Below the pieces are notes generated by a model. It saw nothing but the letters and a program-made list of their open reading frames with translations, had not been told where the DNA came from and searched no databases. A DNA stretch of 64,000 bases from Natrinema salsiterrestre (lineage in GTDB: Archaea; Halobacteriota; Halobacteria; Halobacteriales; Natrialbaceae). Position numbers and translations under genes: made by a program. Positions within the stretch are counted from its first letter, which is position 1, and the number at the start of each line of letters is the position of its first letter. Where the stretch lies: contig NZ_JAMQOT010000003.1 in assembly GCF_029502005.1 (NCBI RefSeq), forward strand, positions 62,001-126,000, written 5' to 3'. Shown here one piece after another: positions 1 through 64,000 of the stretch.

Positions 1-25
1 GTGAAACGCATTATATCTTCATGTG

Positions 26-1003
26 TTAGGAGCGACTCGAGTCGACGCCAGACGGTTCCAATGCCTCCGATTCAGTGTCTCCAACAACGGTCTCCAATCC
101 ATCCGCAAGCGAAATCGAGGGCTCGAACCCGAGTTCTGATTTGAGCCGGGACACATCTGCCTGGCTTTGGTCGATATCCCCGGGACGATCCTCAACGTGT
201 ACGATCTCCAGATCCGAAGCAGCGACATTGCGCACAGTCTCCGCCAACTCGAGAATCGATACGCTATTGCCAGTTCCAACATTAAATACACCAGTCACAT
301 CAGCACTTGCTGCCAGTAAGTTTGCCTCCATTACATCTCGAACGTGCACGAAGTCTCGAGTCTGCGACCCATCCCCTTCGACGGTAATGGGCTTACCGTT
401 CAACGCCTGTTCAGCGAAGACGCTAATGACGGCGCTATAATCACCGGACATCTGCCCCGGTCCGTAGACGTTGAAATATCGAAGGGAGATGGTCGATACA
501 TCATACAAGTCAGCGTATAGCCGTACATATCGCTCAGCAGCGAGCTTAGAGAGTCCGTACGGGGACGTGGGTTCAGTTGGAGCCTCCTCAGAGATCGGAA
601 CGGATTTCGGATGGCCGTACACGGCTGCGCTCGAAGCGAACACAAATCGTGCAGATTCCTCACGTGCGCGCTCTAGCAGTTTCACGGTCGCAGTGACGTT
701 GACATCGTGGGTTAGCTTCGGACGGCGCACCGACCCCTCAACGCTGATCAACGCCGCCTGATGAAAAATCACGTCGACGCCGTTAGTCGCCCGCTCAAGG
801 GCAGTCTCATCCCGAATATCACCCTCGATTAGCGTCGCTTTGTCCGGTACGTTTGACCGAGAGCCACTCGAGAGGTTGTCGAGAATTCGAACGTCGTTTT
901 CTGGAACAAGTGCCTCTACGATAGTACTCCCAATGAATCCTGCACCCCCCGTAACGAGGATTCGGTTACCGGAGATCGGTCGAAAATCGTCCTGGGAATT
1001 CAT
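26..1003 (-). CDS. NAD-dependent sugar-nucleotide epimerase/dehydratase (GalE-like extended SDR)
   Basis: A 325-residue extended short-chain dehydrogenase. The Rossmann motif GGAGFIG is at residues 19-25, and the catalytic Tyr149 and Lys153 lie in a SPYGLSK context, with Ser residues near 124. The RYFNVYGPGQ and GDGSQTRDFVHVRDV blocks are typical of UDP-glucose 4-epimerases and dTDP-glucose-type dehydratases. It probably interconverts a UDP-sugar for surface glycans. The start overlaps the stop of the upstream sugar transferase by 4 nt, so the two are translationally coupled. The exact substrate cannot be read from sequence. Confidence 0.9.
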   Translation of the reverse strand: MNSQDDFRPISGNRILVTGGAGFIGSTIVEALVPENDVRILDNLSSGSRSNVPDKATLIEGDIRDETALERATNGVDVIFHQAALISVEGSVRRPKLTHDVNVTATVKLLERAREESARFVFASSAAVYGHPKSVPISEEAPTEPTSPYGLSKLAAERYVRLYADLYDVSTISLRYFNVYGPGQMSGDYSAVISVFAEQALNGKPITVEGDGSQTRDFVHVRDVMEANLLAASADVTGVFNVGTGNSVSILELAETVRNVAASDLEIVHVEDRPGDIDQSQADVSRLKSELGFEPSISLADGLETVVGDTESEALEPSGVDSSRS

Positions 1004-2487
1004 TCGTCAGAAGCGAACTCTTTGAGATCGGATAAGACTTTCCAGACCTGTCGGATAACGATTTTTATATCAAACCAGAAGGATTGTCGACGAACGTACT
1101 CGAGATCATACCGAAGCTTCGTCGCGGGTTCGTGTCCGGTAACGTCGTTAATCTGGGCCAATCCAGTCAGTCCGGGCTTCACGAACCAGCGTTTTTCCCA
1201 GTCGACTCCGTCGCGTTGGATTTCGGAGTCGAGCTCCGGCCGTTCTGGTCGGGGACCGACGACGCTCATGTCTCCGATGAGGATCGACCACAGCTGAGGA
1301 ATCTCGTCGAGATGGGTTTGCCGGAGCATGCGGCCGACGCGCGTCACGCGTGGATCAACCTCGCCTGCATCCTCGTCACTAATCGTCGCACCCGTCTCAG
1401 ATTCGGCGTTCTCGACCATACTTCGGAACTTGTACACGGCAAAGGATTCGCCGAACACCGCCGTCCGATCTTGACTGTACAGCACCGACCCGGAGCTGTC
1501 GAGTTTGATCGCAACCGCAATGATGGCCATCAGCGGCGCGAGCGTCAAGAGGGCTGTCGCCGCAAACACCACGTCGAACGTCCGCTTAAACAGGTGATCT
1601 AGCGGATCCCAAGGCTCGAGGTCCACATCAACTAACTCACCCACGTCACCCTCCGAAACCAGTACACTATCAGCGTACTCCCGGTGGACCTTCGCCTGAA
1701 CACCATGCTCGTGACACGCATCGAGCGCGCCGAAGAACTCCGCACGGTCGGCTTGCCCGAACGCCAACACGACGGTGTCGATGTCGTACTCGACGAGCAC
1801 GTCCTCGAGTCGGGAGAGGCCGCCGAGCCGTGTGAGTCCGGTGATCGCCTTCTTCTGATCCGAATCCACCTCGAGCTCGTCGTCGTGCCGGAGCTCGACG
1901 CCGCCGTCGGCGACCGCGTCCGATTCAGTCCCCATCCGGTTACGCAACTCGTTTCGAGCCTGGGTGATCGTCGGACAGAGATAGCCGATTACGGGTGCGT
2001 CGACGGCTGGCGCGACGCGGTCGATCTGTGCGGGGTCGTCGCCGACGATCAGCGTACGGCCGTCGGAACCGGCCGGTTGCGCCCGAATCAGGAGGAACCA
2101 GGCAGGGAGGATGACCGTGAGCAACCCGATCGACATCACGAGCGTCGCCCGCGGGAGTCGGTGGGACCACTGGAAGTAGCCGAGCGTGGCCAGTCCGAGC
2201 CCGCCGACGAGGACCCGTTTTTGAACCAAAAAGACGGTGTCCAGAATGCGCCGAGGCCGTGGCTTGTACAGGGGCCAGACTGCCCCCGCGACTGTGAGGA
2301 CGCTCAGCGTCACCGCCCATCGAAGCGACGACCTGCCGAGGACGATCGGCTGCAGTCGATCAAAGAGCGGAACGACCGTGGTAAAGAGGGATTGCGAGAA
2401 CGGATGATTGGCGACGAGGACCGCAGCGACGACGAGACAGGCCGTCCCAGTCGCGCTTGCGATCCGATATCGCCATCCAGTAAGCAT
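1000..2487 (-). CDS. Polyprenyl-phosphate sugar phosphotransferase (exopolysaccharide/glycan initiation)
   Basis: A 495-residue membrane protein. About four N-terminal membrane segments (roughly residues 10-135) precede a soluble middle part with a nucleotide-binding-like fold. A further membrane helix near 310 leads into the bacterial sugar transferase domain, with YKFRSM, DEIPQLW, GDMSVVGPRPE and KPGLTGLAQI motifs. Such enzymes move a sugar-1-phosphate onto a lipid phosphate at the cytoplasmic face to start glycan assembly. It is first in a two-gene operon with the downstream epimerase, and the locus continues past the left edge. A T-rich TATA-like element (AGTATTTTAC on the minus strand) lies just upstream of the ATG. 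Confidence 0.9.
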   Translation of the reverse strand: MLTGWRYRIASATGTACLVVAAVLVANHPFSQSLFTTVVPLFDRLQPIVLGRSSLRWAVTLSVLTVAGAVWPLYKPRPRRILDTVFLVQKRVLVGGLGLATLGYFQWSHRLPRATLVMSIGLLTVILPAWFLLIRAQPAGSDGRTLIVGDDPAQIDRVAPAVDAPVIGYLCPTITQARNELRNRMGTESDAVADGGVELRHDDELEVDSDQKKAITGLTRLGGLSRLEDVLVEYDIDTVVLAFGQADRAEFFGALDACHEHGVQAKVHREYADSVLVSEGDVGELVDVDLEPWDPLDHLFKRTFDVVFAATALLTLAPLMAIIAVAIKLDSSGSVLYSQDRTAVFGESFAVYKFRSMVENAESETGATISDEDAGEVDPRVTRVGRMLRQTHLDEIPQLWSILIGDMSVVGPRPERPELDSEIQRDGVDWEKRWFVKPGLTGLAQINDVTGHEPATKLRYDLEYVRRQSFWFDIKIVIRQVWKVLSDLKEFASDE

Positions 2488-2718
2488 TGACTAATCCGAG
2501 TGGTCTACACAGTAAAATACTCTTTGGAAGCACCAGTATGGTGATAGGCCTCCATATATCGATTACGGCCGATCCGTGCCAAGATGGAGTCGCGGAGTCC
2601 GGTCTCGATCTGTCGAGAGTCAGTTACAAGCGGAGGTGTGAGGAACCAAAGTCAGCGGCGACTCGAGTCCAAGAACTACGCGAGGGTGAGAGGCGGAGAC
2701 GCATCCGAGGCGGCGAGG

Positions 2719-3004
2719 TCATCGTCGCGCGTACTCGAGGTCGGCATCGAGATCGTCACTCGTGTAGTGTCGCTCTATTTGCTTCGAGATCGTCACTCGT
2801 GTAGTGTCGCTCTATTTGCTGGTCGCCCAGCAACTGGTGGAACTCTCGGCGAGAGAGGTCCGCGATTTCTCGCGCCTTTCCGAACGAGAGGATTCCTTCG
2901 CGGTACAGCGAAACAGCCAGCTCATGGCGTTAAACGTCGTCCCGCTCGTCGTCCGGGACGTTGAGGGCGTCGTAGACGTCCGATGGAACTTCGATCGTTC
3001 CCAT
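2719..3004 (-). pseudogene. UPF0175-family antitoxin pseudogene
   Basis: Read on the minus strand from the ATG at 3004, this encodes an antitoxin-like start (MGTIEVPSDVYDAL), then a TAA at codon 25 (2930-2932) where the family has Leu, consistent with TTA changed to TAA. The same frame goes on with SLYREGILSFGKAREIA and LSRREFHQLLGD, hallmark UPF0175 segments. A 37-bp tandem duplication (2747-2820) then breaks the frame. If one copy is removed, the frame runs to a TGA at 2719-2721 and an ancestral product of 82 residues ending DADLEYARR. There are thus two independent lesions. No intact partner toxin (PIN/DUF3368 type) is visible downstream. Confidence 0.85.
2747..2820. repeat. 37-bp perfect tandem duplication inside the antitoxin pseudogene
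   Basis: Positions 2747-2783 and 2784-2820 are identical 37-bp units in direct tandem. The length is not a multiple of three, so the duplication shifts the reading frame of the UPF0175 gene. The copies are perfect, which suggests a recent event. Confidence 0.95.
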
Positions 3005-3292
3005 AGGAGAACATCCGTGCGACTAATACAAAGTGCTTCGGTGGCTCAAAGATGCCAGCTCCGAGGCCGGAATCCACAACGGAAGATCGAGTGGTCCATA
3101 GTCGTGCCTTCACGACGGACATCGACGAACAGATCGAACTCGGTTTTTGAACTCGAGCATGATGAAGCCCTGAACGCAAGCGAGACACCTGCTGCGATAT
3201 CGCAAATGCTGACGGTCGGCTGAGAGTAACCAGTTCCTGTTCGAACGACAGTCGCTGACTTACTATCCCCGTTAGCAGAAAGTCCATTCTCG
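3005..3292. other. Gene-poor stretch upstream of the antitoxin pseudogene
   Basis: No ORF here resembles a known family. Short open frames exist on both strands but look like decayed or non-coding sequence. A weak TATA-like element (CTTACTATCC, near 3257-3266) lies about 30 nt before the GTG of the VanZ-like gene and may be its promoter. Together with 2488-2718 it forms an eroded interval between the glycan operon and the membrane-protein genes. Confidence 0.4.
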
Positions 3293-3754
3293 GTGCCACC
3301 TCGAGTATCACGTTCTCGATCGACCGCTCGGTGGGCTCCGACCATCCTCGTAGCCACCCTCATTTGCTACTGGTCGGTCGTCGCGTCGCCGCCGTCGATC
3401 GCGGTCTCGCTCGAGGGAGCGAACACTTTCCACAACAGTATGCAAGTAGCGGTCATCCCACCGATCGAATTCGAGTGGTTCGACCGCCGGCACGGGATCG
3501 CCTATGCAGTGCTCGCGTGTAGTCTCGAGTACGCCCTCGCGGATCGCGAGCTAACTGTGATCCACGTGGCCCTACTCGTGTTCGCCGCCACGGTCGGATA
3601 CGGCGTCCTGATGGAAATCGGCCAGCTGTTCCGACCGGATCGGGTCGCCTCGATGGCCGACGCTGCGAGCAACGCGGTCGGGGCCGGCGCGGGACTCGCT
3701 CTCCCTGGTCTCGAGAAGCGAATTTACGACGACCCGTTCTTCTCGAGTGAGTGA
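3293..3754 (+). CDS. VanZ-like family membrane protein
   Basis: A 153-residue protein with about four hydrophobic segments. The family-typical stretch GVLMEIGQLFRPDRVASMADAASNAVGAGAG is near residues 104-135, with MEIGQ and the DAxxNxxGA pattern of VanZ domains. The GTG at 3293 fits a leaderless start. VanZ proteins act at the membrane, but their role in archaea is not established. It is followed on the same strand by more small membrane-associated genes. Confidence 0.8.
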   Translation: MPPRVSRSRSTARWAPTILVATLICYWSVVASPPSIAVSLEGANTFHNSMQVAVIPPIEFEWFDRRHGIAYAVLACSLEYALADRELTVIHVALLVFAATVGYGVLMEIGQLFRPDRVASMADAASNAVGAGAGLALPGLEKRIYDDPFFSSE

Positions 3755-3816
3755 TAGCGACGAACCGCCCCGTGCATCGATACCATCAAGATGCCCCCGT
3801 CCAAGCACGATGACGA

Positions 3817-4362
3817 ATGCGTCTCGCGAGGAGAGTTGCGATCGCCGCCGTGCTACTCACTGCCCTCGGTGGACTCTGTGTCCACTACGGCGCGACGTAC
3901 GACGACAACTGGCCGCATCCGACTGGCGATCAGATCCAGCAGGAGGGCCTCGAGTCGTTCACCGGCGATCGCGTACTCCTCTTCGGCGAGGTTCGAGCGG
4001 TCAATGGCGACGCCGAGACGATCACGATCCACGTCGTAGACGACAACGACGAGGTTGCCGCCGAGCTCGAGGTCCGAGGCGTCGACGACCAGGTAGCGCC
4101 CGGCGGCGTCGTACAGGTGTACGGCGTCCTCGAGTCCGGAGCAGTGATGGATGCGGATCGAACGGTCGTCGTCAATCGTGATCCGTCGGCGACGACGTAC
4201 AAACTCGTCACGTCCGTCGTCGGCCTCCTACTTGCGGTGGGCTACTTCCTCCAGCAGTGGCGATTCGACGTCCGAGGGCTCGCTTTCGAGCCGAGAATCT
4301 CCGACTCCGAACTCGAATCTGAACCCGAGACCGAACCGGCGGAGGTGCGCCAGCGTGGCTGA
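3817..4362 (+). CDS. Membrane-anchored OB-fold-like protein
   Basis: A 181-residue protein with an N-terminal hydrophobic segment (about residues 8-25), a beta-rich middle (about 45-130) that reads like an OB-fold (GDRVLLFGEVRAVNGD, VYGVLES), a second membrane segment (about 132-150) and an acidic tail. This layout puts the OB-like domain between two membrane helices, probably outside the cell. Its stop overlaps the GTG start of the next gene by 8 nt, implying co-translation. Function unknown. Confidence 0.65.
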   Translation: MRLARRVAIAAVLLTALGGLCVHYGATYDDNWPHPTGDQIQQEGLESFTGDRVLLFGEVRAVNGDAETITIHVVDDNDEVAAELEVRGVDDQVAPGGVVQVYGVLESGAVMDADRTVVVNRDPSATTYKLVTSVVGLLLAVGYFLQQWRFDVRGLAFEPRISDSELESEPETEPAEVRQRG

Positions 4363-4843
4363 CCTCCTCTCGCACGTGCTGCTCGTCTACGCGTGCTGTA
4401 CGATCGCGAGTTGGTACCGGCCGATACCGGATCGCTGGATCGCCGTCGCGATGATCGGTTCGATCCTGCCGGATCTCAATCGGATCACGCTGCTCGTTGC
4501 GAACGGAACCCTCGAGGCAACCCTCGGAATACCGTTCAATGTGGATGCGATTTCCACGCTCGGCGGCAGTATCGTCCTCGCGGCTATCGGTGCGATGGTC
4601 GTTCGCGACAGGCATCGACGGACGTTCGCAGCCCTGTTCGCGGGCGCGCTCTCACACCTGCTCGTCGACGGGGTCAAAGCCTACGCCGACGGGGCGGCGG
4701 GCGCGTGGCTGTATCCTGTCACGTGGGTTCGCCATCCGACGCCGAGTCTCTACGTCTCGTCCGATCCGGCAGTTCTCGCAGTCGCCGTCTCGGTCACCCT
4801 CCTCGTCCTCGCGGTCGACCGGTACGCGATTCGAACGCAGTGA
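4355..4843 (+). CDS. Membrane-bound metal-dependent hydrolase-like protein (YdjM/DUF457-type)
   Basis: A 162-residue hydrophobic protein starting at GTG 4355 (VADLLSHVLLVY). It carries ADLLSH near the N-terminus, GSILPDLNRI around residues 31-40 and ALSHLLVDGVK around 100-110. The paired His and Asp residues in membrane-proximal segments are typical of the YdjM/LexA-regulated membrane hydrolase family. The start is chosen because the upstream extension in this frame is antisense-like and fully overlaps the preceding gene. The enzymatic activity of this family is poorly defined. Confidence 0.75.
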   Translation: MADLLSHVLLVYACCTIASWYRPIPDRWIAVAMIGSILPDLNRITLLVANGTLEATLGIPFNVDAISTLGGSIVLAAIGAMVVRDRHRRTFAALFAGALSHLLVDGVKAYADGAAGAWLYPVTWVRHPTPSLYVSSDPAVLAVAVSVTLLVLAVDRYAIRTQ

Positions 4844-4940
4844 GGCCTCACCCGAAACCGAAACCCCGAGAGAGCGCCGACATGACAATACCTATGGTCC
4901 CGGAACTGACTTTCTCTCCCATGAACATCGGGAGGAGTCC

Positions 4941-5786
4941 ATGCCGCTGATCGACGACGAGGGGAACCTCTTCGGCGTCGTCAACGTCATCGACGCGCTC
5001 GCAGTTTGTCTTGTCGTCGCCGTACTGATCGCCGGCGTCGCGGTTGTCGGTGTCCTCGGCGGCGAATCGGCCGAGCCAGAGATGGATTCTGGCGATTCCA
5101 ACAACACGGTATCGGACGGTAACCAGAGCGAGCCCGCGACGCGCTACGCGACGGTCGATCTCGGTCTCCAGCCCGATTACGTCATCGAGGCAATCGAGGA
5201 GGGTGACGAGGCCGCCGTCGCCGTCGAGGGACACAATTTGACGATCACCGATGTGTACACGTCGCCGACGAACAGCGGGAACAACGGCCACGTCGTCGTT
5301 CGGACCCGAATCGATGGGGAGTATCCGCCGGCCGGTGACTCGACGACGGCGTTCCGGTTCGACAACACGTCTGTCCGGATCGGCAGCGAGATGACGATCG
5401 ACACGGCCGACTACCAGCGGACGGGCACCGTCCAGCGATTCGAGACCGAGGGCGAATCCCTCGAGACGGAACGGACGCCAGTCTCTCTCGAGTCGAACGT
5501 CTCGGAAACAACCGCCGATGCGATCGAGTCAGGCGACGAGTATCGGTTCGCCGGCCGAACAGTCGCGACCGTGACCGAGGTCACGACGAGCGACCTGGAG
5601 AACTCCTCGAAGGTCGCCGTCGAACTCGAGGCCGACCTCGTGACGTTCAACCGAGCCGGGACGCGAACGTTCGGCCGTAACTCGCTCGAGACCGGCTCTC
5701 AGCTCGTCTTCCGAACGGATACCTATGATTTCCACGGCGAGATCGTTCGTCGCGGAGAATCGGAACCGATCGACGAGACCGAGTGA
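4941..5786 (+). CDS. DUF4330-family single-pass membrane protein
   Basis: A 281-residue protein starting at ATG 4941 with a Shine-Dalgarno-like GGAGG 6 nt upstream. It begins MPLIDDEGNLFGVVNVIDALAV, the characteristic DUF4330 opening, followed by one membrane helix (about residues 15-40). A Ser/Asn/Glu-rich linker then leads to a beta-rich extracellular part with repeated Thr-rich strands. The stop overlaps the start of the next gene by 4 nt. Function unknown; probably anchored and exposed outside. Confidence 0.75.
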   Translation: MPLIDDEGNLFGVVNVIDALAVCLVVAVLIAGVAVVGVLGGESAEPEMDSGDSNNTVSDGNQSEPATRYATVDLGLQPDYVIEAIEEGDEAAVAVEGHNLTITDVYTSPTNSGNNGHVVVRTRIDGEYPPAGDSTTAFRFDNTSVRIGSEMTIDTADYQRTGTVQRFETEGESLETERTPVSLESNVSETTADAIESGDEYRFAGRTVATVTEVTTSDLENSSKVAVELEADLVTFNRAGTRTFGRNSLETGSQLVFRTDTYDFHGEIVRRGESEPIDETE

Positions 5787-6469
5787 TCATGCTGGACGCT
5801 GCACTCGAGCGATCGACAGTCGCCAGAATCCTCGAGTCGCTTCCCGACCGAGTCCAGCGTGTCGAGGGTGCACTCGAAGAGAGTCGGCTCCGTGACCTCA
5901 GCGACGGAGTTGTCAGCGCCGTTCGGGCGTCGTATTGCTACCGGTGGCTGACCGCCGAACCCGACCCGGACGTCATCGTGATCGATCTCAGGGAAACCTA
6001 CACCGTTGGACCCATCATTCCAGTCCTCGAGTCAGTGCTGGACGGACTCGGAGACGGATACGACGGATCACGGATCGCGACTGTCGCCTCCGAGACTGCA
6101 GAGGTGCTTCGAGCCCGACCGATCCAAACCGTGGGGGCCGTCGGACTCGCTCTCGTTCCCGGTTCCCTGCTCGCCCTCACGGTAACCGGAGCGCTTTCGA
6201 CGATGCTGTTCGTCGGCCATCTGGTCGTCGCGGTGCTCTGTGCGGCCGGCCTTCGGTCGACGCACTCGCTCGCGGACGTCCTCGAGAGTCGCCCGGTATC
6301 GGTGCTCGCAGCCGCGTTCGAGCCGCCGGAGCCACCGGACTCGCGACGCGAACCGGCTCGAGAGAGCGGAAACCCGGACCCCGCCGCGCCGTCGACGGAA
6401 CGCACCGAGAGTGCGGAGCCGTCCGAAACGGAAGGAGAACGGACCGAAAATAGCGACAAGCGCGAGTAG
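5783..6469 (+). CDS. Haloarchaeal membrane protein, function unknown
   Basis: A 228-residue protein starting at GTG 5783 or ATG 5789, overlapping the upstream stop. A soluble N-terminal half contains YRWLTAEPDPDVIVIDLRETYTVG-like sequence. Two hydrophobic segments (about residues 118-160) follow, then a highly charged, Pro/Glu-rich, apparently disordered C-terminus (about 178-228). The coupling to the DUF4330 gene suggests a shared membrane role. No enzyme motif is visible. Confidence 0.65.
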   Translation: MIMLDAALERSTVARILESLPDRVQRVEGALEESRLRDLSDGVVSAVRASYCYRWLTAEPDPDVIVIDLRETYTVGPIIPVLESVLDGLGDGYDGSRIATVASETAEVLRARPIQTVGAVGLALVPGSLLALTVTGALSTMLFVGHLVVAVLCAAGLRSTHSLADVLESRPVSVLAAAFEPPEPPDSRREPARESGNPDPAAPSTERTESAEPSETEGERTENSDKRE

Positions 6470-6482
6470 CGAATCCCGTTTT

Positions 6483-7226
6483 TCAGAGGTCCATCCCGCC
6501 GTTGACGTCGATCACTTCGCCCGTCACGTACGACGAGTCTTTGCTCGCGAGGAAACGGACGACTGCGGCGATGTCCTCGACCTCGGCCAGCCGCTCGAGC
6601 GGGATGCCCGCGATGATTCGGTCGAGCACCTCCTCGGGGACGCTCGCGAGCATATCGGTGGCGGTGAACCCGGGCGCGACGCAGTTGGCCGTCGAGCCGC
6701 CCTTGGCGAGCTCGAGGGCGATCGTTCGCGTGAACCCGAACATACCACTTTTGGCGGTCGCGTAGTTGGCCTGCCCGAAGTTCCCCTGTTTCCCGACGAC
6801 GCTCGAGATGTTGATCAGGCGGCCCTCGTCGGCGTTCCAGATGTCGTCGTAGAACAACTGGGTGCAGTTGAACATGCCACCGAGGTTGACGTCCATCACG
6901 CGGTCCCACTCCTCGCGGGACATCTCGGTGAACTGCTTGTCGGCGGTGATACCGGCGTTGTTCACCAGGACGTCACAGGAGCCAAAGGCCTCGTGACAGA
7001 CCTCCCGCATGTGCTCGACCTCCGCGCGGTCTGCGACGTCGGCTCTGGCCGCGACGGCGGAGCCGCCCGACGATTCGATGGCCTCGACGGCCTCGTGTGC
7101 CGCCCCCTCCGACGAGCGGTAGTTGATAACCACGTTCGCCCCCTCTTCACCGAGGTATTCGGCGATCCCGCGACCGATCCCTTTTGCCGAGCCCGTGATT
7201 ACACAGGTGCGGTCATCCATGGACAT
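6483..7226 (-). CDS. phaB: Acetoacetyl-CoA reductase, PHA biosynthesis (PhaB/FabG-type SDR)
   Basis: A 247-residue classical SDR reducing acetoacetyl-CoA to (R)-3-hydroxybutyryl-CoA, the monomer for PHA. From the ATG at 7226, GSAKGIG is at 12-18, NNAG at 89-92, the catalytic Ser141/142 in NISSVVG, Tyr155 and Lys159 in NYATAK. Arg37 after the second strand fits NADPH use. A TATA-like TTATTTACC lies about 28 nt upstream. It is tandem to, but separated by about 145 nt from, the phaRPEC operon. The context favours PhaB over a general FabG. Confidence 0.87.
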   Translation of the reverse strand: MSMDDRTCVITGSAKGIGRGIAEYLGEEGANVVINYRSSEGAAHEAVEAIESSGGSAVAARADVADRAEVEHMREVCHEAFGSCDVLVNNAGITADKQFTEMSREEWDRVMDVNLGGMFNCTQLFYDDIWNADEGRLINISSVVGKQGNFGQANYATAKSGMFGFTRTIALELAKGGSTANCVAPGFTATDMLASVPEEVLDRIIAGIPLERLAEVEDIAAVVRFLASKDSSYVTGEVIDVNGGMDL

Positions 7227-7371
7227 AAGTGACACATTCAACGGCCGATGGTAAATAACGACCTGTTAGTTATCAATCACTGTTGGTAGATAATAACCCC
7301 ACGGAGCGATGAGGCGGTGCCGGCCACTCGAGCGGATCTCGAGGTGATTGCCGGAGCGAAACTCCGCCGAA

Positions 7372-8850
7372 CTAGCGCTCGCGGGCCTGTTCGATCCAGT
7401 CCTCGAGCCGGCTCGGTGCGATACCGGTCTCGGCCGCGAGGTCGGCCACGTCGGCCTCGGCGAGCTGATCGAAGGTGTCGATCCCGGCTGCGGTGAGGTC
7501 CTCGGCGTAGGCCTGGCCGACGCCGGTGAGCTCGGTGAGATCGTCTTCCGCCGACTCGATTTCGGACGCGGCGTCCTCGCCCGCGACTTCCTCGACGACG
7601 TCTTCGTCGACGCTCATCTCGCCCGGCTCTGCGGGCTCTTCCTGCACGTCATCGTCCCCTCGTTCGACGATCTCTTCGTCCGAGCGGTCCTCGCCGTGAA
7701 GGTCGCTCGTCTCGGCGTCGAGGTCAGTGTCGGCGTCCGTCCCGTCGCCGGTCTCGACGTCGGTACCGTTCGAACGATCCTCGAACCACTCACAGACCTC
7801 CGGCCAGAGTTCCTCGTGGCTCCGCGAGGAGACGGACATCCCGATGTGGCCCGTCGCGAACTCGAGGATCTCGGTGTCCTCGGAACTGATGACGTCGTTG
7901 AACGGTTTGGAGGCCTCCGGCGGAATGAGGTGGTCGTACTCGGCGACGATCTGGAGGACGGGCATGTCGATGTCCGTGAGATCGACGTGCTCGCCGTTCA
8001 GGTGGAACTCGTTCTCGTAGAGCGCGTTCTCCTGGTAGATGTCGTTGATGAACTCCTCGTAGGCGACGCCGGCCATATCGATTCCCTCGTCGAGCCAGCG
8101 CTCCATGCGGGCGAAGTTCTCGACGAAGTCCTCGTCCTCCATGTTGTCGTAGAACCGGACGTACTTCGTCACGTTGTTCGCGACGGGATCCATCAGCGCG
8201 AAGCCGACGTCCAGGAATCCCGCAGGGACGTTGTCGTACGCGTCGGTGACCGCTTCCGGGTCGTAGTACTCGTCGCCGCCCCAGAGTTCGAGGACGCCGC
8301 CGGAGCCGTCGAAGCAGAGGCCAGCGGCCATCAGTGCCAGGTTTTCGACCTTCTCGGGATGCAGCGCCGCGTACATGGCCGACTTCGTGCCGCCCATACA
8401 GTAGCCGAGGATGTTGATCGAGTCTCGCCCGGAGCGCTCCCGGACGACGTCGACGCAGTTGTCGATGTACCGGTTGACGTAGTCGTCGATGGACAGCGAC
8501 CGGTCCAGCTTGGACGGCTCGCCCCAGTCGATGAGGTAGACGTCGAAGCCGGCCTCGAGCAGCGTCTGGACGACCGAGCGGTCGGGCTGGAGGTCGAGGA
8601 TGTAGGGCTTGTTGATCAGCGCGTAGACGATGAGGATGGGGATGTCGTGTTGCTCCTCCGTCATCGGCTCGTAGTGGAGGAGCTCGAGCTTGTTCTCCTC
8701 GTAGACGACCTCGCTGGGCGTCTGCCCGACGTCGATGTTCTCGACTGTTTCGGTGCGCTCGGGGGCGACACGGGTCTTCTCGGCGAGGTCTGCGGTCGCC
8801 TCCCAGGCCTGGCGTTGCATGTTCAGCGCGGTTGCGAAGGGGTTGTTCAT
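7372..8850 (-). CDS. phaC: Class III poly(3-hydroxyalkanoate) synthase catalytic subunit with helix-hairpin-helix tail
   Basis: A 492-residue alpha/beta-hydrolase polymerising hydroxyacyl-CoA at the granule surface with PhaE. The lipase-like box GYCMGG (149-154) holds the nucleophile Cys151; Asp306 (AEYDHLIPP) and His335 (ATGHIG) complete the triad. After about residue 350 comes a very acidic linker (about 355-430), then a helix-hairpin-helix-like domain ([17 protein letters not shown] onward, about 432-492). This tail makes the protein much longer than bacterial class III PhaC (about 355). The start overlaps the phaE stop by 4 nt. Confidence 0.93.
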
Positions 8851-9395
8851 TGCTCGGTCTCGAGGTGCTCGAGGACGCGGTCGAGTTTGGTCTCGACGGC
8901 GTGCTGGCGGCGTTCGAGTTCGACGAGGCGGTCACCGATCTCGAGGACGTCGTCCTTGGTCGCGAAGCCGAGGGCCCGCAGCGTCTCCTGGGACGCCTCG
9001 TCGGCCTGTTCCTGAAGCTCGAGGACGTCGCCGACGGTCTCGCCGGTCATCTTGGCGAACGCGGTCGTCGACATGACGTCTTTGAACGCCTCGTTGGCCG
9101 TGTTGAGCCAGATGTCGCGGAACTCCTCGACGTCGACGTCCTCGCCCTCGAGCTGGTCGTTCATCCGGTCGACCATCTGCTGGGAGGCGTTCATCCACGT
9201 CTCGTACGCGCGGGCGTACCCCTCGACCCCGTCGGAGAATTCGGTGTCCTCGCTGACCTCGCCGACGGTTTCCGACCAGCTCTCGACGAACTGGGCCTGT
9301 GCTTCCATGTTGTCCTCGAGGGCCTCGAGGAACTGTTCGTTCCACTGCTCGGCGAACGCGTTCCAGTCTTCTACTGGGGGTTGTGAATCTGACAT
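8847..9395 (-). CDS. phaE: PHA synthase subunit PhaE
   Basis: A 182-residue acidic, mostly alpha-helical protein beginning with [19 protein letters not shown]. It matches haloarchaeal PhaE, the non-catalytic partner of class III PhaC, and is much shorter than bacterial PhaE. The C-terminal helix ([18 protein letters not shown]) looks like a coiled coil. Its stop overlaps the phaC start by 4 nt; phaP lies about 40 nt upstream. The call rests on composition plus operon context. Confidence 0.88.
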
Positions 9396-9436
9396 AGGTA
9401 AAAATTAACGTGGATTGTGAAAAGCGGTTCCCCGAG

Positions 9437-9922
9437 TTACGCCGAGACGTCGAACTCGTCGGCGGCCTCTTCGACGTTGTCGGCGACGGCGCCGACGTTC
9501 TCCTCGACCTGCTCGTGGGCTTCGAGGGCGGCGTCGAACGACGTGTCGACGACCTCGGAGTAGCTGCGGGCGAACTCCTCGTAGGCGACTTCCGACTCCT
9601 CGAGCGCTTCGAGGTAGGCGTCGATCGACTGCGACTGGGCCTCGGTGGCCGAGTCGAAGCCTTCGTCGACGAGCTCGCGGAGCTCGCCGAAGTCGGCGGC
9701 CTCCTCGGGCAGCGACGCCTCGAGGGCGTCGAAGTAGGCGTGGATTGCGCCCTTGGTCAGCTCTGCGTTGGACTCCACGAGCGAGCTCGAGGTCTCGACG
9801 GCGTCGGCGAAGGCGCTGATCGAGGTCTGCTGTGCCTCGAGGGCGTCGTGGGTCAGGGTCTGGCTCTGTTCGATTGCGGTGCGCTGTGCGTCGAAGACTG
9901 CGGTGAATGGGTTCTGTGTCAT
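9437..9922 (-). CDS. phaP: Phasin, PHA granule-associated protein
   Basis: A 161-residue acidic all-helical protein starting MTQNPFTAVFDAQ at 9922. Long amphipathic helices with Gln/Glu/Ala-rich heptads fit haloarchaeal phasins, which coat PHA granules and limit their size. The ATG overlaps the stop of the AbrB-type regulator gene by 4 nt, reproducing the phaR-phaP pair known in Haloferax mediterranei. An upstream extension of the frame only overlaps phaR and was rejected. Confidence 0.88.
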   Translation of the reverse strand: MTQNPFTAVFDAQRTAIEQSQTLTHDALEAQQTSISAFADAVETSSSLVESNAELTKGAIHAYFDALEASLPEEAADFGELRELVDEGFDSATEAQSQSIDAYLEALEESEVAYEEFARSYSEVVDTSFDAALEAHEQVEENVGAVADNVEEAADEFDVSA

Positions 9923-10242
9923 GATTGATCTTCTCGGTCGCGTTTGACGGGGACGACGATCGTCTGGACGATATCGCCCTCCTCGATGTCGAGGGCCTCC
10001 CGTTCGGGTCCGGGAATGCTGATCCGACCGCCGCTCTGGACGCGGGCCTTGAACGTCGCCGTGCCCATGTTCATGGGCCCGAAGGCGGACGTGTTCTCGA
10101 GCGGGTTCGCCGACGTGGCCTGCAGCAACTGTTTCATCATCTCCTGCTGGGATTCGGCGACCTGTTCGCCCGCTTCCTGCATCTGTTCCGTGAACATCGC
10201 AGGCGGGAACCAGCTCGATCGGTCGGAGTCGTCCGTCATCAA
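9919..10242 (-). CDS. phaR: AbrB/SpoVT-type regulator of PHA genes (PhaR-like)
   Basis: A 107-residue protein with a helical N-terminal half and a C-terminal swapped-hairpin AbrB-like DNA-binding region (TFKARVQSGGRISIPGPEREALDIEEGDIVQ, about residues 63-93). In Haloferax mediterranei, PhaR of this type represses phaRP and binds PHA granules; the same role is inferred here. It is first gene of phaR-phaP-phaE-phaC. Direct and inverted GATACCA copies just upstream are candidate operators. Confidence 0.85.
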   Translation of the reverse strand: MMTDDSDRSSWFPPAMFTEQMQEAGEQVAESQQEMMKQLLQATSANPLENTSAFGPMNMGTATFKARVQSGGRISIPGPEREALDIEEGDIVQTIVVPVKRDREDQS

Positions 10243-10257
10243 CAGTACATTGGCTCC

Positions 10258-10310
10258 CGGACATAATAAGCCTTTCCACTAGATACCATCTGATACCATG
10301 AGTTGGTATC
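10258..10310 (-). promoter_or_regulatory. phaR promoter with GATACCA/TGGTATC repeats
   Basis: A TATA-like CTTATTATG on the minus strand (about 10260-10270) lies about 25 nt before the phaR ATG at 10242, implying a leaderless transcript. Immediately upstream are two direct GATACCAT copies at 10282-10289 and 10292-10299 (10-nt spacing, one helical turn) and an inverted TGGTATC at 10304-10310. The position suits an autoregulatory PhaR operator or an activator site. This assignment is inference. Confidence 0.55.
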
Positions 10311-10506
10311 GTCTGGATCATAACACCGGAGTCCGGGGTACGATGAACGGCGGCGTCGACTGAACCGCGGTCGTGACAGTTCAATTTGAACGCCGGAATC
10401 GGCCGGAAGGGACGCCCTAAGGAGAAATTACTACATGATCGAATCGGTAAAACGGGCTTGGTCAAGCCAAAGAAGTCATATGCACCCCACGCCTAGCCGC
10501 CAGTAG

Positions 10507-11145
10507 ATGTCCCACCAGAACGCTGGCGAAGACAACCTCGCGGCCATGACGAACGCGTGGTCGGCGATGACGCGAGGCTTTCTTCGAACCGCGACCGCCG
10601 CGAACCGTGCGGCAGTGTCCGCGATGATCCCGTCCGTGGATACCGAGAACGGCACGGACAGCGGCCGAATCGCGCCGCCGATTCCGTCGGTCGAGTACTC
10701 CGATCTCGACTGGCAGTTCGATCGCACCGTCGACGATCCGGACCGCATCAGCGTCGGCGATACCGTCACCTTCGAGAAGGCGCTGACCGACGAGGACGTC
10801 CGGGCGTTCGCCGCAGTCAGCGGCGACACGAACCGTCTCCACCTCGACGAGGACTTCGCGTCCGACACCCGCTTCGGCGAACGCATCGTCCACGGAACGC
10901 TCGTCTCCGGACTCATCAGCTCCGCGCTGGCCCGGCTCCCCGGACTCACCATCTACCTCTCTCAGGACCTCGAGTTCAGCGGCCCGGTCGGAATCGGCGA
11001 CCGCGTGTCCGCTCGCGTCGAAATCGTCGAAGACCTCGGGAACGACCAGTACCGCCTCGAGACGGTCGTCCGCGACGAGGACGACGATGCGACCGTCATC
11101 GACGGCGAAGCCGTCGTCCTGATCGACGACATGCCCGACGAGTAA
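10507..11145 (+). CDS. phaJ: MaoC-type (R)-specific enoyl-CoA hydratase
   Basis: A 212-residue protein. After an N-terminal helix resembling the start of PHA-associated proteins (about 1-60), a hot-dog MaoC domain spans about 75-205. The catalytic pattern is AAVSGDTNRLHLDEDFA with Asp and His, and FGERIVHGTLVSGLIS follows. Such enzymes hydrate trans-2-enoyl-CoA to (R)-3-hydroxyacyl-CoA, feeding beta-oxidation intermediates to PhaC. It is divergent from phaR. A TATA-like TCATATG lies about 27 nt upstream. Confidence 0.85.
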   Translation: MSHQNAGEDNLAAMTNAWSAMTRGFLRTATAANRAAVSAMIPSVDTENGTDSGRIAPPIPSVEYSDLDWQFDRTVDDPDRISVGDTVTFEKALTDEDVRAFAAVSGDTNRLHLDEDFASDTRFGERIVHGTLVSGLISSALARLPGLTIYLSQDLEFSGPVGIGDRVSARVEIVEDLGNDQYRLETVVRDEDDDATVIDGEAVVLIDDMPDE

Positions 11146-11225
11146 CTGTTTTCGTCAGCTCGCGGCCGGTCGGTGGCACGACGAGTTGCAACGTCGCTAA
11201 GTAGCTCCTCGCGGAATCGGCCCGT

Positions 11226-12620
11226 ATGACTCTCTTTGGAACCGCAGGGATCCGAGGCCCGATCGAAGACGTCTCGCCGTCGCTGGCGCTCGCCGTCGGA
11301 CAGGCCGCCGGTGAGGCCGGAGAAACGTTCGTCGTCGGCCGGGACGGCCGGGAGACCGGTCCGGCGCTCGCAGCGGCGATGGAAGCCGGGCTCGAGAGCG
11401 CCGGTGCCGACGTGCGTCGGCTGGGACGGGTACCGACGCCCGCACTCGCGTTCGCCTCGCGCGGACGGCGGGGCGTGATGCTCACCGCGAGCCACAACCC
11501 GCCCGAGGACAACGGCATCAAACTCTTCGCGGACGGCGTCGAGTACGACGGCGACGCCGAACGGACCATCGACGACCGGGTCGCGAGCGACGAGTCGCGG
11601 CTCGCCCGCTGGGACGAATGGGGCGACTCCGAGGGTCTCGCGGTGCTCGACCGGTACCGGTCAGCCGTCGAAGGCTACGTTCACGAGCAGTTCGGCGAGC
11701 GGGCTCGAGGGGGAGAATCCCCCTCGAGCGGCCCCCTCTCGGGCCTCCGGATCGCCGTCGACTGCGGGAACGGCGTCGGCGCGCTCGCGACCCCGCAGGT
11801 CCTCGAGCGACTCGGCGCGACGGTCGTCGCCGTCAACGCGTCCGTCGACGGCCACTTCCCCGGCCGCGAGAGCAAACCCACGCCGGAGACGCTCTCGGAG
11901 TTCACCGAGTTCCTGCTGGACGGTGCGTTCGACCTCGGGTTCGCTCACGACGGCGACGCCGACCGGCTCGTCGTCCTCGGCCCCGACGGCGACGTGATCC
12001 ACGAGGATACGGTCCTCGCCGCCGTCGCGGCGCACTACACGACCGAGAGCGACGCCGACGATCCCGTCGTCGTCACCACGCCCAACGCCTCGGCGCGCAT
12101 CGACGAACGGGTCCGCGCGGCCGGCGGCCGCGTCGAACGCGTCCGGCTGGGATCGCTTCACGAGGGAATCGCGCGCGAACGTGCACAGGGTACCGAGGGA
12201 ACCGAGATCGTCTTCGCCGCGGAGCCGTGGAAACACATCCACACCGCGTTCGGCGGCTGGATCGACGGCGTCGCCAGTGCCGCGGTCGTCGCCGCGCTCG
12301 TCGTCGACGCCGGTGACACCGAAGCGCTCCGCGAACCCATTACCGAACGGCCCTACCGAAAGGTCAGCGTCGAGTGCCCGGACGACGCGAAAGCGGGCGT
12401 TATGGCCGCCCTCGAGACCGCCCTCCCCGATGCCTTCCCCGAGGCCAGCGTCGGGACCGAGTACGGCGTCCGACTGGAGTTCCCGGACGCCGCCTGGATT
12501 CTCGTCCGACCCAGCGGAACGGAGCCGTACGTCCGGCTCTACGCCGAGAGCGACGACGTCGAGACGCTCGTCGCGAGCGCACGCGAGGTCATCGAATCGG
12601 CAGTCGCCGAGGAGGCCTAG
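11226..12620 (+). CDS. Phosphohexomutase-family enzyme (PGM/PMM/GlmM), possibly a phosphopentomutase
   Basis: A 464-residue alpha-D-phosphohexomutase. The phospho-Ser motif TASHNP is at 87-92 (Ser89), the metal loop DGDADR at 242-247 and the phosphate loop RPSGTEP at 428-434. The sugar-specificity loop, usually ExSGH-like, reads EPWKH (333-337), so substrate preference may differ from standard PGM/PMM or GlmM. It heads a same-strand run of nucleoside transport and salvage genes, where ribose-1-phosphate/ribose-5-phosphate interconversion would be useful. That role is inference; hexose mutase activity remains possible. Confidence 0.85.
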   Translation: MTLFGTAGIRGPIEDVSPSLALAVGQAAGEAGETFVVGRDGRETGPALAAAMEAGLESAGADVRRLGRVPTPALAFASRGRRGVMLTASHNPPEDNGIKLFADGVEYDGDAERTIDDRVASDESRLARWDEWGDSEGLAVLDRYRSAVEGYVHEQFGERARGGESPSSGPLSGLRIAVDCGNGVGALATPQVLERLGATVVAVNASVDGHFPGRESKPTPETLSEFTEFLLDGAFDLGFAHDGDADRLVVLGPDGDVIHEDTVLAAVAAHYTTESDADDPVVVTTPNASARIDERVRAAGGRVERVRLGSLHEGIARERAQGTEGTEIVFAAEPWKHIHTAFGGWIDGVASAAVVAALVVDAGDTEALREPITERPYRKVSVECPDDAKAGVMAALETALPDAFPEASVGTEYGVRLEFPDAAWILVRPSGTEPYVRLYAESDDVETLVASAREVIESAVAEEA

Positions 12621-12732
12621 CTCCGACCGGGGATCGGAGGGTGGTTTTATACGACGAGACGAGCGGCGATTATATCCGCAACCGTTAGCGTTTTCGACGA
12701 CTATATACCGGAGGTTTACGCTAGTCGGCCCT

Positions 12733-13785
12733 ATGGTACGAGATCGACGACGATTTCTGCAGGGTACGGCTGCCGCTGGACTCGCCGGCATCGCCGGCTG
12801 CGTTGGCGGGTTCGGCGACGAGGGGAGCTCGGACGTACGGGTCGGAATGGTGTACGCGACCGGCGGCCTCGGCGACGACTCGTTCAACGACATGGCCAGA
12901 CAGGGGGTCGTCAACGCGCGCGAAGACTTCGACCTCTCGTTCAATGAGACCGAACCGGGGAGCGCAAGCGAGTTCGATGGAGCACAGCGAGACTTCGCGG
13001 AATCCGGCGACTACGACCTGATCACCTGCGTCGGGTTCGCCCAAGCCGACGCCCTCTCGGGGAACGCGCCCGAGTATCCCGAGCAGAACTTCATGATCAT
13101 CGACTCGGTCGTCGAGGAAGACAACGTCCGGAGCTACGTGTTCGGGGAACCCGAGGGCTCGTTCCAGGTCGGCCACCTCGCGGGCCTGTTGACGGACCAG
13201 GAGTTCGCGGCCGGAGCCGGCGAAACGAATCCCGACGAGAGCGTGGTCGGCTTCGTCGGCGGTGTCGAATCGCCGCTGATCGAATCGTTCCAGGCCGGGT
13301 TCGAGGCCGGCGTCGAGTACGCCAACGAGGACGCCGAGGTCGTCTCGTCGTACGTCGGCGGCTTCAACGACACTGCGGGCGGCCAGTCGGCCGCTCGAGC
13401 GATGTACCAGGACCAGAACGCCGACATCGTGTTCCACGCGGCCGGCCGAACCGGGATCGGCGTCTTTCAGGCGGCACAGGACGAAGGCCGGTTCGCGATC
13501 GGCGTCGACGACGACCAGTCGGTCTCGAACCCGGACTTCGCCGACGTCATCCTCGCGAGTATGGTCAAGCGCGTCGACACCGCGGTCTACTCCGCGATCG
13601 AGTCGGTCGTCAACGATAATTTCGCCGGCGGCGAGACCGAAACCCTCGGCCTCGAGGAAGAGGGCGTCGCCAACGTCTACGGCGACGAACTCGGCGACGA
13701 GATCCCCCAGGACGTGAAGGATCAGGTCGCGGAGTCCCGGCAGGCGATCATCGACGGCGAGATCGACGTCCCGAGCGAACTGTAA
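12733..13785 (+). CDS. BMP-family nucleoside-binding lipoprotein
   Basis: A 350-residue substrate-binding protein. A twin-arginine signal (RRRFLQG, residues 5-11) and lipobox ending in Cys23 (IAGC) indicate Tat export and lipid anchoring. The mature part has BMP-family landmarks: DDSFNDMARQG, FAQADAL, QVGHLAGLL, VGFVGGVESPLI and a C-terminal VKRVDTAVYSAIES. It should deliver nucleosides to the ABC transporter encoded directly downstream (4-nt gap). A longer upstream reading overlaps the mutase gene and is not used. Confidence 0.9.
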   Translation: MVRDRRRFLQGTAAAGLAGIAGCVGGFGDEGSSDVRVGMVYATGGLGDDSFNDMARQGVVNAREDFDLSFNETEPGSASEFDGAQRDFAESGDYDLITCVGFAQADALSGNAPEYPEQNFMIIDSVVEEDNVRSYVFGEPEGSFQVGHLAGLLTDQEFAAGAGETNPDESVVGFVGGVESPLIESFQAGFEAGVEYANEDAEVVSSYVGGFNDTAGGQSAARAMYQDQNADIVFHAAGRTGIGVFQAAQDEGRFAIGVDDDQSVSNPDFADVILASMVKRVDTAVYSAIESVVNDNFAGGETETLGLEEEGVANVYGDELGDEIPQDVKDQVAESRQAIIDGEIDVPSEL

Positions 13786-13789
13786 TCGA

Positions 13790-15433
13790 ATGAGCGATTC
13801 CGGAGCGGGAACGACTGACGGGACGGGACCGAAGACCGGGGTGGACGCGGGAACTGCTGATCGAAAGAGTACGGGTAGCGACCTCGCAGTCCACCTCGAT
13901 GGCATCACCAAGCGGTTCCCCGGCGTCGTCGCGAACGACGACGTCGACCTCCGCGTCGAACGGGGAACCGTCCACGCCCTGCTCGGCGAGAACGGAGCCG
14001 GGAAGACGACGCTGATGAACGTCCTCTACGGACTCTACGAGCCCGAGGAGGGCCGCGTCGTCGTCGACGGCGAGGACCGGTCGTTCGGCTCGCCTCGAGA
14101 CGCCATCGACGCCGGCATCGGGATGATCCACCAGCACTTCATGCTGGTCGACCCGATGACGGTCGCCGAGAACATCGCGCTGGGAAACGAACCCACGAAG
14201 TGGTTCGGCATGGCGGTCGATCGCGAGCGTATCGACCGCGAGATTCGCGACCTCTGTGACAGGTACGGCTTCGACGTCGATCCCGACGCGACGATCGAAG
14301 ACGTCAGCGTCGGCGTCCAGCAGCGCGTCGAGATCCTCAAGGCGCTGTTCCGCGGTGCCGAAGTGCTCATCCTCGACGAGCCGACCGCCGTCCTCACGCC
14401 CCAGGAGGTCGAGGGCCTCTACGAGGTCCTCGAGGAACTCACCGACCAGGGGAAGACGATCATCTTCATCACGCACAAACTCGAGGAAGCGACCCACGCC
14501 GCCGACGCGATCACCGTCCTCCGGGACGGGAAGTCCGTCGGGACGGTCGATCCGGGCGGCACGAGCCGAAAAGAGCTGGCCGAGCGCATGGTCGGCCGGG
14601 AAGTGCTCCTCGAGGCCGAATCCGAGCCGGCCGAGGCCGGCGACGTCGTCCTCTCGGCCGACGACGTCACCGTCAGGGACGCCCGCGATATCGAGGTCGT
14701 TTCGGAGATCGACCTCGACGTGCGCGCGGGCGAAATCCTCGGTATCGCGGGCGTCGACGGCAACGGACAGGCCGAGCTTGTCGAAGCGATCACCGGTCTC
14801 GAGACGCCCGACGAGGGCACGATCACCTACGACGGAACGGACATCACGGAGTGGTCTCGCCGCCAGCGGATCGAACAGGGGATGGCCTACATTCCGGAGG
14901 ACCGCCACGAGCGCGGGCTCGTCATGCCCTTCGACCTCGTCGAAAACGGCGTCCTCGGCAGCCAGCGCTCACCGCGGTTCGCCACCAGTGGCCGGATCGA
15001 CTGGCCCGGGGTTCGCGATCACACCGAGGAGATCATCGAGACCTACGACGTCCGACCGCCGGACGCCGACGCCGACGCGCAGTCGCTCTCGGGCGGGAAT
15101 CAACAGAAGTTCATCGTCGGCCGCGAGTTCGAACGCGATCCGTCGCTCGTCGTCGCGACCCACCCCACTCGCGGGGTCGACATCGGCTCGACCGAATTCA
15201 TCCACGAGCGCCTGCTCGACCTTCGCCGGGAGGGCGTCGCGATACTGCTCGTCTCCTCGAACCTCGAGGAAGTGCAGGCCCTCTCCGACCGGCTGGCAGT
15301 GATCTACGAGGGCGAATTCATCGACGTCACGACCCCCGAGGACGTGACCGAAGAGGAACTCGGCTTGCTCATGGCCGGCCAGCGGCCGGACCAGCGCGAC
15401 GCGGCCGGCTCCGTCGGAGGTGACGACCGATGA
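13790..15433 (+). CDS. Nucleoside ABC transporter ATP-binding protein (two NBDs)
   Basis: A 547-residue protein with two fused nucleotide-binding domains. The first has Walker A GENGAGKT (67-74), signature SVGVQQR and Walker B LILDEPTAVL. The second has a degenerate Walker A (GVDGNGQ), signature LSGGNQQK and a VVATHPTRGVD Walker B region. This degeneracy is normal for the YufO/RbsA type. It powers uptake with the two following permeases; its stop overlaps the next start by 4 nt. Confidence 0.93.
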   Translation: MSDSGAGTTDGTGPKTGVDAGTADRKSTGSDLAVHLDGITKRFPGVVANDDVDLRVERGTVHALLGENGAGKTTLMNVLYGLYEPEEGRVVVDGEDRSFGSPRDAIDAGIGMIHQHFMLVDPMTVAENIALGNEPTKWFGMAVDRERIDREIRDLCDRYGFDVDPDATIEDVSVGVQQRVEILKALFRGAEVLILDEPTAVLTPQEVEGLYEVLEELTDQGKTIIFITHKLEEATHAADAITVLRDGKSVGTVDPGGTSRKELAERMVGREVLLEAESEPAEAGDVVLSADDVTVRDARDIEVVSEIDLDVRAGEILGIAGVDGNGQAELVEAITGLETPDEGTITYDGTDITEWSRRQRIEQGMAYIPEDRHERGLVMPFDLVENGVLGSQRSPRFATSGRIDWPGVRDHTEEIIETYDVRPPDADADAQSLSGGNQQKFIVGREFERDPSLVVATHPTRGVDIGSTEFIHERLLDLRREGVAILLVSSNLEEVQALSDRLAVIYEGEFIDVTTPEDVTEEELGLLMAGQRPDQRDAAGSVGGDDR

Positions 15434-16665
15434 GGGACCGACTCGCGGAGGTCCTCGATCGCCTCGTCGGCGCGTCGGCCCTCGAACGAGTCCTCATCAG
15501 CGTCGCGGCGCTGTTCGCCGCCGTCCTCGTCGGCGGCGTGCTCGTGTTCGTCTCCGGCGGATTCGCCACTTGCCGGACCGGCCTCGATCTGGCCGGCTGG
15601 ACGTTCTGTTATAACCCGATGCAGGTCTACTACGAGCTGTTCCTCGGCGCGCTCGGTCACCCGCTCGAGGGGGGCTGGCAGCTCACCAATTTCGGCCTCG
15701 CGACGACCCTCCAGCGGACGACGCTGCTGATCTTCGCGGGGCTGTCAGTCGCGGTGGCGTTCCGCGCCGGCCTGCTCAACATCGGAACGCAGGGACAGCT
15801 GGTCGTCGGCGGGCTGGCGACCGCCGTCACCGTCGTCTACGCGGCGGCGATCGTCCCCGGCGGGTTCATCGGAACGGTCGTTCTCATCCCGCTGGGCGTG
15901 TTCGCGGGCGCAGTCGTCGGCGGGTTCTACGGCGCTATTCCGGGGGTGCTGAAGGCGTACGGCGACGCCAACGAGGTCATCACGACGATCATGCTCAATT
16001 TCGTCGCGACCGGCGTCACGGCGACGATCCTGTCCTGGCAGTTTCAGGACCCGAACAGTAACAACCCCCAGACGAGACCCGTCCCCGAGTACGCGGAGAT
16101 TCCGAACCTCCCCCTGATCGGGTTCAGCGGTCGGATGGACTTCTCGCTGCTCGCGCTCGCCTTCGCCGTCGCGCTCATGATCGGGATCGCCTGGCTGTTC
16201 GCTCGAACCTCGTTCGGCTACGAACTCCGGACGAGCGGCCTCCAGCCCGAGGCCGCCGCCTACGGCGGGGTCGACGAGCGCCGCATGACCGTCGCGAGTA
16301 TGACTCTCTCGGGCGCGCTTGGCGGCATCGGCGGCGCGTTCTGGGTGCTCATGGTCCACGGGCGCTGGCTCGAGAACGTGCCCTCGCTGGGCTTCGACGG
16401 GATCGCCGTGTCGGTGCTGGCCGGCAACAGTCCGGTCGGCGTCGGCGCGGCGGCGTTCCTGTTCGGGGTGCTCCAGAGCGGCTCGCGCTCGATCGGGACG
16501 GGAACGGACGTGCCGCCGGAGCTGGTCGGCATCCTGTCGGGACTCATCATCCTCTTCGTCGCGATGCCGGAGTTCTTCCGGATGCTCGGACTGCGTTTCC
16601 GCCCCGCGGGGACCTCACAGCCCGCTCGCGCGGACGGCGGTGAGGGGGGTGACGTCGATGAGTGA
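15430..16665 (+). CDS. Nucleoside ABC transporter permease (YufP-like)
   Basis: A 411-residue integral membrane protein with about eight or nine helices. The segment FRAGLLNIGTQGQLVVGGLATA and the later GVDERRMTVASMTLSGALGGIGGAFWVL are typical of BPD_transp_2 permeases from BMP-linked transporters. Start and stop overlap neighbouring genes (4 nt and 8 nt), indicating strict co-translation with the ATPase and second permease. Confidence 0.92.
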   Translation: MRDRLAEVLDRLVGASALERVLISVAALFAAVLVGGVLVFVSGGFATCRTGLDLAGWTFCYNPMQVYYELFLGALGHPLEGGWQLTNFGLATTLQRTTLLIFAGLSVAVAFRAGLLNIGTQGQLVVGGLATAVTVVYAAAIVPGGFIGTVVLIPLGVFAGAVVGGFYGAIPGVLKAYGDANEVITTIMLNFVATGVTATILSWQFQDPNSNNPQTRPVPEYAEIPNLPLIGFSGRMDFSLLALAFAVALMIGIAWLFARTSFGYELRTSGLQPEAAAYGGVDERRMTVASMTLSGALGGIGGAFWVLMVHGRWLENVPSLGFDGIAVSVLAGNSPVGVGAAAFLFGVLQSGSRSIGTGTDVPPELVGILSGLIILFVAMPEFFRMLGLRFRPAGTSQPARADGGEGGDVDE

Positions 16666-17722
16666 CCTGGTCTCGAAGCGAACCGCCGGGGCGGCCGCGG
16701 CGCTCACTGTCGTCTGGATCGTCGTCGGACTGCTCGCGCCCGACTCGTGGCCCGGGGTTTTGCTCTCGATCGCCGCCAGTCCGAACACGCACACGGCGAC
16801 GCTCCGGCTCGCCGTACCGATCGCACTCGCCGCGATCGGCGGCATCTTCGCCGAGAAGAGCGGCGTCATCAACATCGGGATCGAGGGGCTGCTCATCGTC
16901 TCGGGGTTCAGCTCTATCGTCGCCACCTACTGGCTCGGTTCCGGGAGCACGACGCTGGGGCTGTCGAACCACTGGTGGGGACTCGTCGTCGGCGTCCTCA
17001 TCAGCGTCCTGTTCGCGCTGCTCTTCGCTGTCGTTTGCATCGAGTTCAAGGCCGATCAGATCATCGCCGGGCTCGCGGTCTGGCTCATCGCCCTGGGTCT
17101 CGCACCGTTCGTCTCCCGGATCGTCTTCGGGAGTCCGAACGCCACCACCATGGGGACGTTCAAACCCGTCACAGTCCCGGTGCTGTCGGAGATTCCGATC
17201 CTCGGCTACCTGCTGTTCGATACGCCGCCGCAGGTGTATCTCATGCTGTTCGGAGCGGTGGCGGGCTGGTACCTGCTCTTCCGGACGAGCTTCGGCCGTT
17301 GGGTCGTCGCCAGCGGCGAGAATCCGAAGGCGCTCGACACGGCCGGCGTCGACGTCCGGAAGGTCCGCTACGCCGCGGTCCTCCTCTCGGGCGTCTTCGC
17401 CGGCCTCGGCGGCGCGGGCTTCGCGCTCGGCCAGCTCGGAACCTTCGCCGGCGGCGGCCAGACCGACATCGCCGGCCGCGGGTTCATCGCGATCGCCACC
17501 TACCTGCTCGCGAACTACCACCCGATCGGTGCCTTGCTCGGATCCTTCCTCTTCGCGGGACTCAACTCGATGCAGAACGGGCTGCAGGCCGCCGGGTACG
17601 CCATCCCGACGGAACTCATCCGAACGATCCCCTACGCGACGGTGATCGTCGTCCTCGTGTTCGTCGGCCGCACCCGACTGCCCGAGGCCGCCGGTGAGGA
17701 CTACGAGTCCGGCGAAGACTGA
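16658..17722 (+). CDS. Nucleoside ABC transporter permease (YufQ-like)
   Basis: A 354-residue membrane protein starting at ATG 16658. It contains FAEKSGVINIGIEGLLIVSGF and AGVDVRKVRYAAVLLSGVFAGLGGAGFALGQLG, the second-permease hallmark, plus ANYHPIGALLGSFLFAGLN. It completes the heterodimeric pore with the preceding permease. The longer reading upstream overlaps the first permease in another frame and was rejected. Confidence 0.92.
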   Translation: MSDLVSKRTAGAAAALTVVWIVVGLLAPDSWPGVLLSIAASPNTHTATLRLAVPIALAAIGGIFAEKSGVINIGIEGLLIVSGFSSIVATYWLGSGSTTLGLSNHWWGLVVGVLISVLFALLFAVVCIEFKADQIIAGLAVWLIALGLAPFVSRIVFGSPNATTMGTFKPVTVPVLSEIPILGYLLFDTPPQVYLMLFGAVAGWYLLFRTSFGRWVVASGENPKALDTAGVDVRKVRYAAVLLSGVFAGLGGAGFALGQLGTFAGGGQTDIAGRGFIAIATYLLANYHPIGALLGSFLFAGLNSMQNGLQAAGYAIPTELIRTIPYATVIVVLVFVGRTRLPEAAGEDYESGED

Positions 17723-17792
17723 GTCGCTTTGTCGCTCTGCGCGATTTCGTCCGTTCGATGCCTTCTTGCGTCCGCTCGAGCTATCTCCTGCC

Positions 17793-18191
17793 GTGACAGA
17801 CAACCCTCTCATCGACGCCGCTCGCGACGTTCAGGACGAGGCCCACGTGCCCTATTCCGAGTATCGAGTCGGCGCGGCGCTCGAGACCGACGACGGCGAA
17901 GTCTTCGTCGGCTGCAACCTCGAGAACGCCAATTTCAGCAACAGCCTCCACGCCGAGGAGGTCGCCGTCGCCGAAGCGGTCAAGAACGGCCACCGCGAGT
18001 TCTCGCGCCTCGCCGTCAGCTCCGATCGTCGGGACGGCGTCACGCCCTGCGGGATGTGCCGGCAGACCCTCACCGAGTTCTGCGACGACGATCTCGTCGT
18101 GCTCTGTGACGAAGGCGAGGGAGAGGAGCCGACCGAGTACACGCTCGGGGAGCTTCTGCCGAATACGATCACGCAGGACACGCTCGAGTGA
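17793..18191 (+). CDS. cdd: Cytidine deaminase
   Basis: A 132-residue tetrameric-type cytidine deaminase converting cytidine to uridine. Zinc and catalytic motifs are visible: NSLHAEEVAVAEA (C-[HC]AE type, with the usual first Cys position occupied by His) and PCGMCRQ. The GTG at 17793 (VTDNPLIDAARDVQDEA) gives the family length. Placement between the nucleoside transporter and uridine phosphorylase fits pyrimidine nucleoside catabolism. Confidence 0.9.
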   Translation: MTDNPLIDAARDVQDEAHVPYSEYRVGAALETDDGEVFVGCNLENANFSNSLHAEEVAVAEAVKNGHREFSRLAVSSDRRDGVTPCGMCRQTLTEFCDDDLVVLCDEGEGEEPTEYTLGELLPNTITQDTLE

Positions 18192-18270
18192 CGACCGCCG
18201 GGTCAGTGCTCGCGCTGCGGTGAACGCTTTTTCGAAAGCGGGGTGAGCGCCGTCTCGAGAGCCGCGGAAG

Positions 18271-18705
18271 CTACGACTCCGCGTCCTCGAGTCGCTCTCG
18301 GAGGATCGTCCGGTGACACCGCTTCTTCTCGGTGTTTTCATAACAGACCAGCGCCAGCGACTCGCCGGAGGCCAGCCGATCTTTCAGCGCCGCGAGCGCC
18401 GCCTGTGCCTCGTCGGACTCCTCGAGGTGCTCCCGATACGTCTCGCCGAACCCGACCTGCTCCCACGCGGCGTTGTGGGCCCCCTCCTCGCAGAGCCCCT
18501 GCATCTTCATGTCCTCCGCGGCGTCGCGCATCGACTCGAGCAGGTCCGCGGGCGGGCCGAGTTCGGGAGAGTTCTCGTCGACGGCCGCGTGAAACCACGA
18601 CGTCGGTTGCCGGACGACGCCGACGCGCGTCGCGTCCGCCGGCAGGTCGGCGAGGTCGTGTTGAATCGCCGCGACGTAGGTGTCCGCGAGCGTTCCCCGT
18701 GCCAT
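18271..18705 (-). CDS. DUF488-family protein
   Basis: A 144-residue protein starting MARGTLADTYVAAIQHDL. The C-terminal LALVCYENTEKKRCHRTILRERL matches the DUF488 core (a conserved Cys and a CHR motif). Function is unknown. The start at 18705 lies 25-30 nt from the TATA-like element it shares with the divergent uridine phosphorylase gene; a few-codon longer form would overlap that promoter. Confidence 0.78.
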   Translation of the reverse strand: MARGTLADTYVAAIQHDLADLPADATRVGVVRQPTSWFHAAVDENSPELGPPADLLESMRDAAEDMKMQGLCEEGAHNAAWEQVGFGETYREHLEESDEAQAALAALKDRLASGESLALVCYENTEKKRCHRTILRERLEDAES

Positions 18706-18727
18706 ACGCTCGCTACGGAGGCCCCGC

Positions 18728-18740
18728 ATTTATATACCGC
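18728..18740. promoter_or_regulatory. Shared bidirectional TATA element
   Basis: The AT core TTTATATA in a GC-rich gap is nearly symmetric and sits about 29 nt from the minus-strand start (18705) and about 31 nt from the plus-strand start (18765). In haloarchaea a TATA box about 25-30 nt upstream of the ATG gives a leaderless mRNA, so one box may serve both genes. No second TATA-like sequence is visible in the 59-nt gap. Confidence 0.6.
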
Positions 18741-18764
18741 GCCGGCTCGAACCCCCGCTATTCG

Positions 18765-19586
18765 ATGACCCGCGACAGCGAAGATCCGAACGACGACGTA
18801 CAGTACCACCTCGAGGTCGGACCGGACGACGTGGCCGACACCGTGCTTCTGCCGGGCAATCCCGAACGCCTCGAGAAGATCGTCGACTTCTGGGACGATC
18901 ACGAGATCCGGGCCCACCACCGCGAGTACCGGACGGCGACGGGGACGTACGACGAGACGCCGATCTCGGTCACCTCGACTGGCATCGGCAGTCCGTCGGC
19001 CGCGATCGCGGTCGAGGAACTGGCTCGAGTCGGCGTGGACACGTTCATCCGGGTCGGTTCGTGCGGGGCGATCCAGTCCGAGATGGACGTCGGCGATCTC
19101 GTGATCACGACCGGCGCGGTCCGGCAGGAGGGGACGAGCGACGAGTACGTCCGCGAGGACTACCCGGCCGCGGCGGATCACGAGGTCGTCTCGGCGCTGA
19201 TCGCCGCCGCCGAGCGACTCGGCTACGACTACCACACCGGCGTCACGATGAGTTCGGACTCGTTCTACGCCGGCCAGGGTCGCCCCGGCTTCGACGGCTT
19301 CGAGGCCGCCAGCGCGGACGAACTGGTCGAGGAACTCAAAGCGGCGAACGTCAAGAACATCGAGATGGAGGCCAGCGCCATCCTGACGATCGCGACCCTG
19401 TACGGCCTCCGCGCCGGTGCCGTCTGTACCGTCTACGCCAACCGCGAAACCGGCGAGTTCCGAACCGAAGGCGAATCCCGCGCCGCCGAAACCGCGTCCC
19501 TCGCGACGCACCTCCTGGCCCGGATGGACGCCGTCAAACGCGAGGCCGGCGTCGACCGCTGGCACGCCGGGTTGTCGCTCGAGTAG
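18765..19586 (+). CDS. udp: Uridine phosphorylase
   Basis: A 273-residue PNP/UDP-family phosphorylase that cleaves uridine with phosphate to uracil and ribose-1-phosphate. Visible motifs are LLPGNPERLEKI near residue 26, the phosphate-binding RVGSCGAIQ region, and NIEMEASAILTIATLYG, the nucleoside-binding Glu-Met-Glu motif, followed by Asn-Arg near YANRET. It is the last gene of the nucleoside uptake/salvage group and is served by the shared TATA box. Confidence 0.9.
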   Translation: MTRDSEDPNDDVQYHLEVGPDDVADTVLLPGNPERLEKIVDFWDDHEIRAHHREYRTATGTYDETPISVTSTGIGSPSAAIAVEELARVGVDTFIRVGSCGAIQSEMDVGDLVITTGAVRQEGTSDEYVREDYPAAADHEVVSALIAAAERLGYDYHTGVTMSSDSFYAGQGRPGFDGFEAASADELVEELKAANVKNIEMEASAILTIATLYGLRAGAVCTVYANRETGEFRTEGESRAAETASLATHLLARMDAVKREAGVDRWHAGLSLE

Positions 19587-19624
19587 CGAACAGTTCCGCT
19601 GTCGCCGTCGAAACCGACCGCTTC

Positions 19625-20392
19625 TCAGTCTCGGATTCGGACGATGCCGTTCTCGAAGACCTTCCGGTTCGGGACGATGTACTCCTCGGAGTCGTCCTCG
19701 ATTTTAGTGACGAACAGATCCACCTCCTGGACGATGCCGGTCTGGTCGCCGATCCGGATCTCGTCGCCGATCCCGTAGGGCTGGTTGAGCAGCAGGTAGA
19801 TCCCCGCCGCGCTCGAGACGAGGAAGTCCTTGAACGCGACGGTGCCGACGACGACGATGCCGACGGCGTACACTGTCAGCAGGATCAGGAGCGCCGTGAC
19901 GTGAACGCCGACCTGGCCAAGAGCGATGAGGAACGTCACGTACAGCACGGAGTACTTGACCAGCTTCGGGATGACCGAGACTTCGGGGAGCTTGACGCCC
20001 CGGAGATACTCGCTGACGATCAGTTCCGACTTGTCCGCGACGACGAAGCCCAGAATGAGGACGAGAACGGCGATAAACAGCTGCGGGATGAACTCCGTGA
20101 CGCGAAGCCAGAAGGCGTCCGTATCGAGCAACTGTGCGATGTGGATCGCGGTGAGCACCGCGATCCCGTAGATGAACCACGAACTCAGCCGGGCGACGAT
20201 CTCGACGGTCGACGTCCCGATCGACTGTGCGGTCCGCTCGAACGGCGTCCCTTCGACGGCGTCCGGCACGCCAGATGCGGACAGCAACTCCTCGTTGAGC
20301 CGACCGACGAGGTAGCCGACGACGAGGCCGAGCACCAGCACGGCCGCCGCTATGACGGCCGGTTCGTTGACGAACGACTGCCACTGTACCAT
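19625..20392 (-). CDS. MscS-family mechanosensitive channel
   Basis: A 255-residue membrane protein starting at 20392, one nucleotide after the dacZ stop. It has several N-terminal helices, and about residues 160-240 carry the MscS core (VAFKDFLVSSAAGIYLLLNQPYGIGDEIRIGDQTGIVQEVDL) ending with EYIVPNRKVFENGIVRI. It probably releases solutes under hypo-osmotic shock. Co-transcription with the c-di-AMP synthase gene suggests a shared osmotic response. Confidence 0.9.
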   Translation of the reverse strand: MVQWQSFVNEPAVIAAAVLVLGLVVGYLVGRLNEELLSASGVPDAVEGTPFERTAQSIGTSTVEIVARLSSWFIYGIAVLTAIHIAQLLDTDAFWLRVTEFIPQLFIAVLVLILGFVVADKSELIVSEYLRGVKLPEVSVIPKLVKYSVLYVTFLIALGQVGVHVTALLILLTVYAVGIVVVGTVAFKDFLVSSAAGIYLLLNQPYGIGDEIRIGDQTGIVQEVDLFVTKIEDDSEEYIVPNRKVFENGIVRIRD

Positions 20393-20393
20393 A

Positions 20394-21206
20394 TCAGTAC
20401 GCCTCCGGATCGACCTCCAGTATGAGTTCACCGGCCTTGAACGCCCGCACGAGTCCGTCGCTCTCCGACAGCACGATCGAAATCGCGTTGGTGTCTCGCG
20501 TGATCGCACCGCCGGCCATGTGCCGCGCGCCGAGTCCTTTCGGGATGTCGACGCCCTCCGCCGACGGCTCGAGGTAGCGGTACGCGGAGACGATCTTGCC
20601 CGCGTCCGAAATGATGAACGCGCCGTCGAGCCGGGAGAACTCCTTCAGCATGACGTTCACGATCGGGTCGCCCACGTGGACGTGAGACTTCTCGAATGGG
20701 TTGTAGGAGAGCGGTCGGGACTTGTTCATCACCTTCCCGGCGTCGCCGACGACGAACAGCGCGCCGACCGGCTTCCCCTTCTGGCCCTTCTTGCCCAGTT
20801 CGATCGCCAGCTCGAGGACCGACTTGACCACCTCCGGGTCCGCCCGGGACTTGACGAACAGGTCGTAGATCCCCGTCTGCGTCTCCGCGTCCGCACGGAC
20901 GCGGGAGACCGTATCGATCCCGTCGCCGAAAACGCTCGTCGCACAGGCGAGGTCGTCGCCGTCGTCGATCACGCCCTGTTCGAGGGCCCCCTCGAGACCG
21001 AACCGGATCCGGTCGGTGATGTTCTCGAACTCGAGGGGCAACTCGACGAACGTCTCCGCACCCACGGCGTTTTCCGTGCCGACGACGACCACGTCGAGAT
21101 CATCGACGGCGGAGAATCGTTCGTAGTACGAACCACTGGGCGAAAAGAGCACGACAGCATCGACACTCGCGAAGATGTCCCCGAACACGTCGTCTAACCC
21201 GGCCAT
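20394..21206 (-). CDS. dacZ: Diadenylate cyclase (c-di-AMP synthase, DacZ type)
   Basis: A 270-residue DisA_N-type enzyme making c-di-AMP from ATP. The catalytic DGA motif is at 194-196 (RLDGAFIIS) and the RHxAG motif at 228-232 (GARHMAGG). The N-terminal about 120 residues form the extra archaeal domain found in DacZ. The gene is immediately upstream of mscS. A TATA-like CGCTTATTC lies about 25 nt before the ATG. Confidence 0.92.
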   Translation of the reverse strand: MAGLDDVFGDIFASVDAVVLFSPSGSYYERFSAVDDLDVVVVGTENAVGAETFVELPLEFENITDRIRFGLEGALEQGVIDDGDDLACATSVFGDGIDTVSRVRADAETQTGIYDLFVKSRADPEVVKSVLELAIELGKKGQKGKPVGALFVVGDAGKVMNKSRPLSYNPFEKSHVHVGDPIVNVMLKEFSRLDGAFIISDAGKIVSAYRYLEPSAEGVDIPKGLGARHMAGGAITRDTNAISIVLSESDGLVRAFKAGELILEVDPEAY

Positions 21207-21404
21207 TGATACTACAACTCGGTCCTGCGCGAATAAGCGTTATGGGACGTCTGACGCGCGTCTTTCGATTTCGTCGATTCGACCGGACGGACGAGCCACC
21301 GTCGGTCGTCAGAGTCGACGATAGCGAGACCCTCTCGCCTCGTCCGGGTCCCAACACGCAGTCGCCGACCGCGAACACTTCCCTGTCGATGACCGTGATA
21401 CATC

Positions 21405-21824
21405 GTGAACGATTCAATCAGCCTCGAAACGGCGAAAGCGATCATCGGCGCGGCCGAGGAGCGAGCGGAAACGATCGACAATCCGATGGTGATCGCGGTC
21501 GCCAACCCCGAGGGGAATCTCGTCGCCCAGCACAGGATGGACGGATCGTGGCTCGCTTCGGTCGAGATCTCGCGGAATAAGGCGTACACGGCGGCCGCAC
21601 TGGAAACGCCGACCCACGAACTGGCCGAACCGTCGGCCCCCGGCGAATCGCTGTACGGACTGCAGACGACTGATCAGGGCCGAATCGTGATCTTCGGCGG
21701 CGGCTACCCGCTCCGGCGAGACGGCGAGATCGTCGGTACGATCGGCGTCAGCGGCGGTGCCGTCGAACAGGATATGGACGTCGCACAGACCGGTGTCGAC
21801 GAATTCGACGAACTCGTGTCGTAG
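21405..21824 (+). CDS. GlcG/HbpS (DUF336) family protein
   Basis: A 139-residue protein beginning at GTG 21405. The family-typical pattern is NPEGNLVAQHRMDGSWLASVEISRNKAYTA and the Gly-rich C-terminal GRIVIFGGGYPLRRDGEIVGTIGVSGG. Members bind haem or accompany glycolate and propanediol operons; no such partner is nearby. The role here is unassigned. Confidence 0.85.
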   Translation: MNDSISLETAKAIIGAAEERAETIDNPMVIAVANPEGNLVAQHRMDGSWLASVEISRNKAYTAAALETPTHELAEPSAPGESLYGLQTTDQGRIVIFGGGYPLRRDGEIVGTIGVSGGAVEQDMDVAQTGVDEFDELVS

Positions 21825-21908
21825 CTCGTCACCGCCGCTTCGGACACGCATCGGCCACTCTCGAGTCGACTCAGTCGAGTCGATTCGGCCCGCCCGTTCG
21901 AGTCGACG

Positions 21909-22058
21909 ACTCGATCGACGAACGAGTTCGCTTTCGCCGAGACGATGGCGTCCATAGATCACGACGAACTCTGCCGTCTCGGACTCGTAACAGTCCGTGA
22001 GTTGATTGAGCTCGGATTCCCGATCAACGAAGTGCTTCAAGAACCGTGTAGTATCCAA
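21909..22058 (-). pseudogene. 5' fragment of an archaeal AAA ATPase (ArCh/DUF234-type)
   Basis: The reading from 22058 gives FVDRESELNQLTDCYES and FVVIYGRHRLGESELVRRS, the opening of the archaeal ATPase family. The Walker A Lys of the usual GRRRxGK has become Glu. Similarity ends after about 50 residues, and the frame continues into unrelated sequence antisense to the DUF336 gene. It is a decayed remnant of a family common on mobile or recently acquired DNA. Confidence 0.75.
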
Positions 22059-22074
22059 GATTGAACGGAGTTTT

Positions 22075-22111
22075 CGATTTCAGAAATCGTGATTTCTGAA
22101 ATCACGATTTC
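22075..22111. repeat. Nested perfect palindromes (GAAATCGTGATTTC type)
   Basis: A 14-bp arm at 22083-22096 is perfectly inverted at 22098-22111 with a 1-nt centre. A second, overlapping inverted pair uses 22076-22088 and 22091-22103, and 22075-22089 is itself a palindrome. The element is AT-rich and sits just upstream of the ATPase remnant. It can form alternative hairpins. Confidence 0.9.
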
Positions 22112-22203
22112 TTTCTATCGGCCGATACAAAACCCTGTCAAGAGATGGATCACCGCCGACGATTAGTCGGTGCGAACCCACACGACGCGAAATAGATGGT
22201 AGA

Positions 22204-22223
22204 GCGCGGGACCGGATTCGAAC
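22204..22223 (-). repeat. Duplicated tRNA-Leu 3' end (att-like)
   Basis: These 20 bp are identical to 22316-22335, which encode the acceptor 3' strand and part of the T-arm of the adjacent tRNA-Leu. A displaced copy of a tRNA 3' end is a typical footprint of tyrosine-recombinase integration. The T-arm core also appears inverted at about 22264-22274. No integrase is visible between the copies (112-bp offset). Confidence 0.75.
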
Positions 22224-22283
22224 AACGTCAAGACGTGCTCGCTTCGCTGCGCGCGTCTTCCCTCGTTCGAATCCGCTGACCAC

Positions 22284-22315
22284 ATTCTCCGCTCACGAAG
22301 TTGTTCGCGGAGAAT
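22284..22315 (-). other. Hairpin at the 3' end of tRNA-Leu
   Basis: A perfect 9-bp inverted repeat (22284-22292 with 22307-22315) and 14-nt loop begins at the discriminator base of the tRNA on the minus strand. It may be a processing or termination structure, or the scar of an insertion. There is no T-tract, so a terminator role is uncertain. Confidence 0.5.
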
Positions 22316-22399
22316 GCGCGGGACCGGATTCGAACCGGCGGACCCCTACGGGACAGCGTCCTAAGCGCTGCGCCGTTGGCCTAGCTTGGCTACCCGCGC
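22315..22399 (-). tRNA. tRNA-Leu (anticodon UAG)
   Basis: On the minus strand the 5' acceptor GCGCGGG (22399-22393) pairs with CCCGCGC at the 3' end, followed by discriminator A. The anticodon stem CAGCG/CGCTG encloses the loop CTTAGGA with anticodon TAG. A long variable arm (class II) and T-loop GTTCGAATC are present. Total about 85 nt; no intron and no encoded CCA. Confidence 0.95.
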
Positions 22400-22524
22400 T
22401 CACACCCGAGTTTTCACGAATCGAGTAAGTACCTGTCGGTCCGGGCGGGCGTCGTCCCCGGATCGAATTCCCGCCGGACCGCCGCCCGACGGATTCGACC
22501 CGGTAGCCGACGTCCCGATGGCGA

Positions 22525-22698
22525 CTAACAGCGCTTTACTGGCTCCTCCGGTGACCAGTCCGGCGGGACGATGAACGTCACGTGCTCCGGATCGCGGAGT
22601 TGGTGGAGCTCTGCGGCCTGCTCGGCCAGCGCCCGGTCTCGGTACGGCATCTCGAGCCCGCAGCCGGTACAGACGAGTTTGCACGTTGGTTCTTTCAT
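22525..22698 (-). CDS. Small CxxC zinc-ribbon-like protein (57 aa)
   Basis: A short reading frame from ATG 22698 to TAG 22525. The 57-residue product begins MKEPTCKLVCTGCGLE, with a CxxC pair plus another nearby Cys, followed by an Arg/Glu-rich helix and ending in Cys57. Codon use is haloarchaeal, with acidic residues and G/C third positions. Small CxxC proteins are abundant in haloarchaea and often bind zinc. Function unknown. The same interval is open on the plus strand but with implausible products. Confidence 0.65.
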   Translation of the reverse strand: MKEPTCKLVCTGCGLEMPYRDRALAEQAAELHQLRDPEHVTFIVPPDWSPEEPVKRC

Positions 22699-22927
22699 AG
22701 CGAGGGTCGGACCGCCCCACCGACGGCTGTCTCCGTGCTTCGGTCGGCGACCAGTTTAGTAGTTGTCTCCTAGTGAAAAACAGGGAGAACGGCCGGTTTA
22801 CCGACGTATTCGTATCTGTACGTTGCGTTCCGTAGTATCGTATTGGTGATCGGAACGGGCCCGGTCCCGGGACACTGCACAGCGTCCGGACCGTACGTTT
22901 ATGTCGACCGGTCCGATATCCGCACGT

Positions 22928-23236
22928 ATGCACAGCGCCAGGGATCGGGTCGAGTACGAACCGTGGCTCGAGGACCTCGAGACCGTGGCCGATCGGCTGG
23001 ACCTCTGTGCCGAGGCGCGGTCGTGCGCGATGGACCTCTTTCTCGCTGACGTTCCCGATTCCGACCGATCGAAGCAGGCGGTCCTGGCGGCGAGCATCTA
23101 CGCCGGCTCGCTCGTCGCCGGTGACGGCCGCACGCAGGGCGCGGTGGCCGACGCCGCTGACGTCTCTCGGCTCTCGATCCAGTCCCGGTGGAAGGAGTTA
23201 CTCGAGGCGGCGGGGCTCGAGCCGCCGCGCTGGTAA
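22928..23236 (+). CDS. Short TFB-like (cyclin-repeat) protein
   Basis: A 102-residue protein starting MHSARDRVEYEPW. The segment SKQAVLAASIYAGSLVAGDGRTQGAVADAADVSRLSIQSRWKEL resembles one cyclin-like repeat of transcription factor B, including the helix-turn-helix end. The zinc ribbon and second repeat are absent, so it is not a complete TFB. A TATA-like CGTTTATG lies about 30 nt upstream, favouring the ATG at 22928. It could modulate preinitiation complexes; this is inference. Confidence 0.7.
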   Translation: MHSARDRVEYEPWLEDLETVADRLDLCAEARSCAMDLFLADVPDSDRSKQAVLAASIYAGSLVAGDGRTQGAVADAADVSRLSIQSRWKELLEAAGLEPPRW

Positions 23237-23427
23237 CAGTGTCGTACACCGACCGTTCACGGGGCCAGTGGCGGATTGCACTCAGAGACAAACCAGACAC
23301 GTGACCGAACTCGAAGGGCCGTTCGACAGCCGGTTCGCGGGCAGCACTCCTCGTCGGATTCATCGCGGGATCCGTCGCGGTTCGTGTCGGCCCCTCTCGG
23401 GGGATCGAGGCGTCGGACTCCGCCGGG

Positions 23428-23895
23428 TCAGTCGCCGTCCAGCACGGTTCCGTGCTCGTCGATCTCGCCCATGACGATCCGCGTACTCGAGATGATATCG
23501 CCGTCGTCGGCGCGGACGTGCGGCACGACGACGACCTCCAGCGGGTCGTGTCCCTCCTCACGACGGATCTCGTTGATTCGCTCGCCGCCCTCGCGCGTCT
23601 CGGGGGAGACGACGAGGAAGTCGAACTGCGGTTCCGTCGCGATTCCCGTCGGCGACTCGAGCGTCCGCACCTCGAACTCGCGGTCGTAGTCGGCCGCGAT
23701 CGATTCGAGCTCGGACTCGAGCGCGGCTTTCCGTTCGTCGTACGACCGGACCCGCCGGTCGACGTCTCGTGTTTTCGGCGCGAGTTCGTCGCTGGTCAAG
23801 CCGACTGTCACGTCTCCGAGTTCGAACGCCCGTTCGAACAGCCGTCGGTGACCGTCGTGAACGGGGTCGAAGGTCCCACCAAGCGCGACGTCCAT
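23428..23895 (-). CDS. coaD: Phosphopantetheine adenylyltransferase (archaeal)
   Basis: A 155-residue nucleotidyltransferase of the archaeal PPAT type for coenzyme A synthesis, converting 4'-phosphopantetheine and ATP to dephospho-CoA. The first block GGTFDPVHDGHRRLF contains the HxGH signature (13-16), and the late block DIISSTRIV is the ISSTxI motif. Length fits the archaeal family. Confidence 0.92.
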   Translation of the reverse strand: MDVALGGTFDPVHDGHRRLFERAFELGDVTVGLTSDELAPKTRDVDRRVRSYDERKAALESELESIAADYDREFEVRTLESPTGIATEPQFDFLVVSPETREGGERINEIRREEGHDPLEVVVVPHVRADDGDIISSTRIVMGEIDEHGTVLDGD

Positions 23896-24043
23896 ACCGC
23901 AGTTCAGTTGCGCGGTGCGTATAAAACGGTCGAATCAACATATTTTTTCGCGGCGACTCGGAGCGTTCGTTTCCGCCGGTTTTCGACAGTCGACGAAACT
24001 CCCCTTCGCATTGTTTTTAGTAGTCCCCTGCAGTGTCCCCGAT

Positions 24044-26299
24044 ATGGGATTAGACGAGGACGCACTGGAGTATCACCGAACCGATCCGCCGGGGAAAATA
24101 GAGATATCGACCACGAAACCGACGAATACGCAGCGTGACCTCTCGCTCGCGTACTCGCCGGGCGTCGCCGCGCCGTGTCTCGAGATCGACGAGAACGAAA
24201 CCGAGGCCTACAGCTACACGGCGAAGGGGAACCTCGTCGGCGTGGTCTCGAACGGGTCGGCCGTGCTCGGGCTCGGCGACATCGGCGCGCAGGCGTCGAA
24301 ACCCGTCATGGAGGGGAAGGGCGTCCTGTTCAAGCGCTTCGCCGACATCGACGTCTTCGACATCGAGCTCGACGAGGAGGACCCCGACAAGCTCGTCGAG
24401 GCCGTCAAGATGATGGAGCCGACCTTCGGCGGGGTCAACCTCGAGGACATCAAAGCGCCCGAGTGTTTCACCGTCGAGGAGCGACTCCGGGAGGAGATCG
24501 ACATTCCGGTCTTCCACGACGACCAGCACGGGACCGCCATCATCTCCGGTGCCGCGCTCATCAACGCCGCCGACGTCGCGGGGAAATCGCTCGACGAACT
24601 CGAGATCGCGTTCTCGGGTGCGGGCGCGAGCGCCATCGCGACGGCGCGGTTCTACGTCTCGCTGGGTTGCAAGAAGGAGAACATCACGATGTGTGACTCC
24701 TCGGGGATCATCACCGAGGAGCGCGCGGCGGCCGAAGACGTCAACGAGTACAAACAGCAGTTCGCCCGCGACGTCCCCGAAGGCGGGCTCGCGGACGCGA
24801 TGGAGGGCGCGGACGTCTTCGTGGGGCTCTCGATCGGCGGGATCGTCTCCCAGGAGATGGTCCAGTCCATGAACGACAACCCGATCGTCTTCGCGATGGC
24901 GAACCCCGATCCGGAGATCGGCTACGAGGAGGCCAAGGACGCCCGGGACGACGATGTGATCATGGCGACCGGTCGCTCGGACTACCCCAATCAGGTCAAC
25001 AACGTGCTCGGGTTCCCCTTCATCTTCCGCGGCGCGCTCGACGTGCGCGCCACCGAGATCAACGAAGAGATGAAGGTCGCCTGCGCCGAGGCGCTGGCCG
25101 AGCTCGCCCGCCAGGACGTCCCCGACGCGGTCGTCAAGGCGTACGGCGACGAGCCGATTCAGTACGGCCCCGACTACATCATTCCGAAGCCCGTCGACCC
25201 GCGCGTGCTCTTCCGCGTCGCGCCGGCGATCGCCGAGGCCGCGATGGAGTCCGGTGCCGCTCGCACCGAGATCGATCTCGAGGCCTACGAGGAGGAACTC
25301 GAGGCCCGGCTGGGCAAGTCCCGCGAGATGATGCGCGTCGTCCTCAACAAGGCGAAGAGCGACCCGAAGACGGTCGCCCTCGCGGAGGGCGAGAACGAGA
25401 AGATGATCCGGGCCGCCTATCAGATCCAGGAGCAGGGGATCGCCCTGCCGATCCTGATCGGCGACGAGGACGAGATCAGGGGGACGGCCGCGAACCTCGG
25501 TCTCGACTTCGATCCGACCGTCGCCGATCCGTCCGTGGGCGACTACGAGGAGTACGCCGAGCGACTCCACGAGCTTCGCGCCCGCAAGGGAATCACGCGC
25601 AGCGAGGCCGGCGAGCTCGTCGAAGGCGACTCGAACTACTTCGGCAGCGTGATGGTCGAACAGGGCGACGCCGACGCCTTGCTGACCGGGCTCTCTCACC
25701 ACTATCCGTCCGCACTCCGACCACCGCTGCAGGTGATCGGCACCGACGACGACGTCGACTACGCGGCCGGCGTCTACATGCTGACGTTCAAGAACCGCGT
25801 GATCTTCGTGGCGGACGCGACGGTCAACCAGGCCCCCGACGAGGAGGTCCTCGCCGAGGTCACCAGACAGACGGGCAAGCTCGCACGCCGGTTCAACATC
25901 GAACCGCGCGCCGCCTTGCTCTCCTACTCGAACTTCGGCAGCGTCGACAACGAAGGGACGCGCAAACCCCGCAAGGCGGCCTCGATGCTCCAGGACGACC
26001 CCGAGGTCGACTTCCCCGTCGACGGCGAGATGCAGGCCGACACCGCCGTCGTCGAAGACATCCTCCAGGGAACGTACGGCTTTTCGGACCTCGAGGAGCC
26101 GGCCAACGTCCTCGTCTTCCCGAACCTCGAGTCGGGGAACATCGGGTACAAGCTGCTCCAGCGACTCGGCGGCGCGGACGCCATCGGCCCGATGCTGGTC
26201 GGGATGGACGAGCCGGTCCACGTCCTCCAGCGGGGCGACGAGGTCAAGGACATCGTGAACCTGGCCGGCGTGGCGGTCGTCGACGCCCAACAGGAGTGA
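24044..26299 (+). CDS. maeB: Malic enzyme with C-terminal phosphotransacetylase-like domain (MaeB type)
   Basis: A 751-residue protein starting [20 protein letters not shown]. The N-terminal about 420 residues are malic enzyme ([40 protein letters not shown](P) loop). The remainder is a PTA-like domain (ESREMMRV-type start near 430, [21 protein letters not shown]), often regulatory rather than catalytic. It decarboxylates malate to pyruvate. A T-rich TTGTTTTTAG about 30 nt upstream suggests a leaderless transcript. A 746-codon antisense reading frame is a GC artefact. Confidence 0.92.
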
Positions 26300-26303
26300 A
26301 CGC

Positions 26304-27740
26304 GTGACCGAGCGAACCGCCGATCATCGGATCGTCGAGTCCGATCGCGACGCCGAGACAGTCGGCGGTACTCGGATCACCCGACGACAGCTGCTCTGCT
26401 CCGCGGGGGCCGCGGGAACGGTCGGGCTCGCCGGCTGCACCGGGCGACGGTATCGGTCGCCACCGGACTGTTCCCCCGTCGCGGCCGCCGCGGAATCCGC
26501 GGGAGAGTACGCGCCGCTCCCGGCGGACGACGGAATCTCCATGTTTCGTCGCGGCCTGCGCCGGTACGGCTACTACCCCGAGGAGACCGTTCCCTCAGCC
26601 GTTCGCGTCGACTGGTCGGTCCCGACCAACGGGATCGGCCACACGGCGGCCAAGCCGACGCCGCGGCCGACGCCGGACGGCGAGACGATCCTGATCGCGA
26701 GCGACACCGGACGGATCGACGCGTATACGCCGACGGGCGACCAGCGCTGGGGTATCGAGACGGGTGCCTCGCGGAGCCTCGGCTTTCACGGAACGCCGGC
26801 GATCGTCGACCAAACCGCCTACATCGGCGGCTACGACGGCGATTGCTACGCGATCGACGTCGACACCGGTGACGTCCGCTGGCGAACGGGAGCCCGCGAG
26901 TTCGGCGGGGCCATCGCGATCGGCTCGAGCCCGGCCTATATCGACGGTAATCTGTACCTCCTCGCGGAGTACAAGAACCCGGACAGCGGCGCGCTCTGGG
27001 AGGTCGACGCCGAAACCGGGACGCCGACCTGGAGCGACGACCGCCTCTGGGGGATGCCCCATCCCTCGCCCGCGATCGACTGCGAGACCGGGCGGCTCGT
27101 CACCGGTTCGAACGACGGCGTGGTCTACTGCTGGGAGTTTCCCTCCCTCGAGTTCGCCTGGTCGTTTCAGGCCGGCGGCGAGGGCGGTCCCGACGGCGAC
27201 TCGAAGGCCGGCGGCCGATTCAACCTCGGTGCCCAGATCAAGGGGACGATCCCGACCTACGACGGGGCGGCGTTCGTCGGCTCCTGGGACGGGCGGTTCT
27301 ACCGGCTCGACCTCGCGGACGGCACCGAGGAGTGGTCGTTCGAGACCGGGCGGGTCATCATGTCGAACCCGGCGATCGATCCGGAGGCGGGAGTGGTCTA
27401 CATGGGGAGCGACGACAACTTCGTCTACGCGCTCGACGCCGAGACGGGCGAGGAACTGTGGTCGGCCGATGTCGGCGGTCGCGTCATCGGATCGATCACG
27501 GCGACCGCCGAATCGATCCTCGTCGGCTCCTACGACGCGCACCTGTACGCCCTCGACAGGGAAACGGGTGAGCGGCGCTGGCGGGTCGAAAACCGCGGCC
27601 ACGTGACTAGCGGCGCGATCCCCCGCGGGGACCGGATCTACTACGCCGAGCGCGGCGTCTTCTCGAACTACTACGACGATACCGAGGAGACGGTGCTCGA
27701 GGAAATGGGTCAGGCGTACTGCTTGGTACCCGACGACTGA
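26304..27740 (+). CDS. Tat-exported lipoprotein with PQQ-type beta-propeller repeats
   Basis: A 478-residue protein starting at GTG 26304, 4 nt after maeB. A twin-arginine motif (TRRQLL, 26-31) and lipobox LAGC (Cys45) predict a Tat lipoprotein. The rest is a series of PQQ-like blades with alternating AYxAxxxDG/LYALDRETGERRW and GTPAIVD elements, seven or eight in all. Such propellers bind ligands or scaffold complexes; no quinoprotein dehydrogenase catalytic Asp motif stands out. Tight linkage to maeB may be positional only. Confidence 0.85.
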   Translation: MTERTADHRIVESDRDAETVGGTRITRRQLLCSAGAAGTVGLAGCTGRRYRSPPDCSPVAAAAESAGEYAPLPADDGISMFRRGLRRYGYYPEETVPSAVRVDWSVPTNGIGHTAAKPTPRPTPDGETILIASDTGRIDAYTPTGDQRWGIETGASRSLGFHGTPAIVDQTAYIGGYDGDCYAIDVDTGDVRWRTGAREFGGAIAIGSSPAYIDGNLYLLAEYKNPDSGALWEVDAETGTPTWSDDRLWGMPHPSPAIDCETGRLVTGSNDGVVYCWEFPSLEFAWSFQAGGEGGPDGDSKAGGRFNLGAQIKGTIPTYDGAAFVGSWDGRFYRLDLADGTEEWSFETGRVIMSNPAIDPEAGVVYMGSDDNFVYALDAETGEELWSADVGGRVIGSITATAESILVGSYDAHLYALDRETGERRWRVENRGHVTSGAIPRGDRIYYAERGVFSNYYDDTEETVLEEMGQAYCLVPDD

Positions 27741-27853
27741 CGGACTGGTATGCGACCCGAGCGGCCCCCTCGCTCATCGACCTCGCGACCGGTCGGCCCG
27801 CGAACGGGGCGCGTCTCGTTGCATATAAATATGCGCCGGGACTGGTTGTGTGT

Positions 27854-28225
27854 ATGCAAGATCAGGGACGCTCTACGCGCAAGCGAACCGGCGGCCGACT
27901 GAAGAACGTTCGAAACCGACGCAAGGACGAGCTCGGTCGACTGCCGACCGAGACGGAGGTCGGCGAACCGCGATTCCGGACCATCGACGTCCGCGGGAAC
28001 GGGACGAAGACGCGAGCGCTGGCGACCAACGTGGCGAGCGTCAACAAGGGCGACGAAACGGTGTCCGCGGAGATCGAAGACGTCGTCGAGAACGACGCCA
28101 ACCCGAACTACATCCGCCGAAACATCATCACGAAGGGCGCGGTCATCGACACGAGCGAGGGCCAGGCCCGCGTCACCTCCCGTCCCGGCCAGACCGGTCA
28201 GGTCAACGCCGTTCTTCTCGAGTAA
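27854..28225 (+). CDS. rps8e: 30S ribosomal protein S8e
   Basis: A 123-residue ribosomal protein starting MQDQGRSTRKRTGGRLK. It shows the S8e signatures KRTGGR near the start and NPNYIRRNIITKGAVIDT in the second half. A clear TATA box (GCATATAAAT, 27821-27830) lies about 27 nt upstream of the ATG at 27854, so the mRNA is probably leaderless. The longer in-frame start two codons upstream is less likely. Confidence 0.95.
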   Translation: MQDQGRSTRKRTGGRLKNVRNRRKDELGRLPTETEVGEPRFRTIDVRGNGTKTRALATNVASVNKGDETVSAEIEDVVENDANPNYIRRNIITKGAVIDTSEGQARVTSRPGQTGQVNAVLLE

Positions 28226-28393
28226 CGGAATTCCGTTTCAGTTCGTCGCGGCCCGTACAGCGCCATCCATGAGCGCGTCGTATTTCCTCTCGCGGTCGTC
28301 GCCATAGCGGGGATCCCCGAGTTCTCGTCCCACGAAAGACGAGTCGCGAGTCGGCCCCTCTCGATTTCGAACGGCCGAACCTCCCCTCGAGAT

Positions 28394-29389
28394 TCAGGGC
28401 CGCGGTGCCGCCTTCTGTAACGCCGTTTCGGCGATGTTACCGCCGTAGTCGGCGCTTCTGGACAGCGAGTCGACGATCAGTCCCAGCGATTGGGCCTGTG
28501 CGGGCTCGAGGTCGCGGAGCATGTCGTCGATCCGTCGCGTGTGGTGGTCGATCTCGAGGACGGCCGCGATCGCGTCGTGACCGAGCCGGGTCGCCTCCTC
28601 GGGGTCCTCGGCGAACAGGGCGTCCATCGACCCCTCGAAGACCGTCGCGGCCTCGCCGTGGAGCCCGTGGAGGGCGTCGGCGACGTCGGCGGGCAACTCG
28701 TCCAGTTTGAGCGCGATGTTGCTGATCTTGACGGCGTGGTCGGCGATCCGCTCGAGCTGTCGGGCGCTGGAGTGGTAGTCGAAGCAGTCCTCGCGGGAGA
28801 CGCCGAGCTCCTCGACCGCGCGAGGCGACCGCAGCGTCGCGCGGAAGATGCGCGAGACGACCAGCCAGAGCCGGTCGACGTCGTCGTCGCGATCGACCAC
28901 GTCGCGAGCGATCGCGTCGTCGTTCTCGATCAGCGCGGTGACCGCGTCCTCGAGCATCGACTGGGCGATCAGGCGCATGCGCGTGACGGCGTTGACGATC
29001 GACAGCTCCGACGAGTCGAGCAGGTCCTGAATGACCACGCTGTCGCCCGTCTCCTCGAGCACTTCGACGCCGACGAGTCGCTGGGTGGCGTCCCGGATCG
29101 CGCTCCGCTGCTCGGTCGTGATCCGGCCCGCCTCGAGCGAGATGACGTCGAAGCCGCTGACGTACATCGTCATGACGGCCCGCATCAGCTCTTCGCCCTC
29201 GAGTCCGGAGACGTCCAGCGCCCCTTCCTGGCGTCGGCTCTCGCGTTCGGGCGTCAGGAGGAGCTCGTCCCCGTCGGGATAGAATTCGACCGTGGTTCCG
29301 CTGCTGACGTCGTTGTCGGTCGCCCAGGTCTTCGGCAACGAGACGGTGAACGTCGACCCACCAGTCACCTGCACTTTTCGCGTCTCCAT
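28394..29389 (-). CDS. AbrB-PhoU domain regulator
   Basis: A 331-residue protein starting METRKVQVTGGSTFTVSLPKTWA. An N-terminal AbrB/SpoVT DNA-binding hairpin (about 1-45) is followed by two helical PhoU bundles (about 110-205 and 215-320; AERIADHAVKISNIA-like motif). Proteins of this layout regulate phosphate responses in haloarchaea, but no pst transporter is nearby. A TATA-like ATTTATATT about 25 nt upstream supports the chosen start. Confidence 0.88.
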   Translation of the reverse strand: METRKVQVTGGSTFTVSLPKTWATDNDVSSGTTVEFYPDGDELLLTPERESRRQEGALDVSGLEGEELMRAVMTMYVSGFDVISLEAGRITTEQRSAIRDATQRLVGVEVLEETGDSVVIQDLLDSSELSIVNAVTRMRLIAQSMLEDAVTALIENDDAIARDVVDRDDDVDRLWLVVSRIFRATLRSPRAVEELGVSREDCFDYHSSARQLERIADHAVKISNIALKLDELPADVADALHGLHGEAATVFEGSMDALFAEDPEEATRLGHDAIAAVLEIDHHTRRIDDMLRDLEPAQAQSLGLIVDSLSRSADYGGNIAETALQKAAPRP

Positions 29390-29487
29390 ACGAACCGCTT
29401 TTGACCGCAACAATATAAATACACTAGTCTATAGAGTACGAGAATTAGCGTTTTAAACCACCTAAAATGCAGTTTTGCGGTATTTGT

Positions 29488-29507
29488 GCTACCAACGTCT
29501 TGGTAGC
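29488..29507. terminator. Hairpin between the membrane-protein gene and the PhoU regulator
   Basis: A perfect 8-bp inverted repeat (GCTACCAA/TTGGTAGC) with a 4-nt loop lies in an AT-rich 170-nt gap. It is downstream of the minus-strand membrane gene and about 100 nt upstream of the PhoU gene start. It may terminate the first or act as an operator for the second. Confidence 0.4.
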
Positions 29508-29560
29508 TATACGTCGATTATGGTTGAACTATATAGTAATATATTGAGTCTGGTAATCGG

Positions 29561-30556
29561 TTAGCTGAGCATGAGCGGTCCCATCGAAAGAGTCTGTTTG
29601 GCGAGCGTCGCGAGCCGCAGGATGTAGGATGTGAACAGGAGAAATGGTAGCGCTGAGATGGCGAACGCGGCGCTAACGACCCAGAGCACGCTCTCGATGC
29701 CGAGGAACGTGCCGGGGAACGTCGTCGGGTCGACGAAGACGACCATCCCGCCAGCGACGGTGAGTGCAATCACTGCGGCGTACAGGATGGCTCGTGAGAG
29801 TTTCACCAGCGCCCACTGGATGTAGAGGTCCTTGACGTACTCGCGAACCACCCCGTACATCGTGAGCGCCTCGAGCAAATTTCTGAACGCGCTTCGTTCC
29901 TCGTCGGTGAGAGAGTCTTCGTACGCCATTCCGAGCCGGCGAACGTCGTGCATCTTCCGATCGTAGTTGTAATCGAGCGCGGGCGATAAGACGCCGAAGG
30001 TGCCGAAATCCGTGTCTTCGAGGTGGTTGCGTGCGTTGTCGGCGTTCTCCAACAAGTCGGTGACGTACTCGTCCACTTTCTCGTAGATCTCCTGATTTTC
30101 AGTCTCGGAGAGCGTGTCTCGCAGTGTCTTTGCTCGCTGTTCGCTGGTTTCGATAAGCGCATGGAGGTAGGCCGCTGGGTCGGCGGGCGTCGTCATCGCG
30201 AGGAGGCTATCGGTGTTCTGGCGGAAATCCATCGTCACGTCCATCCGACTACGCTGGTTCCCGAGCGAGCCGATTTCCTGGGAGAGGACGAGCTGATTGA
30301 TCGTCACGACGAGCGTCGTCCCGGTGATGATCGCGCCGACGAGACCGGCGAATACCGTTTCGACCATGTCGCTCGAATGCATGGTCGACCGCAACGACAC
30401 CGGCTTCATGACGCCCCAGCTCATGAACACGAGGAAGATCAGGAAAGCGAGCCCGCCGGCGACGACCCACCGGTTGGCGTCGAGCAGCAACCAGAACCAG
30501 TACTTATTGATGTCCGTCCGCTCACGGAGCGTGTTGTCCGTCGAGAGGTCACTCAT
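29561..30556 (-). CDS. Four-helix membrane protein with central coiled-coil domain, function unknown
   Basis: A 331-residue protein starting MSDLSTDNTL. Two membrane helices near the N-terminus (about 30-50 and 78-98) are followed by a long soluble helical stretch (about 110-250), then two C-terminal helices (about 258-280 and 292-318). No enzyme motif is visible. The start overlaps the stop of the DUF4177 gene by 8 nt, so they form an operon. Slightly lower GC than neighbours. Confidence 0.7.
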   Translation of the reverse strand: MSDLSTDNTLRERTDINKYWFWLLLDANRWVVAGGLAFLIFLVFMSWGVMKPVSLRSTMHSSDMVETVFAGLVGAIITGTTLVVTINQLVLSQEIGSLGNQRSRMDVTMDFRQNTDSLLAMTTPADPAAYLHALIETSEQRAKTLRDTLSETENQEIYEKVDEYVTDLLENADNARNHLEDTDFGTFGVLSPALDYNYDRKMHDVRRLGMAYEDSLTDEERSAFRNLLEALTMYGVVREYVKDLYIQWALVKLSRAILYAAVIALTVAGGMVVFVDPTTFPGTFLGIESVLWVVSAAFAISALPFLLFTSYILRLATLAKQTLSMGPLMLS

Positions 30557-30746
30557 GAGTGACTGGGCGTTTGAACAGCAGTAGTTTCGTGCCGCCACCG
30601 TCGTAGCTGATCGTCTCTGCGAGTTCCCAGCCCTCTGCACCGAGGCGGTTGAGTTCGTCTGTCGGATCGACCGTCTCTCGCTTGGTCAACCCCTTTGGCG
30701 GTTCGAGCGTTTTGTATTCCCATTGCTGGTGCATTTCGGTACCCAT
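30549..30746 (-). CDS. DUF4177-family small protein
   Basis: A 65-residue protein starting at ATG 30746 (MGTEMHQQWEYKTLEPP). The WEYKTL opening, the central LNRLGAEGWELAETIS and the terminal KLLLFKRP are the DUF4177 pattern. It overlaps the downstream membrane-protein start. Function unknown. Confidence 0.8.
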   Translation of the reverse strand: MGTEMHQQWEYKTLEPPKGLTKRETVDPTDELNRLGAEGWELAETISYDGGGTKLLLFKRPVTHE

Positions 30747-30852
30747 GAGTTGATATCGGCGCTCACGATGATGATTCTGCTGCAGGGTGAATACAGGACA
30801 CACCGGATACCGAGACATGGGATTTCTTTACCAGCGCGACGAGAGCACGGGT

Positions 30853-31518
30853 ATGCACGTCGTCGTCAACGCCGCGATGAGTGCGGACGGGAAACTGTCC
30901 TCGCACCGTCGCGAACAGATCGCGATCAGCGGCGAGGCCGACTTCGAACGCGTCGATCGACTTCGGGCGGCCAGCGACGCCGTCGTGGTCGGCGTCGGAA
31001 CCGTCCTCGCGGACGATCCGCATCTGACCGTCAAGGGCGACGACCTCCGGGACCAGCGTCGAGCGGACGGCCGGTCAACGAACCCCGCGCGGGTCGTCGT
31101 CGACTCGAGCGGCCGAACGCCGGCGGACGCGGCGATCCTCGACGACGCGGCGGCGACTTACGTCTGTCTGAGCGAAGCCGCCCCCGTCGATCGGCGGATG
31201 ACGCTCGCCGATCACGCCGAGCTGGTTACCGCGGGCGAGGAGCGGGTCGACCTCCTGCGCGCGTTCGCGGCGCTGCAGGACGCGGGCCTCGAGCGAGTCA
31301 TGGTCGAGGGCGGGGGCGAACTCATTTTCTCGCTGTTCGAGGCCGGACTGGTCGACGAGCTACGGGTCTTCGTCGGTCCGAAAATCATCGGTGGTCGCGA
31401 CGCCCCGACACTGGCCGACGGCGAGGGGTTCCTCGCGGAGTTTCCGACGCTCGAACTCGAGGAGGTCGATCGCCTCGACGACGGCGTCTTGCTCACGTGG
31501 GCCGTCGACGAGCGGTAG
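30853..31518 (+). CDS. arfC: 2,5-diamino-6-ribosylamino-pyrimidinone 5'-phosphate reductase (RibD C-terminal type)
   Basis: A 221-residue NADPH-dependent reductase of the riboflavin/F420 route. Motifs are MHVVVNAAMSADGKLS at the start, DAVVVGVGTVLADDPHLTV, LERVMVEGGGELIFSLFEAGLVDEL and GPKIIGGRDAPT. The ATG at 30853 fits the family start and lies about 27 nt after a TATA-like TTTCTTTACC. The fused deaminase domain of bacterial RibD is absent, as usual in archaea. Confidence 0.92.
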   Translation: MHVVVNAAMSADGKLSSHRREQIAISGEADFERVDRLRAASDAVVVGVGTVLADDPHLTVKGDDLRDQRRADGRSTNPARVVVDSSGRTPADAAILDDAAATYVCLSEAAPVDRRMTLADHAELVTAGEERVDLLRAFAALQDAGLERVMVEGGGELIFSLFEAGLVDELRVFVGPKIIGGRDAPTLADGEGFLAEFPTLELEEVDRLDDGVLLTWAVDER

Positions 31519-31542
31519 CCGGAACGCGACTCGGTGGTCGCG

Positions 31543-32313
31543 TTACTCGAACTCCGGCTCTCGGTCCTCGACGAACGCCGCCATCCCCTCGCGCTGGTCG
31601 TGCGTCCCGAAGAGGCTCGCGAAGGCGCGTTTCTCGTACGCGAGGCCGCTCTCCTGCGATCCGGCGTGGCCCTGGTTGATCGCCTGCTTCGCAGTCTGCA
31701 TCGCGAAGGCCGGCTTCGCGGCCAGCCGATCGGCCAGCTCGGTGACGACGTCCTCGAGGTCGTCGTCGGGGACGACCTCGCCGAACAGGCCCGCCTCCGC
31801 GGCGCTGTCGGCGTCGAGGCGTTCGCCGAGGAAGATCATCCTGCGGGCGGTCTCGTCGCCGACCAGTCGCGGCAGCCGCTGGGTAGCGCCCCAGCCGGGG
31901 ATGATCCCGAGGTCGATCTCGGTGTTGCCGATCAGCGCCGACTCGCTCGCGACGCGGAGGTCACAGGCTATCGCCATCTCGCAGCCGCCGCCGAACGCGT
32001 AGCCGTTGACCGCCGCGATCGTCGGCGCTGGGAACGCCTCGAGCGCGTCGGCCACGTCGTGGCCGAGTTCGCCCCACGCCTGAGCGGCTTCGGGGGAGAG
32101 ATCTCGCATATACTTGATGTCCGCGCCGGCGATGAACGCGTCGCCGGCCCCCGTCAGGACGAGTGTTCGAGCCTCCTCCTCGGCGGCTTCCTCGATGGCC
32201 TCGCCCATCGCTTCCAGCGTCTCGACGTTCAACGCGTTGAGCGCGTCGGGTCGATCGACGGTCAGCGTTGCGACGTCGTCGTCCCACTCGAGTCGGACTG
32301 TGTCCCAGGACAT
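31543..32313 (-). CDS. Enoyl-CoA hydratase/isomerase family protein
   Basis: A 256-residue crotonase starting MSWDTVRLEWDDDVATLTVDRP. Oxyanion-hole regions are AFIAGADIKYM and VNGYAFGGGCEMAIACD; IGNTEIDLGIIPGWGATQRLPRLVG carries the second catalytic Glu region. Likely a hydratase in fatty-acid beta-oxidation. The gene stands alone between unrelated genes, so the exact substrate is open. A longer start upstream lacks family support. Confidence 0.87.
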   Translation of the reverse strand: MSWDTVRLEWDDDVATLTVDRPDALNALNVETLEAMGEAIEEAAEEEARTLVLTGAGDAFIAGADIKYMRDLSPEAAQAWGELGHDVADALEAFPAPTIAAVNGYAFGGGCEMAIACDLRVASESALIGNTEIDLGIIPGWGATQRLPRLVGDETARRMIFLGERLDADSAAEAGLFGEVVPDDDLEDVVTELADRLAAKPAFAMQTAKQAINQGHAGSQESGLAYEKRAFASLFGTHDQREGMAAFVEDREPEFE

Positions 32314-32430
32314 GCACCGGCGTTTGTCAGCCATCGCCATATCGTTTCGCACGCGATTCGGGTCCCAGGGCGGGGCCGCCACACGCGAGCACCCGTCACA
32401 TCTTTCCTCGGTCGCGTCCTACAGCGGGGT

Positions 32431-32961
32431 ATGGAACGAGCCACGTTCGGCGGCGGTTGTTTCTGGTGTACGGAAGCGGCGATGAAGGAACTCGAGGGCG
32501 TGGCGTCGGTGACCTCCGGCTACGCCGGCGGCCACACCGAGGACCCCTCCTATCGCGAAGTCTGCTCCGGGAACACCGGCCACGCGGAGGTCGTGCAGGT
32601 CGAGTACGATCCCGACGCGATCGGATACGACGAACTGCTCGAGGTGTTCTTCGCCACCCACGATCCGACCCAGCTGAACAGACAGGGACCCGACGTCGGG
32701 ACGCAGTACCGCTCCATCGTGCTGTACCACGACGACGAGCAACGAACACAGGCCGAGGCCTACATCGAGGCCCTCGACGGGGAGTACGACGACGACGTGG
32801 TGACCGAACTGGAGGCCCTCGAGACGTTCTACCGCGCCGAGGAGAAGCATCAGGACTACTTCGAGAAGAACCCCAACGACGCGTACTGCACCATGCACGC
32901 GGCCCCGAAAGTCGAGAAGGTCCGGGAGAAGTTCGGCGAGATCGTCGCGGCGAAGCAGTAG
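32431..32961 (+). CDS. msrA: Peptide-methionine (S)-S-oxide reductase
   Basis: A 176-residue MsrA starting MERATFGGGCFWCTE, with catalytic Cys10 in GCFWC. VTSGYAGGHTEDPSYREVCSGNTGHAEVVQV and THDPTQLNRQGPDVGTQYRS are hallmark blocks. It repairs oxidised methionine. The reading frame extends far upstream but only antisense to the crotonase gene. Confidence 0.94.
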   Translation: MERATFGGGCFWCTEAAMKELEGVASVTSGYAGGHTEDPSYREVCSGNTGHAEVVQVEYDPDAIGYDELLEVFFATHDPTQLNRQGPDVGTQYRSIVLYHDDEQRTQAEAYIEALDGEYDDDVVTELEALETFYRAEEKHQDYFEKNPNDAYCTMHAAPKVEKVREKFGEIVAAKQ

Positions 32962-33156
32962 CGGGTCGATCATCGCGATTACCGGGTACAGATCAGTCAG
33001 TGACGCCTCTTGCGACGATTCAGCGCGGACCACCACGCCGAGGGCGTGCTTCGACGAGCGAGATCGATCCCCTCGAGCACACTCGAGCGAGATTCTCGCC
33101 AGCAGCAGCCCGCCCCCGTTTTATATGTAATTCTCCCGCCGCATTCTAGCGTGGGA

Positions 33157-34176
33157 ATGCCGTTCACGAAGTACTCGCTGGAGAGCGTTCGAAACGGGAT
33201 CCGGGAGCCGGGGCTCGTCTGGACGGAGCTCTGCAAGTACCTCTGGTCGGCCCACCGAGAGGTCTTCGAGTTGCGCCACGGCAGCGGCATCGACGTCATG
33301 GACGAGGACTGGGACACGCTCGTCGTCCTCGACGCCTGTCGATACGATTTCTTCGCCGATATGAACTGGATCGACGGGACGCTCGAGTCCCGGCTGTCCG
33401 CCGGCTCGAGCAGCCCGGGATGGATCGACGCGAACTTCGCGGGGAGAGAGCACCACGACACCGTCTACGTCAGCGGGAACGCGTTCACCGCCGATATCGG
33501 CGACGACGTGTTTCACGCCATCTATCCGGTGCCGCCGGAGCCGGTCGCGGAGTCGGCGGCCGTCGACGCGGACGACGTCCTGGATCCCGATCTCCTGGAA
33601 GACAGCTACGTGATCGATCCGGAGACCGTCGTCGAGACGGCGCTCGAGGCCCGCGAGCGACACCCGCACAAGCGGCTGATCGTCCACTTCCTGCAACCCC
33701 ACGTTCCGCTCGTGGGTGAAACCGGCCTCGAGATTTACCAGCGGATCGCGGCCCGGAGCGATCTCTCGTCGCTTTCGCGCGGCGGCCGCGGCGATCGCTT
33801 CGGTGCGCTGAACGTGCAGCTCTACGAGATCGTCGAGGACGACGCGTTCGATATCGACGTCACCGATCTGCGGCAGGCCTACGCGGAGAACCTCGAGATC
33901 GTCCTTCCCTACGCGGATCGATTGATTGGGGAACTGGACGGGCGATCCGTGATCTCCGCCGATCACGGGGAATTACTCGGCGAGCGACTGCTGCCGTTCA
34001 CGAGCCGAAAGTACGGCCACTTCGAGTATCTGGCGACGGAGTCGTTGCGACGGGTCCCCTGGCACGTCGTCGACTCGGGCGACCGACGGCGGGTCGTCGA
34101 AGACGCGCCGATCGAGTCCGTTCGGATGGACGAGGAGGAGGTGACGGAGAAGCTCCGCGTGCTGGGATATCGCTAG
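33157..34176 (+). CDS. Alkaline-phosphatase/sulfatase-fold protein
   Basis: A 339-residue protein starting MPFTKYSLESVRNGIREP (a GTG two codons earlier is possible). It has the alkaline phosphatase-superfamily metal pattern: LVVLDACRYDFF near residue 54, HFLQPHVPLVG and SADHGELLGERL near 270. Such haloarchaeal proteins sit in glycan or phosphoester pathways and may transfer or hydrolyse phospho- or sulfo-groups. TATA-like TTTTATATG lies about 30 nt upstream. Substrate unknown. Confidence 0.75.
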   Translation: MPFTKYSLESVRNGIREPGLVWTELCKYLWSAHREVFELRHGSGIDVMDEDWDTLVVLDACRYDFFADMNWIDGTLESRLSAGSSSPGWIDANFAGREHHDTVYVSGNAFTADIGDDVFHAIYPVPPEPVAESAAVDADDVLDPDLLEDSYVIDPETVVETALEARERHPHKRLIVHFLQPHVPLVGETGLEIYQRIAARSDLSSLSRGGRGDRFGALNVQLYEIVEDDAFDIDVTDLRQAYAENLEIVLPYADRLIGELDGRSVISADHGELLGERLLPFTSRKYGHFEYLATESLRRVPWHVVDSGDRRRVVEDAPIESVRMDEEEVTEKLRVLGYR

Positions 34177-34279
34177 GGAGGCGTCGTCCACCAGCCGATC
34201 GCGGTTGGCAGCCTGATCCCGTCGGTTTCGTATGAAAGGTTCCGATTGAATACCGCTCCTGCAGTCGTTCGAACGAACC

Positions 34280-34705
34280 ATGTCTATCGGCAAACTCGGC
34301 CCCCAGAACGTCGTCACGACCAGTCCGGACAGCGACCTCGAGGAGATCGCGGAGGTGCTGGACGAAGAGAACGTGGGCTCGATCGTCGTCACGGAAGACG
34401 ACGAGCCAGTCGGGATGGTCACCGACCGGGACGTCGCGCTCGCGATCCACGAACACGACGACGTCGGATCCGTTTCGGTCGAGGAGGTCATGACGGACAA
34501 CCCGGTGACGGTCCACGAGGACGACGACCCGCTCGCGATCTCGGAGGCGATCCGCGACAACAACGTCCGCCGGTTCCCGGTCGTCGACGAGGACGGCGAT
34601 CTGGCCGGGATCGCGACGCTGGACGATCTCGTCGCGACGATCGGCGAGGAACTCGAGAACGTCGCCGAGACGATCGAGTCCCAGTCGCCCAGTTACAGCC
34701 CCTAA
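34280..34705 (+). CDS. Two-CBS-domain protein
   Basis: A 141-residue stand-alone Bateman module. Each half has the CBS pattern, VGSIVVTEDDEPVGMVTDRDVALAI and VRRFPVVDEDGDLAGIATLDDLV. These usually bind adenosyl ligands and act as energy or redox sensors. No partner is evident in the neighbourhood. Confidence 0.9.
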   Translation: MSIGKLGPQNVVTTSPDSDLEEIAEVLDEENVGSIVVTEDDEPVGMVTDRDVALAIHEHDDVGSVSVEEVMTDNPVTVHEDDDPLAISEAIRDNNVRRFPVVDEDGDLAGIATLDDLVATIGEELENVAETIESQSPSYSP

Positions 34706-34778
34706 CTCCCCGACTGACATCCTCTCCGGTCCCGCCGTGTGGTGAAAGGTACGTCCGTCTGGAATCCGTATCCCTCCC

Positions 34779-35999
34779 ATGGACAGCCGAACGGACGTCC
34801 TCGTGATCGGCGGCGGTGCGACCGGGACGGGAATCGCCAGGGACCTCGCGCGCAGGGGCGTCGACGTCACGCTCGTCGAACGCGACGGACTCTCAGCGGG
34901 GACGTCGGGCCGCTCGCACGGGCTCCTCCACAGCGGCGCGCGGTACGCGGAAGCCGACGGGCCGGAGGCGCGAGCCTGTCTCGAGGAGAACCGCATCCTG
35001 CGTCGGATCGGTGGTGCTTGCATCCGGGAGACGGGAGGACTGTTCGTCCACCTGACCGGCGACGATCCGGCCTACTTCGAGGCGAAGCGCGACGCCTGCG
35101 CGGAGGTGGGAATTCCGACCGAAGTCGTCGACGGGGAGACGGCCCGCGAGACGGTTCCGGGCCTCGCTGACGACGTCGACCGCGCGATGCGAGTCCCGGA
35201 CGGCGTCCTCGTTCCGTCCCGACTCGTCGCCGCCAACGCGGCCGACGCTCGGGATCACGGCGCGCGAATACTGACCCGCGCGCCCGTCACGTCGATGACC
35301 GTCGATAGCGGACGGGTCGCGTCGGTCGCGCTCGGTGGGGACGTCGACGACACCGTTCGACCGGAGTTCGTCGTAAACGCGACCGGGCCGCACGCCGGGC
35401 GGGTCGGTGACATGGCGGGCGTTTCCGTCCAGATGCGGCCGACCCGCGGCGTCATGGTGTCGGTGGCACACGACGGCCTCGAGCCGGTCTTGAACCGCTG
35501 TCGCGAGCCCGACGACGGCGATATCGTCGTTCCACACGACGGCGAGGTCGTCCTCGGCACGACGAGCGTGGCGGTCGACGACCCGGACGACTACGAGCGG
35601 GCCGACTGGGAGGTCGAGGAGACGGTTCGGGAGTGTGCGTCGATGCTCCCCCCGGTCGCCGACGCCGAGCGCGTTCGGACGTGGTGGGGCGTCCGGCCGC
35701 TGTACGAGCCCGACGAAGCCGCCCGCGGCGGGCGGGGGATTTCGAGGGGATTCCATCTGCTCGATCACGCCGACGAGGGCGTCGCGAACTGCTGTAGTAT
35801 CGTCGGCGGCAAGCTGACGACCTACCGGCGGATGGCCGAGGCGACCGCGGATCTCGTCTGCGACCGGCTGGGCGTGGACGTCGAGTGTTCCACGGCCGAC
35901 GAGCGACTACCGGGCGCGTCGGAACCGGCGCGGCTCGACGAGTTCGTCCGACAGTTCGATGGACAGGGGCCGACCGACGCGGATCTCGTCGGTCGCTAG
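34779..35999 (+). CDS. FAD-dependent glycerol-3-phosphate dehydrogenase-like protein (GlpA-type, short)
   Basis: A 406-residue DAO-family flavoprotein. The N-terminal FAD motif is GGGATGTGIARDLARRG, and GTSGRSHGLLHSGARYA is the GlpA/GlpD flavin-site block. CSIVGGKLTTYRRMAE lies near the C-terminus. It stops just after the catalytic domain, so the C-terminal BFD-like Fe-S region of full GlpA (over 500 residues) is missing, and no glpB/glpC follow. It could be a truncated copy or a specialised oxidase. Confidence 0.78.
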   Translation: MDSRTDVLVIGGGATGTGIARDLARRGVDVTLVERDGLSAGTSGRSHGLLHSGARYAEADGPEARACLEENRILRRIGGACIRETGGLFVHLTGDDPAYFEAKRDACAEVGIPTEVVDGETARETVPGLADDVDRAMRVPDGVLVPSRLVAANAADARDHGARILTRAPVTSMTVDSGRVASVALGGDVDDTVRPEFVVNATGPHAGRVGDMAGVSVQMRPTRGVMVSVAHDGLEPVLNRCREPDDGDIVVPHDGEVVLGTTSVAVDDPDDYERADWEVEETVRECASMLPPVADAERVRTWWGVRPLYEPDEAARGGRGISRGFHLLDHADEGVANCCSIVGGKLTTYRRMAEATADLVCDRLGVDVECSTADERLPGASEPARLDEFVRQFDGQGPTDADLVGR

Positions 36000-36071
36000 T
36001 CCGCTTCGGTCGACGCGATCGAGCGTCGGCGTCGGGGCAGTCCTGAAGACGGCGGCCGATGTACCACGAGT

Positions 36072-37019
36072 ATGGTCGATCGGGATCGCGCCGAGGGAGT
36101 TCTCCTCGGCCTGTCCTGTGGCGACGCCCTCGGTCGTCCCGTCGAGGGGTGGTCGGCCGAGCGAATCGACCGGGAGTATGGAACCCTCGAGTCGTTCGCT
36201 GGCGACGGCACCCACGGCAAGCCGCCGGGGACAGTCACCGACGACACGCAGCTCGCGACGAGACTCGCCCGGAGCCTCCTCGCGTACGAGGGCTTCGATC
36301 GGGACGACTTCGCCTCGCGGCTGGTCGACTGGTACGACCGCCGGCCGTTCGGTATCGGCGGCACGACGACGGACGCGCTCCGTCGGATCGCCGAGGGCGC
36401 GCCGCCGCTCGAGGCGGCCGAGGCCGCGAGGGAGGCGAAACCGCCGGGCGAGAAGGCCACGAACGGCAGTGTAATGCGCTGTGCGCCGCTGGCGATCGCC
36501 TACGCGGACGATCTCGAGGCGCTCCAGCGGGCGAGCCGGGATTCCTCGCGCGTGACCCACGCGGATCCGCGCTGCGTCCACGGCTGTGCCGCGCTGACCC
36601 TGACAATCGCCGCCGCGCTCGAGGGGAGCGAGCGGCCACTGGCGGCCGCGCTCGTCACCCTTCCGGAGGACGCACCGGACGAATTGGTCGACCGCCTCGA
36701 GCCGGTCCCGGACCGCGTCACTTCCGAGTCGCTGGTTCCGGCCAACGATGCCGTCGAGACGCTACGGACGGCACTTTTCCACGCGCTGACCGCGTCGGAT
36801 CTCGAGACGGCGATCGTCGGGGCGGTCGGCGAGGGCGGAGACGCGGACACGATCGGTGCGGTGGCCGGTGCGGTCGCCGGGGCGCGGTTCGGTGCGAACG
36901 CGCTGCCAGAGCGATGGCTGTCGACCGTCGAGGGACGCGCGGAGCGTGCAGAACTCGCGGATCGACTCGTCGACCTCGAGCCGAGTACGGAGCACGAGTC
37001 GGTCCGAGAACCCCGCTAG
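36072..37019 (+). CDS. ADP-ribosylglycohydrolase (DraG family)
   Basis: A 315-residue helical hydrolase. Metal-binding GTVTDDTQ is at 53-60 (TDDT), and the C-terminal GEGGDADTIGAVAGAVAGARFG supplies the second Asp cluster. It removes ADP-ribose from proteins or nucleotides. Its 3' end overlaps the convergent HTH gene by 4 nt. No matching ADP-ribosyltransferase is seen nearby. Confidence 0.9.
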   Translation: MVDRDRAEGVLLGLSCGDALGRPVEGWSAERIDREYGTLESFAGDGTHGKPPGTVTDDTQLATRLARSLLAYEGFDRDDFASRLVDWYDRRPFGIGGTTTDALRRIAEGAPPLEAAEAAREAKPPGEKATNGSVMRCAPLAIAYADDLEALQRASRDSSRVTHADPRCVHGCAALTLTIAAALEGSERPLAAALVTLPEDAPDELVDRLEPVPDRVTSESLVPANDAVETLRTALFHALTASDLETAIVGAVGEGGDADTIGAVAGAVAGARFGANALPERWLSTVEGRAERAELADRLVDLEPSTEHESVREPR

Positions 37020-37363
37020 CGATCCGACCAGATACTGTGACCCCTCGCGCGGTCGATATCGGCGCGCAACTCGTTGTCGCCGTCGAGCGCGATCGAGAGC
37101 CGGCCGAGCGTGGCGACGTATCGCGATGTCTGGTGGCGACCCTCGCGAATCCCGACGGCTTCCTCCACGAGTCCGGCGTCGGTCAGGCGGTCGAGTTTGC
37201 GATAGGTGGTCGAGAGCGGACGGTCCGTGGCCTCTGCGACTTCCTCGACCGTCATCGGGTCCTCGAGAACGGCGACGATCTCCCGGCAGGCCTCGTCGTC
37301 GAGCGCGCCGATGACGCGCTCGACGGAGAGCGTATCGTCGGACGAGGAGAACTCGAGGGACAT
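37016..37363 (-). CDS. ArsR-like winged-helix regulator
   Basis: A 115-residue protein. The HTH reads MTVEEVAEATDRPLSTTYRKLDRLTDAGLVEEA (about 37-70), followed by a wing (REGRHQTSRYVA). The short conserved lead LDDEACREIVAVLEDP is typical of haloarchaeal one-domain regulators. Target unknown; it is convergent with the ADP-ribosylglycohydrolase and divergent from cobA. Confidence 0.82.
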   Translation of the reverse strand: MSLEFSSSDDTLSVERVIGALDDEACREIVAVLEDPMTVEEVAEATDRPLSTTYRKLDRLTDAGLVEEAVGIREGRHQTSRYVATLGRLSIALDGDNELRADIDRARGHSIWSDR

Positions 37364-37476
37364 TGGGTGCAGCCACGTTAGGAGCGAGGCCTCAAGACAC
37401 GTTTGGTTGGGAATGTCAGTGACCGAACACGGACGGATGGGGCAGTTACATGTGCGATCGGTCCGACGGCACGCGT

Positions 37477-38166
37477 ATGAGCGACGATCGGACCCCCGAG
37501 TCCACGGTCGAGAACACGCCCGGACAGGGACGGACGCCCGAAGCCGAACGGATCGAACCCGCCGCTCCCGACGAGTTCGGCCTCGTCCAAGTCTGGTGGG
37601 GCGACGGAAAAGGGAAGACGACGGCCGCCCTCGGGATGGGAATGCGCGCCGCGGGCCACGGCTACCGCGTCCACATGCTCCAGTTCATGAAGGGCGGTGC
37701 CTCGAGCGTCGACGCCGTTCGGGGCGAGTACAACGCGATCGCCGCGCTGCCGGGAATCAGTTACGAGAACCTCGGCCACTACGGCTGGCACGGGATGGAA
37801 GACGGCAGCGAGGAGGCCGACCACGAGGCCGAAGCGCAGGCCGGCCTCGAGCGCGCCCGCGAGTTGGTCGAGGCGGCGGACGAAGCCGACCTCGCTGAGC
37901 CGATCGATCTCGACGCGGAGCCGGAGGCGGGAATGCACATGCTGATTCTCGACGAGATACTGTACGCCGCGGATCGCGGCCTGCTCTCGGAGGGTGACGT
38001 CCACGAGCTCATCGACGCGAAGCCCGACGACCTCGAGCTGGTGCTATCGGGAAGTCACACCGAACCCGCGTATCTCGAGGACCGGGCCGATTTGATCACG
38101 AACGTCCGGAAAATGAAACATCCGATCGACGAGGGGCAACGGGCGCGGCGCGGGACCGAGTTCTGA
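37477..38166 (+). CDS. cobA: Cob(I)alamin adenosyltransferase (CobA/BtuR family)
   Basis: A 229-residue enzyme that adds the adenosyl group to corrinoids using ATP. The P-loop GDGKGKTT is at 42-49, and the VHMLQFMKGG, LDEILYAADRGLL and VLSGSHTEPAYLEDRADLIT blocks follow. An acidic 30-residue N-terminal extension precedes the core. Start chosen at ATG 37477. Works with cobyric acid synthase encoded about 4.5 kb downstream. Confidence 0.92.
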   Translation: MSDDRTPESTVENTPGQGRTPEAERIEPAAPDEFGLVQVWWGDGKGKTTAALGMGMRAAGHGYRVHMLQFMKGGASSVDAVRGEYNAIAALPGISYENLGHYGWHGMEDGSEEADHEAEAQAGLERARELVEAADEADLAEPIDLDAEPEAGMHMLILDEILYAADRGLLSEGDVHELIDAKPDDLELVLSGSHTEPAYLEDRADLITNVRKMKHPIDEGQRARRGTEF

Positions 38167-38275
38167 GGAGGGGGTGCGACTGGCATCCGTCTCGAGCGAA
38201 CGAGGAACGAGGGACCTGTCACTATTTCCCTACCAATACAGTTATTATCAAATCCTGAGAACGATTTCACGTTCA

Positions 38276-39031
38276 ATGGGAGCGATTCAGGTAGACGGAC
38301 TGCGAAAGTCGTACGGATCCGTCGACGCCGTGGATGGAATGGAATTCACCGTCGATCGGGGTGAGCTGTACGGTTTTCTCGGGCCGAACGGTGCCGGCAA
38401 GACGACGACGATTCGCGTGTTGACCGGCCAGATCGAGCCGGATGCGGGCGACGTTCGCGTCCTCGAGACCGATCCGGTCGCCGACCCGATCGAAACGCGC
38501 CGGCGGGTCGGCATCCTCCCCGAACAGGAATCGCCGCCGAGTTTTCTCACGCCCCGCGAGTACCTCGAGTTCGTCGGCGAAGTGCGGGACCTCGATCCCG
38601 AGCGGGTCGCCGAGCAGACGGCCGCGTGGGCTGACCGACTCGGGTTCGAGAGCAAGCTCGACACGCTCCACACCGATCTCTCGCGTGGGCAACAGCAGAA
38701 GGTGATGATCGCGCAGGCGTTCGTCCACGAACCCGACGTGGTCTTCATCGACGAGCCGCTGGCGAACCTCGACCCGCTCGTCCAGGAGCAGGTCAAGCGG
38801 TTCCTCGTCTCCTACGCGGCCGGGGACAACGCCGTCTTCGTCTCGACGCACAACATCGACGTCGCCGAGGAGATCTGCACCCGCGTCGGCATCGTCGCCG
38901 ACGGCCGGCTCGTCACCGAACGCTCGCTCGAGGACGGCGGCGACGACGAGTCGCTGCTCGAGGTGTTCCTCGATCGCGTCGAGCGCGAGGAGACGCGAGA
39001 CACGCCGACGCTCGAGCGGCTGGAGACATGA
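38276..39031 (+). CDS. ABC exporter ATP-binding protein
   Basis: A 251-residue NBD with Walker A GPNGAGKTTT near residue 37, signature LSRGQQQK and Walker B VVFIDEPLANLD. It starts MGAIQVDGLRKSYG; the leading stretch is AT-rich and promoter-like (TTATTATCAAA at about 38240). The gene overlaps its permease by 4 nt. DrrA/CcmA-like exporters; substrate unknown. Confidence 0.9.
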   Translation: MGAIQVDGLRKSYGSVDAVDGMEFTVDRGELYGFLGPNGAGKTTTIRVLTGQIEPDAGDVRVLETDPVADPIETRRRVGILPEQESPPSFLTPREYLEFVGEVRDLDPERVAEQTAAWADRLGFESKLDTLHTDLSRGQQQKVMIAQAFVHEPDVVFIDEPLANLDPLVQEQVKRFLVSYAAGDNAVFVSTHNIDVAEEICTRVGIVADGRLVTERSLEDGGDDESLLEVFLDRVEREETRDTPTLERLET

Positions 39032-40548
39032 CCGGGGCCGATCCCACGGACGGAGCGAACGCGGCTGGGACAGGTACCGCGGACGGAGCGAACGCGGCGG
39101 ACGCGACCCGATCGGGTGCCGGGCTCTCGACTCGTCGGCTGCTCGCGGTGCTCTTCCGTGAGGAGTGGCGGCTCCACACCCAGCTCTTCGGCGGCTGGCG
39201 GTTCGCGCTCTTTCCGTTCGTCATCGCGCTGCTGAGCGTGAGCGGGACGGTCGCGCTCGTCGAAACCGGAACCGCGCCGGCGACGGTCGCCGGCGGGCTG
39301 CACGTCCTCGCGTTCGGCTTCGGGCTCTACAGCGGCACTGCGGGCTTTGCGGGGTCTGACATGCTCGAGAACGTGTTCGGACGGCTGTCGCTGCTGCTGT
39401 CCTCGTCGACGACGCTCCCGCTCTCGCGGCGGCGCTTGCTGGGGGCGTTCTTACTGAAAGACGGCCTGTTCTACGCGGTCGCGTTCGTGTTGCCGATGGC
39501 GCTGGGAAGCGTCGCGGTCGACGGGCTGTCGGCCGCGACGCCGGTCTCGGTCGGCCTGTTCTGGCTCTCGCTCTGTCTCGTCTTCGCGTTCGGAATGGCG
39601 GTCACCGTCGCGCTGATCGCCGTCCGCACGCGCGGCACGCCACCGTGGGCCATCGGGCTGGTGGTCGGACTCGCCATCGTCGGTGGCTGGGCGACAGGGA
39701 GTCTCGAGCCGCTCCGGCGCGTCCTCGTGCCGATCAGCGGGTCCGCGGTCGCGGCCGGCGGGCTGGCGGTCGGGACCCTCGTCGTCGCAGCGGGGTCGCT
39801 CCTGCTGTACGATCCGACGTACGGACGGCCCTCGCGGACCGCGACCGATCGGTTCGCTCGGATCAGTGACGCGCTTCCCATCGACGACGCCCCGCTGGTC
39901 ACGAAGTCGCTGCTCGACCTCGCTCGCTCCTCGGGCGGCGTCTGGAAGCCGTTCGTCTCGGTCACCATTTTGCTCGTGCTCGTGGCCGCGCTCGTCGGCG
40001 TCGTCGACACGATCACCGGCATCGCGCCAGCGCCGGGGATCTTCTTCGGCGGCGTCCTCGGCCTCTCCGCGTTTACGACGTACAACTGGCTGACCCAGTT
40101 CGACTCGCTCGAGGCCTACCTCACGTACCCCGTCTCGATCGCGGACGTCTTCCGAGCCAAGCGGATCGCGTTCGTCCTGGTCGGCGCGCCGACGGTCGCC
40201 GTCCCCTACCTCGCGGCCGTGCTCTGGTTCGAGGCGACGCTCGTCGACGCCGCCGTCGGGGCCGTCCTGCTGGCCGGCTACGCGCTGTACTACTACGGCC
40301 TCACCGTCTACATCGCCGGCTTCGATCCCAACGAGTTCCTCTTCGACGCCGTCCGCTTCGCGACGTTTACCCTCGGCGTCGCCGTCGCGCTCGTGCCGAC
40401 GCTCGTCGCCGGCTTCGTCGTCGTTCCGCCGTCCGCGGAACTCGCCGTCGGACTCGGGGTCGCGGGAGTCGGACTCGGTTTCGTGGGGGTCGTCCTCTCG
40501 AGTCGCGCCGGGCCGCGCTGGGAACAGCGGTACCGGAACGGCCACTGA
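39028..40548 (+). CDS. ABC transporter permease (large, about 12 helices)
   Basis: A 506-residue hydrophobic protein encoded directly after its ATPase. Repeated membrane segments, a soluble stretch near 265-300 and FDSLEAYLTYPVSIADVFRAKRIAFVL resemble haloarchaeal ABC-2-type permeases. Acidic Gly/Ala/Asp repeats at residues 1-30 look like a low-complexity linker. Direction is probably export. Confidence 0.82.
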   Translation: MTGADPTDGANAAGTGTADGANAADATRSGAGLSTRRLLAVLFREEWRLHTQLFGGWRFALFPFVIALLSVSGTVALVETGTAPATVAGGLHVLAFGFGLYSGTAGFAGSDMLENVFGRLSLLLSSSTTLPLSRRRLLGAFLLKDGLFYAVAFVLPMALGSVAVDGLSAATPVSVGLFWLSLCLVFAFGMAVTVALIAVRTRGTPPWAIGLVVGLAIVGGWATGSLEPLRRVLVPISGSAVAAGGLAVGTLVVAAGSLLLYDPTYGRPSRTATDRFARISDALPIDDAPLVTKSLLDLARSSGGVWKPFVSVTILLVLVAALVGVVDTITGIAPAPGIFFGGVLGLSAFTTYNWLTQFDSLEAYLTYPVSIADVFRAKRIAFVLVGAPTVAVPYLAAVLWFEATLVDAAVGAVLLAGYALYYYGLTVYIAGFDPNEFLFDAVRFATFTLGVAVALVPTLVAGFVVVPPSAELAVGLGVAGVGLGFVGVVLSSRAGPRWEQRYRNGH

Positions 40549-40878
40549 ACTCCTTTGACGCCGATTTGATTGAGGCTAGAACGTTTATATTCAGTGTAAC
40601 TAGGAGGGAACTAGCGGACGACCGGACGGAGTAGATAGTGATCTTCTGACTCGTTTTACCGCCAGATGATGTCTGCTTCAGCCGTTCTCAAAGGACTATT
40701 TTCACTACAATAATGTAGCATTGACGAATGGTGAAGATATCGAATTCACAGTACGGAACCCGACCATGCCAAAGTATTAATTTGTAGAATGATGTCGGCT
40801 GGAATAGTTGCAGGTGACGGTAGATTGGGTCCCCTCACCGTAGGATATATTTAACAACCACACATTATTATTGTTTGG
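40549..40878. other. AT-rich gene-free interval
   Basis: This 330-nt stretch has visibly lower GC than its surroundings and no convincing ORF. A short open piece ending DIEFTVRNPTMPKY at about 40780 may be the tail of a lost gene. Near the right end ATATATTTAAC (about 40842-40852) is a good TATA box 27-30 nt before the next ATG. Confidence 0.5.
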
Positions 40879-41316
40879 ATGTTTAGGTATAATGTGGTAA
40901 GCTCGAATAAAAATGTGTGGCTCGAGAAGGCAGAAATTGGACTAGTGACCCTAATCCTTGGGTACGGCATCCTGTTCCATACTGGCTACCTCTTTCGTGT
41001 AGCACCTAACAGCGAACTCTGGGACATGGTCGAGCTCTATGGGGGGCTCTTTTTCCTTCCGCTGGCGCTTGCGTTCGTCTCGCTACTTTCTGCAATTTTC
41101 GCGGAATCGTTCGTCCGCTCGTATCTGACTGGGGCTGTCGCGATGGTGATGCTGCTGGGAATTCTCGCCTCGTGGGCTATGTACTTCAGTCCCCGCGGTG
41201 GCGGGATAGTGATCGGCCCGTTTCTTTCATTTGGGTTTGGACTGATCCTCGCGATCGTCGTCCTGCTCAAACAGACGACGCTTCGGCTCCAACCATTCCT
41301 CGCTGAGCTTCGATAA
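40879..41316 (+). CDS. Small four-helix membrane protein of low GC, function unknown
   Basis: A 145-residue protein with four hydrophobic segments (about 18-38, 50-70, 78-100 and 108-128). Codon use includes many A/T-ending codons, unlike the neighbours, and with the AT-rich upstream DNA it suggests acquisition by transfer. No homologous family is recognised. Confidence 0.65.
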   Translation: MFRYNVVSSNKNVWLEKAEIGLVTLILGYGILFHTGYLFRVAPNSELWDMVELYGGLFFLPLALAFVSLLSAIFAESFVRSYLTGAVAMVMLLGILASWAMYFSPRGGGIVIGPFLSFGFGLILAIVVLLKQTTLRLQPFLAELR

Positions 41317-41415
41317 TAACTGGTGGTCCATCGATCTGCCCGTAGTGACGTCCGGGCTCGGAAATTATAAGTGGTAGAATAGCCGGTCTTGAGACGCTAC
41401 GATCCCGGTTCGATC

Positions 41416-41826
41416 CTATTGCTCTGGTCGCGGTGCGGCCTCGTACCGTTCGATTTCGTCGGTCGTCTCCACCCGTGCGTAGATTTCACGGAGCGTCTCT
41501 TTCGCTCGCAGGAGGTCGTGTGCCTCGAGGAACTGGCGTCCATCCTCGCTGATACCGTAAAACTTGTACGGCAGATCGTTCTGGCGGCGATCCGTCGGGA
41601 GCGTCACTTCCTTGACGATCCCCGCATCGATGAGTTGCTGGAGGTGCTGTCGAATCGTCGTCCGACTCTTGCTGGGATTGACGTAGTCCAGTTCCTTCAG
41701 CGTCGGCAGTCCCTCGGGATGGCCGAGGAGGTCCTGCACGAGAGCGAACCGCGTCTCCTGAGTGACGACGTTCAAGCGCTCACGAACGGTCTCGAGGTCG
41801 GTCGGTGTCCGATCCGGCGTGCTCAT
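41416..41826 (-). CDS. Winged-helix transcriptional regulator
   Basis: A 136-residue protein starting MSTPDRTPTDLETVRERLNVVTQETRFALVQDLLGHPEGLPTLKELDYVNPSKSR. The HTH (PSKSRTTIRQHLQQLIDAGIVKEV) is followed by a wing containing PYKFYGISEDGRQFLE. It resembles the haloarchaeal ArsR/PadR-like family. Divergent from the gene at 41946; they may be co-regulated. Confidence 0.82.
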   Translation of the reverse strand: MSTPDRTPTDLETVRERLNVVTQETRFALVQDLLGHPEGLPTLKELDYVNPSKSRTTIRQHLQQLIDAGIVKEVTLPTDRRQNDLPYKFYGISEDGRQFLEAHDLLRAKETLREIYARVETTDEIERYEAAPRPEQ

Positions 41827-41945
41827 ACTCGTCAGTTCAACCGATACGTGCAAAAGCGTTTCGCTCAAATACGAATCGGTCATGGACGATCTATCCACTA
41901 ACCTAGTCGGTAAATTGAAGGGTCAAAGCTGCGTCCGCTCGGCTG

Positions 41946-42524
41946 ATGAGCGAGGGGCCGGTGACCGTCGACGAGCTCGCCGACAAAGCCGAATCGTACC
42001 TCCACGAGTCGTCGCTGACGCCGGAGGAGTACGAAACACTCAAACACAGCGTCGCGGAGCTGTCACCGCTTCTCACGACCGACAGGACGTACTTCGTTCT
42101 CGGCAGCTACGGTCGCCCGGAAATTCATCGCCTCCAGCTCGTCAAGGACCGACTCAACCGCCGGGCAGACAGCTACGCGTTTTTGATGGTCGATATCCGA
42201 AGCGAGTGGACGAACACCTACCTCAAATTTCGCCTCCTCGCCGACTACACCGACGTCATCGTCGGTGTGGCCGAACACGACGGCGGCGGATTCCTCGTCG
42301 AGCAGGGCTATTTCACTGCCATAGAGGAGTACTTCGAGAAGACGCACGTCTTCAAGCGGACGTACGAGAACGTGGTGTCGGCGGACGTCGACACGGGCGT
42401 CGACCTCGAGAATCCGTACAGTGGGATGCAAACGGCGATTTTCGACATGCTTTCGGATGCAAACCGGCTCTGCGTCTGGGAAACCGAGGAGGAACTGCGT
42501 GACTGTGCGAACTCCCTGCGGTAA
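41946..42524 (+). CDS. Haloarchaeal protein of unknown function
   Basis: A 192-residue soluble acidic protein. The middle (YFVLGSYGRPEIHRLQLVKDRLNRRADSYAFLMVDI, then YTDVIVGVAEHDGGGFLVEQGYF) alternates strands and helices in a Rossmann- or TIR-like rhythm. No known catalytic motif is evident. It is next to a divergent regulator and upstream of cobyric acid synthase by about 110 nt. Confidence 0.6.
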   Translation: MSEGPVTVDELADKAESYLHESSLTPEEYETLKHSVAELSPLLTTDRTYFVLGSYGRPEIHRLQLVKDRLNRRADSYAFLMVDIRSEWTNTYLKFRLLADYTDVIVGVAEHDGGGFLVEQGYFTAIEEYFEKTHVFKRTYENVVSADVDTGVDLENPYSGMQTAIFDMLSDANRLCVWETEEELRDCANSLR

Positions 42525-42634
42525 CGGTCGGATTTGTTCGGACGATTTGAACGACAGTGAATCTCGCCGAAACCCGAGTACGACCGGAACCGATAGGACG
42601 ATACTCTCGGCCCCACGACTACCGCCCAACGCGG

Positions 42635-44251
42635 ATGACCAGAACCCTCCTCGTCGCCGGAACTGCGAGTCACGTCGGCAAGTCGACGGTCGCGGCTGGG
42701 CTCTGTCGGCTCCTGTCGGATCGAGGCGTCTCGGTCGCGCCGTTCAAGGGCCAGAACATGAGCAACAACGCTCGCGTCGTCGTTCGGCCGGACGCGGACG
42801 GCCGGCAGGATGGCGACCCGGAAGGAGACGACGCCGACGGAGACGCCGGCACCGACGACCAGTGGGGCGAAATCGGCGTCTCCCAGTTCGTCCAGGCTCG
42901 AGCTGCTCGAATCACTCCGACGACGGACTGCAACCCGGTCCTGCTCAAGCCGCGGGGCGACGGCGAGAGCCAACTCGTACTGCAGGGGACGGCTCACGAC
43001 CACGTGCCCGCCGGCACCTACTACGAGGAGTACTGGGAGCGAGTGCTCGCGGCTGCCGAGGAATCCTACCGCAGACTGGCGGCCGACAACGACGTGATCG
43101 TCGCCGAGGGCGCGGGCAGTATCGGCGAGATCAACCTGCACGACCGGGACCTCGCGAACGTCGAAACCGCCGACTTCGCGGACGCCGATATCCTCCTCCT
43201 GGTCGATATCGAACGCGGCGGCGCCTTCGCCAGCCTCTACGGCACGATCGAACTCGTCCCCGACGAGATTCGGGATCGGATCGTCGGCGCGGTGATTACG
43301 AAGTTCCGCGGCGATCCCTCGCTGCTCGAGCCCGGCATCGAGGAGATCGAATCCCGGACGGGCGTCCCGATCCTGGGCGTGCTCCCCTACGACGACCCCG
43401 GTCTCCCCGAAGAGGACAGCGTCGGGCTTCCCGGGACCGAGGAACGGGGCGTCGTCGGCGACGACGACGGCGTCGGGGCCGATCGTCGGATTCGGATCGC
43501 CGTGCCGCGGCTCCCGCGGCTCTCGAACGCGACGGACCTCGAGGCGCTGGCGGACGAACCCGGTGTCTCGGTCGTCTACGTCCCGGTCGACGGCGACGGG
43601 ACGACCGACCCGCTCGAGGGGATCGACGCCGATGCGGTCGTCATCCCGGGCACGAAGAACACGGTCGACGATCTCCTGGCGCTCCACGAGGCCGGCTTCG
43701 CCGACGCGCTCGCGGCCTTCGACGGACCGGTCGTCGGCGTCTGCGGCGGCTATCAGATGCTCGGCGAGCGCATCACCAACGCCGCGCTCGAGGGGACCGG
43801 CGAGGACGACGTCGTCGACGGGCTCGGTCTGTTACCGGTCGAGACCCGCTTCGAGGGGACCAAACGACTCGAGCAGACGACGGTTCCCGTCGACGAAACC
43901 GCATCGCCGCTGCTTTCGGGTGCCGACGGTCCGGCGGCGGGATACGAGATTCACGCCGGGCGAACGACGGCGCTCGAGGACGTCAGTCGGCCGCTCGGGG
44001 ACTCGAGTGCGGCTCGCGGAGCGGTGCTCGGAACGTACGTACACGGCCTGTTCGACAACGAATCCGTCCGAGCGGCGTTTCTGGACCACGTCGCGGCGAC
44101 GGCGGACGTCGATCGACCGACGGACGAGGACGCGTCGTCAGCGTCCGCAGAAACGGGTGTTACCGGGCCGACGCCGTACGACCGGGCGGCGCGGCTCGTC
44201 GAGGAGAACGTCGATCTGGCGGCGCTCGGCGAGCCGTTCGTGTCGGAGTGA
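42635..44251 (+). CDS. cbiP: Adenosylcobyric acid synthase (glutamine-hydrolysing)
   Basis: A 538-residue amidotransferase for cobalamin biosynthesis that amidates four side chains of the corrin ring. N-terminal P-loop [10 protein letters not shown] (9-18) and [13 protein letters not shown] define the synthase domain. The C-terminal GATase domain carries nucleophile Cys in [11 protein letters not shown] and His in [10 protein letters not shown]. An acidic insertion (about residues 55-80) after the first block is a haloarchaeal adaptation. Partner in the pathway: cobA. Confidence 0.94.
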
Positions 44252-44324
44252 CGAGCAGACGTAGCAATTCGGACGGCCGAAGCCGCGGGTGGTCGTTCAA
44301 AGCGAGGTAGGAGAGATGGCCCGA

Positions 44325-44714
44325 TCAGGTCGATTCGCTGCGATAGGTTCCGAGCAGTTCTTCGAGGATGATACACTCCTGGTCGGTCTCGTCGTAGTGA
44401 GTATCGATGAATCGTTCGGCCGCCTCGTAGTTGCCGCGCAACCCGTACTTGCGGACGTTGATCACGGCGTCGAGGAAGAACGTACCGCCGTCGGCCCCGA
44501 GCGCTTTCGCGTGATCTTCCTCACTGATGTCGAGTTCCGATTTGATCTCGTCGAAGTTGAACGTCTTCACGTCGTGGTCGGAATCGATCAGCGTGAGTAC
44601 GTACTCCGCGGAGAACCGGTAGAACTCGGATTTGCTCTCGAACATACCGTCTTCGACGAGCGTGTCGATCTCTTCGACCACGTCGTCGGGATACCTGACG
44701 GTATCTTTCGCCAT
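44325..44714 (-). CDS. Ribbon-helix-helix (CopG-like) regulator
   Basis: A 129-residue protein. The N-terminus MAKDTVRYPDDVVEEIDTLVEDGMFESKSEFYRFSAEYVL is a ribbon-helix-helix domain with the beta-strand DTVRYP. The C-terminal about 75 residues, with KYGLRGNYEAAERFIDTHYDET, are conserved-looking but unassigned. Probably a DNA-binding regulator; longer than simple CopG proteins. Confidence 0.8.
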   Translation of the reverse strand: MAKDTVRYPDDVVEEIDTLVEDGMFESKSEFYRFSAEYVLTLIDSDHDVKTFNFDEIKSELDISEEDHAKALGADGGTFFLDAVINVRKYGLRGNYEAAERFIDTHYDETDQECIILEELLGTYRSEST

Positions 44715-44889
44715 GTAGGGACAGTGCTTGCTACTGACTCATTATTGTTTCTACTGTTTCCACACCTGTCCGTGGGAAGAGAAAGCATGCGGTGACTCGA
44801 GCCCGACCGTCGGGATCTGCTCGGCGCGTCGTATCGAGTCTCGAAACGGAACGAACGTTAAAGAGGTCGGACTGGGTTCACTCGAACGT

Positions 44890-45621
44890 GTGGGTGTAAT
44901 CGACGTGTATTCCGGCGTGCTCTTCAGTTCCCTCCCGTGGTGGGTCGCGGCCCCCCTGATTCAGCTCGCAGTGCTGGTGTTCGGGATGGCGCTCGACGAG
45001 ACCTACGTCAACCGAACGACGGTGTTGACCGGGGCGATCGCGGTTCACATCCACGGATTCGTCGCCGGAGACGTCGGGCTGCTGGTCGGTCTCTACGCGG
45101 ATCTCGGTCTGTTCGTCGGTGCGTACGGCCTGTACTCCTACGTGATCGACGGCTACGTCGGGAACGCCTTTCGGCTCGTCGCGTTCTTCGTCTACTCACC
45201 GCTGTCGGTCTTTCTCGTCATCCTGACGGCCGGCCCGACGCTGTTCGGAATCGAACCGCTGTTCGTTCCCGCGCTCGCGCTGGCCGGTTACGCGAACGTG
45301 CGGCTACAGGCGCACCTGGCCCCCAGCGATCCCTATTACTTCGGCCCCGAGTCGAAAGCCGCGTTCGAATCGGCCGTCGAAGCCGATACTCGATCCGAGA
45401 CGGCCGCCGAAGGGAGATCGAAGGCGAGCGACTCCGCAGCGACAGACACCGCTACCACGGCCAACGGCCCCGGCTCGGACGAGGCCGGCAGTGGCTCGGA
45501 CCCCGACCCGTTCGACGAGTCCCACGACGACGGGGAGGTCGAACACCCCGGCGCGGAGCCGGCCGCAGCCGGCGACTCGAGCGAACGGGGCATTCTTCCC
45601 GAATTCATGCGTCGGCTCTAG
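44890..45621 (+). CDS. Membrane protein with acidic disordered tail
   Basis: A 243-residue protein starting at GTG 44890 (VGVIDVYSG). Five or so hydrophobic segments cover residues 12-140. The last about 95 residues are Ser/Asp/Glu/Ala rich and probably disordered. A TATA-like GTTAAAG about 30 nt upstream fits leaderless initiation. Function unknown; the upstream part of the same open frame has a non-coding composition. Confidence 0.65.
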   Translation: MGVIDVYSGVLFSSLPWWVAAPLIQLAVLVFGMALDETYVNRTTVLTGAIAVHIHGFVAGDVGLLVGLYADLGLFVGAYGLYSYVIDGYVGNAFRLVAFFVYSPLSVFLVILTAGPTLFGIEPLFVPALALAGYANVRLQAHLAPSDPYYFGPESKAAFESAVEADTRSETAAEGRSKASDSAATDTATTANGPGSDEAGSGSDPDPFDESHDDGEVEHPGAEPAAAGDSSERGILPEFMRRL

Positions 45622-45807
45622 GCGTTCGGTTCTCGTCGCATCCGCTCGTCCGGTACCGTCGGGTCCGTCCGGTCGGTCCGGCAGTCATCCGTCGGCACGC
45701 CGGTCCCGACCGGAGCGACGTACTCCCGCTCGTCTCTCCTACCGATCCGCGCGGCTACCGGAACCACCTGCGGATTTATTATTCATGGTCGGGAATCGTG
45801 AGACGTA

Positions 45808-46059
45808 ATGACTGACGAAGCCGAACTCCGAGCGCAACTGATCGACGCCTTCGAGGGCGCGGACTATCCGGTCTCCGGTCCGATGGAGCTCATCCCGGCG
45901 CTTCCAGACGGGCCGAGTACGACGTTCGAGTCCGGCGATTTCTCGATGACCGCGATGGAACTGAACACGAAGACGTCCGGCGGTGATTTCCCCTACGAAG
46001 ACGTCGAATCGCTCGTCGGCGACCTGCTCGAGGAGCTTCGTGACCGCGGTGAGCTGTAA
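45808..46059 (+). CDS. MTH865-like small protein
   Basis: An 83-residue protein whose ADYPVSGPMELIPALPDGPSTTFESGDFSMTAMEL core matches the MTH865 family, an EF-hand-like fold of unknown function first solved from a methanogen. Length is close to the family norm. It stands alone between unrelated genes. Confidence 0.78.
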   Translation: MTDEAELRAQLIDAFEGADYPVSGPMELIPALPDGPSTTFESGDFSMTAMELNTKTSGGDFPYEDVESLVGDLLEELRDRGEL

Positions 46060-46202
46060 CTAATTCATCCGCGGGAACGATCGCTGCTGGAACCTATCGG
46101 ACCGCTGACCAGCAAGCTTTTATTCCGCAACCGATCTTGATAGAACGGTGTCTGGTCGCGTATGAATCCGGCTGCAGTCACTCGAAACAGAGAGAGATAG
46201 GG

Positions 46203-48317
46203 ATGAACGATACACATCGATCGAGACCGATCATCGTCGTGACCGACGTTCGAGACCAGGAGACCGATCTACGAGCGCGACTCGAGAACGCGACCGAGCA
46301 CGACGTCCGCACGGTTCCGGTACCGGCCGATCTCGAGTCACTGCTCGACGCGGCGGACGCGAAGGGTGACGGGGCCGCCGAGGGCGTCACCGACGGGGAT
46401 CGGGACGGTACCGAGACGTCCGCGGCGAACGGTGGTTCCCGATCGACGGACACTGCAGAGTCGGCAACTCCCACCGGGGACGCCCTCGCTTCTCCGATCG
46501 CCGTCGTTCTCGAACTCGACTGTCCCGGCGACATACAGTCCGTCCTCCAGCGCGTCCACGCCGTGGCGCCGGCCGTCCCGACGATCGTCGCACCGAAAAC
46601 GGGAAGCGAACGGCTCGCGACGGTCGCGCTCCGGGCCGACGCGACGGAATACGTGCCGACGAATCGCGACGAGGACCCGATCGACCGGATCGTCACGACA
46701 GTTCGATCGCAGCCCATCGAGCGGTCGGACGAGACCGACAGTCGAAACGAACGGATCCTCGGCGACGAACTCCCGGACGAGGCGTTCGTCATCGGTGAGG
46801 ACGGCACGTATCTCGAGGCGAAGGTTCGACCCGACTCGGCCGAACTGTACTCGATGGCTCCCGACGACCTGCCGGGAACCACCCTCGAGGACGCGTTCCC
46901 CGATGCGGTCGCCGCGAAACTACAGGACTGCATCGATCGGGCGATCGGGACCGACGGCGTTCGATCCGTCGAGTACGACGCCGAGACGACCGAGGGAAGC
47001 CGCCGATTCGAAGCGCGCGTCGTGCCGCTCGATCAGCGAATTCAGGGTCGACGCGCCGTCGTCTGGCTGGCTCGAGACATCACCGAACGGGCCCAGCGCG
47101 AGCGGGAACTCCGATCGCGACAGGATCAACTCGAGACGCTCAATCGAATCAACGCGGTCGTCCGACAGGTGATCGAGACCCTCGTCGAGGCACCGGCCCG
47201 GGACGCCATCGAAGACGAGGTCTGCGAGCAGCTCGTCGACTCCGAGCTGTACTGTGGCTCGTGGATCGCCGAGCGAACGGGTGACGGGCAACTCTCCTAC
47301 CGAACCGGCGCCGGCGAGGCCGAAACCTATCTCGAGTGCGTCCGCGAGTCGATCGACCACGACGGGCCGGTGTCGCAGGCGGTACGGACCGGTGAGATCC
47401 GGACGACGAACCGACTGCTGGACGACGAAACGGTTCCCGAGCCGTTGCAGGGGGCCGCAAGCGAAGACGACGTCAGATCAGCGATCGCCGCCCCGATCAC
47501 TCACGAGGACGCGACATACGGTGTACTGACCGTTCTCGCGAGCCGAGACGACGCGTTCAGCGAACGCGAACGGGCCGGGTTCAGATTGCTCGGCGAGACC
47601 ATCGGGTTCACCATCATGGCAGTGAAAAATCGGCAGCTGCTCTTCGCCGACACCGTCGTCGAACTCGAGTTCCGGATCGACGGCGGCGATACGTTCTCGT
47701 TCGATCTCTCCGAGGAGTACGACTGTACCTGCTCGCTCGAGTGGGCCGGTACCACGGCGAACGGGCGAACCTTTCAGTACGTGACGGTCGACGGTCTGGA
47801 CGGTGACACGGTTCTGGAGGCCGCGAGGACCCACGACTCTATCGAGGAGTGTCGGCTCATCCACGACGGCGAAGAGAGCTGCACCATCGAGATTCGCCTC
47901 GCGCAGTCGGGGGTTCGAACGCTCGAGAATCACGGCGCGACGATTCGGGACGTCACGGTCGATAGCGGTGTCGGGACCTGTCTGGTCGAAGTGTCGCAGA
48001 ACGCTGCCGTCCGGGAAATCGCGGAAGCGTTGACCGTCATCTACGAGAACACCGAACTCGTCGCCAGACGGGAGGTCGATCGACCGGTTCGGACGGCGGC
48101 CCAGCGCCGAAATCGGATCCTCGATCGACTCACCGATCGCCAGCTGACGACGCTTCGACTCGCCTACTACGGCGGCTTCTTCGACTGGCCGCGGGAGAGC
48201 ACCGGCGAGGAGATCGCCGAGGCGATGGATATCTCGCCGCCGACGATGCACCAACACCTTCGAAAGGGGCTTCGGGCGATCCTCGAGGAGTTCTTCGAGG
48301 GAAGCGGGCACAGTTGA
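46203..48317 (+). CDS. HTH_10 (bacterioopsin-activator-like) multi-domain sensor-regulator
   Basis: A 704-residue protein starting MNDTHRSRPIIVVTDVRDQE. A receiver-like domain (about 1-185) is interrupted by a low-complexity Asp/Gly/Thr insertion (about 55-95) and lacks clear phospho-acceptor context. Then come a PAS-like region (about 190-305), GAF (about 330-475), a BAT-type beta-rich domain (about 485-635) and the C-terminal HTH_10 (LTDRQLTTLRLAYYGGFFDWPRESTGEEIAEAMDISPPTMHQHLRK). It probably senses light, redox or a ligand and directly regulates genes. Confidence 0.9.
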   Translation: MNDTHRSRPIIVVTDVRDQETDLRARLENATEHDVRTVPVPADLESLLDAADAKGDGAAEGVTDGDRDGTETSAANGGSRSTDTAESATPTGDALASPIAVVLELDCPGDIQSVLQRVHAVAPAVPTIVAPKTGSERLATVALRADATEYVPTNRDEDPIDRIVTTVRSQPIERSDETDSRNERILGDELPDEAFVIGEDGTYLEAKVRPDSAELYSMAPDDLPGTTLEDAFPDAVAAKLQDCIDRAIGTDGVRSVEYDAETTEGSRRFEARVVPLDQRIQGRRAVVWLARDITERAQRERELRSRQDQLETLNRINAVVRQVIETLVEAPARDAIEDEVCEQLVDSELYCGSWIAERTGDGQLSYRTGAGEAETYLECVRESIDHDGPVSQAVRTGEIRTTNRLLDDETVPEPLQGAASEDDVRSAIAAPITHEDATYGVLTVLASRDDAFSERERAGFRLLGETIGFTIMAVKNRQLLFADTVVELEFRIDGGDTFSFDLSEEYDCTCSLEWAGTTANGRTFQYVTVDGLDGDTVLEAARTHDSIEECRLIHDGEESCTIEIRLAQSGVRTLENHGATIRDVTVDSGVGTCLVEVSQNAAVREIAEALTVIYENTELVARREVDRPVRTAAQRRNRILDRLTDRQLTTLRLAYYGGFFDWPRESTGEEIAEAMDISPPTMHQHLRKGLRAILEEFFEGSGHS

Positions 48318-48630
48318 GTTTCCGCCGACGGTAACGGGGTGGGGGATCGTCCCATCCGCTTCCCCGCCGAGTTTCATGCGCTACGTTCGTACCGTGACCG
48401 ACTCACTCCGCTACGAGGTGCGTTCGACCGAAGGGAGTGACAGCATCTCTCGACCGGCGCACCACTGTGACCGGTTTCCAGCGGTCGTTCACGATACCGT
48501 GACTCTCCTTCTTTCTTAACTGAGCGCTATATGAATCCCAGCGGCAATACGCTCGAAAGCTGATCGGTCAGGTGAGAATGACGACCAGACGGAGACCGCA
48601 GTACGTCACTGAATCGCAGGTGGGGACACC
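48318..48630. other. 313-nt intergenic region with a possible short upstream ORF
   Basis: No conserved gene is seen. A 19-codon frame (48578-48637, MTTRRRPQYVTESQ) ends 7 nt inside the next gene's GTG start at 48631, so it could be a coupled leader ORF, though it may be chance. A TATA-like TTTCTTAACT near 48513-48522 might drive the pair. Confidence 0.35.
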
Positions 48631-48957
48631 GTGGTAACGCAGCCGTTCGAAGCGATCTTCCGCGGCGCGGACGACCGCTACTATACCGAGTGGCAGATCG
48701 AGCACCGGCTTCGGACCGGCGCGTGGGCGCTCTGTCTGCGACAGCGCGGGCCGGACAGATGGCTGGTCGAGACCGAAGACGGGGCGCTGCTCTCGCTCGC
48801 GCCGGTCGAGCCGTGTCAGTTGCCGGCCGGGCTCGAGATCCGCGTTTTCGAGAGCCAGGCCTGGGTCGTCGACAGACGGGGAAACTCGACGGGAACGGGG
48901 GCGACCGTTTCGAAAACCGACACCGCTCGGGCCGAAGCGGGACCGTGCCGCGGATAG
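48631..48957 (+). CDS. Small haloarchaeal protein, function unknown
   Basis: A 108-residue protein starting at GTG 48631. The first 75 residues (VTQPFEAIFRGADDRYYTEWQIEHRLRTG, DRWLVETEDGALLSLAP) look folded and beta-rich; the tail is Thr/Ala-rich. It precedes the metalloprotease by about 50 nt and may be co-transcribed. Confidence 0.5.
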   Translation: MVTQPFEAIFRGADDRYYTEWQIEHRLRTGAWALCLRQRGPDRWLVETEDGALLSLAPVEPCQLPAGLEIRVFESQAWVVDRRGNSTGTGATVSKTDTARAEAGPCRG

Positions 48958-49010
48958 TGCGTGTCCATGTTCACCCGCAGGAACTGGGTCCCCGTCACAC
49001 CAGGTAGCCC

Positions 49011-49757
49011 ATGAGACGGCGCGCGTTTCTCGGGGCGGTCGGGTCGGTCGCCTCGCTCAGCACGCTCGCGTACGCGACACGCGGGTCCGCTGAGACGCTC
49101 GCCGTTCGAATCTGGTTCTCCGAGGCGGCCGCTACCTACGACGGAGTCGCCGACCGTATTCGCGAGTACCTCGAGGAGACGCTCGCGCTCGGCTACTGGA
49201 CGCTCGACCTCTCCGTCGGCGGGACGGTCTCGGTCTCGACGGAGGACGCCGCTCGCCTGACGAGTCGCGGAGAGTGGCCGATGGCCGTCGCTGCGGGCGA
49301 ACTCGGCCGGCGAGAGCTCGAGCCGGTATCGGACGTCAACCTGCTAGTTACGGACGGCGGAATGGAGGAGGCACCGACCGGATACGGCATCCCTCACGTT
49401 GCATCCGTCGGCGGCGCGCGCCACATCGCGTCCCTCGATGCGTTCGACGAAGTTGTCAGCGGCACCCGATGGGTCGTGCCGAACACGCCGCCGGCACGAA
49501 CGATACAGGTGCTCGTCCACGAGATCGGTCACGCGCTCGGGTTGGATCACGGACACGGCGTCGCGTTCCACCACGGCGGGGCCGTGATCGCAACGCCGAT
49601 GCTGAGTAGCTACGCCTGGGATCCGGCGTACGGTGCCGACAGCTCTCGCTGCGGGACGACGCTTCCGACATCGAAGGATCGGGACCGAAAACTCAGTCTC
49701 GCCTTTTCGTCGTGTGCGCGCCGCGCGCTCGCGGCGTACGACGGCGGACTCCTGTGA
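49011..49757 (+). CDS. Tat-exported matrixin-like zinc metalloprotease
   Basis: A 248-residue protein starting MRRRAFLGAVGSVASLSTLAYA, a twin-arginine signal with likely cleavage near residue 27. The zinc motif HEIGHALGLDH (170-180) is the HExxHxxGxxH signature of matrixin/astacin-type metzincins, preceded by a domain of mixed helices and strands. It should act outside the cell. Met-turn: PMLSSYAWD follows the motif by about 15 residues, consistent with metzincins. Confidence 0.87.
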   Translation: MRRRAFLGAVGSVASLSTLAYATRGSAETLAVRIWFSEAAATYDGVADRIREYLEETLALGYWTLDLSVGGTVSVSTEDAARLTSRGEWPMAVAAGELGRRELEPVSDVNLLVTDGGMEEAPTGYGIPHVASVGGARHIASLDAFDEVVSGTRWVVPNTPPARTIQVLVHEIGHALGLDHGHGVAFHHGGAVIATPMLSSYAWDPAYGADSSRCGTTLPTSKDRDRKLSLAFSSCARRALAAYDGGLL

Positions 49758-49925
49758 TACTGAGACCGCTCGCCGCCGAGCGGCGGGTGGTCGGTTCGCG
49801 GTCGCACGGATGTCTCCAGTAAGAGCGCTAGAGTTGTGACTACCAGACGGCCACAGCTGCGGCCGAACGGCAGTCGACGGGGGCTCGTCTCGCTTCCGTC
49901 GAGACGAGTCGGTCGAGGCGCGTCG

Positions 49926-50276
49926 TTACTCGTCGTCTTCGTCGTCGTTCTCGCCGCGGGCGAAACTGGTTTGGGCGTCACCCTCCTGTTCCGCAGCCGC
50001 GTTCGGTCCTTCGATCAGCGCCTCGAAGTCGTCGACCTCGTCGTACTGGTCTTGGTACACCAGCGCTGCCTTCCCCGTGGAGGAGATCTCGTAGAGGCCG
50101 GACCGTTCGGCGGGCCCGATCTTGTTGACGAGACCGTAATCCTCGAGTACCGGCAGTCTGGTATTGATGTTCTTCCGGCTCTTTCCGGTGTGTGCAGCCA
50201 GGTTCGTTGCGACGTTTCGGCCCTTGTCCTCGAGCGCCTCGAGGATCAGGAAGTCAGTTGGTTGTCGGAGTTTCAC
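49926..50276 (-). CDS. PhiH1-repressor-like winged-helix regulator
   Basis: A 116-residue protein. MKLRQPTDFLILEALEDKGRNVATNLAAHTGKSRKNINTRLPVLEDYGLVNKIG forms a wHTH common to haloarchaeal small repressors; the tail is very acidic. A TATA-like element (TTAGTTACC on the minus strand) lies about 35 nt upstream. Target unknown. Confidence 0.85.
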   Translation of the reverse strand: MKLRQPTDFLILEALEDKGRNVATNLAAHTGKSRKNINTRLPVLEDYGLVNKIGPAERSGLYEISSTGKAALVYQDQYDEVDDFEALIEGPNAAAEQEGDAQTSFARGENDDEDDE

Positions 50277-50501
50277 TCTCGTTCACTCTCGTACCGGACT
50301 ATATTTCCAGTGGTAACTAATACTTTCGGCTCGAGACAGGATGTTTGTTATGGTTATTTCTTTCTCCGATATGTAATGGTGTCCGGGCAAGTGCTGGTGA
50401 CGAGACCGAGTGACTGTCGCCGAATCCGGGACGGTCCCGTCGGACCGACCCGATACGGCGCTTCGTGTTCCTCGCATCCCGCTTCGTGACGGTCTGAGGA
50501 C

Positions 50502-51311
50502 TCATTCGACCAGTCCGGTGCCGGTGGATCCGAGCCACGAGAGGAACGCTGCAACGTCTGCGGGTGCCCGTACCCGGTAGGAGGCGCTCGAGGGATCGTC
50601 GTTACCGACTCGGACGCCGACGCCGTCCGGTTCGACGGCTCGAAACGCGGACTCGTCGGTGACGTCGTCCCCGATATAGACGACGACCGTTTCGGGTGAT
50701 ACATCGGCAGCGATCAGCTCGACCGCCTGTCCCTTTCCCCAGGGAACGTCCGGCCCGATCTCGAGGATTCGTTTCCCGAGCGAAATCTCGAGGGCGTCGC
50801 CACCGAATCGGTCGACGGCCTCGCGCGTCCGCCGGCGGACGACAGATTCGGCAGCAGGCGGAACCGATCTCACGTGAACCGTCCCGGTCAGGCGCTTGTT
50901 TTCGATCCGACAGTTCGGGACGGACGCCAGGGAATCCTCGAGGGCCGAGCAGACCCGGTCGACTCGAGCCGCGCGTTTGCGCGCGACCGGGTGGACCGCG
51001 ATTGATCCCCTGCGAGCGAGTTCGAGCCCGTGATTGCCGGCGTAGATCGACGGGCCGTCGATACGCTCACGGACGTCACTCAGAGCGCGGCCGCTAACGA
51101 CCGCCGTCGTCACCGACGGTGCGGCGGCGAGCGAAGCCACTGCCTCCCGGTTGCGCTCGCTCGGCACCGCCGCGTTCGGATCGTCGACGATCGGAGCCAG
51201 CGTGCCGTCGAAATCCAGGCAGAGGAGCAGGCCGTCGGCATCCTCGAGCGTCGCCCGGAGCTGTGGCAATCCGTCGTCGAGCGGCCGCGGCGGTGACTGT
51301 GCCACCGTCAT
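50502..51311 (-). CDS. otsB: Trehalose-6-phosphate phosphatase
   Basis: A 269-residue HAD phosphatase. DFDGTLAPI (33-41) is the nucleophile motif, with TAVVSGR and the terminal GDDVTDESAF. It converts trehalose-6-phosphate to trehalose, a compatible solute. The gene follows otsA with only a 3-nt gap in the operon. Confidence 0.93.
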   Translation of the reverse strand: MTVAQSPPRPLDDGLPQLRATLEDADGLLLCLDFDGTLAPIVDDPNAAVPSERNREAVASLAAAPSVTTAVVSGRALSDVRERIDGPSIYAGNHGLELARRGSIAVHPVARKRAARVDRVCSALEDSLASVPNCRIENKRLTGTVHVRSVPPAAESVVRRRTREAVDRFGGDALEISLGKRILEIGPDVPWGKGQAVELIAADVSPETVVVYIGDDVTDESAFRAVEPDGVGVRVGNDDPSSASYRVRAPADVAAFLSWLGSTGTGLVE

Positions 51312-51314
51312 CGA

Positions 51315-53006
51315 CTACACAGGGGGTGTCGATTCTCGCGAATCGGGGTCGGTATCCGTGTTCGTGTCCTCGCTGTCGGAGCCGTCGTGAACGCGTCGGA
51401 TCCAGTCGAACTGCGTGGCCATCCAGGACTCGAGATCGCCGTCGAACACCCGCTGTCGAAGCGTGTTCATCCGCCGTCGCCGTTCGTACGGTGACATCGA
51501 TACCGCGTACCCGAGCTGGGCCGCGAACCCGTCGGAGTCGGTCGGATCGATCGTCAGAGCGTGGGAGCCGAGGCGCTCGTGTGCGCCGGTTCGATCGCTC
51601 AATAGTAACGCACCGTTGCCGTCGACGCTCGCCGCCACGTACTCCTGTGCGACCAGATTCATCCCGTCGACGAGCGGGCTTACGACCATCACGTCCGCGC
51701 GGCGATAGAGCGCACAGATGTCGGCTCGAGGGAGCACGTCCTCCGTGTACACGATCGGCCGCCAGCCTCCCGTCCCGAAGCGACGGTTGATCCGCTCGAC
51801 TTCGCTCCGGACGAGTTCGCCGTACTGCTGGTAGGTTTCGATCTCCGTCCGCGAGGGCGTCGCCTTCTGGAGGAACGTGAACTCGCCGCGCCAGCCGGGA
51901 TTCCGCTCGAAGAAGCGCTCGAGCGCCGCCAGCCGCTCGGGAATCCCCTTCGAGTAATCGAGCCGATCGAGGCCCAGGCCGAGAGTCGTTTCCCGTGGGA
52001 TTCCGTACTCCTCGAACAGGGCGGAGAGTCGACCGGGATCGGTCGATCGCGCGTCTCGATCGTACGACTCGGCGTCGACGCCCATCGGCGTCGCGACGAC
52101 GCGAATCGTTCGTCCGTCGTAGCGGATCGTTCGGCGAGCCCGGTTGACGGTAGCGTCCGGGAGGAACCGATCGACGCACTCCAGGAATCGATCCGCGTAC
52201 CGACCCACGTGGAACCCGACGATATCGTTGCCGAGCAGCCCCTCGAGAATCTGACCGCCGACCGGACAGTGCCGGAAGGTTCCCGGCGTCGGCCACGGGA
52301 TGTGCCAGAAGTGGGCGACGGTCGCGCCGGAGGGGATCGACTGACGGATCATCCGCGGCGCGAGCGCGAGGTGGTAATCCTGAATCCAGATCACGGAGTC
52401 GGCCGTCGCGTGATCGGCGACCGCTTCGGCGAACTGCTCGTTGACCGTCCGGTACCACTCGAAGTCGTTGGATCGGTGCTCGATCAGGTCGGGAAAGCCG
52501 TGACAGAGCGGCCAGAGGACGCGGTTGCTAAACCCGTAATAGTAGCAGTCGACGGCCTCGTCGGAGAGCTCAAGCCGGTGAAGCGTGTACGCCTCCTGGT
52601 CGGGCGGGACGGCGACGCAGTTCCGGTCGTCCGTGACGTCGAAGTCCGCATCGCCGTCGCCCCAGGCGATCCAGGTGCCGTCAGTTCGCTGGACGACGGG
52701 ATCGAGACCCGCGGTCAATCCGCCGGTCGGCTCGTCGACCGTGATGGATCGCTCTCCGGTCATCGAACGGGAGCCACCGTCCGTTCCCGTCGGTGGGTTC
52801 CCGTCGGACCCGGGTGAGCCGGCCGCCGGCTCCGGAGCATCGTCTTCGTACTCGTGGCGATACGGCTCCCGGTTCGAGACGACGATCAACGAACCGGGGC
52901 AGCTGGGGCCGTCGGACGCGGATCCGTCGGCCGTTCGTCCGCGGCCGTCAGCCCGTCGCTGTCGATCACGGACAGTCGTCGACGACAACCGCTCGGTAAC
53001 TCGCAT
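51315..53006 (-). CDS. otsA: Alpha,alpha-trehalose-6-phosphate synthase
   Basis: A 563-residue GT20 glycosyltransferase joining UDP- or GDP-glucose to glucose-6-phosphate. Motifs are LIVVSNREPY, PTGGLTAGL, IQDYHLALAPRMIR, FWHIPWP, LGLDRLDYSKGIPERLAA, VSPLVDGMNLVAQEY. An extra Gly/Asp/Ser-rich insertion (about 60-90) interrupts the N-terminal loop. First gene of the otsAB operon, relevant for salt adaptation. Confidence 0.93.
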   Translation of the reverse strand: MRVTERLSSTTVRDRQRRADGRGRTADGSASDGPSCPGSLIVVSNREPYRHEYEDDAPEPAAGSPGSDGNPPTGTDGGSRSMTGERSITVDEPTGGLTAGLDPVVQRTDGTWIAWGDGDADFDVTDDRNCVAVPPDQEAYTLHRLELSDEAVDCYYYGFSNRVLWPLCHGFPDLIEHRSNDFEWYRTVNEQFAEAVADHATADSVIWIQDYHLALAPRMIRQSIPSGATVAHFWHIPWPTPGTFRHCPVGGQILEGLLGNDIVGFHVGRYADRFLECVDRFLPDATVNRARRTIRYDGRTIRVVATPMGVDAESYDRDARSTDPGRLSALFEEYGIPRETTLGLGLDRLDYSKGIPERLAALERFFERNPGWRGEFTFLQKATPSRTEIETYQQYGELVRSEVERINRRFGTGGWRPIVYTEDVLPRADICALYRRADVMVVSPLVDGMNLVAQEYVAASVDGNGALLLSDRTGAHERLGSHALTIDPTDSDGFAAQLGYAVSMSPYERRRRMNTLRQRVFDGDLESWMATQFDWIRRVHDGSDSEDTNTDTDPDSRESTPPV

Positions 53007-53253
53007 TCGCTGAAAACCCACAGCGTCCCGACGGGTTGCTTCGCCGCTTGCGACCGCCGGGGCGTTAATACGTTACCGGCAGCAGTCGTGAGAACCGGAC
53101 TGTTCGGGTGCCGAGATAGTTACGGGCCGATGGACGCGCGTTCGGACTGTCAGCTGCCGGTCGTATGCGCGCTCTCCCAGCGAGCGCTGCGGGCACGTCC
53201 AAGGACGCAACCGCGACCAAACGTTGATTTCTCGCTCGAACCAACCCGAGGGT

Positions 53254-54411
53254 ATGACATCGCCGTTCGAGCGCCGGATCGCGGCCTGCCAGCGACGACT
53301 CGCGGACGGGAACGCGGACCTGCTCGTCTGCTTCCCGAGTCCGAACCTGACCTATCTGACCGGCTTCGAGGAGTCCCCGTCCGAACGACACCTGTTGCTG
53401 TTCGTTCCCGAACAGGACGATCCCGCGCTCGTCGCGCCGACGATGTACGAGGACCAGCTGGCCGCGCTTCCGGTCCCGTCCCTGCAACCGCGACTGTGGA
53501 ACGACGCCGACGATCCCCGAGAGGTCGTCGCAGGCGTACTCGAGGAGTACTCGATGGGAGGAGCGGGTTCGGACTCGGGTACCGTCCTCGTTGACGACCG
53601 GCTGTGGGCGACGTTCGCACAGGACCTCCGGGAACTGCTTCCCGGCGCCGACTTCGGGCTCGCGAGTACCGTCCTCGAGCCGCTCCGGATCCGAAAGGAC
53701 GACGTCGAACTCGAGGCCCTCCGGCGGGCGGGCGCGGTCGCGGATCGCGTCTCGCTCGAGATTCGCCAGCGCGGGGACGACCTCATCGGGACGACGGAGT
53801 CGGAACTGGCGACCGAAATCGAACGGTCGCTCGCCGCGGCGGGCGGCGAGGGACCGGCGTTCGAAACGATCGTCGCCGCCGGCCCGAACGGGGCGCGACC
53901 GCACCACCACAGCGGCTCGCGAGAGATCACCGCCGGCGACCCGATCGTGCTGGACTTCGGTGCGTTCGTCCCGGCTGCGCTCGAATCGGGGACGGGTCGG
54001 TATCCGGGCGACCAGACGCGGACGATCGTCGTCGGCGAGCCGCCCGCCGAGTACGAACGCGTCCACGAGACAGTTCTGACGGCCCAGCGGGCGGCTGTCG
54101 ACGCCGTCGAGCCGGGCGTCACGGCCGGCTCGATCGATCGCGCCGCCCGCTCGGTCATCGAGGAGGCCGGCTACGGCGATGCGTTCGTCCACCGAACCGG
54201 TCACGGGGTCGGCCTCGAGGTCCACGAGCCGCCGTACATCGTGGCGGGCAACGACCGCGAACTCGAACCGGGAATGGTCTTCAGCGTCGAACCGGGGATC
54301 TACCTCGAGGACGAGTTCGGGGTCCGGATCGAGGACCTCGTCGTCGTAACGGAGGACGGGGCCGAGCGGCTGAACGAGACGCCACGCGGGTGGGAGACGG
54401 ACGCCGAGTGA
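53254..54411 (+). CDS. Xaa-Pro dipeptidase-like M24 peptidase
   Basis: A 385-residue M24 protein. The N-terminal domain (FPSPNLTYLTGFEE) is followed by the pita-bread fold with metal ligands in VLDFGAFV, YPGDQTRT, HRTGHGVGLEVHE, EPGIYLED and VRIEDLVVV. Typical Xaa-Pro aminopeptidase/prolidase. ATG 53254 is chosen; a short upstream in-frame extension adds no domain. Confidence 0.92.
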   Translation: MTSPFERRIAACQRRLADGNADLLVCFPSPNLTYLTGFEESPSERHLLLFVPEQDDPALVAPTMYEDQLAALPVPSLQPRLWNDADDPREVVAGVLEEYSMGGAGSDSGTVLVDDRLWATFAQDLRELLPGADFGLASTVLEPLRIRKDDVELEALRRAGAVADRVSLEIRQRGDDLIGTTESELATEIERSLAAAGGEGPAFETIVAAGPNGARPHHHSGSREITAGDPIVLDFGAFVPAALESGTGRYPGDQTRTIVVGEPPAEYERVHETVLTAQRAAVDAVEPGVTAGSIDRAARSVIEEAGYGDAFVHRTGHGVGLEVHEPPYIVAGNDRELEPGMVFSVEPGIYLEDEFGVRIEDLVVVTEDGAERLNETPRGWETDAE

Positions 54412-54444
54412 GGGTCGTATCGGCAGAATAGCGGGGAACGGGGG

Positions 54445-54464
54445 ACACCGGGTTTCCAGTGAAA
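54445..54464 (-). repeat. ORB-like element downstream of orc1
   Basis: ACACCGGGTTTCCAGTGAAA matches the origin-side repeats (consensus ACACCGTGTTTCCGGTGAAA) at 18 of 20 positions. It lies between the M24 gene and the orc1 3' end, so ORB-like sites flank orc1 on both sides. Confidence 0.65.
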
Positions 54465-54540
54465 TGTCGCCTCGTTGCCGGTTGACGCGGCGGAATTGAC
54501 ACATCGAGCGGGAGACGTACTGGAACCGTCCGAGCGCTGT

Positions 54541-54662
54541 GATGGCTCTCTATCGTCCGTTCGGACGCTCCGATGGCCCCCAATGACCCGTTTGGGCTCT
54601 GCGATGGCTCTCCGTATCCGTTTCGGCGCTGAGATAGCTACGCGTCGTCCGTTTCGACGAGG
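54541..54662. repeat. Four-unit imperfect tandem repeat (about 31 bp), each with a mini-hairpin
   Basis: Units begin GATGGC or GATAGC at 54541, 54572, 54603 and 54633 (31, 31, 30, 30 bp). Each contains a short inverted repeat around CCGTTTCGG (for example CGTCC-GTT-CGGACG, CCC-GTTT-GGG). The last unit overlaps the orc1 stop codon. There are no spacers, so it is not a CRISPR array. Confidence 0.8.
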
Positions 54663-55843
54663 ACTTTCCGCACGACGTCCGGGTCCTCGAGCAACTGGTG
54701 TTCGGTGTAACTTCCCTCCGCACTTCCCCCGCTTCGGCGGGCCTGCTCGAGGATGTCGAGGAAGGCGTGCTCCTTCAGCAGATCCCGCACCCGGCGCAGG
54801 GAGAGGGGCTCGGACCGCTCCTGTCGACAGATCTCCTCGTAGACGTCGTAGATCTTCGTCGTCCGGAACCCGTCCTCGTCGGCGGTGTTGAGCGAGAGGA
54901 CCGCCAGCGCCTGCAGAACGTGCCTCGAGTGGGGCGTCGAGCCGCGGATGAGCTCCCGAAAGCGGTCGGTCTCGGCTCGCTCGCGGGCCTGGACGACGAA
55001 CTCCTCTCGAACGGTATCGCTCCCCTTCGACTGGGCGATCTCGCCGGCGTACCGGAGGATGTCGATCGCCTTCCGCGCATCGCCGTGCTCGCGGGCGGCC
55101 AGCGCCGCGGCCCGCGGGATGACAGAGGGCTCGAGCACGCCGTCTTTGAACGCGTCGCTGCGGGCCTCCATGATGGTCCGGAGCTGGTTCGCGTCGTACG
55201 GCGGGAAGACGAACTCGCGCTCGCAGAGGCTGGACTTGACCCGCTCGTCCAGCCGATCCTTGTACTTGATCTTGTTACTGATCCCGATCACGCCGATCTT
55301 GCACGACTCGAGCTTGCCGGCTTCGCCCGCGCGCGAGAGTTGCATCAGGATGTCGTCGTCGTCGAGCTTGTCGACCTCGTCCAGGATGACGAGGACGACG
55401 TCGTACTGGGAATCCAGCACCGTCCAGAGGCGCTTGTAGTACGTCGAGGTGCTGAGCCCCTTGTCGGGGATTCGGACGTCGGTGACCGCCGGTTCGTTCA
55501 ACGAGTGGGCGATCGTCTGGACGGCCTGCGTCTCCGTGTTATCCTGAGCGCAGTCGACGTAGGCGAAGGCCGACGTGACGTCTTCGTCCCCCGCGACGCG
55601 GACGGCCCGCTCCGAGATGTACTTCGCACAGAGGGACTTTCCCGTTCCCGTCTTGCCGTAAATGAGGAGGTTGCTCGGACTCTGGCCGAAGATCGCCGGA
55701 TTGACCGCGTTCGCGAGTTCCGAAATCTCGTCGTCCCGGCCGACGATTCGCCCTTCCGCTGGGAGGTGGTTGATCTCGAGGAGTTCCTTGTTCTCGAAGA
55801 TCGGATCGTCGCGAGTGAACAGATCGTCGCCGGAACCGGACAT
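54638..55843 (-). CDS. orc1: Orc1/Cdc6 replication initiator
   Basis: A 401-residue AAA+ initiator. Walker A GKTGTGKS is at 63-70 and Walker B ILDEVDKL at 153-160; the arginine-finger region and the C-terminal winged-helix domain (about 305-400, RRVRDLLKEHAFLDILEQ) are visible. It binds ORB elements to open the origin. The start at 55843 is only 7 nt from an ORB-like repeat, so the gene is probably autoregulated. Haloarchaea carry several orc genes, each linked to its own origin; which one this is cannot be told. Confidence 0.94.
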   Translation of the reverse strand: MSGSGDDLFTRDDPIFENKELLEINHLPAEGRIVGRDDEISELANAVNPAIFGQSPSNLLIYGKTGTGKSLCAKYISERAVRVAGDEDVTSAFAYVDCAQDNTETQAVQTIAHSLNEPAVTDVRIPDKGLSTSTYYKRLWTVLDSQYDVVLVILDEVDKLDDDDILMQLSRAGEAGKLESCKIGVIGISNKIKYKDRLDERVKSSLCEREFVFPPYDANQLRTIMEARSDAFKDGVLEPSVIPRAAALAAREHGDARKAIDILRYAGEIAQSKGSDTVREEFVVQARERAETDRFRELIRGSTPHSRHVLQALAVLSLNTADEDGFRTTKIYDVYEEICRQERSEPLSLRRVRDLLKEHAFLDILEQARRSGGSAEGSYTEHQLLEDPDVVRKVLVETDDA

Positions 55844-55849
55844 GCTCGA

Positions 55850-55869
55850 ACACCGTGTTTCCGGTGAAA
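55850..55869 (-). repeat. ORB-like element 1
   Basis: ACACCGTGTTTCCGGTGAAA, 7 nt upstream of the orc1 ATG. Identical to element 2. Confidence 0.8.
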
Positions 55870-56024
55870 TAGTGTTTCCGTTTGTGACTGGGGAGTCGGT
55901 CCTGAACCGGAGAGTGCCGTTACTGACGGTGCAAAGAGATATTCCGAGTAGGATTCGTTCTGGTACAGTCCCGGACTCCTTTCCTCGGTGGACCGGTTCG
56001 GGAACCGATCGGTGGTGAACACAC

Positions 56025-56044
56025 ACACCGTGTTTCCGGTGAAA
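56025..56044 (-). repeat. ORB-like element 2
   Basis: Identical 20-mer and orientation to element 1, with an ACAC extension on its left. Confidence 0.8.
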
Positions 56045-56085
56045 CGGAGAACGGAGGGTGTGAGGGGCAGGGGGTAATTGGAGCG

Positions 56086-56105
56086 CTCCACCGGAAATGC
56101 GGTGT
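56086..56105 (+). repeat. ORB-like element 3 (diverged)
   Basis: CTCCACCGGAAATGCGGTGT, opposite orientation, 16 of 20 matches to the perfect element, followed by GTGGGGT. Confidence 0.65.
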
Positions 56106-56234
56106 GTGGGGTGCTCTCACTCGTTAGTTGGAAATCGTCAGCACGATCGGCGTCGAAACGGGTGGTCGGAGTATCCGGTCCCGTTTCGATCCGCAGGCGT
56201 ACTGACTTCGATCCACTCGGCGAGTTGTACTCAC

Positions 56235-56275
56235 AACACCCATTTATATATTCCTATAACATACAGATACGTCAC
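56235..56275. other. AT-rich stretch, candidate DNA unwinding element
   Basis: A run containing CATTTATATATTCCTATAAC is strongly AT-rich within a GC-rich genome and sits among the opposed ORB-like repeats. Its position suits duplex opening by Orc1. Confidence 0.6.
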
Positions 56276-56425
56276 TGACATGTGTCAGATGCAACAGATT
56301 TGTTGGGAATAGAGACATCCGTTGGTAGAGGGATCCGTTAGGAATGTAGAGACGGGTCTCGAGCCACTGCTTCATTCTCCCGAAGCGACGGATACAGTGA
56401 TTCGTCGATGGCCAGTGATTCTTTC

Positions 56426-56445
56426 TTTCACCGGAAATCCGGTGT
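56426..56445 (+). repeat. ORB-like element 4
   Basis: TTTCACCGGAAATCCGGTGT, 18 of 20 matches to element 5, followed by GT-rich sequence. Confidence 0.75.
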
Positions 56446-56453
56446 GTAGTGGA

Positions 56454-56536
56454 TACTGATCCGGTGATCCGGTGGGTGTGTGGTGGATACTCGTCCAGTG
56501 GCGTACTCGTCCGGTAAGTGTGTAACTCGTACGGTG
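56454..56536 (+). repeat. Degenerate 13-mer repeats (TACTCGTCCGGTG)
   Basis: Four copies at 56454-56466, 56488-56500, 56504-56516 and 56524-56536 within a GT-rich tract next to ORB element 4. They may be secondary initiator sites. Confidence 0.6.
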
Positions 56537-56825
56537 TGAGATCGTGTGGCGTAGTGTTGATCGAATCTTGGAATCATCTCGAGCGTGCTGTACCCAGTGG
56601 GTTCCCGACCACCGTCGAGATGTTCCAGAGGCCTGTCAGAGTCTCGAAATCCGCCGAGAACCCCGTGCTCGTCGCGTCTGCCAGCTCTCGACAAACCGTC
56701 CGATTCAACGGAAGGCGTCTGCCTCTATCAAAACTTCTGTCTCCGTCGAAATCCTACTGGTCGTCGCCTCCGCTCGGTAGTGTACGGGACCGATTCGATT
56801 GCAGTGTACGCCCCTCTCGATGTGA

Positions 56826-56845
56826 TTTCACCGGAAACACGGTGT
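56826..56845 (+). repeat. ORB-like element 5
   Basis: TTTCACCGGAAACACGGTGT is the exact reverse complement of elements 1 and 2, followed by GGGTGTG. It borders the TFB pseudogene. Confidence 0.8.
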
Positions 56846-56853
56846 GGGTGTGA

Positions 56854-57421
56854 TCAGTCACGATTCCGTCTCTGGCACTGTCTAGTTCTGCCCCTCCCCG
56901 ACTGGCACGCTTCCGTCGAGAACTTTTCGAATTTTGCAGATCCTGCGATCGTAGCCGTTCCGATACTTTCGGTATCGAGTTGTTCTACTTGTACCCCCTC
57001 TGGAACGTTGTTTTCGGTTCGGAACCGTTTGATGATCCGGCCTTTCGCTACTTCTCCAGTGGATGTGTTCTTTGCGATCTTTGCTGATACGATACGCGAC
57101 GCAGTCGATTCAGCTGCCGTCGCTTCTGACTCGAGAGCGTGTTTCCGTTCCCATCTCGGTGATAGCCGGTTTCGGTGGACAGACACCGATCGTGACGCGT
57201 TGGCGTCAGTGGTGTGCCAGTCCGTTTCTTCGATACCTGCCCGTCACTCCGTCCCCAATCGGCCCTCGATCGAGTTGGTTCTCCTCGAGAACGAGTCCAC
57301 AGTCCTCACAGGTCGTTTCACGGTCAGCCTGTCGAACACTGCCACCACAATCGGGACACGCAGTCGTAGTCGTCTGGACGTTTTCGTCGAACGCCGTCGT
57401 ATAGACGTCTCTCGCTGCCAT
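56854..57421 (-). pseudogene. Truncated, frameshifted TFB (transcription factor B) pseudogene
   Basis: From ATG 57421 the frame reads MAARDVYTTAFDENVQ and the zinc ribbon CPDCGGSVRQADRETTCEDCG, typical of haloarchaeal TFB. After LDRGP the expected WR/RTGTPLTPTRHDRCLSTETGY lies in another frame, so there is at least one frameshift. The following cyclin-like part is scrambled across frames with stops (for example near AKIAKNTSTGEVAK) and ends around 56880; the second cyclin repeat is missing. It is therefore not a working TFB. Confidence 0.8.
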
Positions 57422-57542
57422 CCTTGACTCCGAAGGGAACAACAGAACAGCCCCTTCACCCCTTCTGGGGCGATACGCATCACTGGATCTCTCTGGGCAG
57501 CGGTGTGGAACGCAGAAAGAACAGCGGTGACTCCGCTCTCAG

Positions 57543-57932
57543 TTACCGTTTCGATGCCTCGTCGAGAAGCATGATTGCACCGCCGAGAAGTGCGAGGTTC
57601 TTGAGGAAGTTGATCTTGTTACCCTGTCGTTCCGTCCCCTCCATCGCCCAGAAGTTGTGAATGAACGGCGTCGTGCCGAGGAAGAACAGGATCAGTGCGC
57701 CGGCCGACGCCCGCGGGAACTTCCAGAGAATGACTCCGAGATTCGCGACGAAGAGCATGCCGGTGACGAACGGGACGAGTACGTCGGGCATCGGGACGCC
57801 CTTTTCCTCGGCGATAGCGACACGTTTGTCGTTGTTCTTGAACCCGTCGACGGCCATGTACGCGAGGATACCACCGTACAGCGCCCGTCCGAGGAACGAC
57901 GGCGGCGTGTCCGCTGTCTCAGACGGAGTCAT
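57543..57932 (-). CDS. DoxX-family membrane protein
   Basis: A 129-residue protein with about four helices. FLGRALYGGILAYMAVDGFKN and the terminal TERQGNKINFLKNLALLGGAIMLL match DoxX. DoxX-like proteins act with oxidoreductases or in quinol or sulfur-redox contexts. Its start overlaps the Asp-box gene stop by 4 nt; it is the second gene of that operon. Confidence 0.85.
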   Translation of the reverse strand: MTPSETADTPPSFLGRALYGGILAYMAVDGFKNNDKRVAIAEEKGVPMPDVLVPFVTGMLFVANLGVILWKFPRASAGALILFFLGTTPFIHNFWAMEGTERQGNKINFLKNLALLGGAIMLLDEASKR

Positions 57933-58981
57933 GCGTTCACCACCTCGATCCGACTGACGTTCGTCGGGACCCGGCCGACCGTCTCGTACTCACCCGTGTC
58001 CATCCGACGCATGATCCGTCCCTCTACGTCGTCGCGCTGGTCGGGGACGTCGAAGAGCCCGGACCCACAGATCACGTCTCCGTCGTAGACGTCCCACGTC
58101 TCGATGACCTCGTGGGGCTCGCCCGGGAACGAGACGCGCTCGAAGTCCCGACCGAAGTTCGTCGACTCGAACAGCGCCACCTCGTGGTCGTCGTCGACCC
58201 ATGCCGGGGGTGCCTCCTCGCCACCGCAGAAGAACACGGTCCCGTCGTGGACGAAGACGCGTCGGATGTACGAGAAGTCGCTGCCGCGGTCGAGCCGCGT
58301 CCAGGAGTCGCCGGCGTCGGTCGTCCGGTAGAGTCCGCCCTCCCCGACGGCGTGGCCGAGGCCGAGGTTCTCCAGATCGTGGTCGAGATAGCCGGTCGCC
58401 GCGAGCCAGACGTCCTCGGAGATCGGGAGGACCTGATGGACGTCGTCGACGATGGTGTCGCGCCGGTCGGTCCACGTCTGGCCGCCGTCATTGCTCAGAT
58501 GGATGCCGCCCGCTTCGACGCCGGCGATCAACTGCTCCGGCCGCCCCGGAACGACCTCGAGGGCTCGAAGCCGAGCGTAGTGTGGGTCGATCGGCGATTC
58601 CCAGTGACCGCGGGACGGGAGTTCGCGGAACCCCTTCAGCTCGGACCACGTCTCGCCGTCGTCGACGGACCTGAAGATGTACGGGTCGTTCGTTCCGGCG
58701 TAGAGCACGCCATCAGCGGTCGCGAGAATCGACCACACCTCGCTCTGTCCGGCGTGCCAGAAGCGGTCGCCGAGCGGAACGCCGAGATCCTCCCACGTCC
58801 GACCCCCGTCGAGCGAGCGATACGCACCCGTCGACGACGCGACGAACACGCCCTCTGTGTGGTCCCACGACGTGACGGCGGTCACGACCTCACAGTCGAG
58901 GACCTGTTCGAGGTCGCCGGGTTCGAACGGTACGCCCTCCGCTCGGTATAGACCGTCATCTGTCCCGATTAACAGTGTCAT
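57929..58981 (-). CDS. Asp-box (BNR) beta-propeller protein
   Basis: A 350-residue protein starting MTLLIGTDDGLYRAEGVPF. Repeated Asp-box motifs SLDGGRTW, SVDDGETW, SNDGGQTW and TTDAGDSW mark at least four propeller blades. No signal peptide is visible, so it is probably cytoplasmic. Sialidase-type catalytic residues are not recognisable; the propeller may hold an unknown substrate. First gene of an operon with DoxX. Its TATA (TTTATTATG on the minus strand) abuts an inverted repeat. Confidence 0.8.
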   Translation of the reverse strand: MTLLIGTDDGLYRAEGVPFEPGDLEQVLDCEVVTAVTSWDHTEGVFVASSTGAYRSLDGGRTWEDLGVPLGDRFWHAGQSEVWSILATADGVLYAGTNDPYIFRSVDDGETWSELKGFRELPSRGHWESPIDPHYARLRALEVVPGRPEQLIAGVEAGGIHLSNDGGQTWTDRRDTIVDDVHQVLPISEDVWLAATGYLDHDLENLGLGHAVGEGGLYRTTDAGDSWTRLDRGSDFSYIRRVFVHDGTVFFCGGEEAPPAWVDDDHEVALFESTNFGRDFERVSFPGEPHEVIETWDVYDGDVICGSGLFDVPDQRDDVEGRIMRRMDTGEYETVGRVPTNVSRIEVVNA

Positions 58982-59011
58982 ACGTACCGTGTACGGCGGG
59001 CTCATAATAAA

Positions 59012-59031
59012 GTTTTACCAAGCTGTAAAAC
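59012..59031. promoter_or_regulatory. Operator-like inverted repeat GTTTTAC-N6-GTAAAAC
   Basis: A perfect 7-bp inverted repeat with a 6-nt spacer, next to the TATA of the Asp-box gene and upstream of the divergent TatD-like gene. The core TTTAC-N6-GTAAA is the same as at 62486-62501 beside the TetR gene. Confidence 0.65.
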
Positions 59032-59109
59032 GCTAAGTGGGAGCGGCGGAAACGGGGATACGACCGCTCACTGTGGCCCGCTATCTCCCACAGGGTCCGC
59101 CAACTCACC

Positions 59110-60114
59110 ATGACCGCATCACACCCGACGAAGCGACCGACAGACGCAGCGCATCTCGATGATTCCGACGTCGACCTGCCGCCGGAACTCCTCAATCTCC
59201 CGTGGGTGGACATCCACAACCACGCGCACACGCTCTCGTGGGAGGACCGGGAGCGGTACGCGCTCGCCGGCTGTCGGTCGATGATGATGGTCGCCTCCGG
59301 CTATCACTGGACTCCGTACAAGCCGGTCGAGGCCGACGATATCCGGTTCCTCTGGGACGACGCGATCAATCGACGCGCAGCGATCCAGCGAAACCACTTC
59401 TTCGAGGCCAAACTGGGCCTCGGGATTCACACGGGGGTCCGTATCGAGAATCCGGACGAGCTTCTGGACGCGATGGACGCGTACTGCGAGCTCGACGAAG
59501 TGATCGCGATCGGCGAGACGGGCGTGACGCCCTCCCAGCACGTGAGTCGCTGGGACGTCGACCAGCAGCAGGCGATCGTTCAGGGGCAGATGGAACTCGC
59601 CGACGAGCACGATCTGCCGGTCCTCCTGCACACGCCGAACCAGTCTACCGACTCGAGGCGATCGTACCGTGACGGGATCGGGATTCCGGGATACGAAAAG
59701 AACACCGGCCTCGGTGCCGACCCCGTCATCGACAGTGATAACCCCGCGCTCGAGTCGGTCAAGCGGGATATCGAAGCGATGCGTGACGCCGGCTTATCCG
59801 ACCGACGGGTAGTCGCCTCTCACGCCGACGGGAACAACACCGAGTACCTGATGGAGAACACCGACTGTTATCTGAGCTACACCATCGGCCACTCGTGGCT
59901 CATCGGTGTTACCGCGGCCGACGTGGCCGACGCCATCGACGAGTACGGTCCGGAGCGGATCATGATCGACACGGACTGTGCGAACGTCCTCAGAACGGAC
60001 CCCTTCGCGCTGAAGCGAGCGATCTTCGAACTGTATCGCTACGGAATCGACGAAGCGGCAATCCGGAAAGTCGTCCTCGAGAACCCGCGCGACGTCTTCG
60101 ATTTCGACGCCTGA
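59110..60114 (+). CDS. TatD-like metal-dependent hydrolase
   Basis: A 334-residue TIM-barrel hydrolase. Metal ligands are seen in VDIHNHAHT (HxH), IGETGVT (Glu), LLHTPNQ, ASHADGNNTEY and IDTDCAN (Asp). The 60-residue segment near 65-125 and the lack of nuclease context suggest hydrolysis of a small ring or ester rather than DNA. Divergent from the Asp-box operon, convergent with the FAH gene. Confidence 0.8.
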   Translation: MTASHPTKRPTDAAHLDDSDVDLPPELLNLPWVDIHNHAHTLSWEDRERYALAGCRSMMMVASGYHWTPYKPVEADDIRFLWDDAINRRAAIQRNHFFEAKLGLGIHTGVRIENPDELLDAMDAYCELDEVIAIGETGVTPSQHVSRWDVDQQQAIVQGQMELADEHDLPVLLHTPNQSTDSRRSYRDGIGIPGYEKNTGLGADPVIDSDNPALESVKRDIEAMRDAGLSDRRVVASHADGNNTEYLMENTDCYLSYTIGHSWLIGVTAADVADAIDEYGPERIMIDTDCANVLRTDPFALKRAIFELYRYGIDEAAIRKVVLENPRDVFDFDA

Positions 60115-60163
60115 GTTCCGGACTGCCGACCCACGGCGGATCGAAACGACGCTCAGCGCGCCG

Positions 60164-61051
60164 TCAGTCGTATTCGCAGCTGTTCCGAAGCTCTCCGAGC
60201 TCTTCGACACCGATAGTCACGTCGTCGCCGTCCTCGAGCAGGACCGGCGGCTCTCGATACACGCCGACGCCCGGCGGCGTCCCCGTGAAGAGCAGGTCGC
60301 CGGGTTTCAGCGTGAACGCTCGACTGCAGAACGACACGAGCTCGTCGATGCCGAAGATGAGGTTCGACGTCGACGACTCCTGTAACCGTTCACCGTTCAC
60401 CTCCGCCCAGATCTCGAGGTCGTGCGGGTCGGAGACCTCGTCTGTCGTCACGAGCTCCGGCCCGGTCGGGGCGAACGAGTCGAGGCTCTTCCCGCGGACC
60501 CACTGGCCGTCGCCGTGTTGAAGGTCCCGGGCGGAGACGTCGTTGCCGATCATGAACCCGGCGACGTGGTCGAGTGCCTCGTCCCGGTCGACGCGTCGCG
60601 CTTCCTCGCCGATCACTACGACCAGCTCGGCCTCGTAGTCGACCTTTTCGGTCAGCTCCGGGTCCCAGGAAATAGTGCTCTCGGGCCCGGTGACGGTCGT
60701 GGGGAACTTCGAGAACAGCACCGGCTCGTCCGGGATCGGATTGTCTCCCTCCTCGGCGTGGTCCTGGTAGTTGAGCCCGACACAGACGATCTTCTCCGGA
60801 TCGGTGACCGGCGCGGTCCGCTCGACGGCCGCGAGATCGTAGACGCCGACGCCGGTCTCCTCGGCGTATTCGATCGCCAGTTCGGCCTTCCGTTGCCACT
60901 CCCAGTTCGCCAAGAGCGCGCTCGTTTCGTTCTCGATGTGGACGCCGGTGGCAGCGCCTGCCTCCGGTAGGTTGACGACTGTCTCGTCATCGATCGCTAC
61001 GCCACACCACGGTTCGTCCGCTTCCGTCGTCTGATATTGTCCGAGTCGCAT
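60164..61051 (-). CDS. Fumarylacetoacetate hydrolase (FAH) family protein
   Basis: A 295-residue protein with the FAH core: VCVGLNYQDHAEE, PVLFSKFPTTVTGPES, VDYEAELVVVIGEEAR, GFMIGNDVSARDLQ, GKSLDSFAPTGPELVT and LFTGTPPGVGVYREPP. The metal-binding Glu-x-Glu (YEAEL) and Asp (GNDVS) are present. These enzymes hydrolyse or decarboxylate/isomerise acyl-pyruvates in ring-cleavage pathways. Second gene of the amidohydrolase operon (44-nt gap). Confidence 0.9.
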   Translation of the reverse strand: MRLGQYQTTEADEPWCGVAIDDETVVNLPEAGAATGVHIENETSALLANWEWQRKAELAIEYAEETGVGVYDLAAVERTAPVTDPEKIVCVGLNYQDHAEEGDNPIPDEPVLFSKFPTTVTGPESTISWDPELTEKVDYEAELVVVIGEEARRVDRDEALDHVAGFMIGNDVSARDLQHGDGQWVRGKSLDSFAPTGPELVTTDEVSDPHDLEIWAEVNGERLQESSTSNLIFGIDELVSFCSRAFTLKPGDLLFTGTPPGVGVYREPPVLLEDGDDVTIGVEELGELRNSCEYD

Positions 61052-61095
61052 TTGATGTACTGAATTTGTATCGTCGTCTCACGCGCTGCAGGTGT

Positions 61096-62451
61096 TCACA
61101 GATCCAGCCCGGCTTCGTCGATCAGGCGCTGTCCGGACGCCACGAACCGCTCGAACTCCTCGTCCACCTTCGGGTTCAGGAGTTCGCCGTCGTGCTTGAC
61201 CGGTTCGCCGTCGACGAGCACCGTCTCGATGTGGGACGGATCGGACTGGAACACTACGGTCTCGATCGGAGAGTGCGACGGCGCCGTCATGAAGTCGTCG
61301 GTGTCGATCAGCACGATATCCGCGCGTTTGCCCGGCGTGAGTGTGCCGATCTCGTCCGCCATGTTCAGTGCCTTCGCCCCCTCGATCGTCGCCATCTCGA
61401 GGGTGTCTCGCGCCGAAATACTCACCTCGGAAACCTCCTCGTCGTTCTCGAGGACCGCCTGGTTGTCGAACATCCGCTGGAGCTGCATCCCGATCCGCAT
61501 CTGGCTGCCCATGTCGCCGCTGATGTTCGAACAGACGTCGACGCCCCACGCCGGGCGTCCGCCCGCTTCGAGCACCTTTCCGGTGACGGGGATGCCGTGG
61601 CCCATCTGCATTTCGACCTCCGGCGTCGACGAGAAGGAGACGCCCTGCTCGACGGCGTGATCGATGTCTTCCTGGGCGAAGTGGTTCCCGTGAGCGACGT
61701 TGACGTCCGGGCCGAGCATATCGTGGAGGGCCCCGAAGCCCTGGTAGTCGTCGCCGTACACCGACGACGACCACAGCGCGGCACCCATGTGGATCGTACT
61801 GAGGACTCCCAACTCTCGTGCCAGTTCCAGGTCGCTGCGGGCGGTTTCATCGGTACAGAAATCCGGCCCTCGGAGCCCGAGGGCTAAGCTGAGCAGGTCG
61901 TCGTCGCGGATCTTCTCCTCGTGGAGCTCGCGGATCTTCCCTTCGGGGAGGCCGACGTCGCTTTCGTACCACCACTTCGCCGCGTCGTCACCCGGCGGGC
62001 CGTAGGTGTACACCGCGCGCATCCCGGCGTCCTGCAGCGCGTCGACGGCCCGTTCGCCGTGTTCGAGCGAGTTGGGATACGACCAGTCCAGAGCCGTGGT
62101 CGTTCCCGTATAGAGCTTCTCCAGCGCACCGAAGAGGCCGCCGAGATACATGTCTTCGGGCCGGTAGAGCCCGGTGATATTGCCGAGCATGTCATCGAAG
62201 TATTCGCCCATGAGCGACCAGTCCCCGGCGATTCCCCGTACTTGAGTCTGTGCGAGATGGATGTGCGAGTCGACGAAGCCGGGTACGACGATGTGGTCGT
62301 CCGCGTCGATGACCTCGGCGTTCGATGGAGAGAGTCCGCGGCCGACCTCGATTATCTCTCCGTCTTCGATGAGAACGTCGGCCTCGTCCAGTTGTCCGAT
62401 CTCCGGATCGAGGGAAACGACGGTCCCGTTTCGTATGATCGTTCGTGACAT
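61096..62451 (-). CDS. Amidohydrolase (TrzN/SAH-deaminase-like, metal-dependent)
   Basis: A 451-residue amidohydrolase starting MSRTIIRNGTVVSLDPE. HxH (VDSHIHLAQ), LSTIHMG, NVAHGNHFAQED and the metal Asp in WGVDVCSNIS are present. The family deaminates or dechlorinates N-heterocycles. The shape is close to cytosine/guanine deaminase-like enzymes, but the substrate is not determined. It is first in a two-gene operon with FAH; the TATA region overlaps the operator-like repeat at 62486. Confidence 0.85.
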   Translation of the reverse strand: MSRTIIRNGTVVSLDPEIGQLDEADVLIEDGEIIEVGRGLSPSNAEVIDADDHIVVPGFVDSHIHLAQTQVRGIAGDWSLMGEYFDDMLGNITGLYRPEDMYLGGLFGALEKLYTGTTTALDWSYPNSLEHGERAVDALQDAGMRAVYTYGPPGDDAAKWWYESDVGLPEGKIRELHEEKIRDDDLLSLALGLRGPDFCTDETARSDLELARELGVLSTIHMGAALWSSSVYGDDYQGFGALHDMLGPDVNVAHGNHFAQEDIDHAVEQGVSFSSTPEVEMQMGHGIPVTGKVLEAGGRPAWGVDVCSNISGDMGSQMRIGMQLQRMFDNQAVLENDEEVSEVSISARDTLEMATIEGAKALNMADEIGTLTPGKRADIVLIDTDDFMTAPSHSPIETVVFQSDPSHIETVLVDGEPVKHDGELLNPKVDEEFERFVASGQRLIDEAGLDL

Positions 62452-62485
62452 GATCAACTGCTATGTTTGACCATAAGGTTAAAAA

Positions 62486-62501
62486 TTTACCGTCCGGTAA
62501 A
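62486..62501. promoter_or_regulatory. Operator-like inverted repeat TTTACCG-TC-CGGTAAA
   Basis: A perfect 7-bp inverted repeat with a 2-nt centre (TTTAC-N6-GTAAA core) in the amidohydrolase/tetR divergent gap. It overlaps the likely amidohydrolase TATA and precedes the tetR TATA (ATTATATATC, about 62532-62541). Confidence 0.7.
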
Positions 62502-62561
62502 CAATGTCCGTCGCGGGTTTCGGAGCAATCGTATTATATATCTCTCGCTACGATTACCCGT

Positions 62562-63185
62562 ATGAGCGAATCCCGCGACAAGGTCTCCTCCAAAGACACC
62601 CGGCAGGTCATCATGGAAGCGACCTTCCGTGCCCTGAGCGAGCACGGGTACAAGGACCTTCGCATGCGTGACATCGGTGACGAGATGGAACTCACTCGGC
62701 AAGTCATCCACTACCACTTCGACGGCAAGTACGACCTCCTGTCGTCGTTTCTCGAGTACATCATCGATCAGTACGAGGGAAGCGTCGAGGTCAACGAGGA
62801 CGCCGAGGTCAGAACGGAACTCAACGCCCGGATCGACCAGTGTCTGTTCGGCCCGGAGTTCGAGGACTTCAGTCACTGGGAGCGAATGAAGGTGTACCAC
62901 GAACTGTACACGTACGCCCAGAACGACGGCGAGCACCGAGAGATATTCGACGACCACTACGACCGGATTCGCGGCAGCATCGTCGAAGTCGTCGAAGACG
63001 GCATCGAAGAGGGAACGTTCGAACCCGTCAACGCCGACCGCATGGGTCAGCTCATCACCGACGTCATCCACGCCGCCCGCGGCCGTCGGATCTCGCTGGG
63101 TCACGAGGACGCACCGGAAGAAGCTCGAAAGGCCATCGACGAGTTCATTCTCGATTCGTTGTACGCGTCACAGACCGAGGATTAA
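62562..63185 (+). CDS. TetR-family transcriptional regulator
   Basis: A 207-residue protein starting MSESRDKVSSKDTRQVIMEATFRALSEHGYKDLRMRDIGDEMELTRQVIHYHFDGKYDLLSSF, a clear TetR HTH (about 12-58). The C-terminal domain should bind a ligand. A TATA box about 25 nt upstream supports the start. Divergent from the amidohydrolase-FAH operon, so it probably controls it and itself. Converges with the small OB-fold gene, overlapping it by 4 nt. Confidence 0.92.
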   Translation: MSESRDKVSSKDTRQVIMEATFRALSEHGYKDLRMRDIGDEMELTRQVIHYHFDGKYDLLSSFLEYIIDQYEGSVEVNEDAEVRTELNARIDQCLFGPEFEDFSHWERMKVYHELYTYAQNDGEHREIFDDHYDRIRGSIVEVVEDGIEEGTFEPVNADRMGQLITDVIHAARGRRISLGHEDAPEEARKAIDEFILDSLYASQTED

Positions 63186-63400
63186 TCGGCCGGATCCTCG
63201 ACCGCTGTGAGACGGGGCTTCTCAGTTCGCTGTTCCGCTCGAAGCCGATGCTTGCCGGCGAACTCGACCGCATCGTCCACACTCACTGTATCGTCGGCCA
63301 GCTGAGCGATTACCTGTACCCCGCCGAACCGGGCGAGTACGAGGTAGTTCGGTAATCGGATGTCCGGTGGCGTCATCTCGACGGTCGTCTTCGCGGCCAC
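63182..63400 (-). CDS. OB-fold (DUF35-like) protein, apparently lacking the zinc ribbon
   Basis: The segment GEVAAKTTVEMTPPDIRLPNYLVLARFGGVQVIAQLADDTVSVDDAVEFAG resembles the OB half of DUF35 proteins that partner acyl-CoA enzymes. The N-terminal rubredoxin-like zinc ribbon is missing. A GTG at 63400 (or ATG at 63376) would give 72 or 64 residues. It lies right after the CoA-transferase stop and may be a truncated or split gene. Confidence 0.5.
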   Translation of the reverse strand: MAAKTTVEMTPPDIRLPNYLVLARFGGVQVIAQLADDTVSVDDAVEFAGKHRLRAEQRTEKPRLTAVEDPAD

Positions 63401-63416
63401 TTCTCCGGTCTCGAGT

Positions 63417-64000
63417 TCATTCCTCGTCGTCTCCCGAGCCGAACACGCCGGCGTTTGCCAGCGCCTCGACCTCCTCCTCGGAGTACCCCAGTTCGCGGAA
63501 CACCGCTCGGTTGTGTTCACCGAGCAGCGGCGGCGCGGAGTCGAACCCGCTCTCTGCGTTATCGTACCGGAGCGGGTGTTCGATGACCGGAATCTCCCCG
63601 AGCTCCGGATGTTCGACCTCGGTGATCGTCCCTCGCGCGTCTATCTGTGGGTTGTGCAACGCCTCTTCGACGTCGTAGACCGGGCCGGCCGGGACACCGG
63701 CGTCCTCCGCGATGATCTCGATCCACTGGTCCGTGGTCTTCTCGCTGAGAGTGTCCTCGATCTCGGCTTCCAACTCGCCGATGTGCTCGACGCGGTCCTT
63801 ATTCGTCTCGAAGCGATCGTCGGCCGGGAGATCGGGCCGGTCGAGCGCCTCACAGAGCTCGCCCCAGAGCTTCTCGTTGAGGATGCAGATATTCAGGTGT
63901 CCGTCCTCGGTCTCGAAGGTCTGGTACGGCGCGAGTACCGGATCCTTCGTCCCCATCCGCCGCGTCTCCTCGCCGGCGAACACCATGCCGGCCTGTTTCG
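63417..64000 (-). CDS. Class III CoA-transferase (CaiB/BaiF family), C-terminal part, gene runs off window
   Basis: The frame is open to the right edge, so only the last about 194 residues are seen. QTFETEDGHLNICILNEKLWGELCEALDRPDL and AGVPAGPVYDVEEALHNPQIDARGTITEVEHPELGEIPVIEHPLR are hallmark CaiB/BaiF sequences. It transfers CoA between carboxylic acids. An in-frame Met at 63986 is internal rather than the true start. Confidence 0.9.
   Translation of the reverse strand, partial: KQAGMVFAGEETRRMGTKDPVLAPYQTFETEDGHLNICILNEKLWGELCEALDRPDLPADDRFETNKDRVEHIGELEAEIEDTLSEKTTDQWIEIIAEDAGVPAGPVYDVEEALHNPQIDARGTITEVEHPELGEIPVIEHPLRYDNAESGFDSAPPLLGEHNRAVFRELGYSEEEVEALANAGVFGSGDDEE

Follow-up and report, generated by a model that had tools for sequence, protein, structure and literature searches.

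The oriCb family of haloarchaeal origins adjoins Hvo_orc5 with an rRNA-operon context, whereas its Natrialbales-type members lack a conserved context (PMC3528665 section 10). In H. volcanii, deletion of orc5 abolishes initiation at oriC2 (PMC6063281), and cdc6G, the orthologue of orc5, is among the initiators of the active H. mediterranei origins (PMC4595724). Additionally, the oriC3-cdc6D origin of H. hispanica is disrupted by a putative transposase (PMC4441112 section 15). In this study, we analyzed a 64,000-nt stretch of Natrinema salsiterrestre DNA, hereafter the window, in which an origin with opposed ORB-like repeats had been predicted next to an orc1/cdc6 gene. From its sequence, we predict that the locus is an origin of chromosomal replication and belongs to the haloarchaeal oriCb type (H. 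volcanii orc5/oriC2 type), with a probability of roughly 80%. It is a known kind of origin, larger than the window shows, with two unusual architectural features.

The features of the locus are listed below, with each ORB scored by its matches out of 20 to the query 20-mer, TTTCACCGGAAACACGGTGT.

54445–54464, minus strand: ORB 3′ of orc, the terminal ORB on the M24 peptidase side (18/20)
54638–55843, minus strand: orc1/cdc6 initiator gene, 401 aa, ATG at 55843 (TIGR02928, 435 bits; Cdc6_lid and Cdc6_C winged helix)
55850–55869, minus strand: promoter ORB, ending 7 bp 5′ of the orc start codon (20/20)
56025–56044, minus strand: second proximal ORB (20/20)
56086–56105, plus strand: weak ORB, divergent partner of the 56025 ORB, 61 bp apart (16/20)
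56242–56281, no strand: AT-richest 40 bp by AT content, the presumed unwinding element
56426–56445, plus strand: distal-array ORB (18/20)
56826–56845, plus strand: distal-array ORB, the last before the insert (20/20)
56874–64000, no strand: in-window part of the array-splitting insert (8,334 bp in all), which runs on to window-equivalent 65207
Window-equivalent 65260, 65322, and 65390 (L031:17261–17410), one orientation: three displaced ORBs

All six ORB-like elements predicted around orc1/cdc6 are present where they had been placed. Two copies are identical, one is their exact reverse complement, and the others match at 16–18 of 20 positions, as claimed; only the numbering of the elements went astray, departing from coordinate order. 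The elements from 54445 to 56845 stand, but the cluster does not end at 56845 as had been thought, since three more copies lie at 65260, 65322, and 65390. Similarly, the AT-rich stretch exists, but it is not at the orientation switch (56044/56086); it lies approximately 140 bp past the switch, between the plus-strand copies at 56086 and 56426. The array is not a product of chance, because the expectation for the 20-mer in the window is 0.00 (at most 3 mismatches; 100 shuffles) and the reversed pattern used as a control has no match in the whole genome. The whole-genome motif search named as a check in the original prediction returned nine matches at up to 3 mismatches in 4.79 Mb. Eight of these are clustered here, on contig C21 within 10,965 bp, and the ninth is a stray with 3 mismatches on contig C11. 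Four imperfect copies of a 34-nt unit, spaced at 30–31 bp, also lie between the end of orc and the ORB that follows the gene (54534–54659).

The orc gene is intact, with a complete, checked reading frame. The AAA+ and winged-helix domains of Orc1/Cdc6, expected of the gene at an orc-linked archaeal origin, are both present, and inverted ORBs surround an AT-rich stretch beside it, as expected of an archaeal origin. It is one of 11 orc-family genes above the family cut-off in the Natrinema salsiterrestre genome. For comparison, we used the best 80 of 160 orc-related loci from a scan of the genome collection, in which Orc identity is 94–96% in Natrinema loci and approximately 80% in Haloferax and Halorubrum loci. 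Against the Haloferax loci of this set, the identity is 80–81%, and the oriCb family is delimited at at least about 80% (Wu 2012). In Haloferax massiliensis (L061), an rRNA operon lies 2.4 kb downstream of the orc orthologue, and from this context, rather than from the Hvo_orc5 sequence, we infer that the L061 gene is the orc5 orthologue. Six sources were scanned, of which L061 is the one Haloferax, and no rRNA operon was found near orc in the others (L080, L066, L045, L031, and L010). The rRNA context of L061 equals that of oriCb/Hvo_orc5 (PMC3528665 section 10), which supports the oriCb assignment; moreover, the ORBs beside the L061 orc match the same 20-mer. The predicted link between an origin and orc1/cdc6 is supported: the motif is confined to the locus, the array recurs beside orthologous orc genes, and the gene matches the orc family whose neighboring origin is active in Haloferax.

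Collected at up to 4 mismatches around the orc genes of the same loci (best 80 of 160), 563 elements yield the family consensus WTTCACCGGAAACnCGGTGT followed by a weak GT-rich tail, this set being biased by the search pattern. The tail had been likened to the haloarchaeal G-string; the 563 elements do show a GT preference, although a weak one, but no G run. The haloarchaeal ORB dyad is TTTC-N5-GAAA, and the palindromic center here, TTTC-N4-GAAA, is indeed one base shorter. This shorter dyad is a trait of the oriCb-type ORB family. The suggestion of an orc-specific ORB subtype is borne out by four other orc genes of this genome (C27, C2, C1, and C3), which carry repeats with unrelated cores. 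The idea is not new, since a link between ORB sequence and Orc family is already published, at least in section 7 of PMC3528665. Repeats of their own type are clear for 5 of the 11 orc-family genes (this orc, C2, C27, C1, and C3), and a search around the remaining six gave coding-like noise only. Near the C24 orc gene of the same genome, there are two C-rich elements whose dyad is one base longer than that of the present ORBs and which carry extended G runs; as one of the two falls within the C24 reading frame, the label oriC1 for C24 is tentative. At loci L185, L184, L187, and L188, the orc genes have 6–10 copies each of their own repeat type, for example, CACCCCTCTATCGATGTGT, ACCCCTCGTCCAGAGTGAAA, CACCCCGTGTGCGAAATGAA, and ACCCCCCTCGTTCGGAATGAG.

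In the proposed comparison with ORBs linked to orthologous orc genes, the same array recurs beside orc in the 80 related loci (best 80 of 160). Every one of these 80 loci has an ORB 10–60 bp 5′ of the point where the orc match begins, usually at 26–33 bp; in a few of them, this point falls some residues inside the gene. Here, the promoter ORB directly follows a TATA-like stretch. The presence of an ORB just 5′ of orc in every locus examined suggests autorepression, in which Orc bound at the promoter ORB would block its own promoter. Furthermore, a divergent ORB pair 50–90 bp apart is found in 39 of the 80 loci, and 27 have an ORB within 500 bp past the orc stop. Of the 1.1 kb 5′ of orc, the 40 bp richest in AT sit 401–700 bp before the gene in 60 of the 80 loci.

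The elements, their restriction to this place, the orthology, the split, and the conservation of the promoter ORB are visible in the sequence itself. For an origin of the oriCb type, binding, unwinding, firing, autorepression, and titration may be pictured as follows. The Orc encoded at 54638–55843 would bind its own ORB subtype, with the consensus given above. The opposed ORBs flank 56242–56281, where the duplex would open and the helicase would be loaded. The promoter ORB would let Orc shut off its own synthesis, and the ORB past orc, together with the distal array, may buffer Orc by offering it extra sites. In this genome, a block of genes with IS-like ends has entered the distal array; the core stayed intact, and three ORBs now lie 8.4 kb away. 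The same elements could be read as the operator array of an Orc-type transcription-factor regulon with no origin function, and Sulfolobus Orc1-2 is such a non-initiator regulator (PMC9738581). However, the genome has no dispersed targets, the layout of opposed ORBs flanking AT-rich DNA next to orc is that of an origin, and the orthologous H. volcanii orc5 is needed for oriC2 firing (PMC6063281), all of which makes a pure regulon very improbable.

A skew inflection at the locus had been proposed as a further check. On the 500-kb contig C21, the maximum of the cumulative GC skew is at 37 kb and its minimum at 392 kb, neither of which is at the origin. The 50-kb right-minus-left contrast in raw skew at the locus is −904, beyond all 401 grid positions (−900 to 747), and it barely exceeds the nearest rival step of −900, close by at 136 kb. 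The step at the locus is a local high point of the cumulative curve; the origins of H. walsbyi lie at such high points, and GC skew is weak in archaea (PMC3119063). The proposed checks thus came out mixed: the clustering of the 20-mer is clear, but the expected inflection exists as a strong local step and not as an overall extremum. GC skew was rejected as proof of an origin.

The array is split by an insert of 8,334 bp (56874–65207) that lies between perfect 13-bp inverted repeats, GGCACTGTCTAGT. The three further ORBs, 8.4 kb away and just beyond the window, share one orientation and have no orc nearby. In the sister genome G019, which lacks the insert at this site, the DNA ending at 56871 and that starting at 65207 are approximately 12 bp apart, and the origin runs on without a break into the distal ORBs and the zinc-ribbon gene. 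The spacings of the three matching ORBs are 63 and 68 in G019 versus 62 and 68 here. By this contiguity and these near-equal spacings, the sequence identifies the three displaced ORBs as the distal end of this one array. The insert closes on the right with a repeat of approximately 140 bp (L031:17069–17208; window-equivalent 65068–65207), which has many copies across the genus among the matches listed and is probably an IS or MITE end. In the left part of the insert, a TFIIB-type zinc-ribbon fragment (57209–57421; Pfam E 8e-10) looks like a broken tfb gene. The metabolic cargo comprises DoxX-like and BNR-repeat proteins, TatD/amidohydrolase, FAA hydrolase, amidohydrolase, a TetR regulator, and a CoA-transferase. 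Most of the insert (57499–64894) is 94–95% identical to a block of G019 located 284 kb from its origin, and the flanks of that copy map to other contigs in the Natrinema salsiterrestre genome. No target-site duplication was seen at the insert by eye. A recent duplication is unsupported, as the genes are single copy here and lie 284 kb away in G019 at 94–95% identity.

When this genome (G000) is set against G019, 5 of the 60 positions in the displaced ORBs are different, and each of these changes is at element position 0, 12, or 13, which are variable in the motif. For the five other ORBs compared, the figure is 4 of 100 positions, with 56426 omitted for want of a clear partner, and the DNA around the displaced ORBs is approximately 81% identical. 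This conservation of the core fits selection and recent insertion alike. The displaced ORBs might constitute a separate negative-control locus that titrates Orc, like H. hispanica oriC2D or E. coli datA; they retain the core letters, and in H. hispanica, oriC2 is restrained by an ORB-rich region that is not an origin, probably through titration of Cdc6E (PMC3936714 section 19). We regard such a locus as unlikely, because in the sister genome these ORBs are simply the end of the origin array and their displacement needs no function of its own; in addition, three sites are few, and the conservation may only reflect recent insertion. As an account of how the remote cluster arose, an independent second origin or dedicated titrator was set aside, because the three matching ORBs of G019 are contiguous with the array.

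Across 29 genomes of the genus, the unit belongs to one site, in the order M24 peptidase, orc with origin, and zinc-ribbon gene. The layout is as here in 20 genomes (in G008, across two contigs), inverted in two (G001 and G014), and empty in seven. The inverted layout is also seen in L033 (N. altunense) and L034 (N. pallidum), which probably represent G001 and G014 again. In the empty genomes, the M24 peptidase and zinc-ribbon genes are 140–373 bp apart, and each genome has 0–4 motif matches, so that, at this threshold, they do not carry the array at another place. One empty site (G023, L155) has a degenerate ORB with 3 mismatches at the expected place of the downstream ORB, and the other six have no ORB at up to 6 mismatches. 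In a two-gene tree of site-adjacent genes with several weak nodes, the empty genomes nest among occupied ones in about three places. Together with outgroup loci occupied at the same site, this nesting makes loss likelier than independent gain in the occupied genomes. As to the neighboring zinc-ribbon gene, it is reversed in L042 (8341–8514) compared with other loci. A weak ORB-like match (4 mismatches) lies approximately 0.9–1.1 kb past it in several loci (L198:3131, L200:10370, L201:11509, L202:10426, and similar), and it is absent from the Natrinema salsiterrestre genome at up to 5 mismatches.

Other occupied loci are also interrupted. An IS605-type OrfB/TnpB frame lies in the distal ORB array of G007 (L151:7330–8954), the contigs of G008 end at the distal-array place, and L049 and L053 have approximately 3.5 kb between orc and its downstream ORB. 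The three insertion cases in the array, one deduced from a contig break, are all in distal ORBs and none is in the core, which predicts a minimal origin. Against an active oriCb-type origin, it may be held that the origin is dispensable, with 7 of 29 genus genomes lacking it, and that, in this genome, its activity might have been reduced or lost through the split. The locus would then be a dormant or dying origin, silenced by the insertion and by redundancy, with ORBs that act chiefly as the operator of orc and as a sink for its product. H. mediterranei has documented dormant origins (PMC4595724); among the genomes compared, the insert splits the array in Natrinema salsiterrestre only; 11 orc-family genes could provide redundancy; and the missing units fall in about three places of the tree. 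However, orc is intact, the core ORBs match the consensus, and the changes in the displaced ORBs relative to G019 are confined to the variable positions amid surroundings of approximately 81% identity. We consider dormancy rather unlikely and keep an origin of the oriCb type as the preferred reading.

To describe the inverted layout, G001 and G014 were compared with the uninverted G004. The genomes are collinear through each terminal ORB and reversed between them, with flanks approximately 93% identical. Both breakpoints lie inside the outermost ORBs, which in the inverted genomes keep their outer flank and exchange their inner flank. In G004, the terminal ORBs share 21 identical bases in inverted orientation. 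Recombination inside the ORBs is the simplest account of the inversion; promotion by Orc pairing is speculation. The two-gene tree joins the uninverted G004 with the inverted G014 (support 0.80), which speaks against a single inversion, whereas the cassette identity points the other way (91% for G001–G014 vs. 86% for G001–G004). We found no description of an ORB-bounded inversion in the parts of the literature on archaeal origin inversion and disruption that we covered. A further-reaching possibility, which we consider quite doubtful, is that the outermost ORBs are the functional ends of a self-delimited orc-origin cassette, in which Orc would pair the ends, recombination would flip the origin, and the displaced ORBs would stay in the circuit from kilobases away. 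If so, the orientation of an origin can change over evolutionary time.

Collectively, the genus provides a set of natural experiments in which a single origin, always at one site, is intact, split, flipped, or lost. The promoter ORB in all 80 loci makes autoregulation of an archaeal initiator directly testable, and the ORB-bounded inversion suggests a further role for initiator sites, as ends for recombination.

Compared with known systems, the locus is closest to the oriCb family (H. volcanii oriC2/orc5 and H. mediterranei oriC3-cdc6G), with an Orc approximately 80% identical to those of Haloferax loci and with a shared ORB core, opposed ORBs, and an AT-rich stretch (PMC3528665, PMC6063281, and PMC4595724). 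The one full-length Haloferax locus scanned is rRNA-adjacent, as in that family; in contrast to rRNA-adjacent oriCb, no rRNA operon lies beside the origin here (L031 scanned). The extra ORB after orc and the split of the array by 8.3 kb also set the present locus apart. As in E. coli dnaA autoregulation and datA (PMC3936714), initiator boxes lie in the promoter of the initiator itself and dispersed sinks may exist, but the initiator is unrelated, and autoregulation and sinks are only presumed here. Similar to H. hispanica oriC2 with oriC2D (PMC3936714 section 19), ORBs lie on either side of orc and titration is possible; however, one ORB follows orc here versus 11 there, and the displaced ORBs are on the opposite side, brought there by insertion. 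Finally, as in H. hispanica oriC3-cdc6D (PMC4441112 section 15), a mobile element interrupts a haloarchaeal origin, but in the present case, the core remains, as do the ORBs to either side.
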